A DNA stretch of 64,000 nucleotides from Bacillus sp. UNC41MFS5 (GTDB taxonomy: Bacteria > Bacillota > Bacilli > Bacillales_B > DSM-18226): the NCBI RefSeq assembly GCF_000686805.1, contig NZ_JMLP01000021.1, forward strand, positions 16,598-80,597, read 5' to 3'. The position numbers and the translations under genes were made by a program. Positions 1-64,000 of the stretch are shown here, piece after piece. Every line of letters starts with the position of its first letter. Positions within the stretch are counted from its first letter, which is position 1. The notes beneath the pieces are model-generated. The model was given only the letters and a program-made list of their open reading frames with translations. It was not told where the DNA came from and made no database searches.

Positions 1-645
1 TCAATCCTACCGGCATTTAATAAACTTGGTCCAGGATGAGTTTCAGGGTTACCATTATTTAAACATGTTTCCCATATATTCTTTGCGGGAATTAAAGCGG
101 GGTACAATTCTTGCAATTGCTCAATTATTTCTGTAGTGCAGCTGCTAGGATAAGCGGCAAAAAGCAGTGAATCTACTTCCAGACCTAGTTCTACTTCTCC
201 ATTTTCGGTAACCCGGCTTGCATATGTTAAAGACGCAGTTTCTCCAATTTTAAAAGAGATATCCTTTTTAAACTTCTTTAGTATTGACAAATCTTAAACT
301 CGACAAGGAAGCAGCACCATTTAGAAAGACAATTTGACCATTCTGTAAATAAGGTGCGCATTCAGCAGCAAATTCCTCGATCGCAAATGATGGAACAGTC
401 AGCATGATAACCTCTGCCTCTCTAACGGCCTCGGCAATACTATTAGTAATTAAAGTTGGAGAACAAAACTCTACCGTCTTTTTTCTCTTTAAAGTGATTC
501 CCCCTTTTGTTCTAATAGACGCTAATTGATCAAAAAAACGTGGTAATTCAAACAAACTTACATCCAATCCCCGTAATGTAAGGTCGGCAGCTGCAGTTAT
601 TCCACCATTTCCTGCCCCCAAAATCGCAATTTTTTTAATACTCAT
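1..645 (-). pseudogene. NAD(P)-dependent opine (octopine/nopaline) dehydrogenase family gene, frameshifted and cut by the window edge
   Basis: Reading from ATG 645, which has GGGGGAAG at a normal ribosome-site distance, gives a Rossmann motif (ILGAGNGG near residues 8-15) and the first half of an opine-dehydrogenase-type protein. This frame stops at 268. A different frame takes over and stays open to base 1, with a typical family C-terminal stretch (NGNPETHPGPSLLNAGRI). The halves join if one base is lost or gained near 283-290, so this is one gene with a single frameshift. Such enzymes reversibly make or cleave an opine from an amino acid and a 2-oxo acid. It lies divergent from two FAD oxidases and may share their control. 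Whether the shift is a real mutation or a sequencing error cannot be told. Confidence 0.75.
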
Positions 646-662
646 AACTTCCCCCTTTTTCT

Positions 663-672
663 TTGTATACAA
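663..672. promoter_or_regulatory. Candidate operator TTGTATACAA, copy 1
   Basis: A perfect 10-bp palindrome, identical over 14 bases (TTGTATACAATTTT) to a second copy at 791-804. It lies just before the start of the opine dehydrogenase gene. The form resembles GntR-family operators. The regulator is not in the visible neighbourhood. Confidence 0.55.
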
Positions 673-750
673 TTTTAGAATACAACTAACATGTACAAAC
701 ATAATTTTAAACAACCTACAAATTAATTTCAATACAATTTTCTAAAAATA

Positions 751-779
751 TTGACTTTTTAAAATATTAAGTTTAATAT
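751..779 (+). promoter_or_regulatory. Sigma-A type promoter for the oxidase pair
   Basis: TTGACT (751-756), a 17-base spacer and TAATAT (774-779). Transcription would begin near 786, directly in front of the palindrome at 791-800, so a protein bound there would block initiation. Confidence 0.55.
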
Positions 780-790
780 TCATTTATAAA

Positions 791-800
791 TTGTATACAA
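791..800. promoter_or_regulatory. Candidate operator TTGTATACAA, copy 2
   Basis: Second copy of the palindrome at 663-672, 128 bp away, placed at the expected transcription start of the oxidase genes. Two identical sites flanking a divergent intergenic region suggest one repressor acting on both directions, possibly by looping. Confidence 0.55.
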
Positions 801-852
801 TTTTCGTATCCAATTTGAAATGAAGGATTCAATTATTTAGGAGGTACATGTA

Positions 853-2151
853 ATGAGCTTTCCTCAATCACTATGGGCAGCTACAAGTAATGCCAGTAAT
901 CAAAGAGCAGAATTAAATGAAACTATTCACTCTGATGTAGCCATTATAGGTGGAGGCTTTACTGGTCTAGCATCTGCCTACTTCTTAAGTAAGGCTGGAA
1001 AAAAAGTTGTTGTAGTAGAGAAAGAAAGAATTGGCTGGGGAGCTAGCGGACGTAATGCGGGGATGCTGACCACAGGGTATAAAAAGAGTATATTTGAATT
1101 AGAAAAAAAGCTTGGTACCGCAAAAGCGAAAGAATTAATGGACATGTCTGCCGATTGTGTTAAATTAGTTAAAGAAATTGTAGATGAACATCAATTCGAT
1201 TGTGCTTTAGAAACTTGTGGCGGTATTAAGGTCGCCTATAAACCCTCCCACTTTGAAAAAATGAAGAAAGAACATGAACACCTACTAAAAAGTTTTCAAT
1301 ATGAAACTGAGTTAGTTGATGCGAATGATATTCACTCTGAAATTAATTCACCTATGTACCAATACGGCGGGTTAATTGATCGAAAAAGCTTTGCTTTTCA
1401 CCCCCTTAATTATGTGATTGGTTTAGCAGATATTGCAGAGAAAATGGGAGCCTCTATTTACGAGAATACAGAAGTTATTTCGATAAATAAGAAACACGGA
1501 AATAACGAGAGATTTATCGTTAAAACAGCTAAAGGTGAAATAAAGTGCAAGCACATCATCATCGCCACCAATGGTTACACCTCTGAAATTACAAAACGAT
1601 TGGCCAAGTCAATCATGCCAATTGGCAGCCACATCATCGCAACCCAACCACTTCCAGATCAACTAGCAAATCAAATCATTCCAAATAAACGAGTAGTTAG
1701 TGACACAAAAAATTTCTTATATTATTTCCGCTTAACCGCTGACCAACGCATGTTATTCGGGGGACGAGTCAGTTTTTCAACAAATTCAACACCAAATGAG
1801 TATGACCATATTTATTCTGCTCTTCACGAAAATCTGCTTACTGTATTCCCCGATTTAAAAGGAATGGACGTCGATTATCGTTGGGGTGGAACTACGGGAT
1901 TCACCTTCGATTTCATGCCGCACATCGGAGAAACCGAAGATGGAATGCATTTTGCTTTAGGTTATTGTGGTCACGGCGCAGCCATGTCTACCCTTTTAGG
2001 CAAGATTTTAGCCTATAAAATTACTGGGGTGGAAAGAACAGAAACCGTTCTCGAATCTCTGCCATTAAGGACCATCCCCTTGCATGGTCAACGTGTGAAA
2101 GTCCTTAATTTAGTGGGTTATTATTATAAAATTGCTGACCAAATTTCATAA
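853..2151 (+). CDS. FAD-dependent amine/amino-acid oxidoreductase (DAO / PuuB-OrdL type), copy 1
   Basis: 432 residues. The N-terminal dinucleotide fold has IIGGGFTGLASAYFL near residue 32 and the GASGRNAG loop typical of D-amino acid oxidase / gamma-glutamylputrescine oxidase-like flavoproteins; a C-terminal HFALGYCGHGAAMSTLLG segment closes the FAD site. Family members oxidise secondary or primary amines to imines with release of hydrogen peroxide. The start has AGGAGG seven bases upstream. It is followed after about 60 bp by a close paralogue with the same motifs throughout, so the pair arose by tandem duplication. The substrate is unknown; the divergent opine-dehydrogenase-family gene makes an N-alkylated amino acid plausible, but this is inference. 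Confidence 0.85.
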   Translation: MSFPQSLWAATSNASNQRAELNETIHSDVAIIGGGFTGLASAYFLSKAGKKVVVVEKERIGWGASGRNAGMLTTGYKKSIFELEKKLGTAKAKELMDMSADCVKLVKEIVDEHQFDCALETCGGIKVAYKPSHFEKMKKEHEHLLKSFQYETELVDANDIHSEINSPMYQYGGLIDRKSFAFHPLNYVIGLADIAEKMGASIYENTEVISINKKHGNNERFIVKTAKGEIKCKHIIIATNGYTSEITKRLAKSIMPIGSHIIATQPLPDQLANQIIPNKRVVSDTKNFLYYFRLTADQRMLFGGRVSFSTNSTPNEYDHIYSALHENLLTVFPDLKGMDVDYRWGGTTGFTFDFMPHIGETEDGMHFALGYCGHGAAMSTLLGKILAYKITGVERTETVLESLPLRTIPLHGQRVKVLNLVGYYYKIADQIS

Positions 2152-2215
2152 TATTTCCCTTCAAAGTCGCATTGTCTTTGTTGTTTTCTATATAAAGAGA
2201 AAAGGATGATTGGAA

Positions 2216-3490
2216 ATGGGATACCCTAGTTCCTTATGGAAACATACTGCAAAAAACTTAAAATTGCGTTATCCATTAACATCCGATGTGGAAGTGGATA
2301 CTGCCATCATAGGCGGAGGCTACACTGGCTTGGCAACCGCCTATTTTTTACAGTCACTAGGCATTCAATCCGCTATTGTTGAACAGCACCATATTGGTTG
2401 GGGGGCAAGCGGTAGAAATGCAGGAATGTCTATCCCGGGATTCAAAATGCACATAGGAACCATTATGAAAAAGTGGGGGCATGAGGCAGCAAACGAAATG
2501 CTTAATATGTCTATTGATGGAATCAAACTGGTGACGGACATTATCCATGAACATGATATTGATTGTTCTTTATCCAACCAAGGGAGTATTAGTGCAGCAT
2601 TCAAAGAAAGTCATTTTGAAACGTTTAAACGTAATCAAGAATTTATGGAGAAACATTTCCAATACAGGACCACAGTGTTGAACCGACACGAGGTTGAAAC
2701 TGAATTAGGAACAGATATTTATCATGGCCTCCTTGTTGATCCACACGCTATATCTTTTCACCCACTTAATTACGCTTTAGGTTTAGCAAAAGCAGTAGAA
2801 GAACGTGGGGTTACTATTTTTGAAAAAACACCTGTTTCAAAGATTACTAAACAGCAAGATAAAGTCATCCTTGACACACCACAAGGCCGGGTTAAAGCAT
2901 CTCACCTGGTCATCGCAACCAATGGCTACACAACTTCACTTACGCCCAAACTTTTTAAATCTGTTATTCCGATGGGGAGTTACATGATTGCTACAGAGCC
3001 GTTAGATAATGATTTAGCACAAAAACTCATTCCCCAAAGAAGATCGGTGTCAGATAGTAAAAAATTTCTCTATTACTTTAGACTGTCTCCTGATAATCGA
3101 ATGATTTTTGGAGGACGAGTCAGCTTTGATTGTAACGAAACCCCAGAAGTTTATGAACAAACCCATAGGAATATGCTGTCTGTATTTCCGGAATTAAAAG
3201 ATTATAAGGTTGATTACAAATGGGGTGGCCTAATCGCCTTAACCCCTGATATGCTTCCTCATATCGGGAAGACGGAAGAAGGCTTCCACTTTGCTCTTGG
3301 ATATAGTGGGAGAGGTGCTACAATATCTACATTAATGGGAAAACTTTTAGCATTAAATATTAAAGCAGAAGAACGACCATTACATCATTTAGAGAAATTA
3401 CCTTTACGTCAGATTCCATTACACTCCCAACGAGGTATGGCGCTTAATCTAGTTGGCGCTTATTATAAATTACTGGACAAATGGGGATAA
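2216..3490 (+). CDS. FAD-dependent amine/amino-acid oxidoreductase (DAO / PuuB-OrdL type), copy 2
   Basis: 424 residues from ATG 2216; a TTG at 2210 is also in frame, but AAAGGA is better spaced for the ATG. It has the same FAD-binding IIGGGYTGLATAYFL and GASGRNAG motifs and the same C-terminal HFALGYSGRGATISTLMG block as the upstream gene, and is clearly its paralogue. It is presumably co-transcribed from the promoter at 751-779 and ends at the terminator at 3521-3557. Retention of two intact copies suggests either different substrates or a two-subunit enzyme, as in some sarcosine or opine oxidases. The sequence alone does not decide between these. Confidence 0.85.
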   Translation: MGYPSSLWKHTAKNLKLRYPLTSDVEVDTAIIGGGYTGLATAYFLQSLGIQSAIVEQHHIGWGASGRNAGMSIPGFKMHIGTIMKKWGHEAANEMLNMSIDGIKLVTDIIHEHDIDCSLSNQGSISAAFKESHFETFKRNQEFMEKHFQYRTTVLNRHEVETELGTDIYHGLLVDPHAISFHPLNYALGLAKAVEERGVTIFEKTPVSKITKQQDKVILDTPQGRVKASHLVIATNGYTTSLTPKLFKSVIPMGSYMIATEPLDNDLAQKLIPQRRSVSDSKKFLYYFRLSPDNRMIFGGRVSFDCNETPEVYEQTHRNMLSVFPELKDYKVDYKWGGLIALTPDMLPHIGKTEEGFHFALGYSGRGATISTLMGKLLALNIKAEERPLHHLEKLPLRQIPLHSQRGMALNLVGAYYKLLDKWG

Positions 3491-3520
3491 GCCTCATCTA
3501 TGCAGTTCGACTTTCTATAG

Positions 3521-3557
3521 AAAAATGCCTGGATTATTCTGCAATCCAAGCATTTTT
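3521..3557 (+). terminator. Intrinsic terminator after the oxidase pair
   Basis: Stem AAAAATGCCTGGATT / AATCCAAGCATTTTT with one mismatch and a short loop, ending in a T run. Confidence 0.8.
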
Positions 3558-3866
3558 CGTATTTCTACATCTTTAGATTTCTGATTATTTTACTTTTATA
3601 CGGCATTTTTTATATTTATCATTCTTTATTATGTTTTGTTAAAAGGTCAGTAAGGACTTGTTGATTATTTAGGTATAGAATAAAGGAAAACAAGGGTCTG
3701 CCCCCCCCGGTGCAGAAACGCTTCTACAGTGGGGGACTAGGCACTTTATTTTTTTCCACATAATTCTTATTTGTTTTGACAAAATAACAAATATACTGTA
3801 AATTAACATATGTACGAACAATATGATTTAATTTTACTAGAATATTCGTGTTTGGGAGTGTAATTT
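3558..3866. other. Intergenic region before guaC with a degenerate GC-rich hairpin remnant
   Basis: No gene is visible. Around 3693-3750 lies GTCTGCCCCCCCCGGTGCAG followed by GTGGGGGAC, a decayed form of the TGTCCCCC/GGGGGACA hairpins seen at 4858-4905 and 13470-13560. The rest is AT-rich promoter sequence for guaC. Confidence 0.4.
3811..3852 (+). promoter_or_regulatory. Possible PurR box pair upstream of guaC
   Basis: ACGAACAATAT at 3814-3824 resembles the PurR half box (CCGAACAWT), and ATATTCGTGTTT downstream is a weak opposed copy. guaC belongs to the PurR regulon in Bacillus subtilis (known). The second box is poor, so this is tentative. Confidence 0.35.
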
Positions 3867-4850
3867 ATGGATAATGTATTTGATTATGAAGATATTCAAC
3901 TGATTCCTGCTAAATCTATCGTTAACAGTAGATCTGAGTGTGATACGAGTGTCACATTTGGTGGACATACATTTAAATTGCCAGTTGTACCTGCAAATAT
4001 GCAGACGATTATAGATGAAAAGCTTGCGATTTTCTTCGCGGAAAATGGTTACTTCTATATTATGCACCGTTTCCAGCCTGAAAAGCGGATTTCCTTCATC
4101 AAGGATATGCAAGGACGTGGACTTATCGCATCCATTAGTGTCGGTGTAAAAGAGGGAGAATATGATTTCATCAACCAGCTGGCCGATGAAAAGCTAACAC
4201 CTGAATTTATTACCATTGATATTGCCCATGGTCACTCAAATGCCGTAATTAATATGATTAAGCATATTAAGAAACACTTACCTAATAGCTTTGTCATTGC
4301 TGGAAATGTCGGAACTCCAGAAGCTGTAAGGGAATTAGAGCATGCCGGTGCAGATGCGACGAAAGTTGGAATTGGACCTGGTAAAGTATGTATTACGAAA
4401 ATTAAGACTGGATTTGGAACAGGCGGCTGGCAGTTAGCTGCACTTAGATGGTGTGCCAAGGCTGCAAGCAAACCAATTATCGCTGACGGCGGCATTCGCA
4501 CACATGGTGATATCGCGAAATCCGTTCGATTTGGAGCATCAATGGTCATGATTGGTTCTTTATTTGCAGGACATGAAGAATCTCCTGGGGAAACAATTGA
4601 GAAGGACGGAAAGTGTGTGAAAGAATACTTCGGTTCAGCTTCGGAATTCCAAAAAGGCGAACGAAAAAATGTTGAAGGTAAAAAAATGTACGTAGAACAC
4701 AAGGGCCGTTTAATCGATACATTGATCGAAATGGAACAGGATCTTCAGTCCTCTATTTCCTATGCCGGAGGTAACAAGTTAAAAGACATCCGTACAGTCG
4801 ACTATGTCATCGTGAAGAATTCCATCTTTAACGGAGATAAAGTTTATTAA
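3867..4850 (+). CDS. guaC: GMP reductase
   Basis: 327 residues, full length for the bacterial GuaC2 subfamily. It converts GMP to IMP and ammonia with NADPH, returning guanine nucleotides to the IMP pool. The IMPDH/GMPR TIM-barrel signature GPGKVCITK carries the catalytic cysteine (about residue 175), followed by the [15 protein letters not shown] phosphate-binding stretch and the mobile flap region. The start has GGGAG at a normal distance. It is a single-gene transcript: its own AT-rich promoter upstream and a strong hairpin at 4858-4905 downstream, facing the convergent racemase operon. Confidence 0.95.
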
Positions 4851-4857
4851 AAATAAG

Positions 4858-4905
4858 CTGCCTGTCCCCCTCACTTGGTTACCAAATGAGGGGGACAGGC
4901 AGTTT
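4858..4905. terminator. Bidirectional terminator with GTCCCCC/GGGGGAC stem
   Basis: CTGCCTGTCCCCCTCA pairs perfectly with TGAGGGGGACAGGCAG, with a further TTGG/CCAA step in the loop. It lies between convergent guaC and the racemase gene and can serve both. It resembles other GTCCCCC hairpins in the window. Confidence 0.8.
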
Positions 4906-4932
4906 TGTTATTTTTCATTCTTTATATAGCAA

Positions 4933-6060
4933 TCATTTTGATATCTTAAGCTTTGAATGGAAAGTACGGCTATACAGGGTGTACTTTTCAATCCTGTCGC
5001 GATTTGGTTCATACCCGATACCCGGAAGTTTGGGAATCGTAATCATTCCATCTTCAACAATCACCTCGGGATCGATAATATCTTCCTTCCAGTAATGTGC
5101 TGAGGCCGCTGTATCACCTGGAAGTTTAAAATTAGACAAGCTTGTGATTGCAATATTATGCGCCCTGCCAACTCCAGACTCTAGCATTCCTCCACACCAG
5201 ACGGGAATTCCATTTGCCTCGCATAGATCATGGATCCGTTTGGACTCGGTTAGGCCTCCGACACGGCCGATCTTTATGTTTATTATTTTACAACTTCCCA
5301 GTTGTATCGCCTTTCTTACATCTTCGACACTATGGATACTTTCATCCAGACAAATCGGAGTCTCAATTTGCGCTTGCAGCTGCGCGTGGTCGATGATATC
5401 ATCAAAGCCTAATGGCTGCTCAATCATTGTTAAGTTGAATTGGTCCATAGCCTTAAGCGTATCGATATCATCAAGTGTATAAGCGGTATTTGCGTCAGCC
5501 ATCAATGGAATATCTGGGTACCGTTTACGTATCTCTGCTAAAATATTTAAATCCCATCCTGGTTGAATTTTCACCTTGATGCGCTTATATCCCTCTTGCA
5601 GACTACCTTCTATCAAACTCAATAGTTCTTCGACCGTATCCTGAATCCCAATACTGACACCAACTTCAATCTTTTCTAATTTTCCTCCGAGAGCGGTAGC
5701 AAGACTTACTCCCTGCTGTTTAGCATATGCATCCCAGATCGCCCCTTCCAGAGCAGCCTTCGCCATGTAATTTCCTCGAACATGATGGAACCGTTCGGAA
5801 ACCTCATCCGGATGAGAAATCGGCTCTTTCAGAAGAAGGGGAATCAAAAAATCCTCCATCATATGCCAATTGGTTTTGACTGTCTCTTCCTTATATGTGG
5901 CATCTATCGCAGCAACGGATTCTGCCCATCCCGAAATGCCATCCTTCGTTAGGACTTCCACTAAAATAAAATCTTTATCATATTCCGTTCCAACCGCTGT
6001 TGTAAAAGGGTGTAAAAGATCCATTTTCATATGTCGTAATACGATTCGTTGAATTTCCAT
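4933..6060 (-). CDS. N-succinylamino acid racemase / o-succinylbenzoate synthase-like enolase-superfamily enzyme
   Basis: 375 residues, full length for the NSAR/OSBS group. The catalytic lysine pair is K162-x-K164 and K263; metal ligands D189 (ADANTAY), E214 (IEQPL) and D239 (CLDES) fall where the characterised N-acylamino acid racemase has them. NSARs interconvert N-succinyl-D- and L-amino acids by proton abstraction at C-alpha. The gene ends an operon that also encodes an acyltransferase, an M20 deacylase and an amino-acid ABC transporter rather than men genes, so racemase is a better call than menaquinone OSBS. AGAATGGAAATTC-like sequence at the start gives only a weak ribosome site; coupling to the upstream gene is likely. 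Confidence 0.85.
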
Positions 6061-6081
6061 TCTATCTATCCCTCATTCCGT

Positions 6082-6903
6082 TTAGGTACGTTTCTTAGTT
6101 AATACATAGTGATGGAGGTAAGGAAAATTACTTTTTCGTAATGCCGTAACCGTCCATCCTTTGCTTAAATAATAGGTAAAAATCTCGCGCGTTTTCAGAC
6201 GCCAATCCAATGCAGTTTCTAAATCATTCGCTTTAATGGTTTGAAATTGATTCGGAACTGGTACATACAGAACATTCACATTCCATTCGCTATCAAGTAA
6301 CACAGTTTTCGGAATCGGGAAGCCCTGAGCATCCACTTCCACTTGAATCAAAAGGGGCACTTCTTCGACTTTAGCAGAATCTTCCGATGGCTTCGACGTT
6401 TCCCCAGCTATGTCCCATTCCACTAAAAAACGATCGGATGGTAAGCCTGCATTAAGAATATCAGGCATTTCACCGTAACAATTTTCAATATACTGCGTAC
6501 AAACTCCACCCAATTTGCTTAAATTAAGATATCCATTAACCGTTTCTAGTGGATCATATGTCCACACGATTAATCGGTAGCCCTTTTTAAGAGCTTCTTC
6601 TCGCTGCCTTAATTTTAATTTTTCACCGATGCCCATTTTTTGAAAATCTGGGTGAATTCCCATACTGTGTGAGCAAAGATAAATGGTTGTCCCATCAAAT
6701 CCAGGAAAGCTATATTGAAATCCAATTAAACGTGTTCCAGAAAAAGCGCCAATCACCAGCCCGCCATTTTTTACAACGGCAATGCTATGATTCACTGGGA
6801 CCGGATCTTCATCCGCCCAAATAAGACTTTCTAAATCTCTCACGGCTGTCAATTCCTCTGCCGAATGTAACATACGTATCGTAATCGGTTCTAATAAATC
6901 CAT
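6082..6903 (-). CDS. GNAT-family N-acyltransferase, likely succinyl-CoA:D-amino acid N-succinyltransferase
   Basis: 273 residues from ATG 6903, chosen because GGAGGGG lies 11 bases upstream; an upstream in-frame ATG at 6942 has no ribosome site. The GNAT fold shows an acyl-CoA-binding pyrophosphate loop (QKMGIGEKL) after a MGIHPDF strand. In Geobacillus kaustophilus a GNAT enzyme encoded beside NSAR transfers succinyl groups to D-amino acids, starting an irreversible D- to L-amino acid conversion (known). Gene order here, deacylase, transporter, GNAT, racemase, fits that route. The succinyl specificity is inferred from context. Confidence 0.75.
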   Translation of the reverse strand: MDLLEPITIRMLHSAEELTAVRDLESLIWADEDPVPVNHSIAVVKNGGLVIGAFSGTRLIGFQYSFPGFDGTTIYLCSHSMGIHPDFQKMGIGEKLKLRQREEALKKGYRLIVWTYDPLETVNGYLNLSKLGGVCTQYIENCYGEMPDILNAGLPSDRFLVEWDIAGETSKPSEDSAKVEEVPLLIQVEVDAQGFPIPKTVLLDSEWNVNVLYVPVPNQFQTIKANDLETALDWRLKTREIFTYYLSKGWTVTALRKSNFPYLHHYVLTKKRT

Positions 6904-6931
6904 CTTGAGTAACGCCCCTCCTGAAAATAGT

Positions 6932-7687
6932 TTAGATAACACTTTTAAGAAAGCTTTTTAAACGGTCACTGTTTGGATTGCTGAATAGTTGTAATGGCGG
7001 TCCTTGTTCCTCGATGACACCGTCACACATATAAATAACTCGATCGGCTACCTCTCTAGCAAACTTCATCTCGTGGGTTACGATTAGCATCGTCATTCCT
7101 TCTTCGGCTAACCCCTTCATAACATTAAGAACCTCACTAACTAGTTCTGGATCTAACGCAGAAGTCGGTTCATCAAAGAGCATAATTTTCGGATTCATCG
7201 CCATCGCCCGGGCAATCGCGACCCGCTGCTGCTGACCTCCGGAAAGCTTCCTTGGGTATACATCCTTTTTATCTTTAAGACCGACTCTTTCGAGGAGGAC
7301 TAAAGCCTGTTCGACGGCTTCTGCTTTAGACTTCTTTAACGCCTGAATAGGCGCTTCCATAATATTTTGTAAGACGGTAAGGTGCGGGAATAGGTTAAAT
7401 TGTTGGAATACCATTCCCACTTCCCGCCTAATTTGTTGAATACTACGCGGCAAATAGTTTAATTCCATTCCATCAATCGTAATTCGACCAGAAGACAGGG
7501 TCTCAAGCCCGTTCAGACAGCGGAGGAGCGTACTTTTACCCGAGCCGCTTGACCCAATCAGGGCTACAACCTCGCCAGGATACACCTGTAAATTAATCCC
7601 TTTTAAAACCTCCAGCTGATGGAAACTTTTATGGACTTTTTCAATTTCAATAATAGGATGAAGATGATCTTTCACATGATTTGACAC
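6932..7687 (-). CDS. Polar amino-acid ABC transporter, ATP-binding subunit
   Basis: 251 residues starting at GTG 7687 with GGGAGG seven bases upstream. Walker A is GSSGSGKST, signature LSGGQQQR, Walker B IMLFDEP, H-loop VTHEM, all intact. The family (GlnQ/HisP/TcyC type) powers import of amino acids together with the permease and lipoprotein encoded directly upstream. In this operon the transporter likely supplies the D-amino acid or N-acylamino acid handled by the neighbouring racemase pathway (inference). Confidence 0.93.
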
Positions 7688-7704
7688 ATTAGGTCCTCCC
7701 TAAA

Positions 7705-8361
7705 CTATCGTTCGCTAATCGACAACTTAAATTCTACTTTTCTTAAGAAAAACGAGAATATCGTGGTCATCACTAAGTAAAGAACGGCAGCTGTAATATA
7801 GAATTCAATAAATGCATAATTTGTTGACGCAAATCTTTGTGAAGTCATCATCAATTCTGATACGGTAACAAGCGACGCAAGCGATGAATCTTTTAATAAT
7901 GTGATAGATTCATTGCCAATCGCAGGGATGCTTACTCTTAATGCCTGCGGGAGAATAATTCTTCTCATAATTGTGGGATAACTCAGTCCAAGTGACTGAG
8001 CTGCTTCCATCTGCCCTTTTGGGATGGACAAGATCCCCCCTCTTAAAATTTCAGCAATATAAGCACCGGCATTTATTCCTAACGCCAGCACTGACGCGGT
8101 AAAGGGATCTAATTCAATCCCAATTTGCGGAAGGCCGAAGTAGACAAGAAATAGTTGTACCAACAGCGGGGTCCCCCTTAGGACCCAAATATAAAAGTCT
8201 GCAAACAATGACAAAATCTTAAACTTTGAAATCTTCAGGATTACAATGATAATTCCCATCACTAACCCAAGTACTAAGGAAAGAATCGAGATTTCAAGTG
8301 TCATTATCGATGCCTTGAGTAAAAATGGAATGTATTCAGTTACAAGAGAAAAATCTAACAT
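7705..8361 (-). CDS. Polar amino-acid ABC transporter, permease subunit
   Basis: 218 residues, HisM/GlnP type, with about five hydrophobic segments and the cytoplasmic EAA-like loop (QMEAAQSLGLSYPTIMRRIILPQ) that contacts the ATPase. The start has AAGGAG at a good distance. It is a single permease gene, so the channel is probably a homodimer. It lies between the ATPase and the binding protein genes with short gaps, in one transcript. Confidence 0.93.
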   Translation of the reverse strand: MLDFSLVTEYIPFLLKASIMTLEISILSLVLGLVMGIIIVILKISKFKILSLFADFYIWVLRGTPLLVQLFLVYFGLPQIGIELDPFTASVLALGINAGAYIAEILRGGILSIPKGQMEAAQSLGLSYPTIMRRIILPQALRVSIPAIGNESITLLKDSSLASLVTVSELMMTSQRFASTNYAFIEFYITAAVLYLVMTTIFSFFLRKVEFKLSISER

Positions 8362-8373
8362 ATCTTTAGCTCC

Positions 8374-9162
8374 TTATCGGATGTCTTTTCCAAACCATTT
8401 TTTACTAATTTCTTCATATTTACCGTCTTTTTGCATTTCGGCGATCACCTTATTGATTTCTTTACGGAAATCATTATCTTCTTTACGGATCGTCATGCCC
8501 GCTAATTCAGTATTTAATAGTCCGTCAATTGCTACTAAACTATAATTCTGATCGAGGATAATTTTGGCACCGACGCCTTGGTCTGTTGAAACACCATCAA
8601 GACGTCCATTTACTAAGTCTTCAAAAGCAAGAAAATCATTCTTATACAGTTTCACATCGGCCCCAAGCTTGGTTACCTCTTCTGCTGCAGTAGTAGAGAT
8701 TGTTACACCAATCTTTTTTCCTTTCATGTCTTTTGGGTCTTTTATAGAAGAAGCTTTTGGAACAAACAACTGATTACCAGTGGTAAAATAAGGGTCGCTA
8801 AACGATACTTTCTTCTTTCTTTCCTCGGTAATCGCCATATCGGAAATGATAATATCAAACTTTTTCCCAGTTAATGCAGGGATCATACTATCCCAGGGGT
8901 TTGATACTAAAACCGCATTAACACCAAGTCTTTTTGCCACTTCTTGAGCAATATCCACGTCAAATCCTTCTAACTCATTGCTTTTATTAATGTAGTTATA
9001 TGGAGGGTACGCTCCCTCAAGGGCAATCTTCATTTCTCCCTTATCCTTAATCGACTTAAGTGTATCTTCTTTTGCTGAACCGCTAGCATCCTTGCTCCCA
9101 CCGCACGCAGCCACGATCATGACTAGACAAGCTATACACAAACCAACCATAAACTTTTTCAT
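8374..9162 (-). CDS. Amino-acid ABC transporter substrate-binding lipoprotein
   Basis: 262 residues. A lipoprotein signal peptide ends in the lipobox IVAAC, then a low-complexity linker and a type-2 periplasmic-binding fold of the polar amino-acid family (EGAYPPYNY, GFDVDIAQEVAKRLG, DIIISDMAITEERKKKVSFSDPY). It would be anchored to the outer face of the membrane by its lipidated cysteine and deliver ligand to the adjacent permease. The ligand is not known; neighbours suggest a D- or N-acyl amino acid. Confidence 0.92.
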   Translation of the reverse strand: MKKFMVGLCIACLVMIVAACGGSKDASGSAKEDTLKSIKDKGEMKIALEGAYPPYNYINKSNELEGFDVDIAQEVAKRLGVNAVLVSNPWDSMIPALTGKKFDIIISDMAITEERKKKVSFSDPYFTTGNQLFVPKASSIKDPKDMKGKKIGVTISTTAAEEVTKLGADVKLYKNDFLAFEDLVNGRLDGVSTDQGVGAKIILDQNYSLVAIDGLLNTELAGMTIRKEDNDFRKEINKVIAEMQKDGKYEEISKKWFGKDIR

Positions 9163-9174
9163 AAAAATCCCCCA

Positions 9175-10326
9175 TTACCGTTTATTTTCATGATTATTTG
9201 AAGCAGCCTTATAAACTAGACTTGATAATATTTTCGTTCCATAGAGGAGCGCTTCTTGATTAAACTCCATCTCCGGGTGATGAAGACCAGGACGCAAGTC
9301 ACAGCCAAGTCCAATCATGGTCGCCTTTAGTTCCGGATTTTGAAGGGTATAGAAATGAAAATCTTCACCCCCTTGTGAAATACAGTTGTCCACCACATTT
9401 TCTTCTCCCATGACAAAGGCCGCAGCTTCTTTTGCCATCTTAATCGCATCTTTATTTAATCTTGAGGCTGGAACAAATTCTTCCACGGTGGCGTTTATTC
9501 TTGTCCCAGTAAGAGCACCTACTTTCTCTAGCAAATCTAATGCTCTGGACTGCAGCTCTTCCATCGCTTCATTTGTTGCTGCCCGTAAATCTAATATAAA
9601 ATTTGCAGTTTCAGGAATGACATTGGAGGAATTTCCCCCAGCATGTAAGCCCGTCATTTTTATCGAAAAAGAATCAGCGCTTTTTAAACGTATGTTTTGC
9701 AAGGCTTGAATTACGTATGATGCGGCTTCGATCGAATTGTTACCATCCTGGGGCCGCGATGCATGGGCTTGTTTTCCCTTAATAACTCCGTATATGGTGG
9801 CACAGGAACTATGAACGATGGCAGGAGCGACTTTCCCCATGGGAACTTCCATCCAGGGTCGAAGATGTACACCAAATAAGTAATGGACACCTTCCAAGGC
9901 TCCATCTTGCATCATTTGTAGTGCACCTTCGCCTTTTTCTTCAGCTGGTTGGAAAATGAAACGAACCGGCTTTGATCGTTCGGGTTTACAAGTCGCAAAA
10001 GCCAAGGCAGTATGTAGTACCATGGTGCTGTGGGCATCATGCCCACAGGAATGATTGGGTTGGACCTTCCCTTTCACTTCTTGTAATAGGGCATCCATAT
10101 CCGCGCGTAAAGCCACGATTTCGTCGCCTTCACCTGGTATATCAGCAATAATCCCAGAATGACCAGCGAAGGTCTTACATGATATCCCCGCTCTTGCTAA
10201 CTCTTCCTGAATATATCGGGAGGTCTTTTGTTCCTGCCAGCTGGGTTCAGCCAATTGGTGTAGGTCAGCATAAGTCTTTAAAATGGTTTGCTCCTGCTCA
10301 TTTATATAATGAATAAGCTGGCTCAT
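9175..10326 (-). CDS. M20 family metallo-deacylase, likely N-acyl (N-succinyl)-L-amino acid hydrolase
   Basis: 383 residues from ATG 10326, preceded by AGGAG at seven bases; a second ATG at 10356 overlaps the upstream stop as ATGA but lacks a ribosome site. M20D/IAA-hydrolase-type motifs: NHSCGHDAHSTM and PAEEKGEGA carry metal ligands, GLHHPE near the end gives another. Relatives remove acyl groups from amino acids. With the racemase and GNAT genes downstream it would release the free L-amino acid in the final step. Succinyl preference is inferred from the operon. Confidence 0.85.
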   Translation of the reverse strand: MSQLIHYINEQEQTILKTYADLHQLAEPSWQEQKTSRYIQEELARAGISCKTFAGHSGIIADIPGEGDEIVALRADMDALLQEVKGKVQPNHSCGHDAHSTMVLHTALAFATCKPERSKPVRFIFQPAEEKGEGALQMMQDGALEGVHYLFGVHLRPWMEVPMGKVAPAIVHSSCATIYGVIKGKQAHASRPQDGNNSIEAASYVIQALQNIRLKSADSFSIKMTGLHAGGNSSNVIPETANFILDLRAATNEAMEELQSRALDLLEKVGALTGTRINATVEEFVPASRLNKDAIKMAKEAAAFVMGEENVVDNCISQGGEDFHFYTLQNPELKATMIGLGCDLRPGLHHPEMEFNQEALLYGTKILSSLVYKAASNNHENKR

Positions 10327-10352
10327 GAAATTTCTCCTCTCCTCAAAAGTGT

Positions 10353-11204
10353 TCATTCAATAAAAACATGGTAATTCGTGTAAAGCTCTTCTAATTTCTG
10401 CTGTCGAGCTTGAATCTGATAAGAATCTTTCACCTTCATTCCGGCAATGATAAAATCCAACAAAATGATGGCTGGTGTGATGGAATGGGCTGCCGACTCT
10501 GAATCTTCCTCCGTGGTTAATGTAAGGTCAGCGATTCGACCAATTGGAGACAATAAACGATCTGTCACGCAAATTAATGGTATCCCCTGTTTTTTGGCAC
10601 ACTCCGCAATATGAAGGGTTTCCTTCGAATAGCGCGGAAACGAGATAATAAATAAAACAGAACGCTCACTTAAATCTCCCAACCGCTCGTAGATTTCTCC
10701 TGTTGATGGGCAGAGTGTGACTTGATCCCGAAGAGAATGGAGCTGAAAAGAAAACCAGTGTGCCGGTGCATAGGATGCACCCATTCCCAAAATGAAGATT
10801 CGATCGGCTTTGATTAATTCATTAACGACCTTCCATAGTTCTGTTTCATTCAGTTGATGATTGGTTTGCCGCTGGGAAAGAATTTCTTTTTCCAGGATTT
10901 CTGTAAAGAGAGACGTGTGCTCTTCCTCTTTCCTTTCTACTTGCGGATCTGAACTAAATGGATGCAAACTTTTGTTTACAATCTGCTGTTGAATGTAATT
11001 CTGCATTTCACTGAAACCATTAAATCCCAATGCGTAGGATAGACGAATGACGGTGGTTTCACTAACTTCTACCTTTCGTCCTATCATCATCGCTGTGCTA
11101 AAAGCTGATTCATCCAGTTTCTCTATCAAATGTTTGGCAACTTTCTTTTGCCCAGGTGACAAGGTATCATATTTTTCTTTAATAATCGTTTCAAAACTTT
11201 TCAT
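10353..11204 (-). CDS. RpiR-family transcriptional regulator (HTH plus SIS domain)
   Basis: 283 residues from ATG 11204, with GGAGGT just upstream. N-terminal HTH_6 domain (SETTVIRLSYALGFNGFSEMQ, residues about 45-70) followed by a SIS sugar-isomerase-like ligand domain (ILGMGASYAPAHWFSFQL, VLFIISFPRYSKETLHIAECAKK). It is the first gene of the operon and likely its regulator. RpiR proteins usually sense phosphorylated sugars or amino sugars; in this operon an amino-acid-derived effector is possible. Candidate binding sites lie upstream at 11229-11239 and 11279-11289. Confidence 0.9.
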   Translation of the reverse strand: MKSFETIIKEKYDTLSPGQKKVAKHLIEKLDESAFSTAMMIGRKVEVSETTVIRLSYALGFNGFSEMQNYIQQQIVNKSLHPFSSDPQVERKEEEHTSLFTEILEKEILSQRQTNHQLNETELWKVVNELIKADRIFILGMGASYAPAHWFSFQLHSLRDQVTLCPSTGEIYERLGDLSERSVLFIISFPRYSKETLHIAECAKKQGIPLICVTDRLLSPIGRIADLTLTTEEDSESAAHSITPAIILLDFIIAGMKVKDSYQIQARQQKLEELYTNYHVFIE

Positions 11205-11228
11205 ACGGACCTCCATATTGTGCAGTTA

Positions 11229-11289
11229 ATACTTCATTTTCTAAAAATGTTGCAGTAACTTCTTTATTGTTTTTTATTATACTTCATTT
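11229..11289. promoter_or_regulatory. Direct-repeat operator candidate for the RpiR operon
   Basis: ATACTTCATTT occurs at 11229-11239 and again at 11279-11289, a spacing of exactly 50 bp, in the leader/promoter zone of the operon. The spacing (about five helical turns) suits two dimers on the same DNA face. Confidence 0.4.
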
Positions 11290-11605
11290 CTTGAATATTT
11301 AGAAATATTTTTTTATTAAAAACTACTTTTTTTTAGCATGTTCGAAAAAATGAATTTGTATCGAATGTGTGTGAACAACTGAAAACCATGATTTAGTAGA
11401 AATACAGATTAATCCGCTCCATACCAATCACGTTCGCTTTATTATCAAGGTAGTCTGCAATGTAATAAAAAAACACCCACAAACGTTGATTTAACGCATT
11501 TGTAAGTGTTTTATATTGTTTGGAAAGGTCTTGAGTCGATACTCTTTTATTCCTGAAACAGCAGTTCAAGTTCCTCCTTCTCTTTAATTGATATTAACAA
11601 ATTTT
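11290..11605. other. Intergenic region with an imperfect terminator hairpin
   Basis: AAAACACCCACAAACG near 11469-11485 pairs imperfectly with CGCATTTGTAAGTGTTTT at 11496-11513, giving a terminator-like hairpin for the minus-strand fragment that follows. No other gene is visible. Confidence 0.4.
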
Positions 11606-12037
11606 CTATTTACCAAATGGATTTAACTTGCTTCCCTCCAAATCATCTCCAACAGAAGAAAGTCCACCGGTTAGTGCGTTTAATAATTCTTGATCTACAT
11701 CTACTTTCCAATCGCCATCTACTTTTACTAAATTGATTTTCACCTTATTAGTTACTTTTTTTGCTGAAGGTTCATTAACGCCGGTTACTAATTTGTTAGT
11801 CATTTCTTTTTCTATCGCTTCATCATCTGTCTCTTCACCTGAGAAAGCTTGTGCTAAAGCTTCCTGCATCACTTCTTGAATGATTGTCCCAAGGATGATT
11901 TTCGTATCCACTGTTTTAATTGTGGATTCTACTGTTGCTTTCTTTTCCACCTCGTTCACTTTGCCAACCGTCTCCATTCTTCTTGTGCCAAAGGAACCAT
12001 TCCTATGGTCATAAACTTTCTTCTTTATTACGAACAA
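11606..12037 (-). pseudogene. Truncated lipoprotein-like gene (C-terminal part of a DUF4878/DUF5105-type protein)
   Basis: 143 residues with no signal peptide and no ribosome site. The C-terminal half (VKINLVKVDGDWKVDVDQELLNALTGGL) is like the NTF2-like C-terminal domain of Bacillus lipoproteins that normally begin with a lipobox. The missing N-terminus, absence of an export signal and lack of a clear start suggest a 5'-deleted gene. A rearrangement between this point and the hydrolase gene at 12129 could have removed the front. Moderately sure of the family type, less of the name. Confidence 0.5.
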
Positions 12038-12128
12038 AGTTTTTTACTTCCATACATTACCATGTTAAAATTAGTATAAATATCCAAATTATACACCACA
12101 ACAAATACAAAACAGAAGGATGGCACGA

Positions 12129-12926
12129 ATGTTCGATGGCAATTACTTTAATGGTCTATATTATGATGTGAATGGAAATGGATTTCCAATGATCTTTTTG
12201 CATGGAATCGGTGGAAGTTCTGCAATGTTCAAGCCACAGGTAGAAGAGCTAGCAAATAACTTCCAGACAATTACAGTAGATTTAAAAGGGAATGGAAAAT
12301 CCTCTTCAGTAACAACGTTAAATTATTTAAAGGTTCATATTGATTCAATTTTAGAGTTAATGCAACAACTACATATTGAAAAAGCTATTTTCGTCGGATT
12401 ATCTTATGGTGGAATTGTCACCCAGGTATTCGCGACCAAATATCCAGACAAAGTGAAAAAGATGATTCTAATCGATACATACGCACAAACATTCCCAAAA
12501 GATAAAGAAGAATTAAAGCTCACCTTATTAGGAGCGTGTGTAGTTTTAGCCACTTGGATTCCTAAAAGAATACTGAAAAGAACATTATCTTATATCGCTC
12601 CTTATAAAAACTGGGATCTTGCTCAACAGGAATTGTTATCTATTACTCAAACTTGTCGTGCAAAAGATGTTACTCTTCAAATGATTGAAGTATTTAATAT
12701 AAATCTATTAGAAGATCTGATTCAAATAGATATTCCTGTTTTGGTCATTGTTGGAGATCAGGTCAATTCCATTGTAAATAAATCGAAAGAAATTGCTCAA
12801 CATCTCACAAAAGGCCAACTTTTGGTTGTTAATAATTCAGTCGACCCTACGAATCTATGCCAACCTATGATAGTCAATCAAGCCATATTAAACTTTGCTA
12901 TCGAAAAGACCACTGTACTAACGTAG
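12129..12926 (+). CDS. Alpha/beta-hydrolase fold protein with an unusual catalytic region
   Basis: 265 residues from ATG 12129, nine bases after AGAAGG. The HGIGGSS oxyanion loop and the nucleophile elbow GLSYGG are intact. In the last strand-loop, where family members carry the catalytic histidine (pattern G-H-xx-xx-E-xP), this protein reads NSVDPTNLCQP with no histidine. The acid loop (VIVGDQVNSIV) is also atypical. It may be inactive or use another residue. It stands alone between a truncated gene and a small hypothetical gene. Substrate unknown. Confidence 0.8.
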   Translation: MFDGNYFNGLYYDVNGNGFPMIFLHGIGGSSAMFKPQVEELANNFQTITVDLKGNGKSSSVTTLNYLKVHIDSILELMQQLHIEKAIFVGLSYGGIVTQVFATKYPDKVKKMILIDTYAQTFPKDKEELKLTLLGACVVLATWIPKRILKRTLSYIAPYKNWDLAQQELLSITQTCRAKDVTLQMIEVFNINLLEDLIQIDIPVLVIVGDQVNSIVNKSKEIAQHLTKGQLLVVNNSVDPTNLCQPMIVNQAILNFAIEKTTVLT

Positions 12927-13024
12927 TTTATAAGTATTGTATTCTTTCAAATATTTATATTCTTGTCGATGAATTGACCAGTAATTCCTACCTAACATGT
13001 TTTGACAAAAAGGAGAGACACTAA

Positions 13025-13462
13025 ATGAAAAATATGGATATAATTATTTCTGTCTTTGAAAAAGAATTTGGACCGCTAAAAATTGAACATGGTTCTAATT
13101 ATGAGAATGCAGGCGTCTACGCATTCGATTTTATTAATAAAAACAAGATTACTCTAAAAATATTATTGATTGAAACAGAAACAAATCATTGGGTGATAAA
13201 CCATGAATTTTCAAAAGAAAACCCCTTCTTTTTAAGAAAAGTTGTACGTATTTGTGAAAGAATACAACGGATCAACGATGACAAATATGGATCCTTTTCC
13301 TTATCAGCTGAGTTAAAAGATGTTCAAAAAGAGATGTTCCTTACGACAGCAATTAAATGTGCAATACAAAACAGATTAAATCATCTCACCTTGTTCCCAC
13401 CTGTCAAGGAAAAACAATCCTATTCACCCAAGAAATCGATTGAAATGAAAGTGGATCGATAG
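13025..13462 (+). CDS. Hypothetical protein
   Basis: 145 residues, good ribosome site (AAGGAG nine bases before ATG). No signal peptide or membrane segment. Mixed alpha/beta composition, with a lysine-rich hydrophilic C-terminus (PPVKEKQSYSPKKSIEMKVDR). I do not recognise the family. It follows the hydrolase gene by about 100 bp and may be co-transcribed with it. Confidence 0.6.
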   Translation: MKNMDIIISVFEKEFGPLKIEHGSNYENAGVYAFDFINKNKITLKILLIETETNHWVINHEFSKENPFFLRKVVRICERIQRINDDKYGSFSLSAELKDVQKEMFLTTAIKCAIQNRLNHLTLFPPVKEKQSYSPKKSIEMKVDR

Positions 13463-13646
13463 TTACTTTCTCCACAGGTACGGTTCCCCTGGCTTTTTAA
13501 TGAAGTTAGTACTGGCCAAAAGAACCGTCCCCCTGGCAGGCAAATCCGGGTCAGTCCCCCGGCACGTTAAAACATTACTTCTTTTTTCACACCGTAAAGA
13601 ACAGCCTCACCTTATGAGCCTGCTCAAACATGAGTTAATGGAATAC
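13463..13646. repeat. Degenerate GTCCCCC repeat region
   Basis: Contains CGGTTCCCCTGGC, CCGTCCCCCTGGCA and CAGTCCCCC within about 80 bases, resembling pieces of the GTCCCCC/GGGGGAC hairpins at 4858-4905 and near 3700. No gene is supported. Confidence 0.4.
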
Positions 13647-13695
13647 AAAAAACCCCGATTCTTGATTATATGTAGTAGGATCGAGGTTTTAAAAT
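13647..13695. terminator. Terminator hairpin between convergent genes
   Basis: AAAACCCCGAT pairs with ATCGAGGTTTT around an AT-rich loop, with A and T tracts on both sides, so it can end transcripts from either strand. Confidence 0.65.
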
Positions 13696-13735
13696 ATTGA
13701 AATTGGATATTATGGAGGATTCTTTTTGGAGAGTT

Positions 13736-14140
13736 TTAGCTATTTTTCAACTTGTGAATTTCCCTGGAGTGTTCGGAAATCATCCGGTCATAATATTCTA
13801 GGTCATATTTTGTGGCCATAGAATTTTTGATTTCTTTCACATCATCTTTAACAATGTCTACTTTCGTTTCAATTGCATCCATTCTTTCATTTGTTTCGGA
13901 AATCTTTACATTCGTGGCTGCTACTGTATTAATTAATTGATGTAATAAATCACCTTGTCTTTTTTGTTCAGTAGTGAATCTTAGATCCATGTCAGTTATT
14001 CTTTGATCTATGCCAGTGATTCTTTGGTCCATGTCAGTTATCTTTTGATCCATGCCAGTGATTCTTTGGTCAATCGTGTTTACTTTTTGGTCCAAGGTAT
14101 CAAGTTTGTCCAATATCAACTTAAGTGTTTTCTCCATCAT
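13736..14140 (-). CDS. Coiled-coil protein with heptad repeats
   Basis: 134 residues from ATG 14140 with AGGAGG five bases upstream. Residues about 15-55 are a run of near-identical heptads (D-Q-R/K-I-T-D/G-M/I), followed by a longer coiled coil and a short polar tail. The DNA underneath is a 21-bp tandem repeat (ATGGACCAAAGAATCACTGGC type), so the number of heptads may vary between strains. No signal peptide. Function unknown; similar proteins occur singly in Bacillus genomes. Confidence 0.75.
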   Translation of the reverse strand: MMEKTLKLILDKLDTLDQKVNTIDQRITGMDQKITDMDQRITGIDQRITDMDLRFTTEQKRQGDLLHQLINTVAATNVKISETNERMDAIETKVDIVKDDVKEIKNSMATKYDLEYYDRMISEHSREIHKLKNS

Positions 14141-14192
14141 TCTCACCTCCTTCTTTTATTGTTTACATTATAGCAGGTTTATGTAGATATTT

Positions 14193-14207
14193 GTCGAGCG
14201 CTTTCAA
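14193..14207 (-). promoter_or_regulatory. Possible CcpA cre site
   Basis: On the minus strand TTGAAAGCGCTCGAC matches the cre consensus WTGNAANCGNWNNCW at most positions but lacks the last conserved C. It lies upstream of the coiled-coil gene. Confidence 0.3.
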
Positions 14208-14253
14208 ATTACTGTTCAAAATGGACGGGAAACAAATAACGTCTCGATCAAAA

Positions 14254-14304
14254 AAAAGTGCCTGACACCATCCAGGAAATTGGATGGTGTCAGGCACTCT
14301 TTTT
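14254..14304. terminator. Terminator with TGCCTGACACC/GGTGTCAGGCA stem
   Basis: GTGCCTGACACCATCC pairs perfectly with GGATGGTGTCAGGCAC, flanked by A and T tracts. It ends the sulfonate-binding-protein gene and may also act on the plus strand. Confidence 0.85.
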
Positions 14305-14329
14305 ATTTTTCCTATTTTACTTTTTGATG

Positions 14330-15319
14330 CTATTTTTTAAAAGCTGCATCAATGTATTCTTTATGAATCTGTTCTTTATAATTAAATGCTTTCTTGATGT
14401 AGCCTGCATCAGCTAATGTGTCAATGGAATCTTGCTGTGCGTTAATCGACTCTTCGGTAAATAGGATATTAGGTTTCTCCGCTGTGATGATTTTCTTAAT
14501 GAGTTCAGCTGGTAGTTTGGTTGCACGTGAATATATTTCAGATGCTTCATCTGGATTTTCAATTTGCCAATCGGCTGCTTTTTTGTACACTCTTAAATAG
14601 GCCTGAACAATCTCAGGATGTTCTTTTGCAAAGCCTGACCTGGCAATAATAGCGCCAGGGGCAAATATTTTTTTGTTTACATTTAGAGTTACTGCATTCC
14701 CTTTTTCAACATTATTTAGATAATAAGGATTCCACGCGGACCATGCGTCTAATTTTTTTGATTCAAAGGCCGCTTGTGCATCATCGGGTTGAAGATTGAT
14801 GAGTTTCACATCATCCGTCGTTAAACCATTCGCTTTCAAGGCTTTAATTAGATACACATGTGCCGTTGTACCAAGAGGAACACCCACTGTCCTGCCTTTT
14901 AATTCTTTAATGTTCTTTATATCCCCATTTTTTTGTACTAAAATCCGAACATTTGATTCTCCTGTACCGGTTTGGGCAATCACTTCAAATGGCAGTTTTT
15001 TGTCTAGACCTGCGATTAATGCACCATCTCCTAAAAACGATAAATCCACACGATTCGAAGCAAGAGATTCTAAAAGCGGGGGTCCGCTTGTGAATTCACT
15101 CCATTTTACATCGGCATTCAGCGCCTTAAACTCTTCTTCGAACCAGCCCTTTTCCCGAGCAATGACTAGAGGACCCATTTTTCCATTTAATGCAATATTC
15201 ACTTTAACTGGAGCACCTTTGGCATCCGTTTTTTCTGCGGATGAATTGCATCCTGCTAATAAAAAGATCATTGAAATGACCAAAAATAATCCTAATAAGT
15301 GCTTACGATATTTCTCCAT
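14330..15319 (-). CDS. tauA: Taurine/alkanesulfonate ABC transporter substrate-binding lipoprotein
   Basis: 329 residues from ATG 15319 (AGGAGG seven bases upstream). The lipobox LLAGC follows a hydrophobic signal. The mature part is an SsuA/TauA/NMT1-type binding protein (GPLVIAREKGWFEEEFKA, SNRVDLSFLGDGALIAGL, KGRTVGVPLGTTAHVYLIKAL, DAWSAWNPYY). It would bind an organosulfonate outside the cell for the TauB/TauC pair encoded on the other arm. It sits downstream of tauD, separated by a terminator-like hairpin at 15377-15426. tauA and ssuA cannot be told apart by sequence alone. Confidence 0.85.
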   Translation of the reverse strand: MEKYRKHLLGLFLVISMIFLLAGCNSSAEKTDAKGAPVKVNIALNGKMGPLVIAREKGWFEEEFKALNADVKWSEFTSGPPLLESLASNRVDLSFLGDGALIAGLDKKLPFEVIAQTGTGESNVRILVQKNGDIKNIKELKGRTVGVPLGTTAHVYLIKALKANGLTTDDVKLINLQPDDAQAAFESKKLDAWSAWNPYYLNNVEKGNAVTLNVNKKIFAPGAIIARSGFAKEHPEIVQAYLRVYKKAADWQIENPDEASEIYSRATKLPAELIKKIITAEKPNILFTEESINAQQDSIDTLADAGYIKKAFNYKEQIHKEYIDAAFKK

Positions 15320-15376
15320 GTTTAAACCTCCTCGTATCACATCGCTTCATCCGCTGCATGTGTGTAACCTGGCTAT

Positions 15377-15426
15377 GAAAAAAAGAGGTTCGCAATGAGC
15401 GTAATCCTTCTTATCGGAACCTCTAT
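15377..15426 (-). terminator. Terminator-like hairpin between tauD and tauA
   Basis: On the minus strand AGAGGTTC pairs with GAACCTCT around a long loop and is followed by seven T. It would reduce or block read-through from tauD into tauA. Confidence 0.65.
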
Positions 15427-15445
15427 TTATTCAATGCGTTTGATT

Positions 15446-16339
15446 TTATTTCTTAACTATTAATTGGCTTACCTCATTTTCTTGATTAACAGGGACGTCT
15501 TTTCCGACTGTTACACGTCGTACCACGCGATGACGATCTCCGTAGTCTGCTACCGCATAATGTTGCGTGGCCAAGTTATCCCAAATAGCCACATCCCCTT
15601 CCGTCCATTTCCAGCGTACGGTATTTTCTAAACGAGTCACATACGAATCAAAGATACTTAACAATCGTTCAGATTCACTTGTTGTATAACCTTCTAACCT
15701 TCCTGCAAATCCTCCTAATAACAAATGCTTTTTGCCTGTTTCGGCGTGAACATGTACAACTGGATGTCTCGTTTTAAAAACCGTTGATTCAAAAACATCA
15801 CGATATTTTTTTGTCACCTCATTAACATCACTATCACTTCGTTTATACTGCGCATAATCAAATTCATTGGAATGAATTCCCCATGACTTATCTGCTAATT
15901 CTTTCAAGCCATCCGGAAGGTCTTCATACGCTGTATTCGTATTTGCCCAAACGGTATCACCGCCAACTTCCGGAATTGTTACCCCTCTTAATATGGAGTA
16001 TTTAGGAACTTCAGGAACAAAGGTAACATCCGTATGCCAATGATTCGCTTTTGCACCTACCTCAGAGTCCAGCTCAAAAATATAGTTCGTATTATTTTTT
16101 ACCGGTACGGTCGGATGAGCATATGGTTCGCCTAATAATGTAGCAAATGCTTCTTGGCTAGCATCCGTTAAATGATTTTGCCCCTTAAAAAACACGACCT
16201 TGTATTCGTTTAGTGCTTGTTTAATTTCATGTAAAATACTTGGTTCTAAATCACCGCTTAATTGAACACCTTGAATTTCTGCACCAATTCTTCCTGCTTG
16301 CGGCACCACTTTTAATTGTTTTGTTTGAGAAGCTGTCAT
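15446..16339 (-). CDS. tauD: Alpha-ketoglutarate-dependent taurine/alkylsulfonate dioxygenase
   Basis: 297 residues from ATG 16339, eight bases after AGGAGG. The TauD/TfdA 2-His-1-Asp iron site is visible: the HWHTDVTF segment (H-x-D) and the distal histidine in ATQHYAVADY; the RHRVVRRV arginines bind 2-oxoglutarate. The enzyme hydroxylates the carbon next to the sulfonate, releasing sulfite and an aldehyde. No FMN-dependent SsuD is encoded nearby, so this dioxygenase appears to be the desulfonating enzyme of the locus. It is preceded by a leader with a terminator and a conserved element shared with the tauB leader. Confidence 0.9.
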   Translation of the reverse strand: MTASQTKQLKVVPQAGRIGAEIQGVQLSGDLEPSILHEIKQALNEYKVVFFKGQNHLTDASQEAFATLLGEPYAHPTVPVKNNTNYIFELDSEVGAKANHWHTDVTFVPEVPKYSILRGVTIPEVGGDTVWANTNTAYEDLPDGLKELADKSWGIHSNEFDYAQYKRSDSDVNEVTKKYRDVFESTVFKTRHPVVHVHAETGKKHLLLGGFAGRLEGYTTSESERLLSIFDSYVTRLENTVRWKWTEGDVAIWDNLATQHYAVADYGDRHRVVRRVTVGKDVPVNQENEVSQLIVKK

Positions 16340-16465
16340 TTTCAATTCCTCCTATTTATCATGTTTTATTTTTTTCAAATCCAACGTAAATCTCTTTTGA
16401 TTCGCCTCCTGACTTTTTATTTCCCACTTAACCTAGTGATATAGTTGGTTTAATAATCAAAAAAC

Positions 16466-16516
16466 AAAAAGAGATCCAACAAAGCGAGCCTGGAGGCGTC
16501 TCTTTGTTAAATCTCT
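16466..16516 (-). terminator. Leader terminator upstream of tauD
   Basis: On the minus strand AGAGAT and AACAAAG pair with CTTTGTT and ATCTCT, with an inner GCC/GGC step, followed by TTTTT. It lies about 127 nt before the tauD start and inside its transcript, so it is an attenuator rather than the end of an upstream gene. Confidence 0.75.
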
Positions 16517-16532
16517 AGTCGTCTAGTGGATT
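16510..16532 (-). ncRNA. Conserved leader element of tauD (candidate regulatory RNA)
   Basis: A 23-nt minus-strand segment, 19 of 23 bases identical to the plus-strand segment at 16713-16735. It contains CTAG-ACGA-CTAG, able to form a small hairpin, then GAGATT, which doubles as the first arm of the terminator at 16466-16516. The same arrangement is found in the tauB leader. Confidence 0.6.
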
Positions 16533-16587
16533 CTATCACTTTCATTTAATTGGACTAAATTGGTAAGTGGTTTGCTTATGAATGCAT

Positions 16588-16617
16588 CTTAACAGGGTTC
16601 TAAATAGTCTGTCAATT
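16588..16617 (-). promoter_or_regulatory. Sigma-A promoter for tauD
   Basis: Minus-strand TTGACA, 18-base spacer, TAAGAT. Transcription from here gives a leader of about 240 nt before tauD, including the conserved element and terminator. Confidence 0.6.
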
Positions 16618-16699
16618 ATTTTTTTGACTATTCCTATAAATTTAGTTGGTTTTAATGTCTTGATTATTACTATTATCCATGTTAAATTGTTATCAATTA

Positions 16700-16715
16700 A
16701 TTCATTCGAATGAAT
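16700..16715. promoter_or_regulatory. Perfect 16-bp palindrome in the tauB leader/promoter
   Basis: ATTCATTCGAATGAAT is fully self-complementary. It directly abuts the conserved leader element at 16713-16735 and may be an operator. Confidence 0.5.
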
Positions 16716-16735
16716 CGACTAGTCTACTGGAGATT
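16713..16735 (+). ncRNA. Conserved leader element of tauB (candidate regulatory RNA)
   Basis: Plus-strand partner of the element at 16510-16532: CTAG-TCTA-CTGG replaces CTAG-ACGA-CTAG, keeping the pairing through a G-U, then GAGATT leads into the terminator at 16731-16777. The matched sequence, pairing and position in two divergent leaders point to a shared RNA-level control. Confidence 0.6.
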
Positions 16736-16777
16736 CGGCGAAAAGACACATATGTCTTTTCGCTGAATCTCTTTTTT
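16731..16777 (+). terminator. Leader terminator upstream of tauB
   Basis: AGATTCGGCGAAAAGAC pairs with GTCTTTTCGCTGAATCT, followed by TTTTTTT. It ends about 25 bases before tauB, with no gene upstream on this strand that it could serve. Confidence 0.85.
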
Positions 16778-16802
16778 TATTTTAGAAAGGATGATGAACA
16801 TT

Positions 16803-17570
16803 ATGGTATCAACAGTGACAATTAATCATGTAAGAAAAACTTTTACCAGTGACAATGAAAGTAATAAAGTTTTAGAGGATTTTAATCTTTCCGTAAAGTA
16901 TGGTGAGTTTCTGACGATTATTGGTCCCAGCGGCTGCGGAAAAAGTACATTGTTAAAATTAATTGCCGGACTTGATTTAGATTATGAAGGCGAAATTATG
17001 ATAGCTGATAAGGCAGTGAATGGTCCTTCTAAGGGTCGCGGCTTTATTTTTCAAGAGCATCGTTTGTTTCCCTGGTTAAACGTAGAAAACAATATTGCAG
17101 GTAACCTGTCATTAAAAGATCCGGATATACGTTCAAAAGTGGACCATTTAATTTCACTTGTAAAACTGAAAGGATTTGAAAAAGCCTATCCGCGCCAATT
17201 ATCCGGGGGCATGTCACAACGTGTAGCCATTGCTAGGGCATTGCTGCGGAATCCTGAAGTGTTATTGTTAGATGAACCGTTTGGTGCTTTAGATGCATTC
17301 ACTCGCAACCATCTCCAAGAAGCTTTACTTGAAATATGGGAGGAAAATCAGACGACAATGATGCTTGTCACCCACGATATTGATGAGGCAATCTTTTTGT
17401 CATCTAAAGTCGTCGTCATGGATGCAAAGCCCGGGCGAATTAAGGGGATTGTACCTATTGATTTACCATATCCAAGAACAAGGATCAGTAAAGCATTCCA
17501 AGAATACCGAACCGTTATTTTGAAACTCCTTGATCACCAAGTAAACGAAATAGAAGATTGGAGCATTTAA
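16803..17570 (+). CDS. tauB: Taurine/sulfonate ABC transporter, ATP-binding subunit
   Basis: 255 residues from ATG 16803; the AAAGGATGAT ribosome site has the same layout as that of the next gene, which decides against the ATGs at 16791 and 16794. Walker [10 protein letters not shown], signature LSGGMSQR, Walker [14 protein letters not shown]-loop VTHDIDEA. It belongs to the SsuB/TauB/nitrate family. It pairs with the permease encoded 24 bp downstream and with the binding protein on the opposite arm. Confidence 0.9.
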
Positions 17571-17594
17571 CTTAAAAAAGAAAGGATGATAAAA

Positions 17595-18419
17595 ATGTCT
17601 ACACAAACAATTGCACAGAACAAAGCCATTTCCATTAAGAAAAAGAAATCACCAATTACTAAAAGCTACTCTATGTGGCGCGGATTATCCCTGCCTGTTT
17701 TCGTATTGATTGTATGGCAATTGTTAAGTTCCATCGGTATCTTGCCCGTTCAATTATTTTCTTCACCATTGTTAATTGTCACCCGCTTCGTTGAGCTAGT
17801 CCAGTCAGGGGAGATGGCTAAACACTTGCAAATCAGTTTAATCCGAGCATTTCTCGGCTTTGCCATTGGCGGTTTTCTTGGATTATTAATCGGTGTCATT
17901 GTTGGCATGAACAAACGGGCGGAGGAATATTTAAACCCAAGTATCCAAATGCTCCGCACTGTCCCACTGCTTGTGATTACACCGCTATTTATCATGTGGT
18001 TAGGGTTTGGGGAATTATCTAAAATATTACTCATTGCTTTAGGTGCTTTTTTCCCTTTATATTTACAAACCTTTTTAGGCATTCGTAATGTAGATAAAAA
18101 ACTATACGATGTTGCTCAAATATTAGAGTACAGCCGAATAGAGCAAATAACTAAGTTGATGATTCCAGCTTCTTTACCTAATATTTTACTAGGTATACGC
18201 TTAGCACTAAGCGCTGCCTGGATGTGCTTAGTTGTCGCAGAGTTATTGGGCGCAGATAGAGGTGTGGGCTTCATGATCCAAGATGCCCGTTCATTTATGC
18301 AGACAGACACTGTCTTTGTCGGCATTATCATTTTTGCCCTTGCTGGTAAAATATCCGACTCGATTGTCCGCTTTTTAGAACATCGTTTACTAAAATGGCA
18401 AGATAGCTTTAAAGCTTAA
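17595..18419 (+). CDS. tauC: Taurine/sulfonate ABC transporter, permease subunit
   Basis: 274 residues from ATG 17595, ten bases after AAAGGA. About six membrane segments, with the EAA-type loop near residues 175-195 (LYDVAQILEYSRIEQITKLMIPASLP) typical of SsuC/TauC. The basic N-terminus (KKKKS) lies inside the cell. It is the last gene of this arm, ending before the bidirectional terminator at 18491-18530. Confidence 0.9.
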   Translation: MSTQTIAQNKAISIKKKKSPITKSYSMWRGLSLPVFVLIVWQLLSSIGILPVQLFSSPLLIVTRFVELVQSGEMAKHLQISLIRAFLGFAIGGFLGLLIGVIVGMNKRAEEYLNPSIQMLRTVPLLVITPLFIMWLGFGELSKILLIALGAFFPLYLQTFLGIRNVDKKLYDVAQILEYSRIEQITKLMIPASLPNILLGIRLALSAAWMCLVVAELLGADRGVGFMIQDARSFMQTDTVFVGIIIFALAGKISDSIVRFLEHRLLKWQDSFKA

Positions 18420-18490
18420 CCATACCAAACCATCCAGATCCGTACCTTTAACTTAGAAAAGTCGGCTAAACCTCCAAATAACTACAACAT

Positions 18491-18530
18491 AAAAAGACTA
18501 CTTCCAATTCATATGGAAGTAGTCTTTTTT
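18491..18530. terminator. Bidirectional terminator between tauC and phaP
   Basis: AAAAAGACTACTTCCA pairs with GGAAGTAGTCTTTTTT; perfect stem with T tracts on both strands. Confidence 0.9.
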
Positions 18531-18567
18531 GTAGGCAATCTGGAAATAAAAGTGGAGAAGTGATTTT

Positions 18568-19080
18568 CTACTTAAAGAAGTTAAATGCCATCTTTGTGTT
18601 GGATTCAAATAAATCCATAAATCCTTTTTGTGCAATTTTAAATTGATTTAAAGCCTCTTCACTAGTCTTTTTTTGCAGTTCGATACTTTCTTTAATCGAT
18701 TGTTGGAACTGCTCTTGTGATTGATTTAATAAATTTAAACCTTCTTTGTATGGAGAGGAAGTTAACTGTTGAACACGGTTGTTTAATTCATCCAGTTCAG
18801 AATTCCAATTTTCGAAAGTTTGGCTTGTTTCTTCACCGTAAACTGTTTCAATATTTTGCTTTACGTAATCGCGAACTTCTGCAATTAGATTTTTCTGTTG
18901 TTCCTGGATTGAATTCATCTCACCAGTAATTTTCTCCAATGATTCTTTTTGTGTTGTAAATGCTTGAAGCAAAAGATTTTCTATTTCTTTTTGAGAATCA
19001 GTCACCTTGTCCAAACTGTTTGTCCAAATACTGAATAGAGATTCACCAAAATTTGTTACGAACTCATTATTAAATTCCAT
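18568..19080 (-). CDS. phaP: Polyhydroxyalkanoate granule-associated phasin-like protein
   Basis: 170 residues from ATG 19080 (AGGAGG nine bases upstream). Almost entirely amphipathic helix and rich in Q, E, K and N, as in Bacillus PhaP (PhaP_Bmeg type), which coats polyester granules and limits their coalescence. It lies divergent from phaR-phaC, the same arrangement as phaP in Bacillus megaterium (known). No phaQ regulator follows it; the next gene downstream is tauC on the other strand. Confidence 0.8.
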   Translation of the reverse strand: MEFNNEFVTNFGESLFSIWTNSLDKVTDSQKEIENLLLQAFTTQKESLEKITGEMNSIQEQQKNLIAEVRDYVKQNIETVYGEETSQTFENWNSELDELNNRVQQLTSSPYKEGLNLLNQSQEQFQQSIKESIELQKKTSEEALNQFKIAQKGFMDLFESNTKMAFNFFK

Positions 19081-19259
19081 TATATAAAACCTCCTATTAA
19101 TAAATAACCATATATGTAAATTACACCTATAAGAGAGATTTGTCAAATGAATATTGTTTAAAGTGTTTACTTTTTCTTCTTATATTAACCTAATTTTATT
19201 TAGAATTAATCGGGTATCATAAGTGTTAGAAAAAATGAAAGAATGAGGAGACAAAGTAA

Positions 19260-19772
19260 ATGACTAAAAACTTAGATATGTTTGATATGTGGATAAACTC
19301 TTTTAACCAATCCAGTGCCCTATTCGATGAAAAAATGAAAGAACAATTTCCATCTCAGGCTATGGGGCAGCTTTTAGATATGAACCTTCTGTTCCAAAAA
19401 ATGTTAAAGGAAACAACAAAACGCTATTTTGAGCAGATGAATGTCCCAACCCGTACCGACATGGAAAAGATCGCGTCTCTTATCGTCAATGTGGATACAA
19501 AAGTTGATGACTTAGAAGAACTTTTAGAAGAGTCAGAATCTAAACTACTAAACCAAGCAGAACTGCAATCCGATATTAAAAATCTTGGAAAAGAACTAAA
19601 AAGTCTAGACGCAAAACTTAACCAAATCCTTACTCAAGTAAATACTCTAATCGAAGTAAATAATAAGAAAGCTGCAGAGGCTTACGATAACAGGGAAGCA
19701 GCAAAGATTACCACAGCTGACAAAAACAAAGAAGTAACAAAGGCCAAAAGGAGAACATCAAAGACAAAGTAG
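19260..19772 (+). CDS. phaR: Class IV polyhydroxyalkanoate synthase subunit PhaR
   Basis: 170 residues, start nine bases after GAGGAG. N-terminal half typical of PhaR (FDMWINSFNQSSALFDEKM, MLKETTKRYFEQMNVPTRTDMEKIASLIVNVDTKVDDLE), then a coiled coil and a lysine-rich tail. PhaR forms a complex with PhaC and is required for its activity. Normally phaB, the acetoacetyl-CoA reductase gene, lies between phaR and phaC; here the two are separated by about 140-180 bp without it. Confidence 0.93.
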   Translation: MTKNLDMFDMWINSFNQSSALFDEKMKEQFPSQAMGQLLDMNLLFQKMLKETTKRYFEQMNVPTRTDMEKIASLIVNVDTKVDDLEELLEESESKLLNQAELQSDIKNLGKELKSLDAKLNQILTQVNTLIEVNNKKAAEAYDNREAAKITTADKNKEVTKAKRRTSKTK

Positions 19773-19913
19773 CTGACAATAACAAAAGAGCAGCAAGTAA
19801 CAAGGATGAGCATAAGAGCCAGTAAAATTCTTCAACATTTAATACAACGAAATCATTCCCTATTGTTAGGATACACCATACGATTCGCATTACTTTGAAA
19901 GGTGTGAGGAATC

Positions 19914-20996
19914 ATAAGGATCCCAACTATAGAAGAACAGATTTCTGCAGCTATGCCGGAGCAATACCAAACTTATTATGCAAAAATAAAACGAGCAGCT
20001 GAGGTATTAACGAAGGATCAAGAACCAGAAGTAGGGCCAACACCAAAAGAAGTCATTTGGACAAAAAACAAAGCGACATTATACCGCTACACATCCGATT
20101 TGCCAAAAAGGCATAAAATTCCACTGCTAATGGTTTATGCCTTAATTAATAAACCTTATATACTGGATTTAACAAGAGGATTCAGTTTGGTTGAATATTT
20201 GGTAAACCGTGGTTTTGATGTGTATCTTCTTGACTGGGGTACACCTGGCAGTGAAGACAGAAATATGAAACTGGATAACTACATCATGGACTACCTTCCA
20301 CGTGCCGTTCGTAAAGTATTGCGGACATCCCAGGCAGATGAAGTCTCAATCCTAGGTTACTGCATGGGTGGCACTATGACTTCCATTTTTACTGCTCTTC
20401 ATCCTGAATTGCCGATTCGCAACGTCATATTTATGACAAGCCCATTTGATTTTGAAGACACTGGCTTATTTGGTTCTTTTCTTGATAAGAAGTATTTTGA
20501 CATCAACAAGGTTGTCGATACATTAGGTATTATTCCACCCGAAATGATCGATTTTGGAAACAAAATGTTAAAGCCAATGACCAACTTTTACGGACCGTAT
20601 GTTAGTTTGGTGGATCGCGCTAACAACGAAGAATTTATTAAAAGCTGGAAACTCATGCAAAAGTGGGTAGGCGACGGGATTGCCTTTCCGGGTGAAGCCT
20701 TCCGTCAGTGGGTCCGGGATTTCTACCAGCAAAATAAGCTGATTAAAGGGGAACTCGAAATTCGTGGGCGCAAGGTCAACTTAAGTAGCATCACCGCTAA
20801 TGTACTCAACCTGTCTGCTGAAAGAGATCATATTGCCCAGCCGCACCAGGTGGAAGCGTTAATGAACATAATATCTAGTAAAGATAAAACGTATATTTCA
20901 CTTCCAACCGGACACGTATCTGTAGCATTTGGCTCAAAAGCAACAAAAATCACTTATCCAACAATAGGAAATTGGCTGGAACAAAGGTCAGATTAA
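19914..20996 (+). CDS. phaC: Class IV polyhydroxyalkanoate synthase subunit PhaC, start codon unclear
   Basis: The nucleophile box GYCMGG (Cys about 150 counted from 19914), the ERDHIAQPHQ aspartate and the TGHVSVAFG histidine make an intact synthase that polymerises 3-hydroxyacyl-CoA with PhaR. The first normal start is ATG 19953, which has no ribosome site and loses the conserved N-terminus. Upstream codons RIPTIEEQISAA match the start of Bacillus PhaC (MAIPYVQEW...), and this frame is open only from 19908. It has ATA at 19914 just after GAGGA but no ATG, GTG or TTG. Either a rare ATA start is used, the start codon has mutated, or the protein is shortened. Confidence 0.88.
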   Translation: MRIPTIEEQISAAMPEQYQTYYAKIKRAAEVLTKDQEPEVGPTPKEVIWTKNKATLYRYTSDLPKRHKIPLLMVYALINKPYILDLTRGFSLVEYLVNRGFDVYLLDWGTPGSEDRNMKLDNYIMDYLPRAVRKVLRTSQADEVSILGYCMGGTMTSIFTALHPELPIRNVIFMTSPFDFEDTGLFGSFLDKKYFDINKVVDTLGIIPPEMIDFGNKMLKPMTNFYGPYVSLVDRANNEEFIKSWKLMQKWVGDGIAFPGEAFRQWVRDFYQQNKLIKGELEIRGRKVNLSSITANVLNLSAERDHIAQPHQVEALMNIISSKDKTYISLPTGHVSVAFGSKATKITYPTIGNWLEQRSD

Positions 20997-21062
20997 CAAA
21001 GATTTCAGGATTGGCAACTAATTAGTGGAGTACAGAAGTAACTGCCTTCTTCTGTTTACGCC

Positions 21063-21098
21063 GAACGTCCAAGAGGAATCTCTTGGACGTTTTTTAAT
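21063..21098. terminator. Bidirectional terminator after phaC
   Basis: AACGTCCAAGAG pairs perfectly with CTCTTGGACGTT, followed by TTTTT; shared with the convergent YerC-type gene. Confidence 0.9.
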
Positions 21099-21400
21099 TA
21101 TGACTTTACACAGTCTTCTATGCGTTCTAAAACCGTTTGATAACCATTACATCCATAATCTAATAGCTTCTTAACTCTTGTAATCGTAGTTGATGAGGCA
21201 TTCGTTTCGATTTGAATATCCATATATGTATGACCTTCTTTTAGTAATCTTGCCACTTCAAGCCTTTGTACAAATGCCTTCATTTCATTCATCGTACATA
21301 AATCATCAAAAAATGCCGCACACTCTTCCTTTGATTGTAACGAAAGCATCGCATGAAATAGTTGATCAATGGGTTTCTGAGGTAATTTTTTTATATACAT
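21098..21400 (-). CDS. yerC: YerC/YecD-family TrpR-like DNA-binding protein
   Basis: 100 residues from ATG 21400, chosen over ATG 21406 because GGAGG lies seven bases upstream. A TrpR-superfamily helix-turn-helix (MNEMKAFVQRLEVARLLKEG, NASSTTITRVKKLLDYG) is clear. The YerC group is common in Bacillales. Its target is not established from this context; the neighbours are phaC (convergent) and a hexapeptide-repeat pseudogene. Confidence 0.8.
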   Translation of the reverse strand: MYIKKLPQKPIDQLFHAMLSLQSKEECAAFFDDLCTMNEMKAFVQRLEVARLLKEGHTYMDIQIETNASSTTITRVKKLLDYGCNGYQTVLERIEDCVKS

Positions 21401-21567
21401 TTTCATGCCTCCACTGCACTTTGAATAAATGGTTTATATATAGTAGAAACTCGGATAATCATGCTATTCTTTTTTAAAGGAAGGGGTAATATCCTAAAAG
21501 ATATTTCCCCTTCCCGGCATGGGTTAATCAAGTACAGAGACAAACCAATTGTTAAAAATCCTCTTTT

Positions 21568-22117
21568 TTATGTTGAATTCTCAATTAAAGGCTTATCCAT
21601 TGCGACAATGTTCTCTTCCCGAAAATTTTCCCCGTTCTGTATATAATGAAAGGCTCCGTTCTTTGACCGCTCAATCTCCTCAGGAGTTAGTGTTCGAATC
21701 ACCTTTGCCGGAACTCCAGCTACTAAAACACCAGGTTCAATCATTTTACCTTCCGGAACCAGTGCACCAGCTGCCACTAGGGTCCCTTCTCCAATCACGG
21801 CGCCATTTAAAATGGTTGCACCCATCCCAATTAATGCGCCATCCTTTACTGTACATCCATGTAACACCACATTATGCCCAATCGTGACGTACTCCCCAAC
21901 ACGAACTGGATAGCCTGAGTCTACATGGACAATGGCACCATCTTGAATATTAGAGCCTTTTCCTATCGTAATTTTTTTCATTATCTCCTCTAATAACAGC
22001 ATTAAACCAAACAGATGTCTCTTCTTTAAGTTCAATATTGCCGATTAACTGAGCTCCAGGTGCAATATACGTACTTGAATGGACAGTTGGGTATTTTCCT
22101 TTATATTTATAAAGCAT
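21568..22117 (-). pseudogene. Gamma-carbonic-anhydrase / hexapeptide-repeat acyltransferase-like gene with one frameshift
   Basis: Starting at ATG 22117 (ribosome site GGAGGGG) the frame reads MLYKYKGKYPTVHSSTYIAP and on through SVWFNAVIRGDNEK. It then breaks at a run of seven A (T7 at 21972-21978 on the plus strand), and the rest continues in the next frame as ITIGKGSNIQDGAIVHVD, a left-handed beta-helix of the YrdA/PaaY type with metal-binding histidines (TIGHNVVLHGC). Six A instead of seven restores a normal protein of about 180 residues. A sequencing error in the homopolymer is as likely as a real lesion. Confidence 0.8.
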
Positions 22118-22158
22118 TTTTCCTACCCCTCCTTTACCCCTTGCACGATTTCACATCA

Positions 22159-23490
22159 TTATAACGAGATGATTCCAGTAATCACTCCTACGATAATATA
22201 AATAAGCATAATTCCTAGAGACCATTTTGCTGCGTGCTTGTGGAGATCGCCTAAATTGATCCCTGTAATGTTAATTAGTAAATAAACAGACGCTACAAGC
22301 GGGCCCATGATACCAAATGGAGTCCCATATAATGAAGCAGTTCCAATTTTTAACGCATCAATCCCGTAACTAGATCCTGTTTCAGCTAAGATTGGGAGAA
22401 TACCAAAGTAAAACCCATCCGCACCAATTAAGAAAAGGGCCGGACCACTTACAATAGCAGTAAATAACGCCATATAGGAACCCAGTCCATCAGGGATAAT
22501 GGAAACCAACGTTTGGGCCATAGATTCAGAAATAGGCGTTCCTTTAAAGATTCCTGAAAAAATTCCTGCAGCTAAAACCACAACTACCACGGCTAATGCA
22601 TTAGGGGCATGCGCTGCTAGCCGTTCACGCTGGTTCTGAAGAGCCGGATAATTAATTAGTAAGGCTAGCGACGTACCTAAGATAAAAACGGTTGCTGGTG
22701 GCAGCCATTCTAGTACAATGGCAATCATAATTAAGCTGGAAAGAATGAGGTTGAACCAAATTAATTTAGGACGTTTCACATTTAGATTTTCAGGTGTGAT
22801 GTTTTCTATTACAGCGCTTTCAATTGCTGCATCGATAATTCCAACTTCCGAAATAGAAATGGATTCGCTGCTTGTCCTTTTAAATCTTGCACGCTCTTTC
22901 AACCCGATAAAATAAGCAACAGCAATAACGAAAAGTAAACTTACAATCATTCCTGGTAACATTTGAAGATATAATTGATTAGGTTCTAGATGTAGTACAC
23001 TTGCTACCCTGCCGGCAGGGCCTCCCCAAGGAACGAGTGTAGTAATCCCAATTTGCATGATTGTAATAGAAGCTAAAATAATCGGACTGATTCCAAGTTT
23101 CTTATATAATGGAAGAAAAGCGGTTACAACAATCATCATTGTTGTCGATCCATCACCATCAAATCCGATGATTCCCGCTAACACAGCCGTTCCTACAATG
23201 ATTTTTAATGGATCCCCTTTTGCTAACTGAATGATCTTTGAAGTTAATGGGTCAAATAATCCCGTGTCTAACATGATTCCAAAATACATGATGGCAAATA
23301 ACAATAGAATGGCAGTAGGTGCTACCTTCAGAATTCCTTCCATCATTAAATTCCCTAGTTCTGATCCAAATCCTCCAATCAAACCATAAATAATCGGAAT
23401 AATGGTTAAACCTAAAAACGGAGATACACGTTTTGTCAAAATCAAAAATAAGAAGGTAAAAATCATCAAAAACCCTAAAATAGACAACAT
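22159..23490 (-). CDS. CitMHS-family citrate/carboxylate transporter
   Basis: 443 residues from ATG 23490; GGGAGG is nine bases upstream. About eleven to twelve hydrophobic segments. Sequence such as IIGFDGDGSTTMMIVVTAF and TLVPWGGPAGRVASVL matches the metal-citrate/H+ symporter family (CitM/CitH). In this setting, next to a CoA transferase and an HMG-CoA-lyase-type enzyme, the substrate may be a branched hydroxy-dicarboxylate rather than citrate (inference). It follows the CoA transferase gene in the same direction with a gap of about 150 bp. Confidence 0.85.
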   Translation of the reverse strand: MLSILGFLMIFTFLFLILTKRVSPFLGLTIIPIIYGLIGGFGSELGNLMMEGILKVAPTAILLLFAIMYFGIMLDTGLFDPLTSKIIQLAKGDPLKIIVGTAVLAGIIGFDGDGSTTMMIVVTAFLPLYKKLGISPIILASITIMQIGITTLVPWGGPAGRVASVLHLEPNQLYLQMLPGMIVSLLFVIAVAYFIGLKERARFKRTSSESISISEVGIIDAAIESAVIENITPENLNVKRPKLIWFNLILSSLIMIAIVLEWLPPATVFILGTSLALLINYPALQNQRERLAAHAPNALAVVVVVLAAGIFSGIFKGTPISESMAQTLVSIIPDGLGSYMALFTAIVSGPALFLIGADGFYFGILPILAETGSSYGIDALKIGTASLYGTPFGIMGPLVASVYLLINITGINLGDLHKHAAKWSLGIMLIYIIVGVITGIISL

Positions 23491-23637
23491 ATACATCTTC
23501 CTCCCCAATGTTCGTTATCGTATGCGGTTTCATTGGTGCTGGAATAAATTCCTTCCATTAATTTTGTATTAAAACCTATTCAATTGAAGGTTATCATGGC
23601 AATATTATTGCTACTATCAACCTCTTAAAAAACCAGA

Positions 23638-24798
23638 CTACTTTTGCTTACAAAGTATTTGTCCAAGGATTTCTTCGTTATGTTGTCCGAGTTTTGGACC
23701 AATCCATTCCATACTTCCTGGGGTTTCCGATAATTTTGGAACAATACCAGGAACCAATACCTCTTCACCAGTAGGTAAAGTAACTGTTTGAAGCATTTCC
23801 CGTGCCTGGAACTGTTCATCATTTACAATATCTTCAATACTATAGATAGGTCCTACTGGTACGCCCGCCTCATCAAGGATTCTTTGTACTTCTTTTTGCG
23901 GATAAAGTTTTGTCCACATCTCAATAATCTGATCCAATTGTTCCGCTTGTTGAGATCTACCCTGATTATTTGAAAGATTAGGATCCTCAGCCAAGTCCGT
24001 TCGACCGATAGCCTCCATAAATCGTTTGAAAATGCCGTCACTATTAGCTGCAATAACGATATACTTACCATCCGCACAAGGGTACGTATTAGATGGAGCA
24101 ATTCCTTCCAAAGTAGCGCCTGTTCTCTCTCTTACGATACCTTTTAAATCGTATTCAGGCAGTACCCCCTCAAGCAATGAGAAAACTGCTTCAGTAAGAG
24201 CAACATCAACATATTGGCCTCGTTTCAATGGATCGATATCTCTAGCTCTTAATGCCATTAACGTTCCATTCACTGCATATAGACCTGCAATCGAATCCCC
24301 GATTGCCAATCCAACACGAACTGGCGGACGATCAGGAAACCCGGTTAAATAACGAAGACCGCCCATTGATTCCGCCACACTGCCAAAACCTACTTTGTCA
24401 CGATAAGGCCCCGTTTGACCATATCCAGAAATACGGGTCATAATGATACTTGGATTTATTTTTTTTAGATTTTCATAACCAATTCCCCATTTTTCTAAAG
24501 TTCCAGGCCGAAAATTTTCAATCACTACATCGGCATCTTTTACTAATTCCCGAACCATTTCCTGGCCTTCTGCTTCACGAAGGTTTAGGGTAATGGATTT
24601 TTTATTTCTTGCATGAACATACCACCATAGTGAGGTTCCTTTATGCATCACACGCCAATTCCTTATGGAATCGCCACTTTTTGGATCCTCTACTTTTATC
24701 ACTTCGGCACCAAATTCGCCAAAAATCTTCCCAGCAAAGGGTGCTGCCACAAAATTTCCTAATTCTAAAACTTTGATTCCATCTAATGGTGTTCTCAT
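23638..24798 (-). CDS. CaiB/BaiF family (type III) CoA transferase
   Basis: 386 residues, full length for the family. The N-terminal LDGIKVLELGNFVAAPFAGKIFGEFGAEVIKVE block and the VGLAIGDSIAGLYA segment with the catalytic aspartate are intact. These enzymes move CoA between carboxylic acids through acyl-aspartate intermediates. Good GAGGAGG ribosome site. It lies between the lyase and the transporter, suggesting activation of an imported acid before C-C cleavage, for example citramalate, itaconate-derived acids or 3-hydroxy-3-methylglutarate. A regulatory element shared with the gntR promoter precedes it. Confidence 0.9.
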   Translation of the reverse strand: MRTPLDGIKVLELGNFVAAPFAGKIFGEFGAEVIKVEDPKSGDSIRNWRVMHKGTSLWWYVHARNKKSITLNLREAEGQEMVRELVKDADVVIENFRPGTLEKWGIGYENLKKINPSIIMTRISGYGQTGPYRDKVGFGSVAESMGGLRYLTGFPDRPPVRVGLAIGDSIAGLYAVNGTLMALRARDIDPLKRGQYVDVALTEAVFSLLEGVLPEYDLKGIVRERTGATLEGIAPSNTYPCADGKYIVIAANSDGIFKRFMEAIGRTDLAEDPNLSNNQGRSQQAEQLDQIIEMWTKLYPQKEVQRILDEAGVPVGPIYSIEDIVNDEQFQAREMLQTVTLPTGEEVLVPGIVPKLSETPGSMEWIGPKLGQHNEEILGQILCKQK

Positions 24799-24840
24799 GG
24801 GATATCCTCCTCTTCATTTATGTTCCCTTTTTTAAAATTA

Positions 24841-24866
24841 TCTGAATATTTAGTTAATGTATGCAA
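24841..24866 (-). promoter_or_regulatory. Promoter element shared with gntR, before the CoA transferase gene
   Basis: This 26-bp stretch differs at only three positions from 26521-26546 upstream of gntR, including the 12-mer TAATGTATGCAA. On the minus strand a TTGCAT ... GATAAT promoter with an 18-base spacer overlaps it. Confidence 0.6.
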
Positions 24867-24893
24867 TTTTAAAAAGATTTACTCTTCCGCATC

Positions 24894-25784
24894 CTAAGCT
24901 TGTACAGTTTTTGTTAAAGCTTCTGCATCTCTTACCAATTGAGAAAATGAGTGGTCTAATTGCTTTAATCGCTCCAGATCCAGACCCGTCTGAATATTTT
25001 GCAGTTCTAAAAATTCTACAACACGGCTTGCCTGAACATTCCCTGGTGCACCAGGAGCATACGGACATCCTCCCAGTCCAGCTTGGGCTACATCCACTAA
25101 ATGAACACCTGCCTGTATACCAGCCAATACATTCGCTAAGCCGAATCCATATGTATCATGCAAGTGAAGGCCAATGGGGATATCGGGGAATTTCTCAGCT
25201 AAACGGCTGCAGTATTCATATACCTGTCTCGGTGTTGCTTTACCGATTGTATCTCCAAGTCCTAATTCATCTACTCCAAAACTAACAAGATTGCTTGCAA
25301 TCCTTTCTACTTCAGAGTATGGGACATGCCCCGCAAACGGACAGACAAATGCGGTTGAAATCGCCCCAATCACCCTTCTCTCTTCCACTTTAGTTTTTTC
25401 AACTAAACTCTTAATTTCTTCTAAAGATTCATCGGAACTTTTATTCAAATTTGCCTGGTTATGCTTCGTGCTTGCTGAAAGGAAAAAAACGGCATTATCA
25501 ATCTTAGATTGTAAAAATCTATCTAATCCGCGTTGATTAGGAACAAGTGCTTCGTATTCAACTCCTGGAACCATGGGCAAGTTTTGTCCTAATAGATCGG
25601 CATCTTGCATGGCAGGAACCCATTTGGGATGGACAAAGGACGTCACTTCCAGCCGTCTGAAACCTGCATCAATTAAATCTTTAATTTTATTAATCTTATG
25701 ATCGGTTTCTACAAACACTGGTTCATTTTGTAAACCGTCTCTTAATGAAACATCTCGTATTTGAATTTTTTCAGGAAAAATCAC
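24894..25784 (-). CDS. HMG-CoA lyase family enzyme
   Basis: 296 residues from GTG 25784, which has GGAGG seven bases upstream; TTG 25802 is also open but badly placed. DRE-TIM barrel with RDGLQNE at the start, the metal-binding HLHDTYG and the signature loop GLGGCPYAPGAPGNV with the catalytic cysteine. HMG-CoA lyases make acetyl-CoA and acetoacetate; relatives cleave citramalyl-CoA to acetyl-CoA and pyruvate. Leucine-degradation genes are absent here, so the partner CoA transferase suggests a dedicated dicarboxylate route. Confidence 0.9.
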   Translation of the reverse strand: MIFPEKIQIRDVSLRDGLQNEPVFVETDHKINKIKDLIDAGFRRLEVTSFVHPKWVPAMQDADLLGQNLPMVPGVEYEALVPNQRGLDRFLQSKIDNAVFFLSASTKHNQANLNKSSDESLEEIKSLVEKTKVEERRVIGAISTAFVCPFAGHVPYSEVERIASNLVSFGVDELGLGDTIGKATPRQVYEYCSRLAEKFPDIPIGLHLHDTYGFGLANVLAGIQAGVHLVDVAQAGLGGCPYAPGAPGNVQASRVVEFLELQNIQTGLDLERLKQLDHSFSQLVRDAEALTKTVQA

Positions 25785-25798
25785 CTTAGAACCTCCAT

Positions 25799-26503
25799 TC
25801 AAAAATTTTTTACAGAATTTTTTAATGTATTGATCTCGTCAATCTGCCTATTTGAATACTCATTATTATAAAATTGAAAATCACGTTGAATATGTGCCTT
25901 CATTAACTCCTCTGCAGCTTTTCCATTTCTTGTTTGAATTGCCTCCCATACTGCTTGGTGTTCCTTAGCACCATCCTCTAACCTCATTGGTATATTTAAT
26001 ACCGCATTTCGATAGAAAGACATGAGTGAATTTAACTGTTTCATCATTTTCATTAAGTAAGGGTTTTCACTTGCCTCCACAATAAAGAAGTGAAATTGTG
26101 TACTAAAATACTTTAATTTTTCCAGATCTTTCTTTTCCACCGCCCAGTTCATTTCTTCCATTACATTTCTTAAATGATTACGCTGCTCCTCATTCATCCG
26201 TATAGCGGCATAATAAGCGGCAGTTGGTTCCAGACCTAACCGGCATTCATAGAGATAGTTGAAATCTGAAAACGTTGGCCGATACACCCTTACTCCACCT
26301 CTTGGACTGACCGATACTAATCCATCACTATTTAACCGACGTATTGCTTCGCGAATTGGACTTCTGCTGACCCCTGTTTCCTGAGAAACTTGTTCTTCAA
26401 CAATTCGATGTCCAGGAGGTATGAATCCGTTTACAATCTTTTCATGTAAGTACTCATAAACGTGATTTTGAAGAGTTTTAGACTGATTGATTTTTGATTT
26501 CAA
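25799..26503 (-). CDS. GntR-family (FCD subfamily) transcriptional regulator
   Basis: 234 residues from TTG 26503 (GGTGGG six bases upstream). N-terminal winged HTH (LHEKIVNGFIPPGHRIVEEQ, SRSPIREAIRRLNSDGLVSV) followed by an all-helical FCD ligand domain with metal-binding histidines (QFHFFIV, KEHQAVWEAI). It is the first gene of the lyase / CoA transferase / transporter cluster and ends one ribosome site before the lyase gene, so it is probably autoregulated and controls the cluster by sensing the carboxylate or its CoA ester. Confidence 0.92.
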   Translation of the reverse strand: MKSKINQSKTLQNHVYEYLHEKIVNGFIPPGHRIVEEQVSQETGVSRSPIREAIRRLNSDGLVSVSPRGGVRVYRPTFSDFNYLYECRLGLEPTAAYYAAIRMNEEQRNHLRNVMEEMNWAVEKKDLEKLKYFSTQFHFFIVEASENPYLMKMMKQLNSLMSFYRNAVLNIPMRLEDGAKEHQAVWEAIQTRNGKAAEELMKAHIQRDFQFYNNEYSNRQIDEINTLKNSVKNF

Positions 26504-26520
26504 CTTTATCCCACCTGTAG

Positions 26521-26546
26521 TCTGAATTTTCAGATAATGTATGCAA
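26521..26546 (-). promoter_or_regulatory. Candidate GntR operator upstream of its own gene
   Basis: Contains the inverted repeat TCTGAA-TT-TTCAGA (26521-26534) and the 12-mer TAATGTATGCAA. The near-identical block at 24841-24866 lies before the CoA transferase gene. Confidence 0.6.
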
Positions 26547-26767
26547 AATAAAACATTCTACAACTTCGCATCCATTACTTATACTAATTTAATTATTTTC
26601 TATTTCCTATCATTCCTCCTAATTCTACTGTGATAATAGTGTTAAAGCAAGAAAAAACGAAAAACCATTTCTGATTTTTCTAAATATTATAATCACTTTT
26701 TATATAATGCAAACTTACACTTCAAAGCACCTTTGCACTAATGCGGTTTTACACTACTGTATTAAAG

Positions 26768-27412
26768 TTAATTAACTGTGGAATGTATTGGAACCATATG
26801 AAATTTTCCCTGCTCATTTATCTCAATTTCAAGTAAACCATTCTTAGATAAATAAATGGCATAAGCGTTCTTCCCGACTTTTAAATTGTTAATCCGCCGT
26901 ATTGCCGAGGAAAATTTTCGTATGTAGTATTTTATACTATTCTTGCTAGTATCCACTTCCTTGATCAAGTAGTTCCTTAAAAACTCCATTTCAGTATTTG
27001 GGAATGTCTTATAAAAAAATTCAAGCAAATTTCCTGTTTGGAAGTCGTCATCAGAAGAGAAATAGGTCACACGAGGAATTCCATTAGCTGCAAAACCAGC
27101 CAAAATATAAACCGTTGCATAGTCCTGTTCTGGATTTAATTTTTTGAAAACATTCAAAGAAGACAAAAATAATTTTTTTGCATGAGCTTCTATTTCTTCC
27201 AGAGAATTTGTTTTCCTTGCGAGTGTTTTAAGTTCCTCGAGGGGCATATCTATGACATTTTTGACGCCAGCAAAAGCAAATATTACCTTAGGATTTAACA
27301 CAATGATTTTCTTTTCATCATCGCTAAATTTTTCTGTTCCCCTATAGGTAATTCTTTTATCAGCCATAATTAATACACTATCTTCAAACTTGTTCCCAAT
27401 CAACGCAGTCAT
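26768..27412 (-). CDS. Proteasome-beta/HslV-like Ntn hydrolase fold protein
   Basis: 214 residues. AAGGAG seven bases before the ATG fixes the start so that threonine follows the initiator Met. Taking that Thr as residue 1, Asp falls at 17 (MADKR) and Lys at 33 (DDEKK), exactly the T1/D17/K33 catalytic set of proteasomal beta subunits; KVIFAFAGV resembles the S1-pocket strand with its glycine, and AYAIYLSKNG near the end fits the last strands. It lacks neighbours for an ATPase or alpha subunit. It is distinct in sequence from HslV/ClpQ. Target and oligomer state unknown. Confidence 0.7.
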   Translation of the reverse strand: MTALIGNKFEDSVLIMADKRITYRGTEKFSDDEKKIIVLNPKVIFAFAGVKNVIDMPLEELKTLARKTNSLEEIEAHAKKLFLSSLNVFKKLNPEQDYATVYILAGFAANGIPRVTYFSSDDDFQTGNLLEFFYKTFPNTEMEFLRNYLIKEVDTSKNSIKYYIRKFSSAIRRINNLKVGKNAYAIYLSKNGLLEIEINEQGKFHMVPIHSTVN

Positions 27413-27435
27413 CAGGATGCTCCTTCAAAATAAAG

Positions 27436-27466
27436 AATGCCCTACAATCCATTTTCGTAGGGCTTT
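27436..27466 (-). terminator. Hairpin between DUF1450 gene and proteasome-like gene
   Basis: GCCCTAC pairs with GTAGGGC around an 11-base loop; T-rich on both sides. It likely ends the DUF1450 transcript. Confidence 0.6.
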
Positions 27467-27521
27467 CCTTTTATTTTACCATAAATTTACTCGTTCTGAA
27501 GGGATAATGCTTTCTCGGATC

Positions 27522-27773
27522 CTACTTGCTTACTACCACTCCTACCTTCATTTCAGTAACATATTGATTAATTTTTTCATAAAGTTTTTCCGGTTGATCA
27601 GTGACAATATTTTTTCCATCTACAAGTGCAAATGGTTCCAATAAACATTGTCCGCAATACAACAGGCATCTTTCTTCTATAACCTCCAAATCCCCTCGCT
27701 CCCTTAATTTTTCTTTTGTTCCTTCAAGCTCATCTTCAAAATTACAAGGACAAAATTTTACTTTAATGCTCAC
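27522..27773 (-). CDS. DUF1450 (YuzB-type) small cysteine protein
   Basis: 83 residues from GTG 27773; AGGGAG is eight bases upstream, favouring this over GTG 27782. Cysteine pattern: KFCPCNF at the start and RCLLYCGQC in the middle, with a following FALVDGKNI strand, as in the YuzB thioredoxin-like family of Bacillales. The function is unknown; the cysteines suggest a metal or redox role. A second, more divergent member occurs at 33866. Confidence 0.75.
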   Translation of the reverse strand: MSIKVKFCPCNFEDELEGTKEKLRERGDLEVIEERCLLYCGQCLLEPFALVDGKNIVTDQPEKLYEKINQYVTEMKVGVVVSK

Positions 27774-27910
27774 CTGTACCACTCCCTTTATTTGTTGCTC
27801 ATATTTTATGGAAATATTTAAAAAATTCGCAAGAACTCACCGCAACGCACACTAGCTTTAACGCACTAAAACACTAACGCTAAAAAGAAAAACCGCGTTA
27901 AATCCTAGGT

Positions 27911-27939
27911 TTGCTCACGTTTTTTTTATGTATTATGAT
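27911..27939 (+). promoter_or_regulatory. Promoter of the tyrosine/homogentisate operon
   Basis: TTGCTC, 17-base spacer, TATGAT. Downstream, within the leader, lies the inverted repeat GAATTT-CGA-AAATTC (27959-27973), a possible operator. Confidence 0.5.
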
Positions 27940-28011
27940 GTGTGACATTACAGGCAGTGAATTTCGAAAATTCTGTTTGTTATTTATCAAACACTTGAAG
28001 GAGCGATACTA

Positions 28012-29133
28012 ATGGCTGAAAAAATGATGACAAAAACTAAAGTAAAAAAAGAAGAAGTATTTCCGGTCAAAAATGTTCATTACGTAGAAATTTATACAGG
28101 AAATGCAAAACAAGCGGCATATTATTACGCTAAAGCATTTGGCTTCAAGCTTGTAGCTTACCGAGGATTGGAAACAGGCTGCCGAGATCGTGTTTCCTAT
28201 GTTTTGGAGCAAGGGGCCATTCGCTTAATCTTAACAGGAACATTATCGGATCAAACAGACATTGCCGCATTCATTAAAACACACGGTGAAGGTGTGAAAG
28301 ATATCGCCCTTCTGGTAAAGGACTTAGAGAAAACTTATGAGGGTGCGATTGAACGCGGTGGTATTGCCATACGGGAGCCTTGGGTTGAAGAAGACGAAAA
28401 CGGCAAAGTGAAAAAGGCGATTCTCGGTACATATGGCGATACGATTCATACACTAGTTGAACCTATCGATTATAAGGGTGTGTTTATGCCTGGGTTTGAG
28501 GCCCGAGAAGATATATTTCGAGCAAATCCAACGGGCTTAATTGGTGTCGACCACCTTGTAGGGAACGTTGAAGTAATGGAAGAATGGGTCAATTATTATG
28601 AAAAAGTATTCGGTTTTAACGTTCTTAAGCATTTTGATGATGAAGATATCTCCACTGAATACTCTGCCCTTATGTCAAAAGTGATGATGAATGGAACCGG
28701 ACGCATTAAATTCCCAATTAATGAGCCCGCAGAAGGAAAACGCAAGTCTCAGATTCAGGAATACCTAGATTACTATAATGGACCAGGTGTTCAGCATCTT
28801 GCTCTATTAACCAATGATATCATTGGCACGGTTGCAGCACTTAGAGCAAACGGAGTTGAATTACTGTTTACTCCTGAGACCTATTACGAAGAACTCGCCA
28901 ACCGTGTGGGGAAAATTGATGAGGATGTTAAACGGCTTCAGGAACTTAATATTCTTGTGGATCGGGATGATGAAGGTTATTTACTCCAAATTTTCACGAA
29001 ACCACTTGTTGACAGACCAACCATGTTTATCGAAATTATTCAGCGAAAAGGTGCACTTGGTTTTGGGGATGGCAACTTTAAAGCCCTATTTGAATCTATT
29101 GAACGAGAACAGGAACTTCGAGGGAATATTTAA
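28012..29133 (+). CDS. hpd: 4-hydroxyphenylpyruvate dioxygenase
   Basis: 373 residues, full length. Converts 4-hydroxyphenylpyruvate to homogentisate with O2, releasing CO2. The C-terminal catalytic domain shows the iron ligands in GVDHLVGNV (His), GVQHLALLTNDI (His) and PTMFIEIIQRKG (Glu), and the FGDGNFKALFESIEREQELRG tail that closes the active site. AAGGAG precedes the ATG. It is the first gene of a four-gene operon for tyrosine breakdown. Confidence 0.97.
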   Translation: MAEKMMTKTKVKKEEVFPVKNVHYVEIYTGNAKQAAYYYAKAFGFKLVAYRGLETGCRDRVSYVLEQGAIRLILTGTLSDQTDIAAFIKTHGEGVKDIALLVKDLEKTYEGAIERGGIAIREPWVEEDENGKVKKAILGTYGDTIHTLVEPIDYKGVFMPGFEAREDIFRANPTGLIGVDHLVGNVEVMEEWVNYYEKVFGFNVLKHFDDEDISTEYSALMSKVMMNGTGRIKFPINEPAEGKRKSQIQEYLDYYNGPGVQHLALLTNDIIGTVAALRANGVELLFTPETYYEELANRVGKIDEDVKRLQELNILVDRDDEGYLLQIFTKPLVDRPTMFIEIIQRKGALGFGDGNFKALFESIEREQELRGNI

Positions 29134-29195
29134 TCGATTCGGGTCATGGCAGTTTCATCGCTGGCATGGCCTTATTCAAAGGAGGTGCTAGTCCA

Positions 29196-30137
29196 TTGTT
29201 AACAAAAGTAAAGGTCAATTGGAAAGAGGATGCGGTCAGTCATTTTATGACAGAACTGATTGATTATGCAGGTTTATTCCCACCTGCAGCACTTCCACTT
29301 AAAGACGCGATCTTAAACTATCATTCTTATTTTCAAGAAGAGGATAGCTGGATGCTTGGACCATTTGTCATTCCGGCTTCACGATTAGGGGAACTTGAAC
29401 CTTTTAGAGATTTATTTCATGAACAGTTGCCCCTTCGGCTCTCTATTATTCTTTCCAAATCTGTTGAGTTAAGCACAGATTTGGATGCTATTCAGCTTTT
29501 TTCGGAAACCTACCAAACGGCAGGAATGATAGAGGCGATTGAAGTCCCACCATCCTTTCAAATGAATCCTAGCATCTTCGATAAGCTAGATCAATTCATA
29601 TCGGGATATAGAATTTATAGTGAAATAGCAGGAACGAATGAACAATTGCAATCCTCATTAAATAGAATCAAGAGGCTAAATCAAGACTCTTCACGACCTA
29701 TAGGGGTTAAATTTCGTATGGGAGGAATCACGGCAAATTTGTTTCCATCTGCGAAAAAAGCAGCGTACGTGATTCATGAATGTAAAAGATTAGGCCTTTC
29801 GCTTAAATTTACAGCTGGTCTCCACCACCCGATTCGTCAATACCGTAAAGAAGTAGAGACCTTCATGCATGGATTCGTTAACGTTTTTACTGCATCGATT
29901 ATGGCTTATTGTCTCTCCATTACAGAAGAAACGATTGAAGCGATATTACTTGAAGATCACCCGAAAAATTTTATTTTTACGACAAATGAACTCAGCTGGC
30001 GGAATTTTACTGTCAGTTCTAAAGAGATTAACAAAGCACGTAATGTCTTTGCTCTTTCATACGGAAGCTGCAGTTTTGATGAGCCACGAGAAGAACTAGG
30101 AGAGCTTGTTTTATTTCAGAAGGAGGCAGTAAGATGA
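29196..30137 (+). CDS. Unknown protein in the tyrosine catabolic operon
   Basis: 313 residues from TTG 29196, which follows AAAGGAGGTG at a normal distance. No signal peptide or membrane segment. GVKFRMGG and LSLKFTAGLHHP, each at the end of a predicted strand and rich in charged or His residues, look like the strand ends of a TIM barrel. The stop overlaps the fahA ATG (ATGA), so it is tightly coupled. The operon lacks a recognisable maleylacetoacetate isomerase, the one missing step between HmgA and FahA. This protein is a candidate for it, but that is only inference from context. Confidence 0.8.
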   Translation: MLTKVKVNWKEDAVSHFMTELIDYAGLFPPAALPLKDAILNYHSYFQEEDSWMLGPFVIPASRLGELEPFRDLFHEQLPLRLSIILSKSVELSTDLDAIQLFSETYQTAGMIEAIEVPPSFQMNPSIFDKLDQFISGYRIYSEIAGTNEQLQSSLNRIKRLNQDSSRPIGVKFRMGGITANLFPSAKKAAYVIHECKRLGLSLKFTAGLHHPIRQYRKEVETFMHGFVNVFTASIMAYCLSITEETIEAILLEDHPKNFIFTTNELSWRNFTVSSKEINKARNVFALSYGSCSFDEPREELGELVLFQKEAVR

Positions 30138-31432
30138 AAAAATCTTTTATTAAAACAAAATCGGAATCACATTTCCCCATTCAAAATTTACCGTATGGCA
30201 TATTCCGGGTAAAAAGTGAAAGTCCTCGTGTTGGAACGGCTATTGGAGAGTATGTTCTTGATTTATCCCTCATTGAACAAGCCGGCTTCTTAGATGGTAC
30301 AGGTGTGGAAGGAAAAAATATTTTTTCATCCCCTTCCCTCAATTCATTTATGGCACTTGGCCGTTCAGTCTGGTCTGCCGTAAGGTCTAAACTTCAATAT
30401 CTTTTAGATGAAAACACTCCTGTTTTACGTGATGATAAAAATCTTCGTGATCAAGCATTTCATCGTATCGAAAATGTAACCATGCTGCTTCCAGCGGAGA
30501 TTGGTGATTATACCGATTTCTATGCTTCAAAGGAACATGCAACCAACGTAGGAACAATGTTTAGGAGTAAGGATAACGCTTTAATGCCAAATTGGACGCA
30601 CTTGCCCGTTGGCTATCATGGTCGAGCTAGTTCGATTGTTCCAAGCGGCACCTCGGTTCGGCGCCCTTTAGGTCAAAGAAAACCAAAGGATTCAGAATAT
30701 CCCGCATTCGGCCCATGTACCCAGCTTGATTTTGAACTGGAAATAGGTTGGTTTATCGGCCCAGGCAATACTCTTGGTGAACCTATTCCTGTTCATCAGG
30801 CGGAAGATCATGTTTTTGGACTCGTACTTGTGAATGATTGGAGTGCACGTGACATTCAAGCTTGGGAGTATCAGCCACTTGGCCCCTTCCTTGCGAAAAA
30901 TTTTGCCACTTCCATCTCGCCTTGGGTTGTACCGTTAGAAGCACTCGAACCTTTTCGCACGGCTGGACCCAAGCAAGATCCAGAGCCCTTTCCTTACCTG
31001 CAGCAAGGAAAAAATGGATCATTTAATATTAATCTAGAAGTTTATTTAACACCAGAAAATACAGAAAAAGATACTAGAATTACAAAGACTAACTTCAACT
31101 ATATGTATTGGTCCATTGCCCAACAGGTAGCCCATCATACCATTACGGGATGTAACATCCGTCCTGGTGACATGCAGGCATCCGGGACAATTAGCGGTCC
31201 TAACCGAGAAGAACGAGGCAGCCTGCTTGAACTTTCCTGGCGTGGTTCACAACCGGTCCAGCTAAACGGAGGCGGTGAGCGCAGCTGGATCGAAGACGGT
31301 GATACCTTGACGATTAGCGGCTGGTGCCAAGGAGATGGATATCGAATTGGTTTTGGTGAAGTAACCGGTCAGCTACTACCTGCACACTCTGAATCCAAAG
31401 TATTAGGCAAACAAGCTGCCGTAAAAATCTAA
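30134..31432 (+). CDS. fahA: Fumarylacetoacetase
   Basis: 432 residues, full length. Hydrolyses fumarylacetoacetate to fumarate and acetoacetate, the last step of tyrosine breakdown. An N-terminal SH3-like domain (YGIFRVKSESPRVGTAIGEYVLDL) is followed by the FAH fold with DYTDFYASKEHATNVG, the metal-binding QLDFELEIG and the NDWSARDIQAWEYQPLGPF catalytic stretch. The start overlaps the preceding stop by four bases and has GGAGG upstream. Confidence 0.97.
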   Translation: MKKSFIKTKSESHFPIQNLPYGIFRVKSESPRVGTAIGEYVLDLSLIEQAGFLDGTGVEGKNIFSSPSLNSFMALGRSVWSAVRSKLQYLLDENTPVLRDDKNLRDQAFHRIENVTMLLPAEIGDYTDFYASKEHATNVGTMFRSKDNALMPNWTHLPVGYHGRASSIVPSGTSVRRPLGQRKPKDSEYPAFGPCTQLDFELEIGWFIGPGNTLGEPIPVHQAEDHVFGLVLVNDWSARDIQAWEYQPLGPFLAKNFATSISPWVVPLEALEPFRTAGPKQDPEPFPYLQQGKNGSFNINLEVYLTPENTEKDTRITKTNFNYMYWSIAQQVAHHTITGCNIRPGDMQASGTISGPNREERGSLLELSWRGSQPVQLNGGGERSWIEDGDTLTISGWCQGDGYRIGFGEVTGQLLPAHSESKVLGKQAAVKI

Positions 31433-31461
31433 AATATATATAAAAAAAAGGAGTTTTGACT

Positions 31462-32619
31462 ATGGCATATTATGTGAAAATGGGCCGCATCCCCCATAAA
31501 CGGCATACTCAATTTCGCCAAGAAGACGGTAGTCTCTATTATGAGCAATTAATGGGTACGAAAGGTTTCTCTAGCATTCAATCACTGATCTATCATATTA
31601 ATCAGCCGACACAAGTTAAAAAAGCGGAAAAAATTTGCGATGTTCGTTATGAATTTGAGGAAAGAGGCGCTCTAAAACATCGTCATTTTCGTACTTGGAA
31701 TACAGAAGTTGGCGGTGATTTTCTATCCGCTCGCAAAATTTTCATGGCAAACGACGATCTAGCGTTTGGCGTGGCACGCCCTAATCGCCAGATGGACTAT
31801 TTTTATCGTAACGGCGAAGGCGATGAAATGTTATTTGTTCATGAAGGAACCGGTAAAATTGAAAGTATTTTTGGGGAGTTAAGTTTTGGCCCCGGCGATT
31901 ATCTGGTGATTCCTATTGGCACGACCTACCGTGTTGTTTTGGAATCAGAAGAAGCACGCTTTTTAGTAGTCGAATCCAATTCATCCATTGTTACTCCTAA
32001 GCGCTACCGAAATGAATTCGGCCAGCTTCTCGAACATTCTCCCTTCTGCGAGCGTGATATCCGGACACCGGAAAGATTGGAGCCCAAAAATGAAAAAGGT
32101 GAATTTGAAATTCGAGTCCGTGCACAAGGGATGATCACTTCTTATACATATGATTTCCATCCGCTTGATGCAGTTGGCTGGGATGGATATTTATACCCTT
32201 ATGCATTCAGTATCCATGATTTTGAACCAATAACAGGCCGTGTTCATCAGCCGCCACCCGTCCATCAAACCTTTGAAGGGCATAATTTTGTCATCTGTTC
32301 ATTTGTGCCGCGTTTATATGACTACCATCCAGAGGCCATACCTGCCCCTTATGTACACAGCAATGTGGACAGTGATGAAGTACTCTATTATGTGGATGGT
32401 GATTTTATGAGCCGGCGCGGTGTGGAGGAAGGCTCCATTACCCTTCATCCGTGCGGACTGCCTCATGGTCCACACCCAGGCAAAATCGAAGAAAGTATCG
32501 GTAAAAAAGAGACGCGCGAACTTGCAGTCATGATTGATACTTTCCGTCCACTCTATATTGTAAAGGATGCTCATCCTCTGGAAGTTGAGGATTATATGAG
32601 CAGCTGGCTGCCAAAATAA
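31462..32619 (+). CDS. hmgA: Homogentisate 1,2-dioxygenase
   Basis: 385 residues from ATG 31462 (AAGGAG eight bases upstream). Opens the homogentisate ring to maleylacetoacetate. The C-terminal cupin part carries the iron-binding His and Glu residues (NVDSDEVLYYVDGDF, HPCGLPHGPHPG). Shorter than the mammalian enzyme, as usual for the Bacillus form. It is the last gene of the operon. Confidence 0.93.
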   Translation: MAYYVKMGRIPHKRHTQFRQEDGSLYYEQLMGTKGFSSIQSLIYHINQPTQVKKAEKICDVRYEFEERGALKHRHFRTWNTEVGGDFLSARKIFMANDDLAFGVARPNRQMDYFYRNGEGDEMLFVHEGTGKIESIFGELSFGPGDYLVIPIGTTYRVVLESEEARFLVVESNSSIVTPKRYRNEFGQLLEHSPFCERDIRTPERLEPKNEKGEFEIRVRAQGMITSYTYDFHPLDAVGWDGYLYPYAFSIHDFEPITGRVHQPPPVHQTFEGHNFVICSFVPRLYDYHPEAIPAPYVHSNVDSDEVLYYVDGDFMSRRGVEEGSITLHPCGLPHGPHPGKIEESIGKKETRELAVMIDTFRPLYIVKDAHPLEVEDYMSSWLPK

Positions 32620-32689
32620 TCTCAGCAGAAAATAATTGGCATAAATGGTTTTCTTTTCTATGAATCTTAATTAGTTCTTATCCTTTCCC

Positions 32690-32715
32690 TGGCGCAAGCT
32701 CCTCCTTGCGCCAAT
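32690..32715 (+). terminator. Hairpin after hmgA
   Basis: CTGGCGCAAG pairs with CTTGCGCCA. Strong stem but few T afterwards, so termination may be partial. Confidence 0.5.
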
Positions 32716-32789
32716 TAAAGTGCACACTTTAATAACATTGATTAATAGATATTGAAGTAAGAAGAACGAGGATAAAGCGGAAGAAAAAT

Positions 32790-32819
32790 TTACCATTTTA
32801 GCTAAAACGGTATTATAAT
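32790..32819 (+). promoter_or_regulatory. Promoter and operator of the bicupin gene
   Basis: TTACCA, 18-base spacer, TATAAT. The spacer is occupied by a near-perfect inverted repeat at 32791-32812 (TACC-A-TTTTAG / CTAAAA-C-GGTA), where a repressor would block polymerase. Confidence 0.55.
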
Positions 32820-32866
32820 AGAAATGATAAGAACAAAAAATTTTTCGTATCAAAGGAGGTTTACAT

Positions 32867-33835
32867 ATGTCAAAAAATGTACAACCAGGGGAATTTTATA
32901 TTGGAACTGTAAGCGAAAACTGGTCCGAGGATGCCCTTTTTTACGAGTATAGCACAGCTGCTGATCCCATTGGCAGTGGGATTACTAGTCCGATCCCGCC
33001 TAAAGAATTTGCACCTGAACTATATAATTCAGGAGAAACTCGTATGATATCATTGGATTTATCAAACGAGTTGAAAACCAAATATCCTGCAACAAGTCCA
33101 TCCCTACTTGCACATTTTATCCGAATTAATGCAGGAGATACGATTCATACGAAACCCAACGCAACCAGTGAATTATACTATATTATTTCCGGGGCCGGTA
33201 CAACGGAGGTCAATGGTCAAACAATCAGTTGGAAAAAAGGTGACTTTTTAACTCTTCCGTCCGGATCAGTTAGTCGTCATCTAGCGACAGAGGATTCAAC
33301 CATTTACTATATTTTGGACACTCCACTTCTTGATTATTTGGGAGCTAAAGCAACGGAAGCACGTTTTAAGCCGACACTATATACGGCGGAACGGGCGAAA
33401 GCAAAATTAGATGAAGTAGCTAATGCACCCGATGCACATTTAAAAAATCGTATTTCCATTTTGCTAAATAATCAAAATTTCGAACAAACTTTAACCATTA
33501 CGCATGTATTATGGGCAATGTTTGGCATTGTTCCCGCAGGCGCCAACCAAGCTCCGCACAGTCATAAATCCGTTGCACTTGACTTTGTTGCCTATGCTGC
33601 ACCTGGGACATATACATTAGTTGGAGATAAGGTAGACCCAATAACAAGACAAATCATTGATCCGATTCGGATTGACTGGGTAACAGGAAAAGCCTTCGTT
33701 ACCCCACCAGGGCTGTGGCACTCTCATCATAATGAATCAGGGGAACCCGCGTTCATTATCCCCATCCAAGATGCAGGTCTGCAAACCTACCTTCGTACAT
33801 TGGATATCCAATTTACTCATTATGATGAGGAATAG
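32867..33835 (+). CDS. Bicupin protein (gentisate-dioxygenase-like)
   Basis: 322 residues with two cupin domains. The first (residues about 75-140) has GDTIHTKPNATSELYYIISG; the second (about 215-300) has GANQAPHSHKSVALDFV and the closing PPGLWHSHHNESG. Each holds possible metal-binding His/Glu residues. Good AAAGGAGG site. Such bicupins include gentisate- and salicylate-type ring dioxygenases, but the substrate cannot be assigned. It has its own promoter, though it follows the homogentisate operon, consistent with aromatic acid metabolism. Confidence 0.75.
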   Translation: MSKNVQPGEFYIGTVSENWSEDALFYEYSTAADPIGSGITSPIPPKEFAPELYNSGETRMISLDLSNELKTKYPATSPSLLAHFIRINAGDTIHTKPNATSELYYIISGAGTTEVNGQTISWKKGDFLTLPSGSVSRHLATEDSTIYYILDTPLLDYLGAKATEARFKPTLYTAERAKAKLDEVANAPDAHLKNRISILLNNQNFEQTLTITHVLWAMFGIVPAGANQAPHSHKSVALDFVAYAAPGTYTLVGDKVDPITRQIIDPIRIDWVTGKAFVTPPGLWHSHHNESGEPAFIIPIQDAGLQTYLRTLDIQFTHYDEE

Positions 33836-33865
33836 AAGTATTCTAATAAAAGAAGAAAAAGTAGA

Positions 33866-34102
33866 ATGAGAGTGGCTAAGTTTTGTGAGCGAAACATTAA
33901 AGTAACCGATTCGGACAAAGTCATTGACCTTCTTCGATTGCATTATCAAAACGATGTAGATGTTAGCATTGTAGACTGTTTTAGAAGGTGTTTAGAATGC
34001 AGGGTAAGACCATTCTGCCGTATTCAATTAACAACCATCGAGGCTGATGATGCTGAAAGCTTGGTAAATAAAATCCTTCAAACGGTTAAAACCATTCCGT
34101 AA
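33866..34102 (+). CDS. Small cysteine protein, possible DUF1450 relative
   Basis: 78 residues. The cysteine pattern CFRRCLECRVRPFC, then strand residues and ADDAESLVNKIL at the end, resembles the layout of the DUF1450 protein at 27522. The ribosome site is weak (GAAGAAAAAGTAGA), and it starts about 30 bases after the bicupin stop, so translational coupling is likely. Family call tentative. Confidence 0.6.
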   Translation: MRVAKFCERNIKVTDSDKVIDLLRLHYQNDVDVSIVDCFRRCLECRVRPFCRIQLTTIEADDAESLVNKILQTVKTIP

Positions 34103-34134
34103 GAAGAAAATCGCACTTCCGCGATAAAAATCAC

Positions 34135-34167
34135 ACCCAAGTGAGGATTAAATCACTTGGGTTTTTT
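34135..34167 (+). terminator. Terminator
   Basis: ACCCAAGTGA pairs with TCACTTGGGT, followed by TTTTT. Confidence 0.85.
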
Positions 34168-34350
34168 CACGTTTGGACAGTTCAGTAGTGTTGAATATAA
34201 GTTTGAATTCCAGTTAGAGGTTGAAATAGTGAGAAAAAATGATGCTTATTAAAGTAGTAACATGGAATATACGAATAAGAGCTTCATAATAGAATAGAAT
34301 TAAGCTTTCAATTATACTCATGATAAGGATGTGAGAAAGAAGGACTAAAT

Positions 34351-34788
34351 ATGCTATTTTATGTGTTTTCAATTCTTGTTATTGTGATGGACCAGCTTTC
34401 TAAATATCTAATTCGGGCTTATATTGACATCAATGAAACATTTACATTGTGGGGAATTCCACTCACACATATCGAAAATAGCGGGATGGCAAGAGGTTTA
34501 TTTCAAGGCCATGCACGTCTCTTCGGAGTTGTGGCTGTGCTGTTCGTGATAGGTGTTTATTATTTTCGCAGAACCGGAGAAATGAAGGGTGCTCTCATTG
34601 ATAGTAGTTTAGGATTCCTAGTGGGAGGAGCAATTGGAAATGGCATTGATCGACTTTTGTTTGGGCAAGTGACGGATTTTATCATTCGCTCTGGTGGTAT
34701 CCTTAACTTGGCCGACCATGCGATTGAGATCGGGGTGTTCTTGCTTCTTATTTACGGAGTCGTTAGTTGGTTGAAAAATAAACACTAA
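34351..34788 (+). CDS. lspA: Signal peptidase II-like protein
   Basis: 145 residues, four hydrophobic segments. Catalytic aspartates of the aspartyl lipoprotein peptidase family are in NGIDRL and NLADHAI; VMDQLSKYL near the N-terminus is also typical. The usual NxGAAFG block reads ENSGMARGLF. Because it stands alone, away from rluD/pyr genes that accompany housekeeping lspA in Bacillus, this is probably a second, accessory copy. It would cleave prolipoproteins in the membrane. Confidence 0.85.
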   Translation: MLFYVFSILVIVMDQLSKYLIRAYIDINETFTLWGIPLTHIENSGMARGLFQGHARLFGVVAVLFVIGVYYFRRTGEMKGALIDSSLGFLVGGAIGNGIDRLLFGQVTDFIIRSGGILNLADHAIEIGVFLLLIYGVVSWLKNKH

Positions 34789-34816
34789 AAGGGACCAAAA
34801 GATAACTTGGTCCCCT
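34789..34816 (+). terminator. Terminator-like hairpin after lspA
   Basis: GGGACCAA pairs with TTGGTCCC, followed by CTCTCT, so the T tract is weak. Confidence 0.55.
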
Positions 34817-34880
34817 CTCTAATAACGTTCCGTATGTTTTCATAAAAATGTGATGTTTTATGAAAAAATATTTCTTTCTA

Positions 34881-36167
34881 TTAAGATAATAATCTTTTAT
34901 TTAATCTAGGAGTATACATGACCAAGAATCCAGAACGCCCAAACGTGTATAGAATGAAAGCCAGCCATAGGCCATGATTATGCCAGATTGGTGTTGCCGT
35001 AATTTGTATAAGGATATAGAGAATCATTGCGTAAATCATTGAGTTTCGAACGGGAGCAATTTCAGTTGCACCGATGAAGACACCATAAATGACAAGACCA
35101 AAACATGCGGCAAACGGGTAAAGAATCAGCCATTTTCCATAGGTAGTTGAAAGTTCGACAACACTTGGTAGATTGGTAAAAAGCGCAATAATTTGTTCTT
35201 GAAATAATCCATATATATACCAGCGATAACAAAAGCCGTAATCACCGACCATTGCTTTGATAAAGTAAGTGTTTTCTTATATAATTCCTTATCCTTTGAC
35301 CCTACCGCTTTGCCCACGAGAATGCTCGTGGCATTGGCAAACCCATCGAAGAAATAAGCCATTATGTAATGAATTTGAAATAGAACAGCATTGGCAGCTA
35401 ATAAGTCTGTACCAAACGAAGCACCTTTTGCTGTAAACATATTAATAACGACTAATAAACAAATCCTTGTTCACGTTAAACACGTTTTTCATCGACTGTG
35501 TATCTATAAGTTCCTTGTAGGACGGTAACCTCCATTCAAACGGTGATGCCTTCCTCACAATGAATATCCCTACTATAAAGGCTGTCACTTCAGCAATCAA
35601 AGCGGCAGCAGCGACCCCTTTTACAGCAAATGAAAAAACATGGACAAAAAGAATCGCCAAGATCATATTCAAAACATTCATTAACACTTGTAGAAATAAT
35701 GATTCTTTAATCTTTGCCATCCCCATTAGCCAGCCAAGGATCACATAATTCAGCAAGGTAAAGGGTGCTCCCCAAATTCTAATTCGAAAATATTCAGCTG
35801 CAAACTGACTGACATCAGAATCGTTTGAAAACAATATCATAGCTATATATTCAATCGGCCATTGTAAGAGAATAAAACACACCCCAACCACAACAGCTAA
35901 TAAAAATGGACGCGATAAAGCAAGTATTCCTTGGGCTTGATCACTTGCGCCATTTGCTTGTGCGGCAAAAGCAGATGTACTAACCCGTAAAAAACCGAAT
36001 ACCCAATACAAAGTATTAAAAATAAGAGTCCCTACTGCAACTCCTCCAATATAGGCAGAATCGGGAAGCTGCCCCACAACAGCTGTGTCTACAGCACCTA
36101 ACAAGGACGTGGTCATTGTCGAGATCGTTAGGGGAATCGCCAAAGTGAGGTACGCACGATGATTCAT
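34881..36167 (-). pseudogene. MATE-family multidrug efflux gene, disrupted at two places
   Basis: From ATG 36167 (GGAGGAGG ribosome site) the frame encodes the N-terminal half of a DinF/NorM-type transporter (AIPLTISTMTTSLLGAVDTAVVGQL). It breaks near 35445 after NVNKDLF; the next frame continues LVVINMFTAKGASFGTDLL, apparently after loss of several residues. A second shift near 35215, in a TATATATA run, leads to the C-terminal part (GLFQEQIIALFTN ... PRLNKRLL). Two independent lesions make a true pseudogene likely. It is transcribed with the ABC transporter genes upstream. Confidence 0.8.
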
Positions 36168-36251
36168 TAGGAATTCCTCCTCCTTTCCATTTGTATAAGA
36201 ACAATAACCTCGATTTTTCAAATGAAATCGAGGCATTCGAAAATATTAAAA

Positions 36252-37061
36252 TTAAGCACGTCTAACCGAACGAAATCGTGGGTGCTCGGCCAGCATGGAA
36301 TCTCTCATCTCATTTACTAGAGGATGTTTTGAAGTAAAAAACTGTTTTTTTTCATAATAAAGCTCTGCCAATTCTCCTTTATCTAGTACACCTAATCGAT
36401 CACTAATCGTATAGGCAGCTTTAATATCATGTGTAATAAAAAGATAGGATAACCCGAAGTCTGCTTTTAACTCCTTGAGTAATTCTAAAATAAGAGTTTG
36501 ATTCACCATATCTAGACTACTGACAGATTCGTCTAAGACAATCAGCTTTGGCTTGAGTGAGATGGCTCTTGCAATATTGATTCTTTGCAATTGCCCACCG
36601 CTAAATTGATTCGGATATTTTTTTAAGTCCTCCTCACTTAGCCCTACCCTTTCTAATAATTCAATAACGGTTCGTTTTTGCTCTGCCACTGTTAGCTTTT
36701 CATAGTTTTCTAGCGGCTCTGCAATAATTCGTTCCGCCGTCATTCGAGGGTTAACCGATGAGTAGGAGTCCTGAAAGACAGCTTGAAGTTCACGACGAAT
36801 TTTTTGATGACTCTGCTTATCTTGGTTATAAATATCATGGCCTTGAAATAAAACCTGTCCACATTGCGGCCGTTCTAGACCAAGAATCACTCTTCCTAAG
36901 GTACTTTTACCAGCTCCGCTCCTACCAAGCAAACCTAAACAGGTTCCTTCCTCAATCTCTAGAGAAATGTCGGAAAGTATTTTCCTAGATTGATCTTTCC
37001 AGTTGAAAAACGTTCGAGATCCATAACTATGGGTTACTTCATTTACTTGTAATAAACTCAT
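36252..37061 (-). CDS. Nickel/peptide-type ABC transporter ATP-binding protein (NikE/CntF-like)
   Basis: 269 residues from ATG 37061 (AAGGGG seven bases upstream). Walker A GRSGAGKST, Q-loop VFQDSYSSVNPR (typical of the Opp/Dpp/Nik group), signature FSGGQLQR, Walker B LIVLDESVSSLD. It forms the second ATPase half of the transporter with the gene upstream. Since the cognate first permease gene is truncated and the second is frameshifted, the transporter is probably non-functional even though this gene is intact. Confidence 0.88.
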   Translation of the reverse strand: MSLLQVNEVTHSYGSRTFFNWKDQSRKILSDISLEIEEGTCLGLLGRSGAGKSTLGRVILGLERPQCGQVLFQGHDIYNQDKQSHQKIRRELQAVFQDSYSSVNPRMTAERIIAEPLENYEKLTVAEQKRTVIELLERVGLSEEDLKKYPNQFSGGQLQRINIARAISLKPKLIVLDESVSSLDMVNQTLILELLKELKADFGLSYLFITHDIKAAYTISDRLGVLDKGELAELYYEKKQFFTSKHPLVNEMRDSMLAEHPRFRSVRRA

Positions 37062-37087
37062 TTTTTTACCCCTTATCAATGCCTAAG

Positions 37088-37918
37088 TCAAGCTAAATGG
37101 ATGGCAGGTTCATCTACATTTAAGATTGAGCGTGCCTTTAATAGTTTTTTGGTATACTCATGCTGTGGCTCATCAAATAGTTGGAATACACCAGCTTTTT
37201 CTACTATTCGACCGTTCTGCATCACGGCCACTTCATCAGCCATTTCAGCAATGACACCGAGATCATGGGATATAAATAAAATGGCAGAGCCATATTCAGA
37301 GCGAATTTTATCTAAGTGGTACAGCACTTTTTTTTGATTATTTACATCTAGTGCGGTAGTCGGTTCATCAGCAATAATTACCGCAGGATGTAAGCATGCT
37401 GCAATGGCAATCATCACCCGTTGAAGCATACCACCACTCAATTGAAAAGGATAGTATTTTAATAGTTTAACAGGATCTGGTAAGTTCACATGATGCATCG
37501 CCTCAATGGCCATCTCTGTTGCTTGTTTTTTATTCCATTGTGAATGTGAACGAATGGTTTCAATAAATTGGTGGCCAATTGTAAAAACAGGCGTAAAAGC
37601 GTTCATCGGATTTTGCATAATAAAGGCGATATCCTTGCCACGAATCATACGCATTTCTTTCTCACCTAAACCATTCAATTCGTGTCCTTTTAATTCGATA
37701 CTGCCTTCAATCGTTGTCGTTTTCCGATTGAGAAGCTGAAGAATGGACATACTCGTCACGGTTTTACCGCATCCACTTTCCCCAACAAGACCTAGTACCT
37801 CTCCACGCTTCAGTTCAAAGTTGATATCCTCAACAAGCGTGGTAGCACCAGTTTTTGTTTTTACCTGTACATGTAAATTTCTCACTTGTAACACATTTGA
37901 CTGTTCTGTACTCAACAT
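37088..37918 (-). CDS. Nickel/peptide-type ABC transporter ATP-binding protein (NikD/CntD-like)
   Basis: 276 residues from ATG 37918; the ATG at 37924 is too close to the AAAAAGGA site. Walker A GESGCGKT, Q-loop IMQNPMNAFTP, signature LSGGMLQR, Walker B VIIADEPTTALD, and a C-terminal oligopeptide-transporter extension. It lies between the frameshifted permease gene and the second ATPase gene with short gaps, in one transcription unit. Confidence 0.88.
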   Translation of the reverse strand: MLSTEQSNVLQVRNLHVQVKTKTGATTLVEDINFELKRGEVLGLVGESGCGKTVTSMSILQLLNRKTTTIEGSIELKGHELNGLGEKEMRMIRGKDIAFIMQNPMNAFTPVFTIGHQFIETIRSHSQWNKKQATEMAIEAMHHVNLPDPVKLLKYYPFQLSGGMLQRVMIAIAACLHPAVIIADEPTTALDVNNQKKVLYHLDKIRSEYGSAILFISHDLGVIAEMADEVAVMQNGRIVEKAGVFQLFDEPQHEYTKKLLKARSILNVDEPAIHLA

Positions 37919-37930
37919 TCTCATTCCTTT

Positions 37931-38765
37931 TTAAGATCGACGTTTGACACCGTAACGTTCGGATAATGCTTCGCCCAATAAATTGAAGGTCACAATCACG
38001 AACATAATCATCAAACCTGGAAAAAGCATTAATTCAGGATTCGTCCGAATATATGACTTTCCTTCGTGAATCATCGCTCCCCATTCAGGTGTAGGCGGTT
38101 GTACTCCTAAACCAAGAAACGACATGGCGGATATATCCATGATCGCCCAACCCATTTCTAATGTACCCATGACCACCAGTGGAGGGAGCACATTTGGGAC
38201 AATATGATGTTTAATGATCTTCCATTGCGATGAGCCGCTTATTTTCGCCGCTGCAATAAAGTTTTGTTCCTTCAGACTTAGTACCATTCCTCGGAACATT
38301 CTCGCATAATATACCCATTGTACAAGCATCAGCGCTAAAATGACCTGCGAAAGTCCAGGACCGAAAATACCAACCAGACCAAGGATAAGGATCAGACTCG
38401 GAAAAGCCATCACACCATCACAAAATCTCATCAAAACCTGATCCACCCAGCCGCCTTTATATCCAGAAAAGGTGCCAATCATTAAACCAATCGTTAAAGA
38501 TGAAATGAAAATGAGCATGGCAAAGCCTAATGATATTCGTCCACCATATAAAAGGCGTGATAAGTTACATCTTCCTAAATGATCCGTTCCTAATGGGAAT
38601 TCCCAGGATGGAGGCTGTAATTTATAAGCTAAATTGACCGCAATTGGATCATTGGGTGCGATCCAGGGAGCCAATAACGTGATGATAAAAAGAATCCCTA
38701 ATACAATGGTACATATCGGAATTACTTTTTTTATTTATAAATATCCTGCGAATACTGGTTATCAT
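37931..38765 (-). pseudogene. NikC/DppC-like permease gene with a one-base frameshift near its start
   Basis: ATG 38765 overlaps the nikB-like stop as ATGA and reads MITSIRRIFINKK, then meets a run of seven A (T7 at 38726-38732 on the plus strand) that shifts the frame. With six A it would continue VIPICTIVLGILFIITLLAPWIAPND into the intact remainder. That remainder carries the periplasmic LGTDHLGRCNLSRLLYG motif and the EAA loop FIAAAKISGSSQWKIIKHHIVPNVLP. A TTG at 38674 could restart translation but would lose the first membrane segment. Either a homopolymer sequencing error or a real lesion. Confidence 0.75.
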
Positions 38766-39120
38766 CGTTGTTGCCCTTCTTTCCTGGATATGCGCGGGTC
38801 AATAAACATTTGAATCAAATCCACCATTAGGTTGCTAAATATAAATAAACTAGCGTCTATGAGTACATAGCATTGAATGATAGGTATGTCACGGTTAAAA
38901 ATCGCTTCAATAAAATAACGGCCAAACCCAGGCCAAGAAAAAACGGTCTCCACAATAATCGTTCCAGTCAGCAGTTTCCCAAGATCCATCCCCGGACCAG
39001 TAATCATCGGGGAAATGGCAATTCTTAAGACGTGCTTGGACATAATGATTTTTTCTTTAATCCCCCTTGTCCTTTGCGAAGGATTTATGTAAAATCCCGC
39101 ATCTTTAGTACTTCTAAGAT
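38762..39120 (-). pseudogene. NikB/DppB-like permease gene, only the C-terminal third left
   Basis: From about 39120 the frame gives RYLRSTK ... GIKEKIIMSKHVLRIAISP, the EAA loop, and then LTGTIIVETVFSWPGFGRYFIEAI through the stop at 38762. Family members are about 310 residues; the N-terminal two thirds, the substrate-binding protein gene and the promoter are missing. A deletion end lies near 39120, so the whole transporter operon lost its front. Confidence 0.8.
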
Positions 39121-39198
39121 ATCGAGATCGGCATGGAAAAGCGAACTTCCTTTTTTCATTTTCAGGGTATTTTTAGAGCGAAACGACAAAAATACGCC

Positions 39199-39228
39199 TT
39201 CAAAAATGATTTTTGAAGGCGTTTTTTC
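39199..39228 (+). terminator. Orphan terminator
   Basis: ACGCCTTCAAAAAT pairs with ATTTTTGAAGGCGT, followed by TTTTT. No gene ends nearby on the plus strand, so it is probably left over from deleted sequence. Confidence 0.75.
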
Positions 39229-39427
39229 AATTTCAGTGATTTTATAGCCTTTTTACGTTACAGTTCATTTTGTAAATTGTAAAGTATTGGGTTGATAATT
39301 ATAAACCCATTCGTTTTCGAAAATCCATCCTATTCGAAAAAAGCCTCCCCTTTTGACATTTGTTTACTTACTGTGTCCACTACATGATTGTTTATTTTTT
39401 CTTTTACTCTAAATGTGAACAATAAAC

Positions 39428-39459
39428 GCAAACCCGGCAGGAAAAATTGCCGGGTTTGC
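39428..39459 (-). terminator. Terminator after the glycosidase gene
   Basis: GCAAACCCGGCA pairs perfectly with TGCCGGGTTTGC; it ends the sugar operon at its downstream end. Confidence 0.75.
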
Positions 39460-39465
39460 CTTTAT

Positions 39466-40407
39466 TTATTCTTTTATTCTCAGCCCGTCAGCCAGTTCCT
39501 CTATTGTTATGAACAGAGGTCGCTCGCTTCCGTGCGGGGTATCGGGATAATGGGTAGAGAGATAGGTTTGCCCGTCCAGGCCGGTGAACAGGCTTGAATG
39601 CCCTGCGTTCCGGTCCATTAACAACTCTTGTTCATGATGCCATGGACCTTCGATGCTCCCTGACTTGGAACGGGCCACGGCTACGGTGTAGCCTCCAAAG
39701 CCTTTGTCCCCATAGTTTGGAACAGAGTAGCTCGACCAGAGCATCAACAGGTCGCCGTTTTGTGCTTCATACATGAACGGGGCATCCGTAAGGAATCCCT
39801 TTTTTTCAATCCGCGGGTCTCCGAACAGCCGAATCCATTTCATTTCTGCTGCATTTAATATTTCAACTGGTTCGCCATAGCAGTGCTTCAAATCATGAGT
39901 GAGCCTGATTGCCTTGATTTTCCCTTCATATTCTTGGGTCCATTCATGGCAAAAAACCATCCAACGCTGCCCGTCCTTGTCTTCATAAAAAGTTCCGTCA
40001 AGGCATTCCCAATTACCAGGCGTCGCAGCACCTTCACTGTGCGGAACGTATGGCCCCGCCGGATGGTCAGCTACCAGGATACCTGTCCCACGGTGTTCAC
40101 CGATCCCGCCTTTAAACGATGCAAACATATAAAACCTGTCATCAATTGAAAATACCTCGGGAGCCCAGTAATGCCGAACGCCCCAAAAGCCGCGCGGCGG
40201 GTCAAAAGCAATATAGGGTCCTTCCCATGTCTCCAAGTCTTGGCTGACATACACTTCAAAAACGGGGTCCTTGTCACCGCAGCCATCTGCGAACGTGGTC
40301 CCAAATAAATAATATTTATTTTCCTCAGCGTACGGGAACACAAATGGGTCCCTCATATGGATGTCTTCACGATTTACCTTTTGTACTGTACGGAAACCTT
40401 TTTCCAT
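39466..40407 (-). CDS. Glycoside hydrolase family 43-like enzyme
   Basis: 313 residues, five-bladed beta-propeller type. RDPFVFPY near residue 19 carries the usual catalytic-base aspartate, with further family motifs HYWAPEVF and TDAPFMYE. No signal peptide, so it acts in the cytoplasm on imported oligosaccharides, probably releasing arabinose- or xylose-type residues. It starts four bases after the GH2 gene stop and is the last gene of the operon. Specificity cannot be given. Confidence 0.85.
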   Translation of the reverse strand: MEKGFRTVQKVNREDIHMRDPFVFPYAEENKYYLFGTTFADGCGDKDPVFEVYVSQDLETWEGPYIAFDPPRGFWGVRHYWAPEVFSIDDRFYMFASFKGGIGEHRGTGILVADHPAGPYVPHSEGAATPGNWECLDGTFYEDKDGQRWMVFCHEWTQEYEGKIKAIRLTHDLKHCYGEPVEILNAAEMKWIRLFGDPRIEKKGFLTDAPFMYEAQNGDLLMLWSSYSVPNYGDKGFGGYTVAVARSKSGSIEGPWHHEQELLMDRNAGHSSLFTGLDGQTYLSTHYPDTPHGSERPLFITIEELADGLRIKE

Positions 40408-40410
40408 TGT

Positions 40411-42207
40411 TTAGCCCTCCACGATTTCAGTATGCCACATATCATTTATCTTCCGGATTTCTTTCAGCTCGCATTTTGGCTTACGTTCATATGTTAGTAA
40501 TCCGTTGATTTCCTGTTCCACATCAGTTAATTGGGTATAGCAGTACCCATGGAGCACTTTTGAAGCATACACCGCTTCCATGATCCGCTTATAATCCGCT
40601 ACGAATTCATCAGAGCCGGTAACTGAAGTGTAACCCCAGCCCGCTTCCTCGCCAACTTTAAAACCGATTCCGCCATACTCCGTCAGGATAATTGGCTCTC
40701 CCTGATGCTCAAAGCCATTGGCGTAAATTTTCCGTTTAGCTGGCTGCGACTGCAGAAGCTGCTCCTTTGTCGAAATCGACTGCTTATAGTGTTCATATTT
40801 TACTTTTTCATTATCATTCCCATGATTATAATTGTGAATTGCACAGATATCGGATCGTGTTATTTCCCAGCCATCATTAGAAATGACCAGACGGGTGGCA
40901 TCTAAAGATTTAACAAGGTGGTACATAGCCAGCGAATGGTTTTGCTGTTGTATGTCCATACGCACATTCGGGATGCCCCAGCTTTCATTGAGCGGCACCC
41001 ATGCAACGATGGAAGGATGATTGTAATCACGTTCAATAATCTCTATCCATTCTCTTGTTAGGCGGGCGGCAGCTTGATCGTTAAAAGACGGAGACGCTGC
41101 GCATTCGCCCCAGACAAGGAAGCCGAGCTGATCAGCCCAATACAGGAATCTTGGATCCTCCACTTTTTGGTGCTTCCGGCAGCCATTAAAGCCCATTTCT
41201 TTGGCAAGCTCGATATCCAGTTTGAACGCTTCATCACTTGGCGCCGTCAGCAAGCCCTCTGGCCAGTAACCTTGGTCAAGCACAAGCTTTTGATAGTATG
41301 GCTTATTGTTGAGGTATACCATACCGTCTTCTGTATGGACCTTCCTCATGCCGAAGTATGCTTCAATTTCATCAAAAACAGAGTTGTTTTCTTTAATGGT
41401 CAATTTAACGTCGAACAAATTCGGGTTCTCCGGCGTCCAGCACCAGCCATTGTGGTGAAACGGGGTACGGAAAATCGAATTTTGAAATAAATCGATCGAA
41501 CGCTGAGTGTTTATCGCTAACAAATGGATGGCATCCTTAGCAACGGTCTCTCCATTAAAGGAAATTTCCACTTCCGCCTGTTTGCCGGCAAACTCCCCTT
41601 CCACTTCTAATTCAAGATATACAGCGCCATGATCCACATCAGGCGTGAATTTTACCTTTGAAAAATGGACAGGGTTGACCGCCTCCATCCAAACTGTCTG
41701 CCAAATTCCTGTAGTCCGTGTATACCAGATGGAATCGGACCTTTCAATCCAGTATTGCTTTCCTCTCGGAATTGTTTCATCGGTTGAAGGATCTTCTACT
41801 CTTACGACAACGGCCTCAGTCCCCCAATTTAAATAATGGGTAACATCGAAGGAGAAGGAGACATTTCCTCCTTCATGAAAACCTACGAGCTGTTCATTCA
41901 CATAAACCCACGCCCGGTAATCCACCGCTCCAAAGTGAAGGATGACCTGTTGTTCTTTCCAGTCAGACGGAACCGTAAACTCACGGCGGTACCAGACATG
42001 ATCATGAAAGCTGTGGTCTTCAATACCGCTCAATTTTGTCTGGTAGGCAAATGGAACGTTGATTTCTTTTGTAAAAGCTGCCGCATTAGAATGCCAGGCT
42101 TCCTTTACCCCTGCATTTTGATCATCAAAGGCAAATTGCCAGATTCCGTTTAAATTTAACCAATTCTTTCGCTTCAACTGTGGTCTCGGATATTCTTGAC
42201 GCATCAT
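40411..42207 (-). CDS. Glycoside hydrolase family 2 enzyme (beta-galactosidase/glucuronidase/mannosidase type)
   Basis: 598 residues from ATG 42207 (AAGGAG nine bases upstream). Domain order: N-terminal jelly-roll sugar-binding domain (residues about 1-180), Ig-like domain (about 180-290) and TIM barrel (about 295-595). Acid/base Glu408 lies in VPLNESWG and nucleophile Glu510 in ILTEYGG. No signal peptide, so intracellular. It shares an operon with a GH43 enzyme and an oligosaccharide importer, suggesting joint breakdown of a plant-derived oligosaccharide. Confidence 0.9.
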   Translation of the reverse strand: MMRQEYPRPQLKRKNWLNLNGIWQFAFDDQNAGVKEAWHSNAAAFTKEINVPFAYQTKLSGIEDHSFHDHVWYRREFTVPSDWKEQQVILHFGAVDYRAWVYVNEQLVGFHEGGNVSFSFDVTHYLNWGTEAVVVRVEDPSTDETIPRGKQYWIERSDSIWYTRTTGIWQTVWMEAVNPVHFSKVKFTPDVDHGAVYLELEVEGEFAGKQAEVEISFNGETVAKDAIHLLAINTQRSIDLFQNSIFRTPFHHNGWCWTPENPNLFDVKLTIKENNSVFDEIEAYFGMRKVHTEDGMVYLNNKPYYQKLVLDQGYWPEGLLTAPSDEAFKLDIELAKEMGFNGCRKHQKVEDPRFLYWADQLGFLVWGECAASPSFNDQAAARLTREWIEIIERDYNHPSIVAWVPLNESWGIPNVRMDIQQQNHSLAMYHLVKSLDATRLVISNDGWEITRSDICAIHNYNHGNDNEKVKYEHYKQSISTKEQLLQSQPAKRKIYANGFEHQGEPIILTEYGGIGFKVGEEAGWGYTSVTGSDEFVADYKRIMEAVYASKVLHGYCYTQLTDVEQEINGLLTYERKPKCELKEIRKINDMWHTEIVEG

Positions 42208-42259
42208 AACTTTAGTCTCCTTTATTAACTGCTTTATTCATATTGGAAGCAACGGAACT

Positions 42260-43087
42260 TTATTTAATTCCTGAGTTCGTTACACTTTTTACAAAATATT
42301 TATTGGCCACGAGGAAAACGACGATTGCCGGGATGGTCGCTACAACTGTCGCAGCCATCATTCCAGCGGGATTGACGAAATTGGATCCTTGGATTAGCGT
42401 CGCAATTCCAAGAGTCATCGTTTTCATTTCATTGGAGTTAATCACGAGTGACGGCCAAAGGTAATCATTATAGATCCCCATAAATGTGATAACTCCCAGC
42501 GTTACGGCTACCGGTTTGATCGCCGGGAATATGACATGACGCAGGATTTGCATTTGAGAAGCACCGTCAAGATAGGCTGCTTCTTCCAGATCCTTTGGAA
42601 AGCTTAAAAGGAAGTTGTAAATCAAGAATACTCCCATTGTGCTTGCTGTATACGGCAGAACCAGCGGGATAATGGTGTCCAGCAAATTAAAAGTTTTAAA
42701 CATATAGAACGCCGGGAAAAGCGTCACGATGCCTGGAATTGTTAAGGCTATAACGATAATCCCGATGATGATTTTTTTACCAGGCACGTGCAGACGGGCC
42801 AAAGAGTAGGCTGCAAGAATATCAATGGCAACAACAAGAACCGTGCCTATAATAGTGATGACAGCTGTGTTAAAAACCCAGAGAAGGATTGGTGCATCAC
42901 TAGTTGGAGAGAAAATATCCATATAGTTTTGCAGCGTCCAAACTTTTGGCAGGATGGCCGAGCTGGACATGGATTCACTTAATGTTTTAAAGGAAGTGAA
43001 CACCATCCAGACTAACGGTAACAGAAACAAAATGGCGATTAAGATTGCCATTGTGACAATGATGATGTTTTTTTGCTTTCGTCTCAT
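42260..43087 (-). CDS. Sugar ABC transporter permease (MalG type)
   Basis: 275 residues, six hydrophobic segments, EAA loop EEAAYLDGASQMQILRHVIFP near residues 175-195. CUT1 family. It starts one base after the stop of the partner permease gene, a typical paired arrangement. No ATPase gene is present in the locus; such importers usually borrow the housekeeping MsmX/MsiK-type ATPase (known for Bacillus). Confidence 0.92.
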   Translation of the reverse strand: MRRKQKNIIIVTMAILIAILFLLPLVWMVFTSFKTLSESMSSSAILPKVWTLQNYMDIFSPTSDAPILLWVFNTAVITIIGTVLVVAIDILAAYSLARLHVPGKKIIIGIIVIALTIPGIVTLFPAFYMFKTFNLLDTIIPLVLPYTASTMGVFLIYNFLLSFPKDLEEAAYLDGASQMQILRHVIFPAIKPVAVTLGVITFMGIYNDYLWPSLVINSNEMKTMTLGIATLIQGSNFVNPAGMMAATVVATIPAIVVFLVANKYFVKSVTNSGIK

Positions 43088-43088
43088 G

Positions 43089-43991
43089 TTAATTCACTTC
43101 CTTTTTGCGGTAAGACATAAAGTATTGAGCAGCGGTCACGAGAAGCATAATGATTCCCATTAAGATGGCCATCGATGAACCTACACCAAGCTGGTTCATA
43201 CCAAAAACAGTATTCTGGATGCTCATTGTCAATGTTGTGGTCGACTGCTCCGGGCCCCCTGCTGTGATGAGCTTTGACTGCCCGTACAAATTGAATGACG
43301 CGATTACAGTCATAATTATGATAAAGAATGCGACATTTTTGATTTGAGGCAATGTGATATAAATAAACTTCTTGATCCCATTGGCTCCGTCAAGATCAGA
43401 CGCTTCATAAAGACTTGGATCTACCTCGTCAAGGGCGTTTATGAACAACATCATATTAAATCCAATTGTCCACCAGACAGTAGAAATGAGGACAGACGTC
43501 CAAGCATAGGGCTGTTCACTAAGCCAGTTAATCGGTTTGTCTAAAATCCCAATGCTGACAAAAAGATTATTGATAAAACCGCCATTCTCATTGAAGAGCC
43601 ACAAGAAGATAGCAGATACAGCGGTAACTGAAATCGAATAAGAAACGAAATAAATCGTCCGGAATATAGGCTTAAGCTTCGCTGGCAGATGGTCGAGAAG
43701 GAGCGCAAGGCCTAAAGCGATGATCACAAGCGGAGGAACACTGACGACGACGAATACTAGCGTATTTTTCAAGGCCAGCATAAACGCTTCATTATAAAGA
43801 GAGCCAGTGGTTAAAATATCAACATAGTTTTGAAGCCCAATAAAACCGTTATTACCCGATGAAAGGTTCCAATTGTGGAGGCTGACCCATACTCCCAAGA
43901 GCATCGGTGCCAGCCAGAATAAAATAAAGCAAAGTATAAATGGGGATACCATCAGGATTGCCCATGTTTTTGTCGAAGTTCCTTTGTGCAT
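43089..43991 (-). CDS. Sugar ABC transporter permease (MalF type)
   Basis: 300 residues from ATG 43991, eight bases after GGAGGG; a longer reading to 44030 has no ribosome site. Six hydrophobic segments and the EAA loop YEASDLDGANGIKKFIYITLP. It pairs with the MalG-type permease to form the channel for the oligosaccharide bound by the lipoprotein at 44102. Confidence 0.92.
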   Translation of the reverse strand: MHKGTSTKTWAILMVSPFILCFILFWLAPMLLGVWVSLHNWNLSSGNNGFIGLQNYVDILTTGSLYNEAFMLALKNTLVFVVVSVPPLVIIALGLALLLDHLPAKLKPIFRTIYFVSYSISVTAVSAIFLWLFNENGGFINNLFVSIGILDKPINWLSEQPYAWTSVLISTVWWTIGFNMMLFINALDEVDPSLYEASDLDGANGIKKFIYITLPQIKNVAFFIIIMTVIASFNLYGQSKLITAGGPEQSTTTLTMSIQNTVFGMNQLGVGSSMAILMGIIMLLVTAAQYFMSYRKKEVN

Positions 43992-44101
43992 TTTATACAC
44001 CCTCCAATAAGTGGGAGACCTAATGCTCACCTTTAGCTTATTTCGTGTTTTTTAGCGTGAAAGGCGCAGGAATTCCCGCGCCACTCCACCTTTTTTCTTA
44101 A

Positions 44102-45370
44102 TTACTTCGGTTGTGTTTCAGCAACTTGCTTTGCTTTCTTTGTTGCAGAAGCAAGTTCTTTCATTAATTGTTCTTTTGTCAGGTTTTCGGTTGATACAAG
44201 CTTGCTAAAGACTTTTTCGTTCATATAACGGATTTGTTCTCCATATTGATATACTTGCGGCGGAGCAACAAAAGAATCAAATTGCAAAGAGTTTTGGTAT
44301 GCGATTTGGTACTTCTCTTTCTCGGCTGTCACTTTTTCGATTGTCTTCAAGTGTACAGGAGCTTGTCCTCCATCTGCCCAGTTGATCAGATTTTCAGGAG
44401 TGAACATATATTTGGCAAACTCAGCAATTCCTTCTTTAACTTTCTCGTCTTTAACACTTGCGGAAACAGCAAGAATGTGAGCGTTACCGTAAGCTGCAGG
44501 CTGCTTGCCGATCTGTGGAATTGGTGCAATTCCAAGTTTATCGCCATATTTTTCTTTCGCTGCCCCATAGAACCAAGGACCCGTTAGAGCAACAGCTGAT
44601 TGAAATGCTTTTCCTGATTCTGCTTCTTTCATGAAGGTTTTAAATTCTCCATCAAGGCCTAAGCCGGCTGGAGAAACCTTATCTTTCCAGACCATATCGT
44701 GGAAAGTCATCAGTGCATCTGCGAATTCAGGCTGATTAAAATTCAAGGCATTGCCATCCTTCAGCTCTACACCATTCTGGGCAGCAATCATCATCATGTA
44801 AAACTCCACAAGACCTGTTGAAGGAACACCTAGTGCATATAAATCCTTATTTTTTGCTTGAAGCTCATTATTCAGCTTCACGATATCCTCATATGTTTTT
44901 GGAGCTTCATTTACAAACTCTTTATTGTAGAACATGGTTAATGGGTGAATATCAATCGGGAATCCGTAAAGCTTTCCGTCCAATTTTGCAAGATCCATTC
45001 CAGCCTTGTGGAAATCAGATTCTTTCAAACCTGCTTTTTCGTACAGCGAGCCAACATCCTGAATCATGCCGTCAAGACGGTAAGTTTCCATGTTGTTCCC
45101 ATGAATGACAACAAGGTCATAGTCACCGGATTTGTATTTTGTATAGTGATCTTTTTCTTGGCTTTCGACGATTTCATACTTGTTCTGAGAAGCATTAAAT
45201 CCATCCGTGATTTTTTTCATATATGCCCCGTCACCGCCGGTGAAACCGTTGATAAATGAGATTTGAATCTTTCCATCTTTTGACTTATTGGAAGCATTAT
45301 TGCCGCCTGAGCAAGCGCCTAAAACTAGGACACTAGCAATTAATAAAACTAACCATTTAAAAGATTTCAT
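44102..45370 (-). CDS. Sugar ABC transporter substrate-binding lipoprotein
   Basis: 422 residues. Signal peptide with lipobox LGAC, Gly/Ser/Asn linker, then a CUT1-type extracellular binding fold (SFINGFTGGDGAYMKKITDGFN, YDLVVIHGN, FYNKEFVNEAPKTYEDIVKLN). First gene of the importer-glycosidase operon, with AAGGAGG before the ATG and a cre site 67-81 bp upstream, so probably repressed by CcpA when glucose is present. Confidence 0.93.
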   Translation of the reverse strand: MKSFKWLVLLIASVLVLGACSGGNNASNKSKDGKIQISFINGFTGGDGAYMKKITDGFNASQNKYEIVESQEKDHYTKYKSGDYDLVVIHGNNMETYRLDGMIQDVGSLYEKAGLKESDFHKAGMDLAKLDGKLYGFPIDIHPLTMFYNKEFVNEAPKTYEDIVKLNNELQAKNKDLYALGVPSTGLVEFYMMMIAAQNGVELKDGNALNFNQPEFADALMTFHDMVWKDKVSPAGLGLDGEFKTFMKEAESGKAFQSAVALTGPWFYGAAKEKYGDKLGIAPIPQIGKQPAAYGNAHILAVSASVKDEKVKEGIAEFAKYMFTPENLINWADGGQAPVHLKTIEKVTAEKEKYQIAYQNSLQFDSFVAPPQVYQYGEQIRYMNEKVFSKLVSTENLTKEQLMKELASATKKAKQVAETQPK

Positions 45371-45436
45371 TCCGTGTTCCTCCTTGGAAATAGATTATCC
45401 TCTGTTGAAAGGTCCTTTTCTTGAAATCACTCTTTT

Positions 45437-45451
45437 ATAAAACGCTTTCAA
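45437..45451 (-). promoter_or_regulatory. CcpA cre site
   Basis: Minus strand TTGAAAGCGTTTTAT matches the cre consensus WTGNAANCGNWNNCW at all fixed positions except the final C. It lies in the promoter zone of the sugar operon. Confidence 0.6.
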
Positions 45452-45520
45452 CTTTCTGAGGTTATTATTACATATTTTATTATTACAAATCAAGTATTTT
45501 TATAACAATATTTTTTGTGA

Positions 45521-45560
45521 TAAAAAAAGCTGACCGGAATAATTCCTAGTCAGCCTTTTT
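45521..45560 (-). terminator. Terminator after the ArsR-type regulator gene
   Basis: AAAGGCTGAC pairs with GGTCAGCTTT, with an inner GGAAT/ATTCC step, followed by a T run on the minus strand. Confidence 0.8.
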
Positions 45561-45570
45561 CTGCAGCGGA

Positions 45571-46488
45571 TCAATCCGAAACAGCATATTGAATTTTCAT
45601 GATTAACCCTTGTTCATAGTTTCCGAACTTGGAACCGAACAAATTAATCCCGCCGAGATTTTTCGCATCTTTTTTAACCCCAAGTCGCAGCGAAATGTAC
45701 GGCTTTTCCTGCAGTTTCAAATCATCAATCGTCACCGTGGAAATTTTCACTCCATCGATAAAACTACCTTCCTGGTTGATTTTCCAATACTTTAACAAAC
45801 CATACTGAGTATTATGGGTTTCCCACCAGCCTGGAGTTAAGAATCCCCTATCGCCACCAAAGTCACCAGGACTTGTCCAGTAGCCAATTTCCTTCCCGTT
45901 AATCCAGCAGGTGATATCAGAAGGCCAGTCTAAATTATGATAAGGAGCCTCCGAACATAATTCAACGGAGAAATTCAGCTCTTCTACCCTTGCTCCGTAA
46001 GGAATCCTGTTTGGGAAGTGGTACTCAATGTACCCGGAACGAAACCAGATTAGCTGGGCATTTTTCCGTTCCGGTTCGAAAAAGGATCGGGGATCATCAA
46101 GAATATGGATAATGCCCTTCTCACTAAGCAAGCCACAAGTTGGTTCAATATCACACTGAACATATTCCCCAATCTCCAATTCGAAGGTTAACACATCTTC
46201 CTTCGCAGGCTCCTTCTCCTCAAGATCTATAATGATACGGTCATATCGTTTTGAACTTACCTTTTGGCTCCCTCGGCCGGGGACGATCTCAGTCGTGATC
46301 AAACCCGCTTCCTCCAGTTTCCTTACATTCACCGCTGCCGAAGAGAACGGGATGTTTAACATCTCGGAAAGCTCATTCACATTTTTAGGGCCTCCCGTCA
46401 GGGACCGAATCATTTCCATCCGGTTTTCGTTTGCAAGCGCTTTACAAATTTCAATCGCTTCTTGTAGTGTTAATTGTAATGTTCTCAC
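45571..46488 (-). CDS. ArsR-like regulator with C-terminal beta-rich ligand-like domain
   Basis: 305 residues from GTG 46488 (GGGAG seven bases upstream). Residues 1-85 are an ArsR-type winged helix (ALANENRMEMIRSL, VNELSEMLNIPFSSAAVNVRKLEEAGLI). The remaining 200 residues are beta-rich with many aromatics (HNLDWPSDITCWINGKEIGYWTSPG, KPYISLRLGVK) and look like a jelly-roll carbohydrate-binding fold. It lies upstream of the sugar operon on the same strand and probably controls it in response to a sugar. The inverted repeat at 46528-46562 is a likely operator. Confidence 0.8.
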   Translation of the reverse strand: MRTLQLTLQEAIEICKALANENRMEMIRSLTGGPKNVNELSEMLNIPFSSAAVNVRKLEEAGLITTEIVPGRGSQKVSSKRYDRIIIDLEEKEPAKEDVLTFELEIGEYVQCDIEPTCGLLSEKGIIHILDDPRSFFEPERKNAQLIWFRSGYIEYHFPNRIPYGARVEELNFSVELCSEAPYHNLDWPSDITCWINGKEIGYWTSPGDFGGDRGFLTPGWWETHNTQYGLLKYWKINQEGSFIDGVKISTVTIDDLKLQEKPYISLRLGVKKDAKNLGGINLFGSKFGNYEQGLIMKIQYAVSD

Positions 46489-46527
46489 ATTTATCTCCCT
46501 TTATTACATCTTTATTTATAATAAAAA

Positions 46528-46562
46528 TACAGGAAAATAAATTTAACTGCAACTTTCCTGTA
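46528..46562. promoter_or_regulatory. Inverted repeat upstream of the ArsR-type regulator
   Basis: TACAGGAAA (46528-46536) and TTTCCTGTA (46554-46562) are perfect 9-bp arms around 17 bp. Placed 40-74 bp before the regulator start; candidate autoregulatory operator. Confidence 0.5.
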
Positions 46563-46769
46563 ATAATAATGGTATTGTTCTTTTCATTATACAATATTTT
46601 GTTTTTAATAAAATACATAAGTTTTTTAAGCATAAGAGTAATAGTATCATTATGTCCAAGCTTCAGAGATTAATTGAAATTGTTTTTAGGTTTTTGCACC
46701 GGAACCCTTACAATTTCTATTGATATATATCTAAGGTCTCAACAACTGTTCTGTGATATTTTCAATTAG

Positions 46770-47096
46770 AGACTTTATTTGTTTGCAGCATTTTTGCCAG
46801 AGGAAAAGACACGAAATATCATTCAAAAAGAGCTTGAAGAGAATCTAATCGAACAATCTAAATTGGAATCGATCATAGCATTTGTGAAAAAGGAGAAATA
46901 CGCTTTTACTTCCGAGTACCTATCAGGAATTTCAGCTATTGCGGCTCCTGTATTTGATTATAAAAAAGAACTAATAGCTTCCCTATATATCGTTGCAGTC
47001 ACAGAAGCACTGGATATCTCAAAGGATTCACCATTAGTAAGAGAACTATTAAAAACTGCCCAGAAATTATCAAAACAATTAGGTTATTCCGAATAA
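46770..47096 (+). pseudogene. IclR-family regulator remnant (C-terminal effector domain only)
   Basis: About 108 codons encode LFAAFLPEEKTRNIIQKELEEN and GISAIAAPVFDYKKELIASLYIV, the second half of an IclR effector domain. The DNA-binding domain and first part of the effector domain are gone; an in-frame stop lies at 46767. No ribosome site. Confidence 0.75.
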
Positions 47097-47240
47097 TTGT
47101 GACAGTACATTCAGATTCGTGGAAGTAATTCGTATAAGTCTGTTAAGAAAACCATTTTTTGTCTAAACATAATAAATTACTTTAAAGTAAAATTCGTGTC
47201 CAAGGACTGGACACCAAATGAGTTCAACAGAAAAAGAAAA

Positions 47241-47279
47241 AGCAGAGTTAGTTTAACACCTTAACTCTGTTTGTTTTTA
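47241..47279 (+). terminator. Terminator
   Basis: GCAGAGTTAG pairs with CTTAACTCTGT with flanking A and T tracts; probably the old IclR gene terminator. Confidence 0.7.
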
Positions 47280-47371
47280 ACCACTTATTTTGCAATGAAT
47301 GGTTTTATAATGGATATCTATTTTTTTCGGATTGTATGCGCTCACCTGAAATGATGCACATGAACATATTT

Positions 47372-47725
47372 CTATAAAGAATTAACAACTACAATTTTTC
47401 CGTTTGCTATATTACTTTCCATCAAGAGATGCCCTTTATGAATTTCATCAAGTGGGAAAACTTTTGCAATTGGAACATTAATTTTATGTTGTTCAATATG
47501 TTCAAACAGTTCAACTAGTAATTTCACTTTAAAATTAACTCCGTTATCAAACTGTGTAAAATATGCACCAGAAGGAATATCTATCATAGGTTCAAAGTTG
47601 TCCAACACCCATTCTCCACTTAAGATTCCGGTCATACATAAGATACCATGCTCAGAAAGTAACTTAAAAGAGTGTTTCAATGTGACAGTGCCAACTAGTT
47701 CTAAGACTTTATTTACACCTTTTGG
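47372..47725 (-). pseudogene. Zinc/quinone-type alcohol dehydrogenase (MDR) remnant, C-terminal part
   Basis: From about 47725 the frame gives FPKGVNKVLELVGTVTLKHSF, then KLLSEHGILCMTGILSGEW and the typical end FPLDEIHKGHLLMESNIANGKIVV. About 115 of some 330 residues remain. The upstream border lies next to the truncated permease fragment at 47744, marking a deletion junction near 47726-47743. Confidence 0.75.
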
Positions 47726-47743
47726 AAAAAGGGAGAAAAGTTG

Positions 47744-47836
47744 TTAAATGCCTAATGGTATTGCAATAATTAAGGAGAAAAAGAGAGCGATTAATGAAAT
47801 CTCTACATGTTCCAAAAGCGCGTTTAGAAGTTGAGA
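47744..47836 (-). pseudogene. Glycine betaine/choline transporter permease fragment (OpuB/OpuC type)
   Basis: Codes for SQLLNALLEHVEISLIALFFSLIIAIPLGI, the first membrane segment of an OpuBB/OpuCB-type permease, then stops at the deletion junction with the MDR remnant. It is directly joined to the CBS-domain remains of the ATPase gene upstream. Confidence 0.65.
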
Positions 47837-48671
47837 CTTCCTAGCCAACTCTAGGCGTTTTAATACCTCATCAACTGGGGTTGATAAGGAAATGGTTTTG
47901 GTATCAGATAATAATGCGTTTCTGATGATTTGGGAGTGATAAGTTCCTTCAAATTGATCGAAATTTCCGGCTGCCAACAAATTCACGAACAAAATCATTC
48001 GCTGGATTCGTTAAGAATTCGTGTGGGGTTCCTATTTGAATGATTGCTCCTTCTTTCATCACACAAATACGGTCTCCTAACTTCATAGCCTCTTTACATA
48101 ACATGTGTAACAAAAACAATTGTTTTTTTAAGTTTACGTTGAATTTCTAGTAAATCTTCTTGCAATTTTTTCAAGTGCACTGAACGGTTCGTCCATCAAG
48201 ATAATTTCAGGTCCGCAGCTAAAGCTCTTATTACACCTACTCGTTGTTGTTGTCCACCTGAAAATTCACTAGGTTTACGAATTCGATATTCTTTGGGGTC
48301 GAGCCCCACCATATTAAGTAATCATCAACACGAGCAGCAATCTTTACTTTGTCCCAATTTTTAAGTTCCGGTACAACGGCGATATTTTCAGCAATTGTCA
48401 TATGTGGAAAAAGCGCAATTTGCTGTAGCACATACCCAATATTCCAACAAAGTTCATTGATGTCATAGTCACTTATTTTCCTTCCAGTAATAAGAACCGC
48501 ACCTTCTGATAATTTAATGAGCCGGTTGATCATTTTTAATGTAGTTGTTTTTCCAGAGCCGCTGGGACCGATTAAAACAAAAAATTCACCTTTCTTTATC
48601 TCTAAATCTATAGACTTTACGTTAAAGGTCCCATTAGGGAATTTTTTCGATACTTGTTGAAATCGAATCAT
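47837..48671 (-). pseudogene. Osmoprotectant ABC transporter ATPase remnant (OpuBA/OpuCA type)
   Basis: Intact for the first part from ATG 48671 (FQQVSKKFPNGTFNVKSIDLEI, Walker A GPSGSGKTT, Q-loop VLQQIALFPHMT). Several frame changes follow: [20 protein letters not shown] near 48200-48290, MDEPFSALEK near 48190, then a degraded stretch, [16 protein letters not shown] near 47950 and a piece of CBS domain (IIRNALLSDTKTISL). At least three shifts, so clearly a decayed gene. Confidence 0.75.
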
Positions 48672-48731
48672 CTTACATCTACTTTTCGTAGTTGCTTACC
48701 CTATTTTTAATTTTATAAAATTTTCCATTAC

Positions 48732-48743
48732 ATAGATGTCTAT
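48732..48743. promoter_or_regulatory. MarR operator candidate in front of the Opu-type remnant
   Basis: ATAGATGTCTAT differs by one base from the core ATAGATATCTAT of the palindrome at 49195-49214 upstream of the marR pseudogene. Confidence 0.5.
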
Positions 48744-48761
48744 ATATTATGCAAAAAAAAA

Positions 48762-49193
48762 TTAAAACCTTTTTAGGATTTTTTCTAACAATTGTTCCAA
48801 CTGTCCTTTTTCTGACTTAGTTAAAGCGCCATAAATGACCGTGTTTAACCTTTCTGAGATCTCTCGAAATATCGGTTCCAGCTGGATAACCTTTTCCGTA
48901 AGATTGATTAAAGTTACGCTGTTATCCTCCCAATTCTTTATTCTCTTGACATAACCAAGTTATTGTAACTTATCAACTAATGCTGTTACTGTCGGCTGAG
49001 TGCGATGGATTCTTTCAGCCAGTTCCTTTATGGATAAGCTGTTTTTTTCGTAAAGGCACACTAAAATATCCCCGTGAGATGGGGCGATACCATCCACTCC
49101 GTGTTTTCCAAGCTCCGACAAAATCATATAGTTTACTGCGTCTCTAATCTTTCCAACCATTGATGCTGTATCATATTTTATCATGTTACCCAT
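48762..49193 (-). pseudogene. MarR/GbsR-type regulator with an in-frame stop
   Basis: From ATG 49193 the winged-helix part is clear (SHGDILVCLYEKNSLSIKELAERIHRTQPTVTALVDKLQ). A TAA at 48957-48959 interrupts, and the same frame continues LGYVKRIKNWEDNSVTLINLT and KGQLEQLLEKILKRF to a second stop at 48762. One point mutation (GAA or CAA to TAA) explains it. It presumably once controlled the downstream osmoprotectant transporter, as MarR-type repressors of opu operons do (known). Confidence 0.8.
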
Positions 49194-49194
49194 T

Positions 49195-49214
49195 ATATAT
49201 AGATATCTATATAT
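49195..49214. promoter_or_regulatory. Perfect 20-bp palindrome upstream of the marR pseudogene
   Basis: ATATATAGATATCTATATAT is fully self-complementary and ends one base before the start codon region, so it is probably the autoregulatory MarR site. Confidence 0.6.
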
Positions 49215-49656
49215 TTTCAAGTGAATGATTTCTAATTACTTTTTCTGAACCAAAGTGATAATGCCTCTAGTTGCAAGAGAACTAGGGTCCGTAAGGTTAG
49301 CAAAATCAATTGCGTGTATATTATCAGTATGAAATTGCCTTCCTTATCTGTAAGTGGATATATTTGGCTCAATGTTAAGCTGTAAAACAACCATTAAAAT
49401 CCCTTACTTTCAAAAGGCTGCCACCAGCCTATGGTAACAGCCTTTTCAATCTTTAGATCCATCAAATGAAGCTACAACACTACATTCTTTTGGTTCGATA
49501 GCAATTCCTTTTCCCATTTATATATGAGAAAGATATTTTATGATTAATTTCATTTGTTTGCTAAAAGGTGGTCATTTGCCCCAGTGGCAAAGTCATTTTA
49601 AATGTATTCGCTCGGCTAGAATATCCAGTAGATAAGACGATAACTTCCATTGATTC
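49215..49656. other. Gene-free region with one terminator
   Basis: No gene could be supported. A terminator-type hairpin lies at 49412-49447 (AAAAGGCTG-CCAC / GGT-ACAGCCTTTT). The rest is AT-rich and without recognisable signals. Confidence 0.5.
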
Positions 49657-50451
49657 TTATTCTACTCCCTGAATGCGCTCCTGATGGGTATAAACATTAA
49701 ATCCGTTAGCTCGGATAAAGCCAACTGCTGTAATTCCTAGTTCCTCTGCTAAATCTAGGGCAAGATTGGTAGGTGCAGATTTTGATAGAATAATCCCGAC
49801 TCCAATTTTGGCTGCTTTTAGTAACACCTCGGATGAAATTCGGCCACTGAAAGCTATGATTTTATCTTTTAGAGGTATTCGGTTAATCAAGCAATAGCCA
49901 AATAGTTTATCAAGGGCATTATGTCGGCCGATATCTGTTCTTGCTGCCACAATTCCATCCTTCGTACATAGCGCTGCATTATGGACCCCCCCCGTCTGTT
50001 GAAAATGTGAAGAACTTTCCTGCATTTGCTTCATTAACTCACGACACTGTTCCGGTGTAACCGTCATTCTTGTCATCACCGTTTTAGCTGTCTTCACATC
50101 GTTATGAAAGTAAAATTGCCGCCCTTTTCCACAACAAGAACCAATAAATCTTTTAGAATGGAAATCTTTTTGAATCGAATGTTTATTAACTAGATCAACA
50201 TAAGCAAAACCCTTTTCTTCATCGATGTGGATCGATTGAATATCTTGGTAGACTCGTATCACACCTTCTGAAGCTAGGAAGCCAACCACCAATTCCTTCA
50301 ATTCAGAAGGGGTACATACCATGGTGGCAAACTCCGTCCCATCTAAAATAATTGTTAAGGCAGATTCGACTGCAATGTCATCCTCTTCCTCGATGAAGTT
50401 TTGTCCATTATACTTGACAATGTTTTGAGAAGTAGTGATTTCCTTTAACAA
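49657..50451 (-). CDS. fdhD: Formate dehydrogenase accessory sulfurtransferase FdhD
   Basis: 264 residues from TTG 50451 (AAGGGG eight bases upstream). FdhD passes sulfur from a cysteine desulfurase to the molybdenum cofactor of formate dehydrogenase. The functional cysteines are in FIGSCCGKGRQ; TGGVHNAALC, RTDIGRHNALDKL and SGRISSEVLLKAAKIG are hallmark blocks that bind the cofactor. It follows directly the molybdoprotein gene on the same strand, its likely client. Confidence 0.95.
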   Translation of the reverse strand: MLKEITTSQNIVKYNGQNFIEEEDDIAVESALTIILDGTEFATMVCTPSELKELVVGFLASEGVIRVYQDIQSIHIDEEKGFAYVDLVNKHSIQKDFHSKRFIGSCCGKGRQFYFHNDVKTAKTVMTRMTVTPEQCRELMKQMQESSSHFQQTGGVHNAALCTKDGIVAARTDIGRHNALDKLFGYCLINRIPLKDKIIAFSGRISSEVLLKAAKIGVGIILSKSAPTNLALDLAEELGITAVGFIRANGFNVYTHQERIQGVE

Positions 50452-50484
50452 ATGCGGTGCCCCTTTCCATGGATATTCTCGCCC

Positions 50485-52842
50485 TTAACCAACTTCTGTT
50501 TCAAGATCAGCAATCGGCTTTTCTAGATATTGAGTATCTTTCCGTGCATGATATCGTTCTGCTTTCTCCACATTAACCGTGATGTTGTAATCTGGAATGC
50601 CGGCAAATTTCTCATAACGCCCGCGCGGCAGCAAATAGTTACCCTCTGGGAAATGAACTTCTAAATTTCCTTGCGCAATATCAACAAACTTAGCCGTACC
50701 TTGGAAGACGCCAAAGCCGTTATAAACAACAATTCCTTCACCTTCAGCAATGCTTAATTTTTGCCCATCCACAGGACTCATTAAAATATCATAACGACCG
50801 GCACCGTTTAACGGATCCACTTCTTTGTATACCATCGAGTTAAACTGCTTGCCACGGCGAGAGGTAATAATAAATTGTTCTGGTTTTTTATTTAAATCCG
50901 GGATATCAACCGGAATTAAAGTACCTCTGCCATCCGTAGTTGGACAAATTCCATCTTCACATAGCCAAGCGCCGCCCCACTGGAACACGTCTCCTTGCTT
51001 TTTCAAATGCTGGATTCCATCGTAATCAGGGTTTGCTTTGGCAATTTCTTCACGAATGGCCTGACCGTCAGCAAACTCAACCAAATGAGCCGTTTCTGGT
51101 TTCACCCGCTTCGCAAGATCCAGATAAATCTTCCATTCTGCACGAGCTTCTTCTAACATGTTTTTGTTTCCAGAAATTTCAGGAGAGAAGTAAACCATCC
51201 GTTCTGTTGATGTACTCGTGCCCCCACCTTCTTGCTCATAACGCGTTTTCGCTGGTAACACAATGACGGCTTCCTTCGCATCAACTAACGTCGATGAGTT
51301 GAAAATAATATCTTGATGAACGCGAATCTCCAGTTCGGATAAGGCTTGTTCAATAAAATCAGGGTCTGGCATCGTTTCTAAGAAATTACCTCCAGAAAGG
51401 TAATATAATTTCACTTTCCGCTCATGATCTTCTGGAAGAACTATGTTTTCTAGTGTGACGCCAACGATATCACCCTGCCAGTTTGGCAGGTCAAATCCCC
51501 AAAGCTTTTCGATTCGTTCTACATTTTTTTCATCCCAGCCTCCGCCAGGTAAAACAAACGGGTCTGCCCCCATTTCTCCGCTGCCTTGCACACTTGAGTG
51601 TCCACGGAACGGCATAAGTCCCGCGTGCTTTCGCCCTAAGTGTCCACGCAGGAGTGCCAGGTTTGCGACTTGAGAGATATTGTCTGTCGCAAAAGAGTGC
51701 ATCGTCAGTCCAAGTGCCCACGCATATACCGCGTTTTTGCTGTTTGCTAGAAGTTCAGCTAATTCAATGATTCGTTCTTTTGAAACGCCTGAAGACTCGA
51801 TGATATCTTCCCAAGATTGTTCTTGGACTTTTTTCTTCAGTTCTTCGTAACCGTTTACATGCTCCTCTACGAACTCATGGTTAATTGCTGAACCATATGC
51901 TTTTTCCTCCATATCAAACCAATGCTTAATGATTCCATGCATAAAGGCAATATCCCCGCCGATGTTGACTTGATAGAAGTCATCGGCAATTTTTGTTCCG
52001 AATAACGCGGACTCAGGGTTTGAAGGAATCCAATACTGGTCCATGGCTGGTTCGCGGTATGGGTTAACCACAATGATCTTGGTCCCTTTTTTCTTTGCTT
52101 CAAGCATATACTTTGAAGATACAGGTGATGAGTTCGAAGCGACACTTCCCCAAAATAATAAGACATCTGTTCCAATCCAATCTAGATAATTGGATGTAGA
52201 AGCCCCCACACCAATGGAACGTTTTAAAGCTGTTTTACTGGGAGCGTGACAAATACGGGAAGCGTTATCAATATGATTGGTCCCAAGAAAACGCGCAACT
52301 TTGGCCGCAACATAATAGCTTTCGTTTGTAATCCCTCGAGCGGTTAAATAAAAAGCATATTGTTTCGGATCCAACTTTTTCATTTTTTCTGCAATGAGAT
52401 TCATTGCGTCATCCCAAGTAATCCGTGAAAATTTACGTTCCCCTTTGCGTCGAATCATTGGATAGGGAATCCGACCCAGCTTACGAAGTTCAGTGCTATC
52501 ATATTTCTTTAGTTCATCAATGTCTGCATGCAGAATTTCAGGTTGAATCGCAGGCATTGTATTTAGCCGAAGGACATTCAAACGTGTGGTGCAAACGTGT
52601 GGACCATCCAATGTTTGGTCATATAACCCAGATACACCAAGTGCACAACCGTCACAAACCCCTTTCGTTATAATCCGTGTAGCATAGCCGATATTATCTT
52701 TATTATCCCAAGCGATTTTCATCGTATCGCGGATATGCTGTGGTTTAATCTTTCCTAAACCAAAAGGAATTGGACTTACCCAGTATTTAGGAGCTGGTAA
52801 CTTTGCTTTTTTTTGTGGTCCAGGATGTTGTGTTTTCCCCAT
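50485..52842 (-). CDS. FdhF/YdeP-type molybdopterin oxidoreductase (formate-dehydrogenase-like)
   Basis: 785 residues from ATG 52842; AAGGAGG is eight bases upstream. It has the molybdopterin-binding domains (ITWDDAMNLIAEKM, FWGSVASNSSPVSSKYMLEAKK, LLRGHLGRKHAGLMPFRGHSSVQG) and a C-terminal dinucleotide-binding fold (PEQFIITSRRGKQFNS). The N-terminal cysteines (VCDGCALGV ... HVCTTR) are fewer than in a full 4Fe-4S FDH, matching the YdeP subgroup; ICHAPS may provide the Mo ligand. Coupled to fdhD, so FdhD-dependent. Physiological substrate uncertain: formate is likely but unproven. Its leader holds an RNA element and terminator at 52888-52974. Confidence 0.88.
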   Translation of the reverse strand: MGKTQHPGPQKKAKLPAPKYWVSPIPFGLGKIKPQHIRDTMKIAWDNKDNIGYATRIITKGVCDGCALGVSGLYDQTLDGPHVCTTRLNVLRLNTMPAIQPEILHADIDELKKYDSTELRKLGRIPYPMIRRKGERKFSRITWDDAMNLIAEKMKKLDPKQYAFYLTARGITNESYYVAAKVARFLGTNHIDNASRICHAPSKTALKRSIGVGASTSNYLDWIGTDVLLFWGSVASNSSPVSSKYMLEAKKKGTKIIVVNPYREPAMDQYWIPSNPESALFGTKIADDFYQVNIGGDIAFMHGIIKHWFDMEEKAYGSAINHEFVEEHVNGYEELKKKVQEQSWEDIIESSGVSKERIIELAELLANSKNAVYAWALGLTMHSFATDNISQVANLALLRGHLGRKHAGLMPFRGHSSVQGSGEMGADPFVLPGGGWDEKNVERIEKLWGFDLPNWQGDIVGVTLENIVLPEDHERKVKLYYLSGGNFLETMPDPDFIEQALSELEIRVHQDIIFNSSTLVDAKEAVIVLPAKTRYEQEGGGTSTSTERMVYFSPEISGNKNMLEEARAEWKIYLDLAKRVKPETAHLVEFADGQAIREEIAKANPDYDGIQHLKKQGDVFQWGGAWLCEDGICPTTDGRGTLIPVDIPDLNKKPEQFIITSRRGKQFNSMVYKEVDPLNGAGRYDILMSPVDGQKLSIAEGEGIVVYNGFGVFQGTAKFVDIAQGNLEVHFPEGNYLLPRGRYEKFAGIPDYNITVNVEKAERYHARKDTQYLEKPIADLETEVG

Positions 52843-52887
52843 TTTCATTTCCTCCTTAATCATGTCAATTGCTATTTTTCCAATAAA

Positions 52888-52942
52888 AAACCACCTAAGA
52901 CTATATTCATCCGATAAAACGGACAAATTGCTCTAGGTGGTT
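52888..52942 (-). terminator. Terminator between DUF2294 gene and fdhF-like gene
   Basis: On the minus strand AACCACCTA(GA) pairs with TCTTAGGTGGTT, with an inner TCCG/CGGA hairpin, followed by TTTTT. It follows the conserved RNA element at 52939-52974 and could be an attenuator for the molybdoprotein gene as well as the DUF2294 terminator. Confidence 0.75.
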
Positions 52943-52974
52943 AGTCTTTAACAGGGTCGCTGTCAAGTGCCAAC
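52939..52974 (-). ncRNA. Conserved 36-nt RNA element, copy B (before the fdhF-like gene)
   Basis: Ungapped match of 27 of 36 bases to 53527-53562. Core on the minus strand: ACAGCGACCCTGT hairpin, flanked by GTTGG on the 5' side and AACC at the 3' end, which is also the beginning of the terminator stem. Candidate cis-acting regulatory RNA. Confidence 0.6.
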
Positions 52975-53005
52975 AATATGTAGTTGAATGATGTTTCCAT
53001 TGAAA

Positions 53006-53407
53006 TTAACTTTTTACGTTAAACTTTTCCTCAATATCTTGATCAAACACGAAGATTGACATCCCCATGTCGTCTTCAATATCAATATCCACAAAGACAC
53101 GAATGAATTTTGCACCAAGTAGTTCTTCCATTTCCTGAGGATAGTTTTTTTTATAAATCTCCTTGACCATTTCAGTACGAGCAGATCGTAACATTTGTTT
53201 CCCATCTTCAGCTGAAGCAATAAATTTTTCAATGGGAGATAAATTTCCTTCTAATTCACAAATTGCCCAGTTCTTACAAAACTTTGTTCGAACTTGACTA
53301 GGGCCTTTACCCATATGACGTTTTCTATAGGCGCGAACAATGTTACTAAATTCTGCTTCATATTTATTCACATGACTCAACTCACTTGTTTTACTCAATG
53401 TTATCAC
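53006..53407 (-). CDS. DUF2294 domain protein
   Basis: 133 residues, start GTG 53407 (weak ribosome site; GTG at 53371 is an alternative). The DUF2294 pattern is recognisable: VRAYRKRHMGKGPSQVRTKF, AICELEGNLSPIEKFIASAEDGKQMLRSARTEM and a C-terminal FIRVFVDIDIEDDMGMSIFVF. Function unknown. It lies upstream of the formate-dehydrogenase-like gene and has a leader with two copies of an RNA hairpin and a terminator, so both genes seem to answer to the same signal. Confidence 0.8.
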   Translation of the reverse strand: MITLSKTSELSHVNKYEAEFSNIVRAYRKRHMGKGPSQVRTKFCKNWAICELEGNLSPIEKFIASAEDGKQMLRSARTEMVKEIYKKNYPQEMEELLGAKFIRVFVDIDIEDDMGMSIFVFDQDIEEKFNVKS

Positions 53408-53493
53408 TGTGTTAATGATGTTTATACTATAAGTATACTATATAACGGAATAAAAATAAAAACCATTGTAATAGATTCTTTGAAGATTCCTTA

Positions 53494-53530
53494 AAAAAGG
53501 CGGAATCCCATTTGAATCATTACAACGGTT
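53494..53530 (-). terminator. Leader terminator upstream of the DUF2294 gene
   Basis: Minus strand GGCGAACC pairs with GGGATTCCGCC (one bulge), followed by TTTTTT. No minus-strand gene ends just upstream, so it is likely an attenuator in the leader. Confidence 0.7.
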
Positions 53531-53562
53531 CGCCTCAAACAGGTTCGCTGTTACGCACCAAC
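53527..53562 (-). ncRNA. Conserved 36-nt RNA element, copy A (before the DUF2294 gene)
   Basis: Minus strand AACAGCGAACCTGTT hairpin preceded by GTTGGTGCGT and followed by GGCGAACC, which begins the terminator stem. Same layout as copy B at 52939-52974. Confidence 0.6.
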
Positions 53563-53611
53563 TGTTATAATATTTTTCCCTTGTCATATTAGTTAAACCT
53601 TTTAACCGATC

Positions 53612-53626
53612 AACAGGTTCGCTGTT
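53612..53626 (-). ncRNA. Extra copy of the AACAGCGAACCTGTT hairpin
   Basis: Identical 15-nt hairpin 60 nt upstream of copy A in the same leader, giving a tandem arrangement. It lacks the GTTGG flank, and no terminator directly follows it. Confidence 0.5.
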
Positions 53627-53765
53627 TCGTATTAAAAGAGACTCATATGTAAATTTCACAAATTGTTCACATTTGACATCTTAATCATAGCATGGTAATG
53701 CAATCAGCACAATAGAAAATATTTTCAATTCCTTTTAAACCTGAATACAAAAAACTTAACAATAA

Positions 53766-53808
53766 AAGCGAATGTTGCCATCCAACGAATGGAGAGTAAC
53801 ATTCGCTA
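53766..53808. terminator. Terminator-like hairpin
   Basis: AGCGAATGTT pairs with AACATTCGCT, with an inner CCAT/ATGG step. Confidence 0.65.
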
Positions 53809-53917
53809 GTTTTGTATGGTTAAATCCTTTATTATGCATCCTAACACCTTACATTTTTACGTTTGATACTAAGCAGTGGAATCATAAATTAGTTCATCAT
53901 TGATAAAATTACAATGA

Positions 53918-54073
53918 GAATTACTTGGGCGCGGTCCTCAAGAAGCAAAAACGTATATTGTTCAAGATATGGTGATTACTCTCATCAAAGGAGTTTTAAC
54001 CACTGAAGAAAAGAATCTTGTTACTGAAGAAAAAGGAAGAATAATGATAAAAAAATTTTGGAAAAGTTATTAG
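53918..54073 (+). pseudogene. Second DUF2294 gene remnant
   Basis: An open stretch of 51 codons reads LLGRGPQEAKTYIVQDMVIT and on through LIKGVLTTEEKNLVTEEKGRIM, the core of a DUF2294 domain. An in-frame stop lies directly before it (53915) and the C-terminal half is missing, with a possible frame change near 54060. It resembles the common B. cereus-group DUF2294 form more than the gene at 53006 does. Confidence 0.65.
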
Positions 54074-54691
54074 AAGAGTAATTTGAATAACTTTATTATG
54101 AAAACAACAATAATTTTACAAAAATACAGGATATTTGGTTATTTATACACTGCAATAGCAAAAAGGGTTATGAAATCTTTGGATTTTAATACCCTTTTTT
54201 TGTTGTGATTGTTCAAAAAAAGAGACCGTTATATTTACTATGTATGGGGTGAACCTCATTTTGTCCTTTATTATGAATCAAAATGAAATGATAAAGACCG
54301 AATTTTAAATAAATGTGTGTATGAATCGGTCGAAAAGAGTGAACAAAAAGGCGCTTCGGCAATAATAATGGTTTGAATTTTATTAAGAATTCCCCCTTTA
54401 TTGGGCAGATTAGGCGTTCAACGTTACTTTTTTAAAAAAATATTTAGTTGTCAATTTATTAGTCATAATTTAGTATTTGAATTGTGAAAATTGGAAAAAA
54501 TCTAATAAATTTTTAATGATGAAAAATACATATCCAATGAAAATAACGTCAATTTTTCATAGAATCTCTTTGTCAATAAACAAGGTCAGTGTGAAAGATG
54601 AAATCACATGAAAAAATCTAGTATTAGTAGATTGATATTACCAGTCTGTATTTACAGGTTGATTAATATAAAAAAAATAGGAGGTTGACAA
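54074..54691. other. AT-rich region before the Ig-repeat gene
   Basis: Contains a terminator-like hairpin near 54170-54203 (AAAAGGGT / ACCCTTTTTTT with an inner AATC/GATT step). No gene is visible. The last 150 bases presumably hold the promoter of the large exported protein. Confidence 0.5.
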
Positions 54692-57600
54692 ATGAGAAAA
54701 AAGGTAACAAAACAAATTACAGCATTAACTCTCATCTTTACCGTAATCCTGTCTCTATTTAGTAGTTTGGCTTCTGCCTCACCTGTAAGGTCAGTAAAGG
54801 AAACAAAGGAACCGCCTTCAAAGGAGATCGTAAAACTTACTCCAAGTGAATCGACAGTCTCGTTCTCTCTTTCTAAAGGCAAACACGATTTAAAGGCTGA
54901 AGCAGAGTATAAGGATGGTTCCAAAGCTGATGTTACAGCAGAAGGAGAATGGACTTCACTAGATGAGAAAGTTGTTACAGTTGCTAGTGGAGTGCTAACA
55001 GCAGTGAATGCAGGGTCTACACATGTACAATTCAGTCTTGGTAATGCAGTGTTAAACGTTGAAGTAAATGTTACTCAAGATGCGCGTGTTTCAAGTCAAA
55101 AGCTAAATCCTTCAGAAGGGAAAAAAATTGTATCGCTCGTTTTAGCGGCGAATCAAATTACCTACATAAATGAAGGGGAAAAGCGTCCTATCGCATTGAA
55201 AGCGCTTTATAGCGATGGCTCGATGGAAGACGTAACTAAATTAGCTACATGGGAATCAAGAGATCCTTCGATTGTAAAGGTTGAAGGTGGCGTATTAAAA
55301 GGGATATCACCAGGTGATGTTTCATTGAAAGTAACCTACTCAACTTTTCCACAAATAAATTTCTTTGCTTCGATAAGAGATATTCCTGAAAATGTAACGG
55401 GGCTGTACCTGTCGGCTGACATGTTGAGGTTAGAAACCTCTGATAAGTCGGTTCAAGTAAGTGCCATTACAAAGAACCCCATGTTGGGGAATAAAGAGGT
55501 TACTTCTTTAGGAAGTTGGACAACGACAGATCGAAATGTAGCTACGGTAAGTAAAGATGGTCAAATAACCCCAGTTGGAATCGGCCAAGCATATATTTAT
55601 TTTAAGTATGATAAGTTGGTTGGTGCTGTACTTGTTAATGTTGTTAAGCCTACAAAGCTTATAACTGATGAACCTACAGTTGAACTAATGCCAGGACAAA
55701 ATTGGCCTGTTAATTTAACCGAAGTATTCACTAATGGAATATCAGATGGTGGTATGACTTTAGTTGAAAATGTAAATCCTAATGATGTCAAATGGACAGT
55801 CGAAGATAACAGCATTGCAACGGTTACTGATTCAGGATATATCATTGGAGGTAAGACAGGTAAAACGTTTGTGACAGCTTCCTATCGTTCAGATGTTCTT
55901 CCTCCAGTTAAAATTGAGGTTACTGTCACCAATAAGCTTACAACTCCTAGAGTTATTGGTTTGACAGCTTCTCAACCAAACCTCTCTTTAGGAATAGGTG
56001 AAGAAACGCCTATTAAAATAAATGCGATTTATAGTGATGGGAGTACTGAGGATGTAACAGGTTCCGTTGAATTGTACTTCGACAATTTCCACGTAGCTTC
56101 AGTTTCCCGAAAATATGGTGGTGAATCAAAAGTTATTGGTCAATTAAGTGGCACAACTGTCTTGCATGCTATCTATAATGATTTTCGTTACTTTGTAGAT
56201 ATCCCGGTGGCAGTCACGGATAAAGACGGTCAGAAGCAGGCTCCAAACCCTGAATCAATTTCTGTTACACCAGATATGAAAAATATGGTAGTAAATCAAC
56301 AGCAGCAATTAGAGGTAAAAACGACCTATTCAGACAGATCAAATTCGACTTCATATGCGGTATATAAATCATCTAATCCTGATGTTGTTAAAGTAAATAA
56401 AGATGGCCTACTTACAGCTGTAGGCACTGGTACAACAATTATTACCGTAGATAGCTCTGGATACTCAAAGCAGATTTCAATTGTCGTTTCAAATGAACCT
56501 TCTAAAGATTTTGCAAATAAAATTGTTGATCTGATTCCTAGTGAAAATGATATCACCTTTAGTTTATCTGAGCACACGCATTCGTTCTCTGTTAAAGCAA
56601 AATATAAGGATGGTTCAACTGCTGACGTTACATCAGACTCAAGATTCACAACATTAGACCCGGACAAAGTTACAGTTAAGAATGGGGTCCTTACAGCAGT
56701 AGCAGCAGGAACAACGCAGGTACTTATCGATTACGGAACAAGCACAAAAATCTTGAATGTTTCAATTCTTTCTGGGAATGATGCGTTAATAAAAGATTTA
56801 AAAATTGAGTCCTTGCTTGCTTCCTCCTTGGATGTTGTTGTTCAAAAAGATAAGCTTTATCCAGTACATGTTTTTGCTCAATACAATGATGGAACTCAAA
56901 GAGAAATAACGAATTCAATTCAATGGACAACAGATGAACCTACAGTTGTAAGTGTTAAAGACGGGAAATTTATTGGAATGAATACTGGAAAAACGACGGT
57001 TAGTGCAACAATTGCAGGTTTCTCTTCTATTAAAATTCCAGTAAAAGTACAAGATCAAGCTGGACCATTAAATTTAGTAGGAATTGTTAGCGCGGGGATG
57101 ATAATACAGCCTGAAGCAGGAAATATAGTAGAAGCGATAACTAATAATAGCAATGGGATGATATTACACCCTGAAGAAGGAACTATTGATGCGAACGCGT
57201 TTGCTGAATATACAGATCATAATATCGTACAGGTTGATACAGAAGGGAAATGGGAATCTTCCGACGAAAGTGTAGCAACTGTTGACCAGAACGGAGTCAT
57301 TACATGGGTCGGCCCTGGTGAAGCATACATCTGGTTCAATTATTATGGTTTGAGAGATGCTATTTGGGTAAGAAACACTAAACCTGTAGATTTATATTGG
57401 GCTGAAAACAATAAATGGACAACTAGAAATGTAATGTTAGAACCTAATAAGTCCACTGACATCTCAATTAATGGCTTCTTTGGTCATCATGGCAGAGATG
57501 GAAATTGTGATTGTTATAATCTTACTAGCAAAGCAAAATTTACGGTGGCGGACGAATCGGTTGCAACGATTTCTGCTGATGGACATATCATCGCTCACTC

Positions 57601-57943
57601 TGTAGGAAAAACGACAATAACTGCTACTGTTTTTGGAATGTCAAAGACAATTGATGTTGAAGTTGTAGCAAAGTATCCTACATTTATTAGGGGGATAAGT
57701 TCTTCGCCGGGTTATATCGTAAATTCAGCAGGCTCAACAAATGAAGTAGTCATAAATGCTATGTCCAGCGATGGAACGATAAAAGACGTTACAGCTGATG
57801 TCAAATGGAATAGTTCTAATTCGGAAGTAGCTGAAGTGACCGCTGATCATAAGATCCTAACGAAGTCTGAAGGAGCCGCTGTTATCATTGCGGAATATGG
57901 TGGATTTAAAATCATTATTCCTGTTATCGTTAAACCTAATTAA
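54692..57943 (+). CDS. Large exported protein of Ig-like (BIG_2) repeats
   Basis: 1083 residues, AGGAGG before the ATG. A Sec signal peptide (residues 1-30, ending SLASASP) is followed by about ten to eleven BIG_2-type units of 80-100 residues, each with the pattern YxDGSxxDVT, W-x(3)-D-x(2)-VATV, G-x(2)-TA-x(2)-G-T-x-V. Units at about residues 46-128 and 608-690 are close copies, showing internal duplication. No LPxTG, S-layer or transmembrane anchor and no catalytic domain follows. The region near residues 930-945 has a unique Cys pair (GNCDCYN). It acts outside the cell, possibly in surface or matrix binding; ligand unknown. Confidence 0.88.
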   Translation: MRKKVTKQITALTLIFTVILSLFSSLASASPVRSVKETKEPPSKEIVKLTPSESTVSFSLSKGKHDLKAEAEYKDGSKADVTAEGEWTSLDEKVVTVASGVLTAVNAGSTHVQFSLGNAVLNVEVNVTQDARVSSQKLNPSEGKKIVSLVLAANQITYINEGEKRPIALKALYSDGSMEDVTKLATWESRDPSIVKVEGGVLKGISPGDVSLKVTYSTFPQINFFASIRDIPENVTGLYLSADMLRLETSDKSVQVSAITKNPMLGNKEVTSLGSWTTTDRNVATVSKDGQITPVGIGQAYIYFKYDKLVGAVLVNVVKPTKLITDEPTVELMPGQNWPVNLTEVFTNGISDGGMTLVENVNPNDVKWTVEDNSIATVTDSGYIIGGKTGKTFVTASYRSDVLPPVKIEVTVTNKLTTPRVIGLTASQPNLSLGIGEETPIKINAIYSDGSTEDVTGSVELYFDNFHVASVSRKYGGESKVIGQLSGTTVLHAIYNDFRYFVDIPVAVTDKDGQKQAPNPESISVTPDMKNMVVNQQQQLEVKTTYSDRSNSTSYAVYKSSNPDVVKVNKDGLLTAVGTGTTIITVDSSGYSKQISIVVSNEPSKDFANKIVDLIPSENDITFSLSEHTHSFSVKAKYKDGSTADVTSDSRFTTLDPDKVTVKNGVLTAVAAGTTQVLIDYGTSTKILNVSILSGNDALIKDLKIESLLASSLDVVVQKDKLYPVHVFAQYNDGTQREITNSIQWTTDEPTVVSVKDGKFIGMNTGKTTVSATIAGFSSIKIPVKVQDQAGPLNLVGIVSAGMIIQPEAGNIVEAITNNSNGMILHPEEGTIDANAFAEYTDHNIVQVDTEGKWESSDESVATVDQNGVITWVGPGEAYIWFNYYGLRDAIWVRNTKPVDLYWAENNKWTTRNVMLEPNKSTDISINGFFGHHGRDGNCDCYNLTSKAKFTVADESVATISADGHIIAHSVGKTTITATVFGMSKTIDVEVVAKYPTFIRGISSSPGYIVNSAGSTNEVVINAMSSDGTIKDVTADVKWNSSNSEVAEVTADHKILTKSEGAAVIIAEYGGFKIIIPVIVKPN

Positions 57944-58049
57944 ATAATGTCCATTTAGAATGATTGATGAAGGGATGAATTCGCCGCAATATTCAATATG
58001 AAAAGCCAGTACTTTGTGGCCATTCCCCCCAAAAAGTTGAGAAGTAAAA

Positions 58050-58091
58050 AAAACGGGAGCCGTTTCTATCGAAATGGCTCCCGTTTTTTTA
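58050..58091 (+). terminator. Terminator after the Ig-repeat gene
   Basis: AAACGGGAGCC pairs perfectly with GGCTCCCGTTT, followed by a T run. Confidence 0.9.
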
Positions 58092-58137
58092 GTTTCATAC
58101 TTTATATTGTTCACTAATACCCTATCACACTATTAAA

Positions 58138-58165
58138 AAAGACAGACCCGACATGGGTCTATCTC
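58138..58165 (-). terminator. Terminator after azoR
   Basis: Minus strand AGATAGACCC pairs with GGGTCTGTCT, followed by TTTT. Confidence 0.8.
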
Positions 58166-58180
58166 TTCGACTTTATAAAA

Positions 58181-58816
58181 CTAGAAAGTATGAGCAAGGT
58201 CTTTAGCACGGGCAATAGCATTTTCTTTTATTTCCTGTGCTTTATCTGGCATTGCATTATGTCCTTCTACAAATAGCCCTTCGAAAGCCGGAATTCCAAA
58301 GAAACTCATCATGATACTTAAATAACGATGTCCCATTTCCAATTGAGCTGCAGGACCTTCAGAATAAACTCCACCGCGTGCTTGAATGTGCAATGCTTTT
58401 TTATCTGTTAGTAGTCCAATAGGTCCTTTTTCAGTATATTTGAATGTTTTCCCGGCCACTGAAACCGAATCAAGATAAGCCTTCATAACAGGAGGGAATG
58501 AAAAGTTCCAAAATGGTGTAACAAAAATATATTTATCTGCGGCCACAAATTGGTCACTTAACTCGCCTAAACGGCTAACTTTTGCTTTTTCTTCATCATT
58601 AAGTGTTTCAAATGCTTGTCCAGATTGGAGCTTTCCCCATCCGCTAAATACATCGGTATCGATATGCGGGATGTTTTCTTTAAACAAGTCAATATGAACG
58701 ATTTCATCATTTGGATTAACTTCCTGATAGGTATCAATAAATGCTTTCCCAACCGCCATACTATACGATTGTGTTTCATTGAGTGGATGTGCTGTAATGT
58801 ACAATACTTTTGCCAT
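58181..58816 (-). CDS. azoR: FMN-dependent NADH-azoreductase
   Basis: 211 residues, full length. Flavodoxin-like fold: FMN phosphate-binding [14 protein letters not shown] near residues 7-20, [19 protein letters not shown] around 100, and [11 protein letters not shown] around 147. Reduces azo compounds and quinones by two electrons, protecting from electrophile stress. In B. subtilis related genes are under MhqR or YodB control (known); here an inverted repeat GTCTCGA/TCGAGAC follows the promoter. Confidence 0.93.
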
Positions 58817-58895
58817 ATCTTTTTACCATTCCTTTGTGTAATTTGAACATTTTATTTTGAATCAAAAATGAAAGAAATATCAATGAATTTTATAA

Positions 58896-58957
58896 GTCTC
58901 GATTTCTACTATTTTTAATTCGAGACAATTGTATAAAATAATTTGATGATTGTCAAA
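58896..58957 (-). promoter_or_regulatory. azoR promoter and MhqR-like operator
   Basis: Minus strand TTGACA, 17-base spacer, TACAAT. Directly downstream lie GTCTCGA and TCGAGAC arms (58920-58926 and 58896-58902 on the plus strand) separated by 17 bp. The half site TCTCGA matches the known MhqR operator core, but the spacing is wider. Confidence 0.5.
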
Positions 58958-59107
58958 AAAATAGTATGCTTTAATTTTTTCCTCCTTTGGGTAACATAAA
59001 CAGCCATTACTATTCAACAGTCAAGGGCTAGTCCAAAGTGCAAATCAGAGTATTATGCTTTATAGAACTATAGAATTCATTTAAGATTTTTATTTAATCG
59101 GTATCAT

Positions 59108-59296
59108 TCAATCCGATTCATCTGCTTGGTTTTCGGGAATCACTATAAACAGGAAATTTGGTGGTAAACTGTTTCTAATTGCTTGAATAAAAAATTCAAT
59201 TGCTCTTTCAGATTCAAATTTGATATCACCTATGACTTTATTTTCAATTTCAAGTTCTTTTCCTTTATGATCAAATATTTTCACTCTAAATTTCAT
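59108..59296 (-). CDS. Small hypothetical protein
   Basis: 62 residues from ATG 59296, ten bases after AAGGA. Beta strand / helix / strand pattern (KFRVKIFDHKGKELEIENK, ESERAIEFFIQAIRNSL, NFLFIVIPE). No known family recognised. Confidence 0.55.
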   Translation of the reverse strand: MKFRVKIFDHKGKELEIENKVIGDIKFESERAIEFFIQAIRNSLPPNFLFIVIPENQADESD

Positions 59297-59351
59297 AATT
59301 TGAACATCCTTATTATTTAACCATTTTATTTGATCCATATTATTTTTGCGT

Positions 59352-59489
59352 CTATCGTTTTATTTCATGACGTTGTTCAATACGTTTTTCAATTCTTTCT
59401 AATTCCTCGTTATTGTTAAGAAGTTCTTTTTTGATTTCCTGTACTAATTTTTGAAATGACTTTTTATGCATGTGATTCGTTTTACGCAT
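59352..59489 (-). CDS. FbpB-type Fur-regulated basic protein
   Basis: 45 residues from ATG 59489, with TGGAGGAAC upstream. MRKTNHMHKKSFQKLVQEIK, then KELLNNNEEL and ERIEKRIEQRH, fits the Fur_reg_FbpB family (S-F-x-x-L-V-x-x-N/I-K-x-x-L-L ... I-E-x-R-I). In B. subtilis FbpA/B/C act with the iron-sparing small RNA FsrA (known). No clear Fur box was found in the upstream 150 bases, so iron control is unproven here. Confidence 0.75.
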   Translation of the reverse strand: MRKTNHMHKKSFQKLVQEIKKELLNNNEELERIEKRIEQRHEIKR

Positions 59490-59543
59490 GATAGTTCCTC
59501 CAGATGTATGTGTTTTGTTTTATTAAATGATCCGAAAACAATA

Positions 59544-59586
59544 GTCTCAATTTGTATTTTTGTTGGAATTCATTTTATATTGAGAC
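59544..59586. promoter_or_regulatory. Inverted repeat upstream of the FbpB-type gene
   Basis: GTCTCAAT (59544-59551) and ATTGAGAC (59579-59586), perfect 8-bp arms around 27 bp. Related in sequence to the GTCTCGA arms before azoR. Confidence 0.35.
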
Positions 59587-59634
59587 AGTGATTGCAGGGA
59601 GTGAATTCCACCGGTATTTAACAGCACATTAAAC

Positions 59635-60843
59635 CTAATTTTGTGGGGAAACCGGCGCCCGAAATACTGTTGCGATCCCCTGTCCACCAGCCATGCAAAG
59701 GGTAGCAAGCCCCCACTTCGCCTTTCTTTTCAACATGGAGTGTATTAGTGTCACACTAATTCTAGCCCCACTGTTTCCAATCGGGTGTCCTAATGCAATG
59801 GCTCCGCCATTTACATTAGTTTTATTCATTGCTAAACCCAGTTCTTTTATGACAGATAACGATTGAGCAGCAAATGCTTCATTAAGTTCAATTAAATCTA
59901 AATCCTCAATTTGTATATTTGCCATGCTTAACGCTTTATTTGTTGCCTCAACAGGCCCAATTCCCATCCGATCTGGCTTTACCCCTGAAACTCCAAGTCC
60001 TACAACTTCTACTAAAGGCTCTAATTGATATCGATCCACCATTTCACCGGAAACCAGTAATAACATAGAGGCACCGTCGTTTAATCCAGATGAGTTCCCC
60101 GCTGTGACTGTTCCGTCCTTCTTAAACACAGGTTTTAAAGCCGCTAATTTTTCTAAATCTGTTTTCCTTGGATGTTCATCATTAGAAAAAATAATTGATT
60201 CTCCCTTTTTTTGTGGAACTTTTACAGGAACAATCTCGTTCTGGAAATCGCCATTTTCAATGGCATTAAGTGCCTTTTGCTGACTTTCATATGCAAATAA
60301 ATCTTGCTCCTCACGGGAGATCGAATAATCTTCAGCCAGATTTTCTGCTGTCATTCCCATTACAAGCTTTCCGTACTTCTCTACAGGCTGGGAACCCGGT
60401 TGACTTTCCTTATTCGGATCGAGAATTTCACTGTTTCCTGAAAGAAAGCCATAACGTCCATTTCGAATATAATAAGGGGCATTGCTCATGCTTTCTACCC
60501 CCCCAACAATATAGGCATGACCTAGACCAGCTCGAATTGCCAAGAAAGCATTATGAATAGACTGCATACCCGATCCACATTGGCGATTTACGGTGTACCC
60601 TGGAATTGACTCCGGCAGGTCTGCCTTTAAAAGAGCCACTCTAGCAATATTGGCTTGGTCTTGGCTCTGTTTTGCCTGACCAATAATCACTTCATCAATC
60701 ACTTCTTCAGGCAGCAAATTCTTTTCTTTTAAATTCTGAAATAATGGAAGTAATAGATCATCCGGCTGTAAGTCCTTTAGAGCTCCGCCTATTTTTCCCA
60801 CCGCTGTCCGTTGTGCACTTACTATATAAACTTTATTATTCAT
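59635..60843 (-). CDS. Acetyl-CoA acetyltransferase (thiolase)
   Basis: 402 residues from ATG 60843; GGAGG five bases upstream favours it over ATG 60855. The nucleophile Cys is in NRQCGSGMQ, the histidine in GGAIALGHPIGNSGAR and the second Cys in LCMAGGQG. It splits acetoacetyl-CoA to two acetyl-CoA (or the reverse). The start overlaps the end of scoB, so the three genes form one coupled operon for acetoacetate use. It could also feed PHA synthesis, though PhaB was not found. Confidence 0.93.
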   Translation of the reverse strand: MNNKVYIVSAQRTAVGKIGGALKDLQPDDLLLPLFQNLKEKNLLPEEVIDEVIIGQAKQSQDQANIARVALLKADLPESIPGYTVNRQCGSGMQSIHNAFLAIRAGLGHAYIVGGVESMSNAPYYIRNGRYGFLSGNSEILDPNKESQPGSQPVEKYGKLVMGMTAENLAEDYSISREEQDLFAYESQQKALNAIENGDFQNEIVPVKVPQKKGESIIFSNDEHPRKTDLEKLAALKPVFKKDGTVTAGNSSGLNDGASMLLLVSGEMVDRYQLEPLVEVVGLGVSGVKPDRMGIGPVEATNKALSMANIQIEDLDLIELNEAFAAQSLSVIKELGLAMNKTNVNGGAIALGHPIGNSGARISVTLIHSMLKRKAKWGLATLCMAGGQGIATVFRAPVSPQN

Positions 60844-61501
60844 GATGTCCTCCATCGTTTACTGACATAACTTTAAAGTCTGCATCCGTCTTTTCTTGAA
60901 CTTCTCTCAAAGTGACACCAGGCATTAATTCTTTTAATACTAACTGATCATTTTGGAATTCAAAAACAGCTAATTCTGTAATAATCAAATCAACTTTACG
61001 AATGGATGTAATCGGGTATGTGCAATTTTTAACTATTTTAGAATCTCCATTTTTGGCGGTATGATTGGTCGTAACAATAATCTTTTTGGCCCCGCTTAAA
61101 AGATCCATTGCCCCTCCTACTCCCATGATATTTTTCCCAGGTATCGCCCAGTTTGCAATATACCCCTGTTCATCAACCTGCAGTGCTCCCAGTATGGCAA
61201 CATCAACATGTCCCCCGCGGATCATGGCAAAAGAGTCTGCACTATTAAAATAGGAAGCACCCATTCCCTCACTAATTGGCAGCTTTCCCGCATTGACTAG
61301 GTTTGGATCAAAATCTTCTTCACTATTCAACTCTTGAACCCCAAGCATTCCATTTTCTGTATGGAAATAAACGAACTCTGAATCCACATATTTGGCAATG
61401 AGTGTGGGTATTCCGATTCCTAAATTAATGACTGAATTTGGTTGCAGTTCAGCCGCTGCCCTTTTCGCTATTAACTCTTGAACGTCTTTATTTGATTGCA
61501 T
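60836..61501 (-). CDS. scoB: Succinyl-CoA:3-ketoacid CoA transferase, subunit B
   Basis: 221 residues. The catalytic glutamate is in HTENGMLG, followed by [23 protein letters not shown]. It moves CoA from succinyl-CoA to acetoacetate with subunit A. The start overlaps the scoA stop by 14 bases, and its own end overlaps the thiolase start, showing translational coupling. Confidence 0.95.
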
Positions 61502-62183
61502 TTTTTGCTACAACTCCTTCCTTAGTTAGAATCAGATGGCTTTCTACAATGGCGTCGACAAATAAATGAGGGGTGACAATTTCCTCGGGTGAAAGCTCTC
61601 CTGCCTCAACAATCTCGTCAACCTCAGCAATGACGAAGTCAGCTGCTGTGGCCATTAACGGATTAAAATTGCGAGCCGTTTTGTAATACACTAAATTCCC
61701 GAGAGTATCTGCCTTTGCAGCTTTAATCAGTGAAACATTTGCTCGCAGCGGCTCTTCAAATACATACAATTCTCCATTAATTTCGCGTACTTCCTTCCCT
61801 TCTGCCAATTTAGTCCCAACACTTGTTTTTGTATAATATCCGCCAATACCGGCTCCTCCAGCCCTTATCGATTCAGACATCGTTCCCTGAGGCATAAGCT
61901 GAATTTCAAGTTTACCTTGATTAAACTGATCTCCCACTTCCCTGTTACTAGTAAAATACGAACCAATAGCTTTTCTAATTTTTCCTTGTCGTAATAAAAT
62001 CCCTAGGCCTTTTCCTGGTTCACCTAGATTATTACTGATCACGGTCAGTTGATTCACGTCATGGCGCGTCAATTCGTTAATTAAACTTAATGGAGCACCA
62101 ACTAAACCAAATCCTCCCACCATAATGGTGTCACCTGATTTAACCTTTGCAATAATTTCTTCCGCCCTTTTTACTTTTTGCAT
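61488..62183 (-). CDS. scoA: Succinyl-CoA:3-ketoacid CoA transferase, subunit A
   Basis: 231 residues from ATG 62183 (GGGAG eight bases upstream). SGDTIMVGGFGLVGAPLSLI and the glycine-rich GGAGIGGYYT loop are standard for the alpha subunit. First gene of the operon; preceded by a long leader with a strong terminator at 62215-62278. Confidence 0.95.
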   Translation of the reverse strand: MQKVKRAEEIIAKVKSGDTIMVGGFGLVGAPLSLINELTRHDVNQLTVISNNLGEPGKGLGILLRQGKIRKAIGSYFTSNREVGDQFNQGKLEIQLMPQGTMSESIRAGGAGIGGYYTKTSVGTKLAEGKEVREINGELYVFEEPLRANVSLIKAAKADTLGNLVYYKTARNFNPLMATAADFVIAEVDEIVEAGELSPEEIVTPHLFVDAIVESHLILTKEGVVAKNAIK

Positions 62184-62214
62184 TGATATCACTCCCAGTT
62201 TATTTATACAAAGC

Positions 62215-62278
62215 AAAAAGCCCAGCCAATCCAAAGGAAATAAGCATTTAGCTTTTTCCTTTGGAAAGACTGGGCTAT
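62215..62278 (-). terminator. Leader terminator upstream of scoA
   Basis: Minus strand AGCCCAG and TCCAAAGGAAA pair with TTTCCTTTGGA and CTGGGCT (small internal loop), followed by TTTTTG. It ends about 32 bases before scoA, downstream of the promoter at 62388-62415, so it lies inside the operon transcript. Confidence 0.8.
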
Positions 62279-62387
62279 CTTAAATTTAATGAAAACGGTG
62301 AGTTTTCAACATTAAGACTTCATCTTTCCATCATCTTAATCATCAACCGATTAAGAATTTTGATTTATTAAATATATCGTTGGTCTA

Positions 62388-62415
62388 ATTATACTACTTT
62401 AATAATAACTTTCAA
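62388..62415 (-). promoter_or_regulatory. Sigma-A promoter of the sco operon
   Basis: Minus strand TTGAAA, 16-base spacer, TATAAT. Confidence 0.65.
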
Positions 62416-62638
62416 GAAGAAAAAGTATTTTTAAATATCTTTCCTTGATAATTGCTTGATGATGGTGTTCATAACAACCAATTATCTACACCAGAGCACG
62501 TGCAGTTGTTGGATGGTCTAAAATTGTTCCCGTACGTATCTATGCATCGTTCGAGAGACAGGCGATCACTAAATATTGTATTATATGTGCCTCTTATCAC
62601 TAGGCAAGTTCATATGGTTTTGTTGTGATTTGATCCTT

Positions 62639-62905
62639 TTATAGTTTTACAAGAGTTTTTCCACGTACTTTTCCTTCTAATATGGCAGCTAATACTTCTG
62701 GCAGCTCATTTAATGAGATTTCATTTACCATATCTTCATTTAACTTTGTTGGTTTCAAATCATCACCTAGACGATTCCAAACTTTTAAACGCTTCTTCAT
62801 TGGACATTCAACCGAGTCAATGCAAGCCAATTAACACCTCTTAAAATATAAGGAAAAACGGTTGTGGAAACTTCTACCCCAATCAACGTTTCTTTGTTTC
62901 GTTCT
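62639..62905 (-). pseudogene. YhdH/AcuI-type quinone oxidoreductase remnant
   Basis: The last part reads CIDSVECPMKKRLKVWNRLGD, then DLKPTKL and SLNELPEVLAAILEGKVRGKT, the C-terminal signature of YhdH-type MDR enzymes. A one-base loss near 62828 separates it from the preceding VEVSTTVFPYILRGVNWL in another frame. Nothing of the N-terminal two thirds could be found, so it is a decayed fragment. Confidence 0.75.
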
Positions 62906-63369
62906 TTTATATGCCGAATAATCTCTACTTTCGTTCCTTCCATATCTTTTCCTTCAGTATGATCCCTCACCTTCAAAATTACGCTTTATTATACGTTTGG
63001 TTGTTTTTAATAACCCAAATGTTCCCACCTTATTAAAATTTCATAATCATTCATTAGTTTCCCGCATGTTTGCGGGATTCCTTTGATAACATGATTTATA
63101 TACTTTTCTCCTTTACTCGCTGGGCTTATTAGCTTCCTGACAGGTGGGGCGCAGTTGGCTCACATAGAATTAAGAACAATCATTCTCGAAATATCAAAAA
63201 AAGAAAGCTTAATCCGAGACAGACAGAGTCATGTCGATAATATTTTCCAGTTTTTGTTTGTCATCGGTAGTTTTCGCTAAAACGCGTAATCCCACTAACG
63301 AATTATCGATTGACTAGCCAAATTGTGTAAACAAAATGCAAAGATAACGATTTAAGACTCCCAATTTGA
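62906..63369. other. Region without a supported gene
   Basis: The first 80 bases may hold more decayed coding sequence (minus strand KDMEGTKVEIIRHIKERN), of unknown family. A small CCCGCA/TGCGGG hairpin lies at 63061-63076. Otherwise nothing recognised. Confidence 0.4.
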
Positions 63370-64000
63370 TCAAGCTTGCTTTTGTGCCGTAAAATCTAGG
63401 TTGACTACCTTTTTATTATTTAAGAAACGTGATAATCCAAATGTTGTAATACTTGCAAACACAATACTTAACGCACTGAACCATGTAATGGAAGACAATG
63501 ATATTTGCCCCACAATTATTCCACCAAAACCTGCACCAGCCGCAAAGCCTAATTGCATCATTGATTGGTTCAGACCTAGCAACACATCTGAGGATTCAGG
63601 TGATAGCGTTGCTAAATTATATTGCTGAGTTGCACCTGATGACCAGCCTGCAAATGACCAGACTGTCAATAAAACAAATACAGCAATAATTGAATGTGAT
63701 ATGAATGAAAGCACTACTAAAGATGTTACGTTTACAAGTAACCCTCTTTTTAATGTAAAAATTACGCCTCTCTTATCTGCACTTAATCCACCTAGTTTAG
63801 AACCAAATAAGCTTGCAACTCCAAGAACAAGTAAAGTAATGCTTATAAGAGAATCACTCATTCCTACATTTTTTACAAGGAATGGAGATAAATAAGTAAA
63901 AAGAATTCCGTACCCTGTCATTAAAAAGAAGGTGATTGATAATGCTAAAGCAATTTTTGGTTTTTTGAACATAGCCATTTGTCTCGTTAAAGGGATTGAA
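63370..64000 (-). CDS. MFS transporter, C-terminal part (continues past the window)
   Basis: The frame is open to the right edge (SIPLTRQMAMFKKP...). The visible 210 residues hold about six membrane segments, corresponding to the second half of a 12-segment major facilitator of the AraJ/YdhP/PbuE type; GSKLGGLSADKRG is the loop-type motif between segments. Probable drug or metabolite efflux. The C-terminus is hydrophilic and ends in TAQKQA. Confidence 0.8.
   Translation of the reverse strand, partial: SIPLTRQMAMFKKPKIALALSITFFLMTGYGILFTYLSPFLVKNVGMSDSLISITLLVLGVASLFGSKLGGLSADKRGVIFTLKRGLLVNVTSLVVLSFISHSIIAVFVLLTVWSFAGWSSGATQQYNLATLSPESSDVLLGLNQSMMQLGFAAGAGFGGIIVGQISLSSITWFSALSIVFASITTFGLSRFLNNKKVVNLDFTAQKQA

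Follow-up and report, generated by a model that had tools for sequence, protein, structure and literature searches.

The hairpins that precede the DUF2294 and formate dehydrogenase (FDH) genes in an operon of Bacillus sp. UNC41MFS5 probably bind the DUF2294 (MpsC-family) protein encoded in the same operon, which would thereby antiterminate FDH and transport genes. The hairpins have a conserved structure and overlap intrinsic terminators, and they are co-inherited with the matching DUF2294 subfamily whether its gene lies in cis or in trans. Another hairpin type accompanies a second DUF2294 subfamily. From these patterns we infer that the protein physically binds the hairpins, that the sign of control is antitermination, and that a signal is involved.

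Organization of the operon and its leaders

The window, i.e., the whole stretch of DNA analysed, comprises 64,000 nucleotides. In minus-strand order, it carries hairpin C, hairpin B with its terminator, the DUF2294 gene, hairpin A, a terminator, and the genes for an FDH-like molybdoenzyme and FdhD (Table 1). The common core is an ACAG-CGAMC-CTGT hairpin, three copies of which lie 5' of the DUF2294 and FDH genes, two of them abutting intrinsic terminators. Exact minus-strand cores are located at 52951, 53539, and 53613, inside a stretch of 675 bases. If as many as two mismatches are tolerated, chance alone predicts 1.12 matches in the window, and three were reached in 7 of 100 shuffles; unlike the matches of this estimate, the three cores found are exact and clustered.

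Table 1. Features of the operon and its leader hairpins in the window
Feature	Position	Strand	Basis
Element C, 5'-most hairpin of the tandem leader, CTTTTAAT..ACAG-CGAAC-CTGT..GGTTAAAAG	53599..53638	-	Fold, -9.4 kcal/mol
Element B, second tandem hairpin; its 3' AACC begins the terminator	53527..53562	-	C/B alignment A2
Intrinsic terminator 5' of DUF2294, AACCGTTGTAATG... / ...ATTACAATGGTTTTTATTTTT	53450..53530 (bounds approximate)	-	Fold
DUF2294/MpsC-family protein (PF10057), proposed RNA-binding antiterminator	53006..53371	-	Pfam 117.3 bits (cut-off 23); co-occurrence
Element A, proposed antiterminator hairpin, GTTGGCACTTG-ACAG-CGACC-CTGT-TAAAGACTAACC	52939..52974	-	Alignment A1 (63 sequences), model R1
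Intrinsic terminator, first four bases AACC common with element A	52885..52942	-	Fold, -23.9 kcal/mol
FDH-like molybdoenzyme, FdhF/YdeP family	50485..52842	-	TIGR01701 798.6 bits (cut-off 582); Pfam
FdhD, formate-dehydrogenase accessory sulfurtransferase	49657..50451	-	Pfam 286 bits; TIGR00129 259.5 bits (cut-off 140.9)

Several details had been proposed in a first-pass annotation. Realignment on the minus strand bore out its gapless match of 53527-53562 with 52939-52974 over 36 nt with 27 identities, and folds of 52885-52942 and of the stem 5' of DUF2294 agree with its view that AACC is the 5' end of an intrinsic terminator in both copies. The third copy, said to make the DUF2294 leader a tandem, was recovered as well, its core lying inside the longer hairpin C. 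A pairing of GTTGG with CTAAC does exist, but in the pre-FDH copy and not in the pre-DUF2294 copy to which it had been assigned; the 3' side of the latter reads GCGAACC, and its predicted outer helix is weaker. The AACCGTTGTAATG... stem of the pre-DUF2294 terminator ends in TTTTTATTTTT, the folded stretch reaching -27.8 kcal/mol.

Translation starts were assumed at ATG 52842 for FDH and GTG 53371 for DUF2294. The FDH of the window is 97% identical to that of Neobacillus sp. SuZ13, and the open reading frame listing places no transporter between the tandem hairpins and DUF2294. Nearby, a 1083-residue protein with Big_2 Ig-like domains (54692-57943) is encoded divergently from the operon, and an ABC-transporter ATPase frame of just 144 residues (48237-48671) is apparently cut short.

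Conservation and structure of the hairpin

A scan with the FDH protein yielded 129 loci, of which the best 80, mostly from Bacillaceae and relatives, were compared. A loose form of the core was present upstream of FDH in 75 of these 80 loci and absent there from L008, L044, L055, L075, and L077; decayed versions of element A were seen in L078 and L008. Tandem C/B leaders occurred in 67 of the 80. Where frames were listed, a transporter followed the tandem in seven of nine loci, succeeded mostly by DUF2294 and then by element A and FDH; the transporter of L002 is an SfMCT-like MFS protein (NF049980, 443 bits, cut-off 320). The annotated idea of a conserved terminator-linked RNA element common to DUF2294 and molybdoenzyme leaders in a one-carbon setting, with no Rfam match, held. 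In the Rfam comparison that it had called for (4227 models), no family matched the element: nothing in the window reached the gathering score, two matches around the element at E≤10 were both far below gathering, and 10 related loci gave an unrelated SAM riboswitch and one subthreshold match, neither relevant. A dispersed repeat was ruled out, as six strong matches inspected in other genomes (L138, L140-L144) all precede the same FDH gene. At E≤1, 17 of 20 FDH genomes had a match to the element.

The approximate consensus of element A (63 sequences) is GGTTnGGYACTTG-RYAG-CGNNC-CTGY-TAAAGACTnAACCACC. Across all 63, AGCG and CCTG of the core are invariant, including the loop G, and the loop is a 5-nt CGNNC, that of element B having 5 to 6 nt. 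The first stem pair varies between G-C (39 sequences), A-U (11), and G-U (11), the CTT/AAG stem is replaced by CTC/GAG in one sequence, and at stem position 2, 19 of 62 distinct elements have U-G rather than C-G. In alignment A1, 90.3% of the cells pair, compared with 86.5% for shuffled alignments, of which none of 500 scored as high; sliding the structure gives no more than 51%. Covariation is 0.157 against 0.111 (again 0 of 500 as high); neither double-changed pairs (3 versus 2.9) nor pair types (7 versus 7.5) exceed those of the shuffles. Unguided RNAalifold recovered the inner stems of A1 and not the outer helix. In the C/B alignment (63 rows), 6 of 12 predicted pairs show changes on both sides.

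Two further sites recur in the 67 tandem leaders: a TATRAT box 36 to 62 bases upstream of C in 24, and a cre-like TGNAANCG site between C and B in 34, e.g., between the cores at 2841 and 2905 in L013. The latter suggests that carbon-catabolite control may be superimposed.

Overlap with terminators

A perfect stem of 7 to 14 bp starting from the AACC strand and followed by a T run was found for 62 of 72 A elements in relatives, whereas 63 of 2000 random positions passed the same test. By eye, nine of the 10 misses have G-U-containing stems, and one (L072) has a stem without a clear T run. Because both use the AACC strand, hairpin and terminator are mutually exclusive where the outer helix forms, a feature also described for RAT-type antiterminators (PMC3369931).

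Co-inheritance with a DUF2294 subfamily

The distribution of element A was determined with model R1 in a sample of 299 genomes of the order. At E≤0.1, 62 genomes matched; the 56 with at least 39.9 bits were retained, and six with only weak matches (18.3 to 20.2 bits) were dropped. Seven weak matches were inspected (L145-L151), four of which lack the core, the other three having it inside an open frame. Subfamily 1, to which the operon's DUF2294 belongs, was defined by at least 190 bits, the next matches falling to 133, and FDH orthologs by E≤1e-200. Element A was thereby assigned to 56 genomes, subfamily 1 to 60, and FDH to 81, the element A genomes being a subset of both others. Among the 81 FDH genomes, 56 have both the RNA and subfamily 1, none the RNA alone, one DUF2294 alone, and 24 neither (Fisher 1e-19, uncorrected for kinship). 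All four subfamily-1 genomes without element A carry a C/B tandem before a transporter-DUF2294 unit.

The association also extends to cases in trans. In five Cytobacillus-like genomes (L015, L016, L017, L022, L026), the subfamily-1 gene lies away from the operon and the surrounding 3.3 kb contains no motif, while the RNA is retained at the transporter and FDH genes; in A. pseudofirmus OF4 and the L072 genome, the gene is elsewhere, behind hairpins of its own. PF10057 was tested in 25 genomes, and the three without a match (those of L044, L075, and L077) are all RNA-negative. The RNA-negative genomes G039, G048, G071, and G145 encode DUF2294 proteins of other kinds. On contig C1 of G071 (4375689-4380234; L223, L301), an FDH gene without a type-1 hairpin lies directly upstream of two-domain DUF2294 genes.

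Mapped onto a 90-row FDH tree, the RNA label requires 10 changes. Nine independent pairs differing in RNA were available, in which DUF2294 differed in the same way in seven, in the opposite way in none, and not at all in two (P = 0.016). This test used 87 rows (L019, L020, and L023 were left out) and FastTree only; L227 was scored RNA-positive by hand, and L018 was scored DUF2294-positive from an untranslated match of 119.7 bits together with a Bacillus sp. J33 protein at 79% (P0082). L008 and L230 are counter-cases, lacking an intact RNA though subfamily 1 is present in their genomes.

A second hairpin type paired with a second subfamily

DUF2294 subfamily 2, about 45 to 50% identical, often adjoins FdhD or FDH genes. 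Its loci carry a type-2 hairpin, TGGATTGGT-n3-TTAGYA-RGNNN-TGCTAA-n-ACTATTCCACC, followed by a terminator and located mostly in a divergent leader; the strict pattern was found at 13 of 20 loci and a looser one at two more. Like type 1, it has a terminator-overlapping helix, a TGG/CTA helix in which one G-U is nearly invariant, and a loop of 5 nt whose second base is G; in four Geobacillus-like rows, the loop has 6 nt and the G is the third base. Covariation is weak. A model built from 16 sequences detected type 2 in 49 of the 299 order genomes at E≤0.01. Subfamily 2 was present in 43 of 43 genomes with matches of at least 40 bits; overall, 46 genomes have both, three the RNA only (all below 32 bits), and seven the protein only. 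Since the seeds were chosen near subfamily 2, part of this link is due to selection. Forty-five of the 54 matches lie within 1.5 kb of a subfamily-2 gene, five about 10.6 kb and one 3.7 kb from it, and three weak ones have no such gene on their contig. The weak match in G255 is apparently genuine, with hairpin, terminator, and FDH, yet its genome encodes only two-domain DUF2294 proteins.

Type 2 mostly precedes canonical FDH genes. Downstream of the 20 type-2 loci inspected lie an FDH alpha-like frame in 17 (the one tested gave TIGR01591 838.6 bits, cut-off 666), DUF2294 itself in one, and a Gly_transporter-family gene in one, the remaining locus being doubtful. In L268, hairpin and terminator precede the Gly_transporter-family gene (tested), with DUF2294 beside it, and L243 and L254 resemble this case by their N-terminal frames. 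Such an arrangement points to a possible one-carbon link outside FDH.

Wider spread and further hairpins

In 299 genomes of the class, R1 matched at E≤0.001 in 24, three of which were known already and 17 of which were inspected. A DUF2294 gene at 66 to 79% identity lies within the 3-kb stretch in 14 of these 17 loci, L280 and L291 having none within it; some A elements precede FdhD or a transporter. L293 carries two adjacent DUF2294 copies, 45 to 46% identical, next to a transporter that has a hairpin resembling type 1 (GTAGTGACCCTGC), an arrangement that constitutes a natural test of loop specificity.

Two other kinds of leader were noted. In L159, L160, L162, L163, and L180, a YbcI-like third DUF2294 branch directly follows leaders with an intrinsic terminator of the form AAATCGGTATATT...AATATACCGTTTTTT, which was not found in L158 and L161; because of this placement, the branch may own a separate hairpin target. 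Downstream of DUF2294 in L239, L242, L244, and L247, Geobacillus-like FdhD/transporter leaders contain another conserved hairpin, GTTGGTTTCGCTGCAG-ANNNG-CTGGGYGCAAACTACCGCC, and then a terminator.

The DUF2294 protein

AlphaFold2 predicted a confident alpha/beta structure for DUF2294 (pLDDT 91.1, pTM 0.85). The motifs RK...GKGP, GN(L).P.E, and ART are conserved. A PDB sequence search, Foldseek against PDB and viral libraries, and VIA-align returned nothing above background (no Foldseek match reached E 0.001, VIA-align Z was below 8), which is weak evidence either way on novelty of the fold. One of the two subfamilies is encoded in 111 of the 299 order genomes (E≤1e-25), and the proteins are named MpsC-like or "uncharacterized protein YbcI", without known activity.

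B. subtilis has a PF10057 match, and locus L257 holds a protein 99% identical to one of B. velezensis; on these grounds, YrhF is probably the DUF2294 protein encoded beside yrhED. YrhF is listed as a RoxS target of unknown function in a passage of PMC8216469. For S. aureus MpsC, the passages concerned in PMC6689103 report that deletion causes no growth phenotype and that MpsAB works without MpsC, and they describe no RNA role. The family name denotes a transport role for which the S. aureus member is dispensable. Among the open-licence PMC papers searched, none was found that deals with the regulation of DUF2294, with a formate riboswitch, or with the function of yrhF, and none describes the mechanism proposed below; by term search, PMC2965389 and PMC8632094 lack formate and FDH terms, PMC11109978 has only a motif of fhsA (formate-tetrahydrofolate ligase), and PMC2864571 only the crcB and pfl motifs.

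Proposed mechanism and alternatives

A protein-binding antiterminator is favoured because the RNA tracks DUF2294 subfamilies, in cis or in trans, and because hairpin type matches subfamily. Binding of DUF2294 would lock the outer helix, the CTT/AAG and RYAG/CTGY stems, and the loop with its fixed G at position 2; the 3' strand AACC would then be unable to start the terminator, and polymerase would read into the DUF2294/transporter and FDH genes. Without bound DUF2294, the terminator would win. DUF2294 would also control its own operon, presumably in response to a one-carbon or redox signal, and the tandem may act by recruitment and hand-over, the model put forward for EutV in the part of PMC8934654 concerned. 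A one-carbon compound is our guess from the regulated genes. According to passages of PMC8808070, the inducing cue of bacilli formate dehydrogenases is unclear, the B. subtilis FDH operons are seemingly not induced by formate, and forCE2 is responsive to ResED and to the growth phase; another cue is therefore possible.

The first-pass annotation had suggested a small riboswitch, perhaps sensing formate, molybdate, or a one-carbon compound. In such a small-molecule riboswitch, the 36-nt hairpin would directly bind formate, bicarbonate, molybdopterin, or a similar ligand in competition with the terminator, DUF2294 being just one more product of the pathway. The very conserved bases of loop and internal loop, the placement before genes, the terminator overlap, and the one-carbon genes downstream would suit such a switch, which we nevertheless consider unlikely and rank below a protein-read antiterminator. 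The presence of the element agrees better with that of the operon's DUF2294 subfamily, in cis or in trans, than with that of FDH, and two hairpin types track two subfamilies; FDH orthologs up to 84% identical that lack the matching DUF2294 also lack the RNA (L055/L229; L222, L223), and the RNA also stands before FdhD or transporter genes, type 2 before a Gly_transporter-family gene, with DUF2294 as the usual partner. Slightly less probable still is recognition of the hairpins by some other RNA-binding protein whose gene lies elsewhere, with DUF2294 as a co-regulated passenger. Although the architecture resembles RAT and ANTAR targets and 28 of 30 RNA-positive genomes encode a BglG-type CAT_RBD protein, the other two have no CAT_RBD match, ANTAR exceeds its cut-off in just one of the 30, and neither domain accounts for the match between subfamily and hairpin type. 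An operator at the DNA level, bound by a repressor or an activator, to which the palindromic core, the TATRAT box, and the cre-like site would lend themselves, is very improbable in view of the U-G replacement at stem position 2, the conserved asymmetric loop, and the terminator overlap.

If DUF2294 is indeed an antiterminator, it would gain a job as an RNA-binding regulator of a new class, the two hairpin types would be a new pair of regulatory motifs, and the switching of bacilli formate dehydrogenases would be explained. A credible but somewhat doubtful extension is that the whole DUF2294/MpsC family consists of RNA-hairpin-binding antiterminators tuned to a one-carbon or redox signal, whose subfamilies co-diverged with their hairpins, and that YrhF controls yrhED (ForCE2).

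Comparison with known systems

With the RAT of BglG, SacY, and LicT, element A shares a small hairpin overlapping a terminator, as judged by the strict stem test. It differs in sequence, in its conserved loop with G at position 2, and in the proposed binder, a DUF2294 protein of 120 residues that has neither CAT nor PRD domains. RAT is described in part of PMC3369931 as a 29- to 30-nt hairpin that overlaps the terminator and that protein binding stabilises.

The targets of the ANTAR proteins EutV, NasR, and AmiR, as passages of PMC3369931 and PMC8934654 describe them, are tandem small hairpins, recognised by way of a conserved loop G, of which the second overlaps a terminator; PMC3369931 defines the loop as six nucleotides long, its first being A and its fourth G. 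Small tandem hairpins, a conserved loop G, and a second hairpin overlapping the terminator are found here as well. Unlike ANTAR targets, element A has a 5-nt CGNNC loop in 63 of 63 sequences rather than a hexaloop with A1 and G4, and it is usually single; 29 of the 30 RNA-positive genomes gave no ANTAR match above the cut-off.

Small riboswitches linked to terminators, for example preQ1-I, are of comparable size and likewise compete with a terminator, whereas the present element has no Rfam match and its presence tracks a protein subfamily, not a pathway gene. The proposed hairpin binder belongs to the same Pfam family (PF10057) as S. aureus MpsC.
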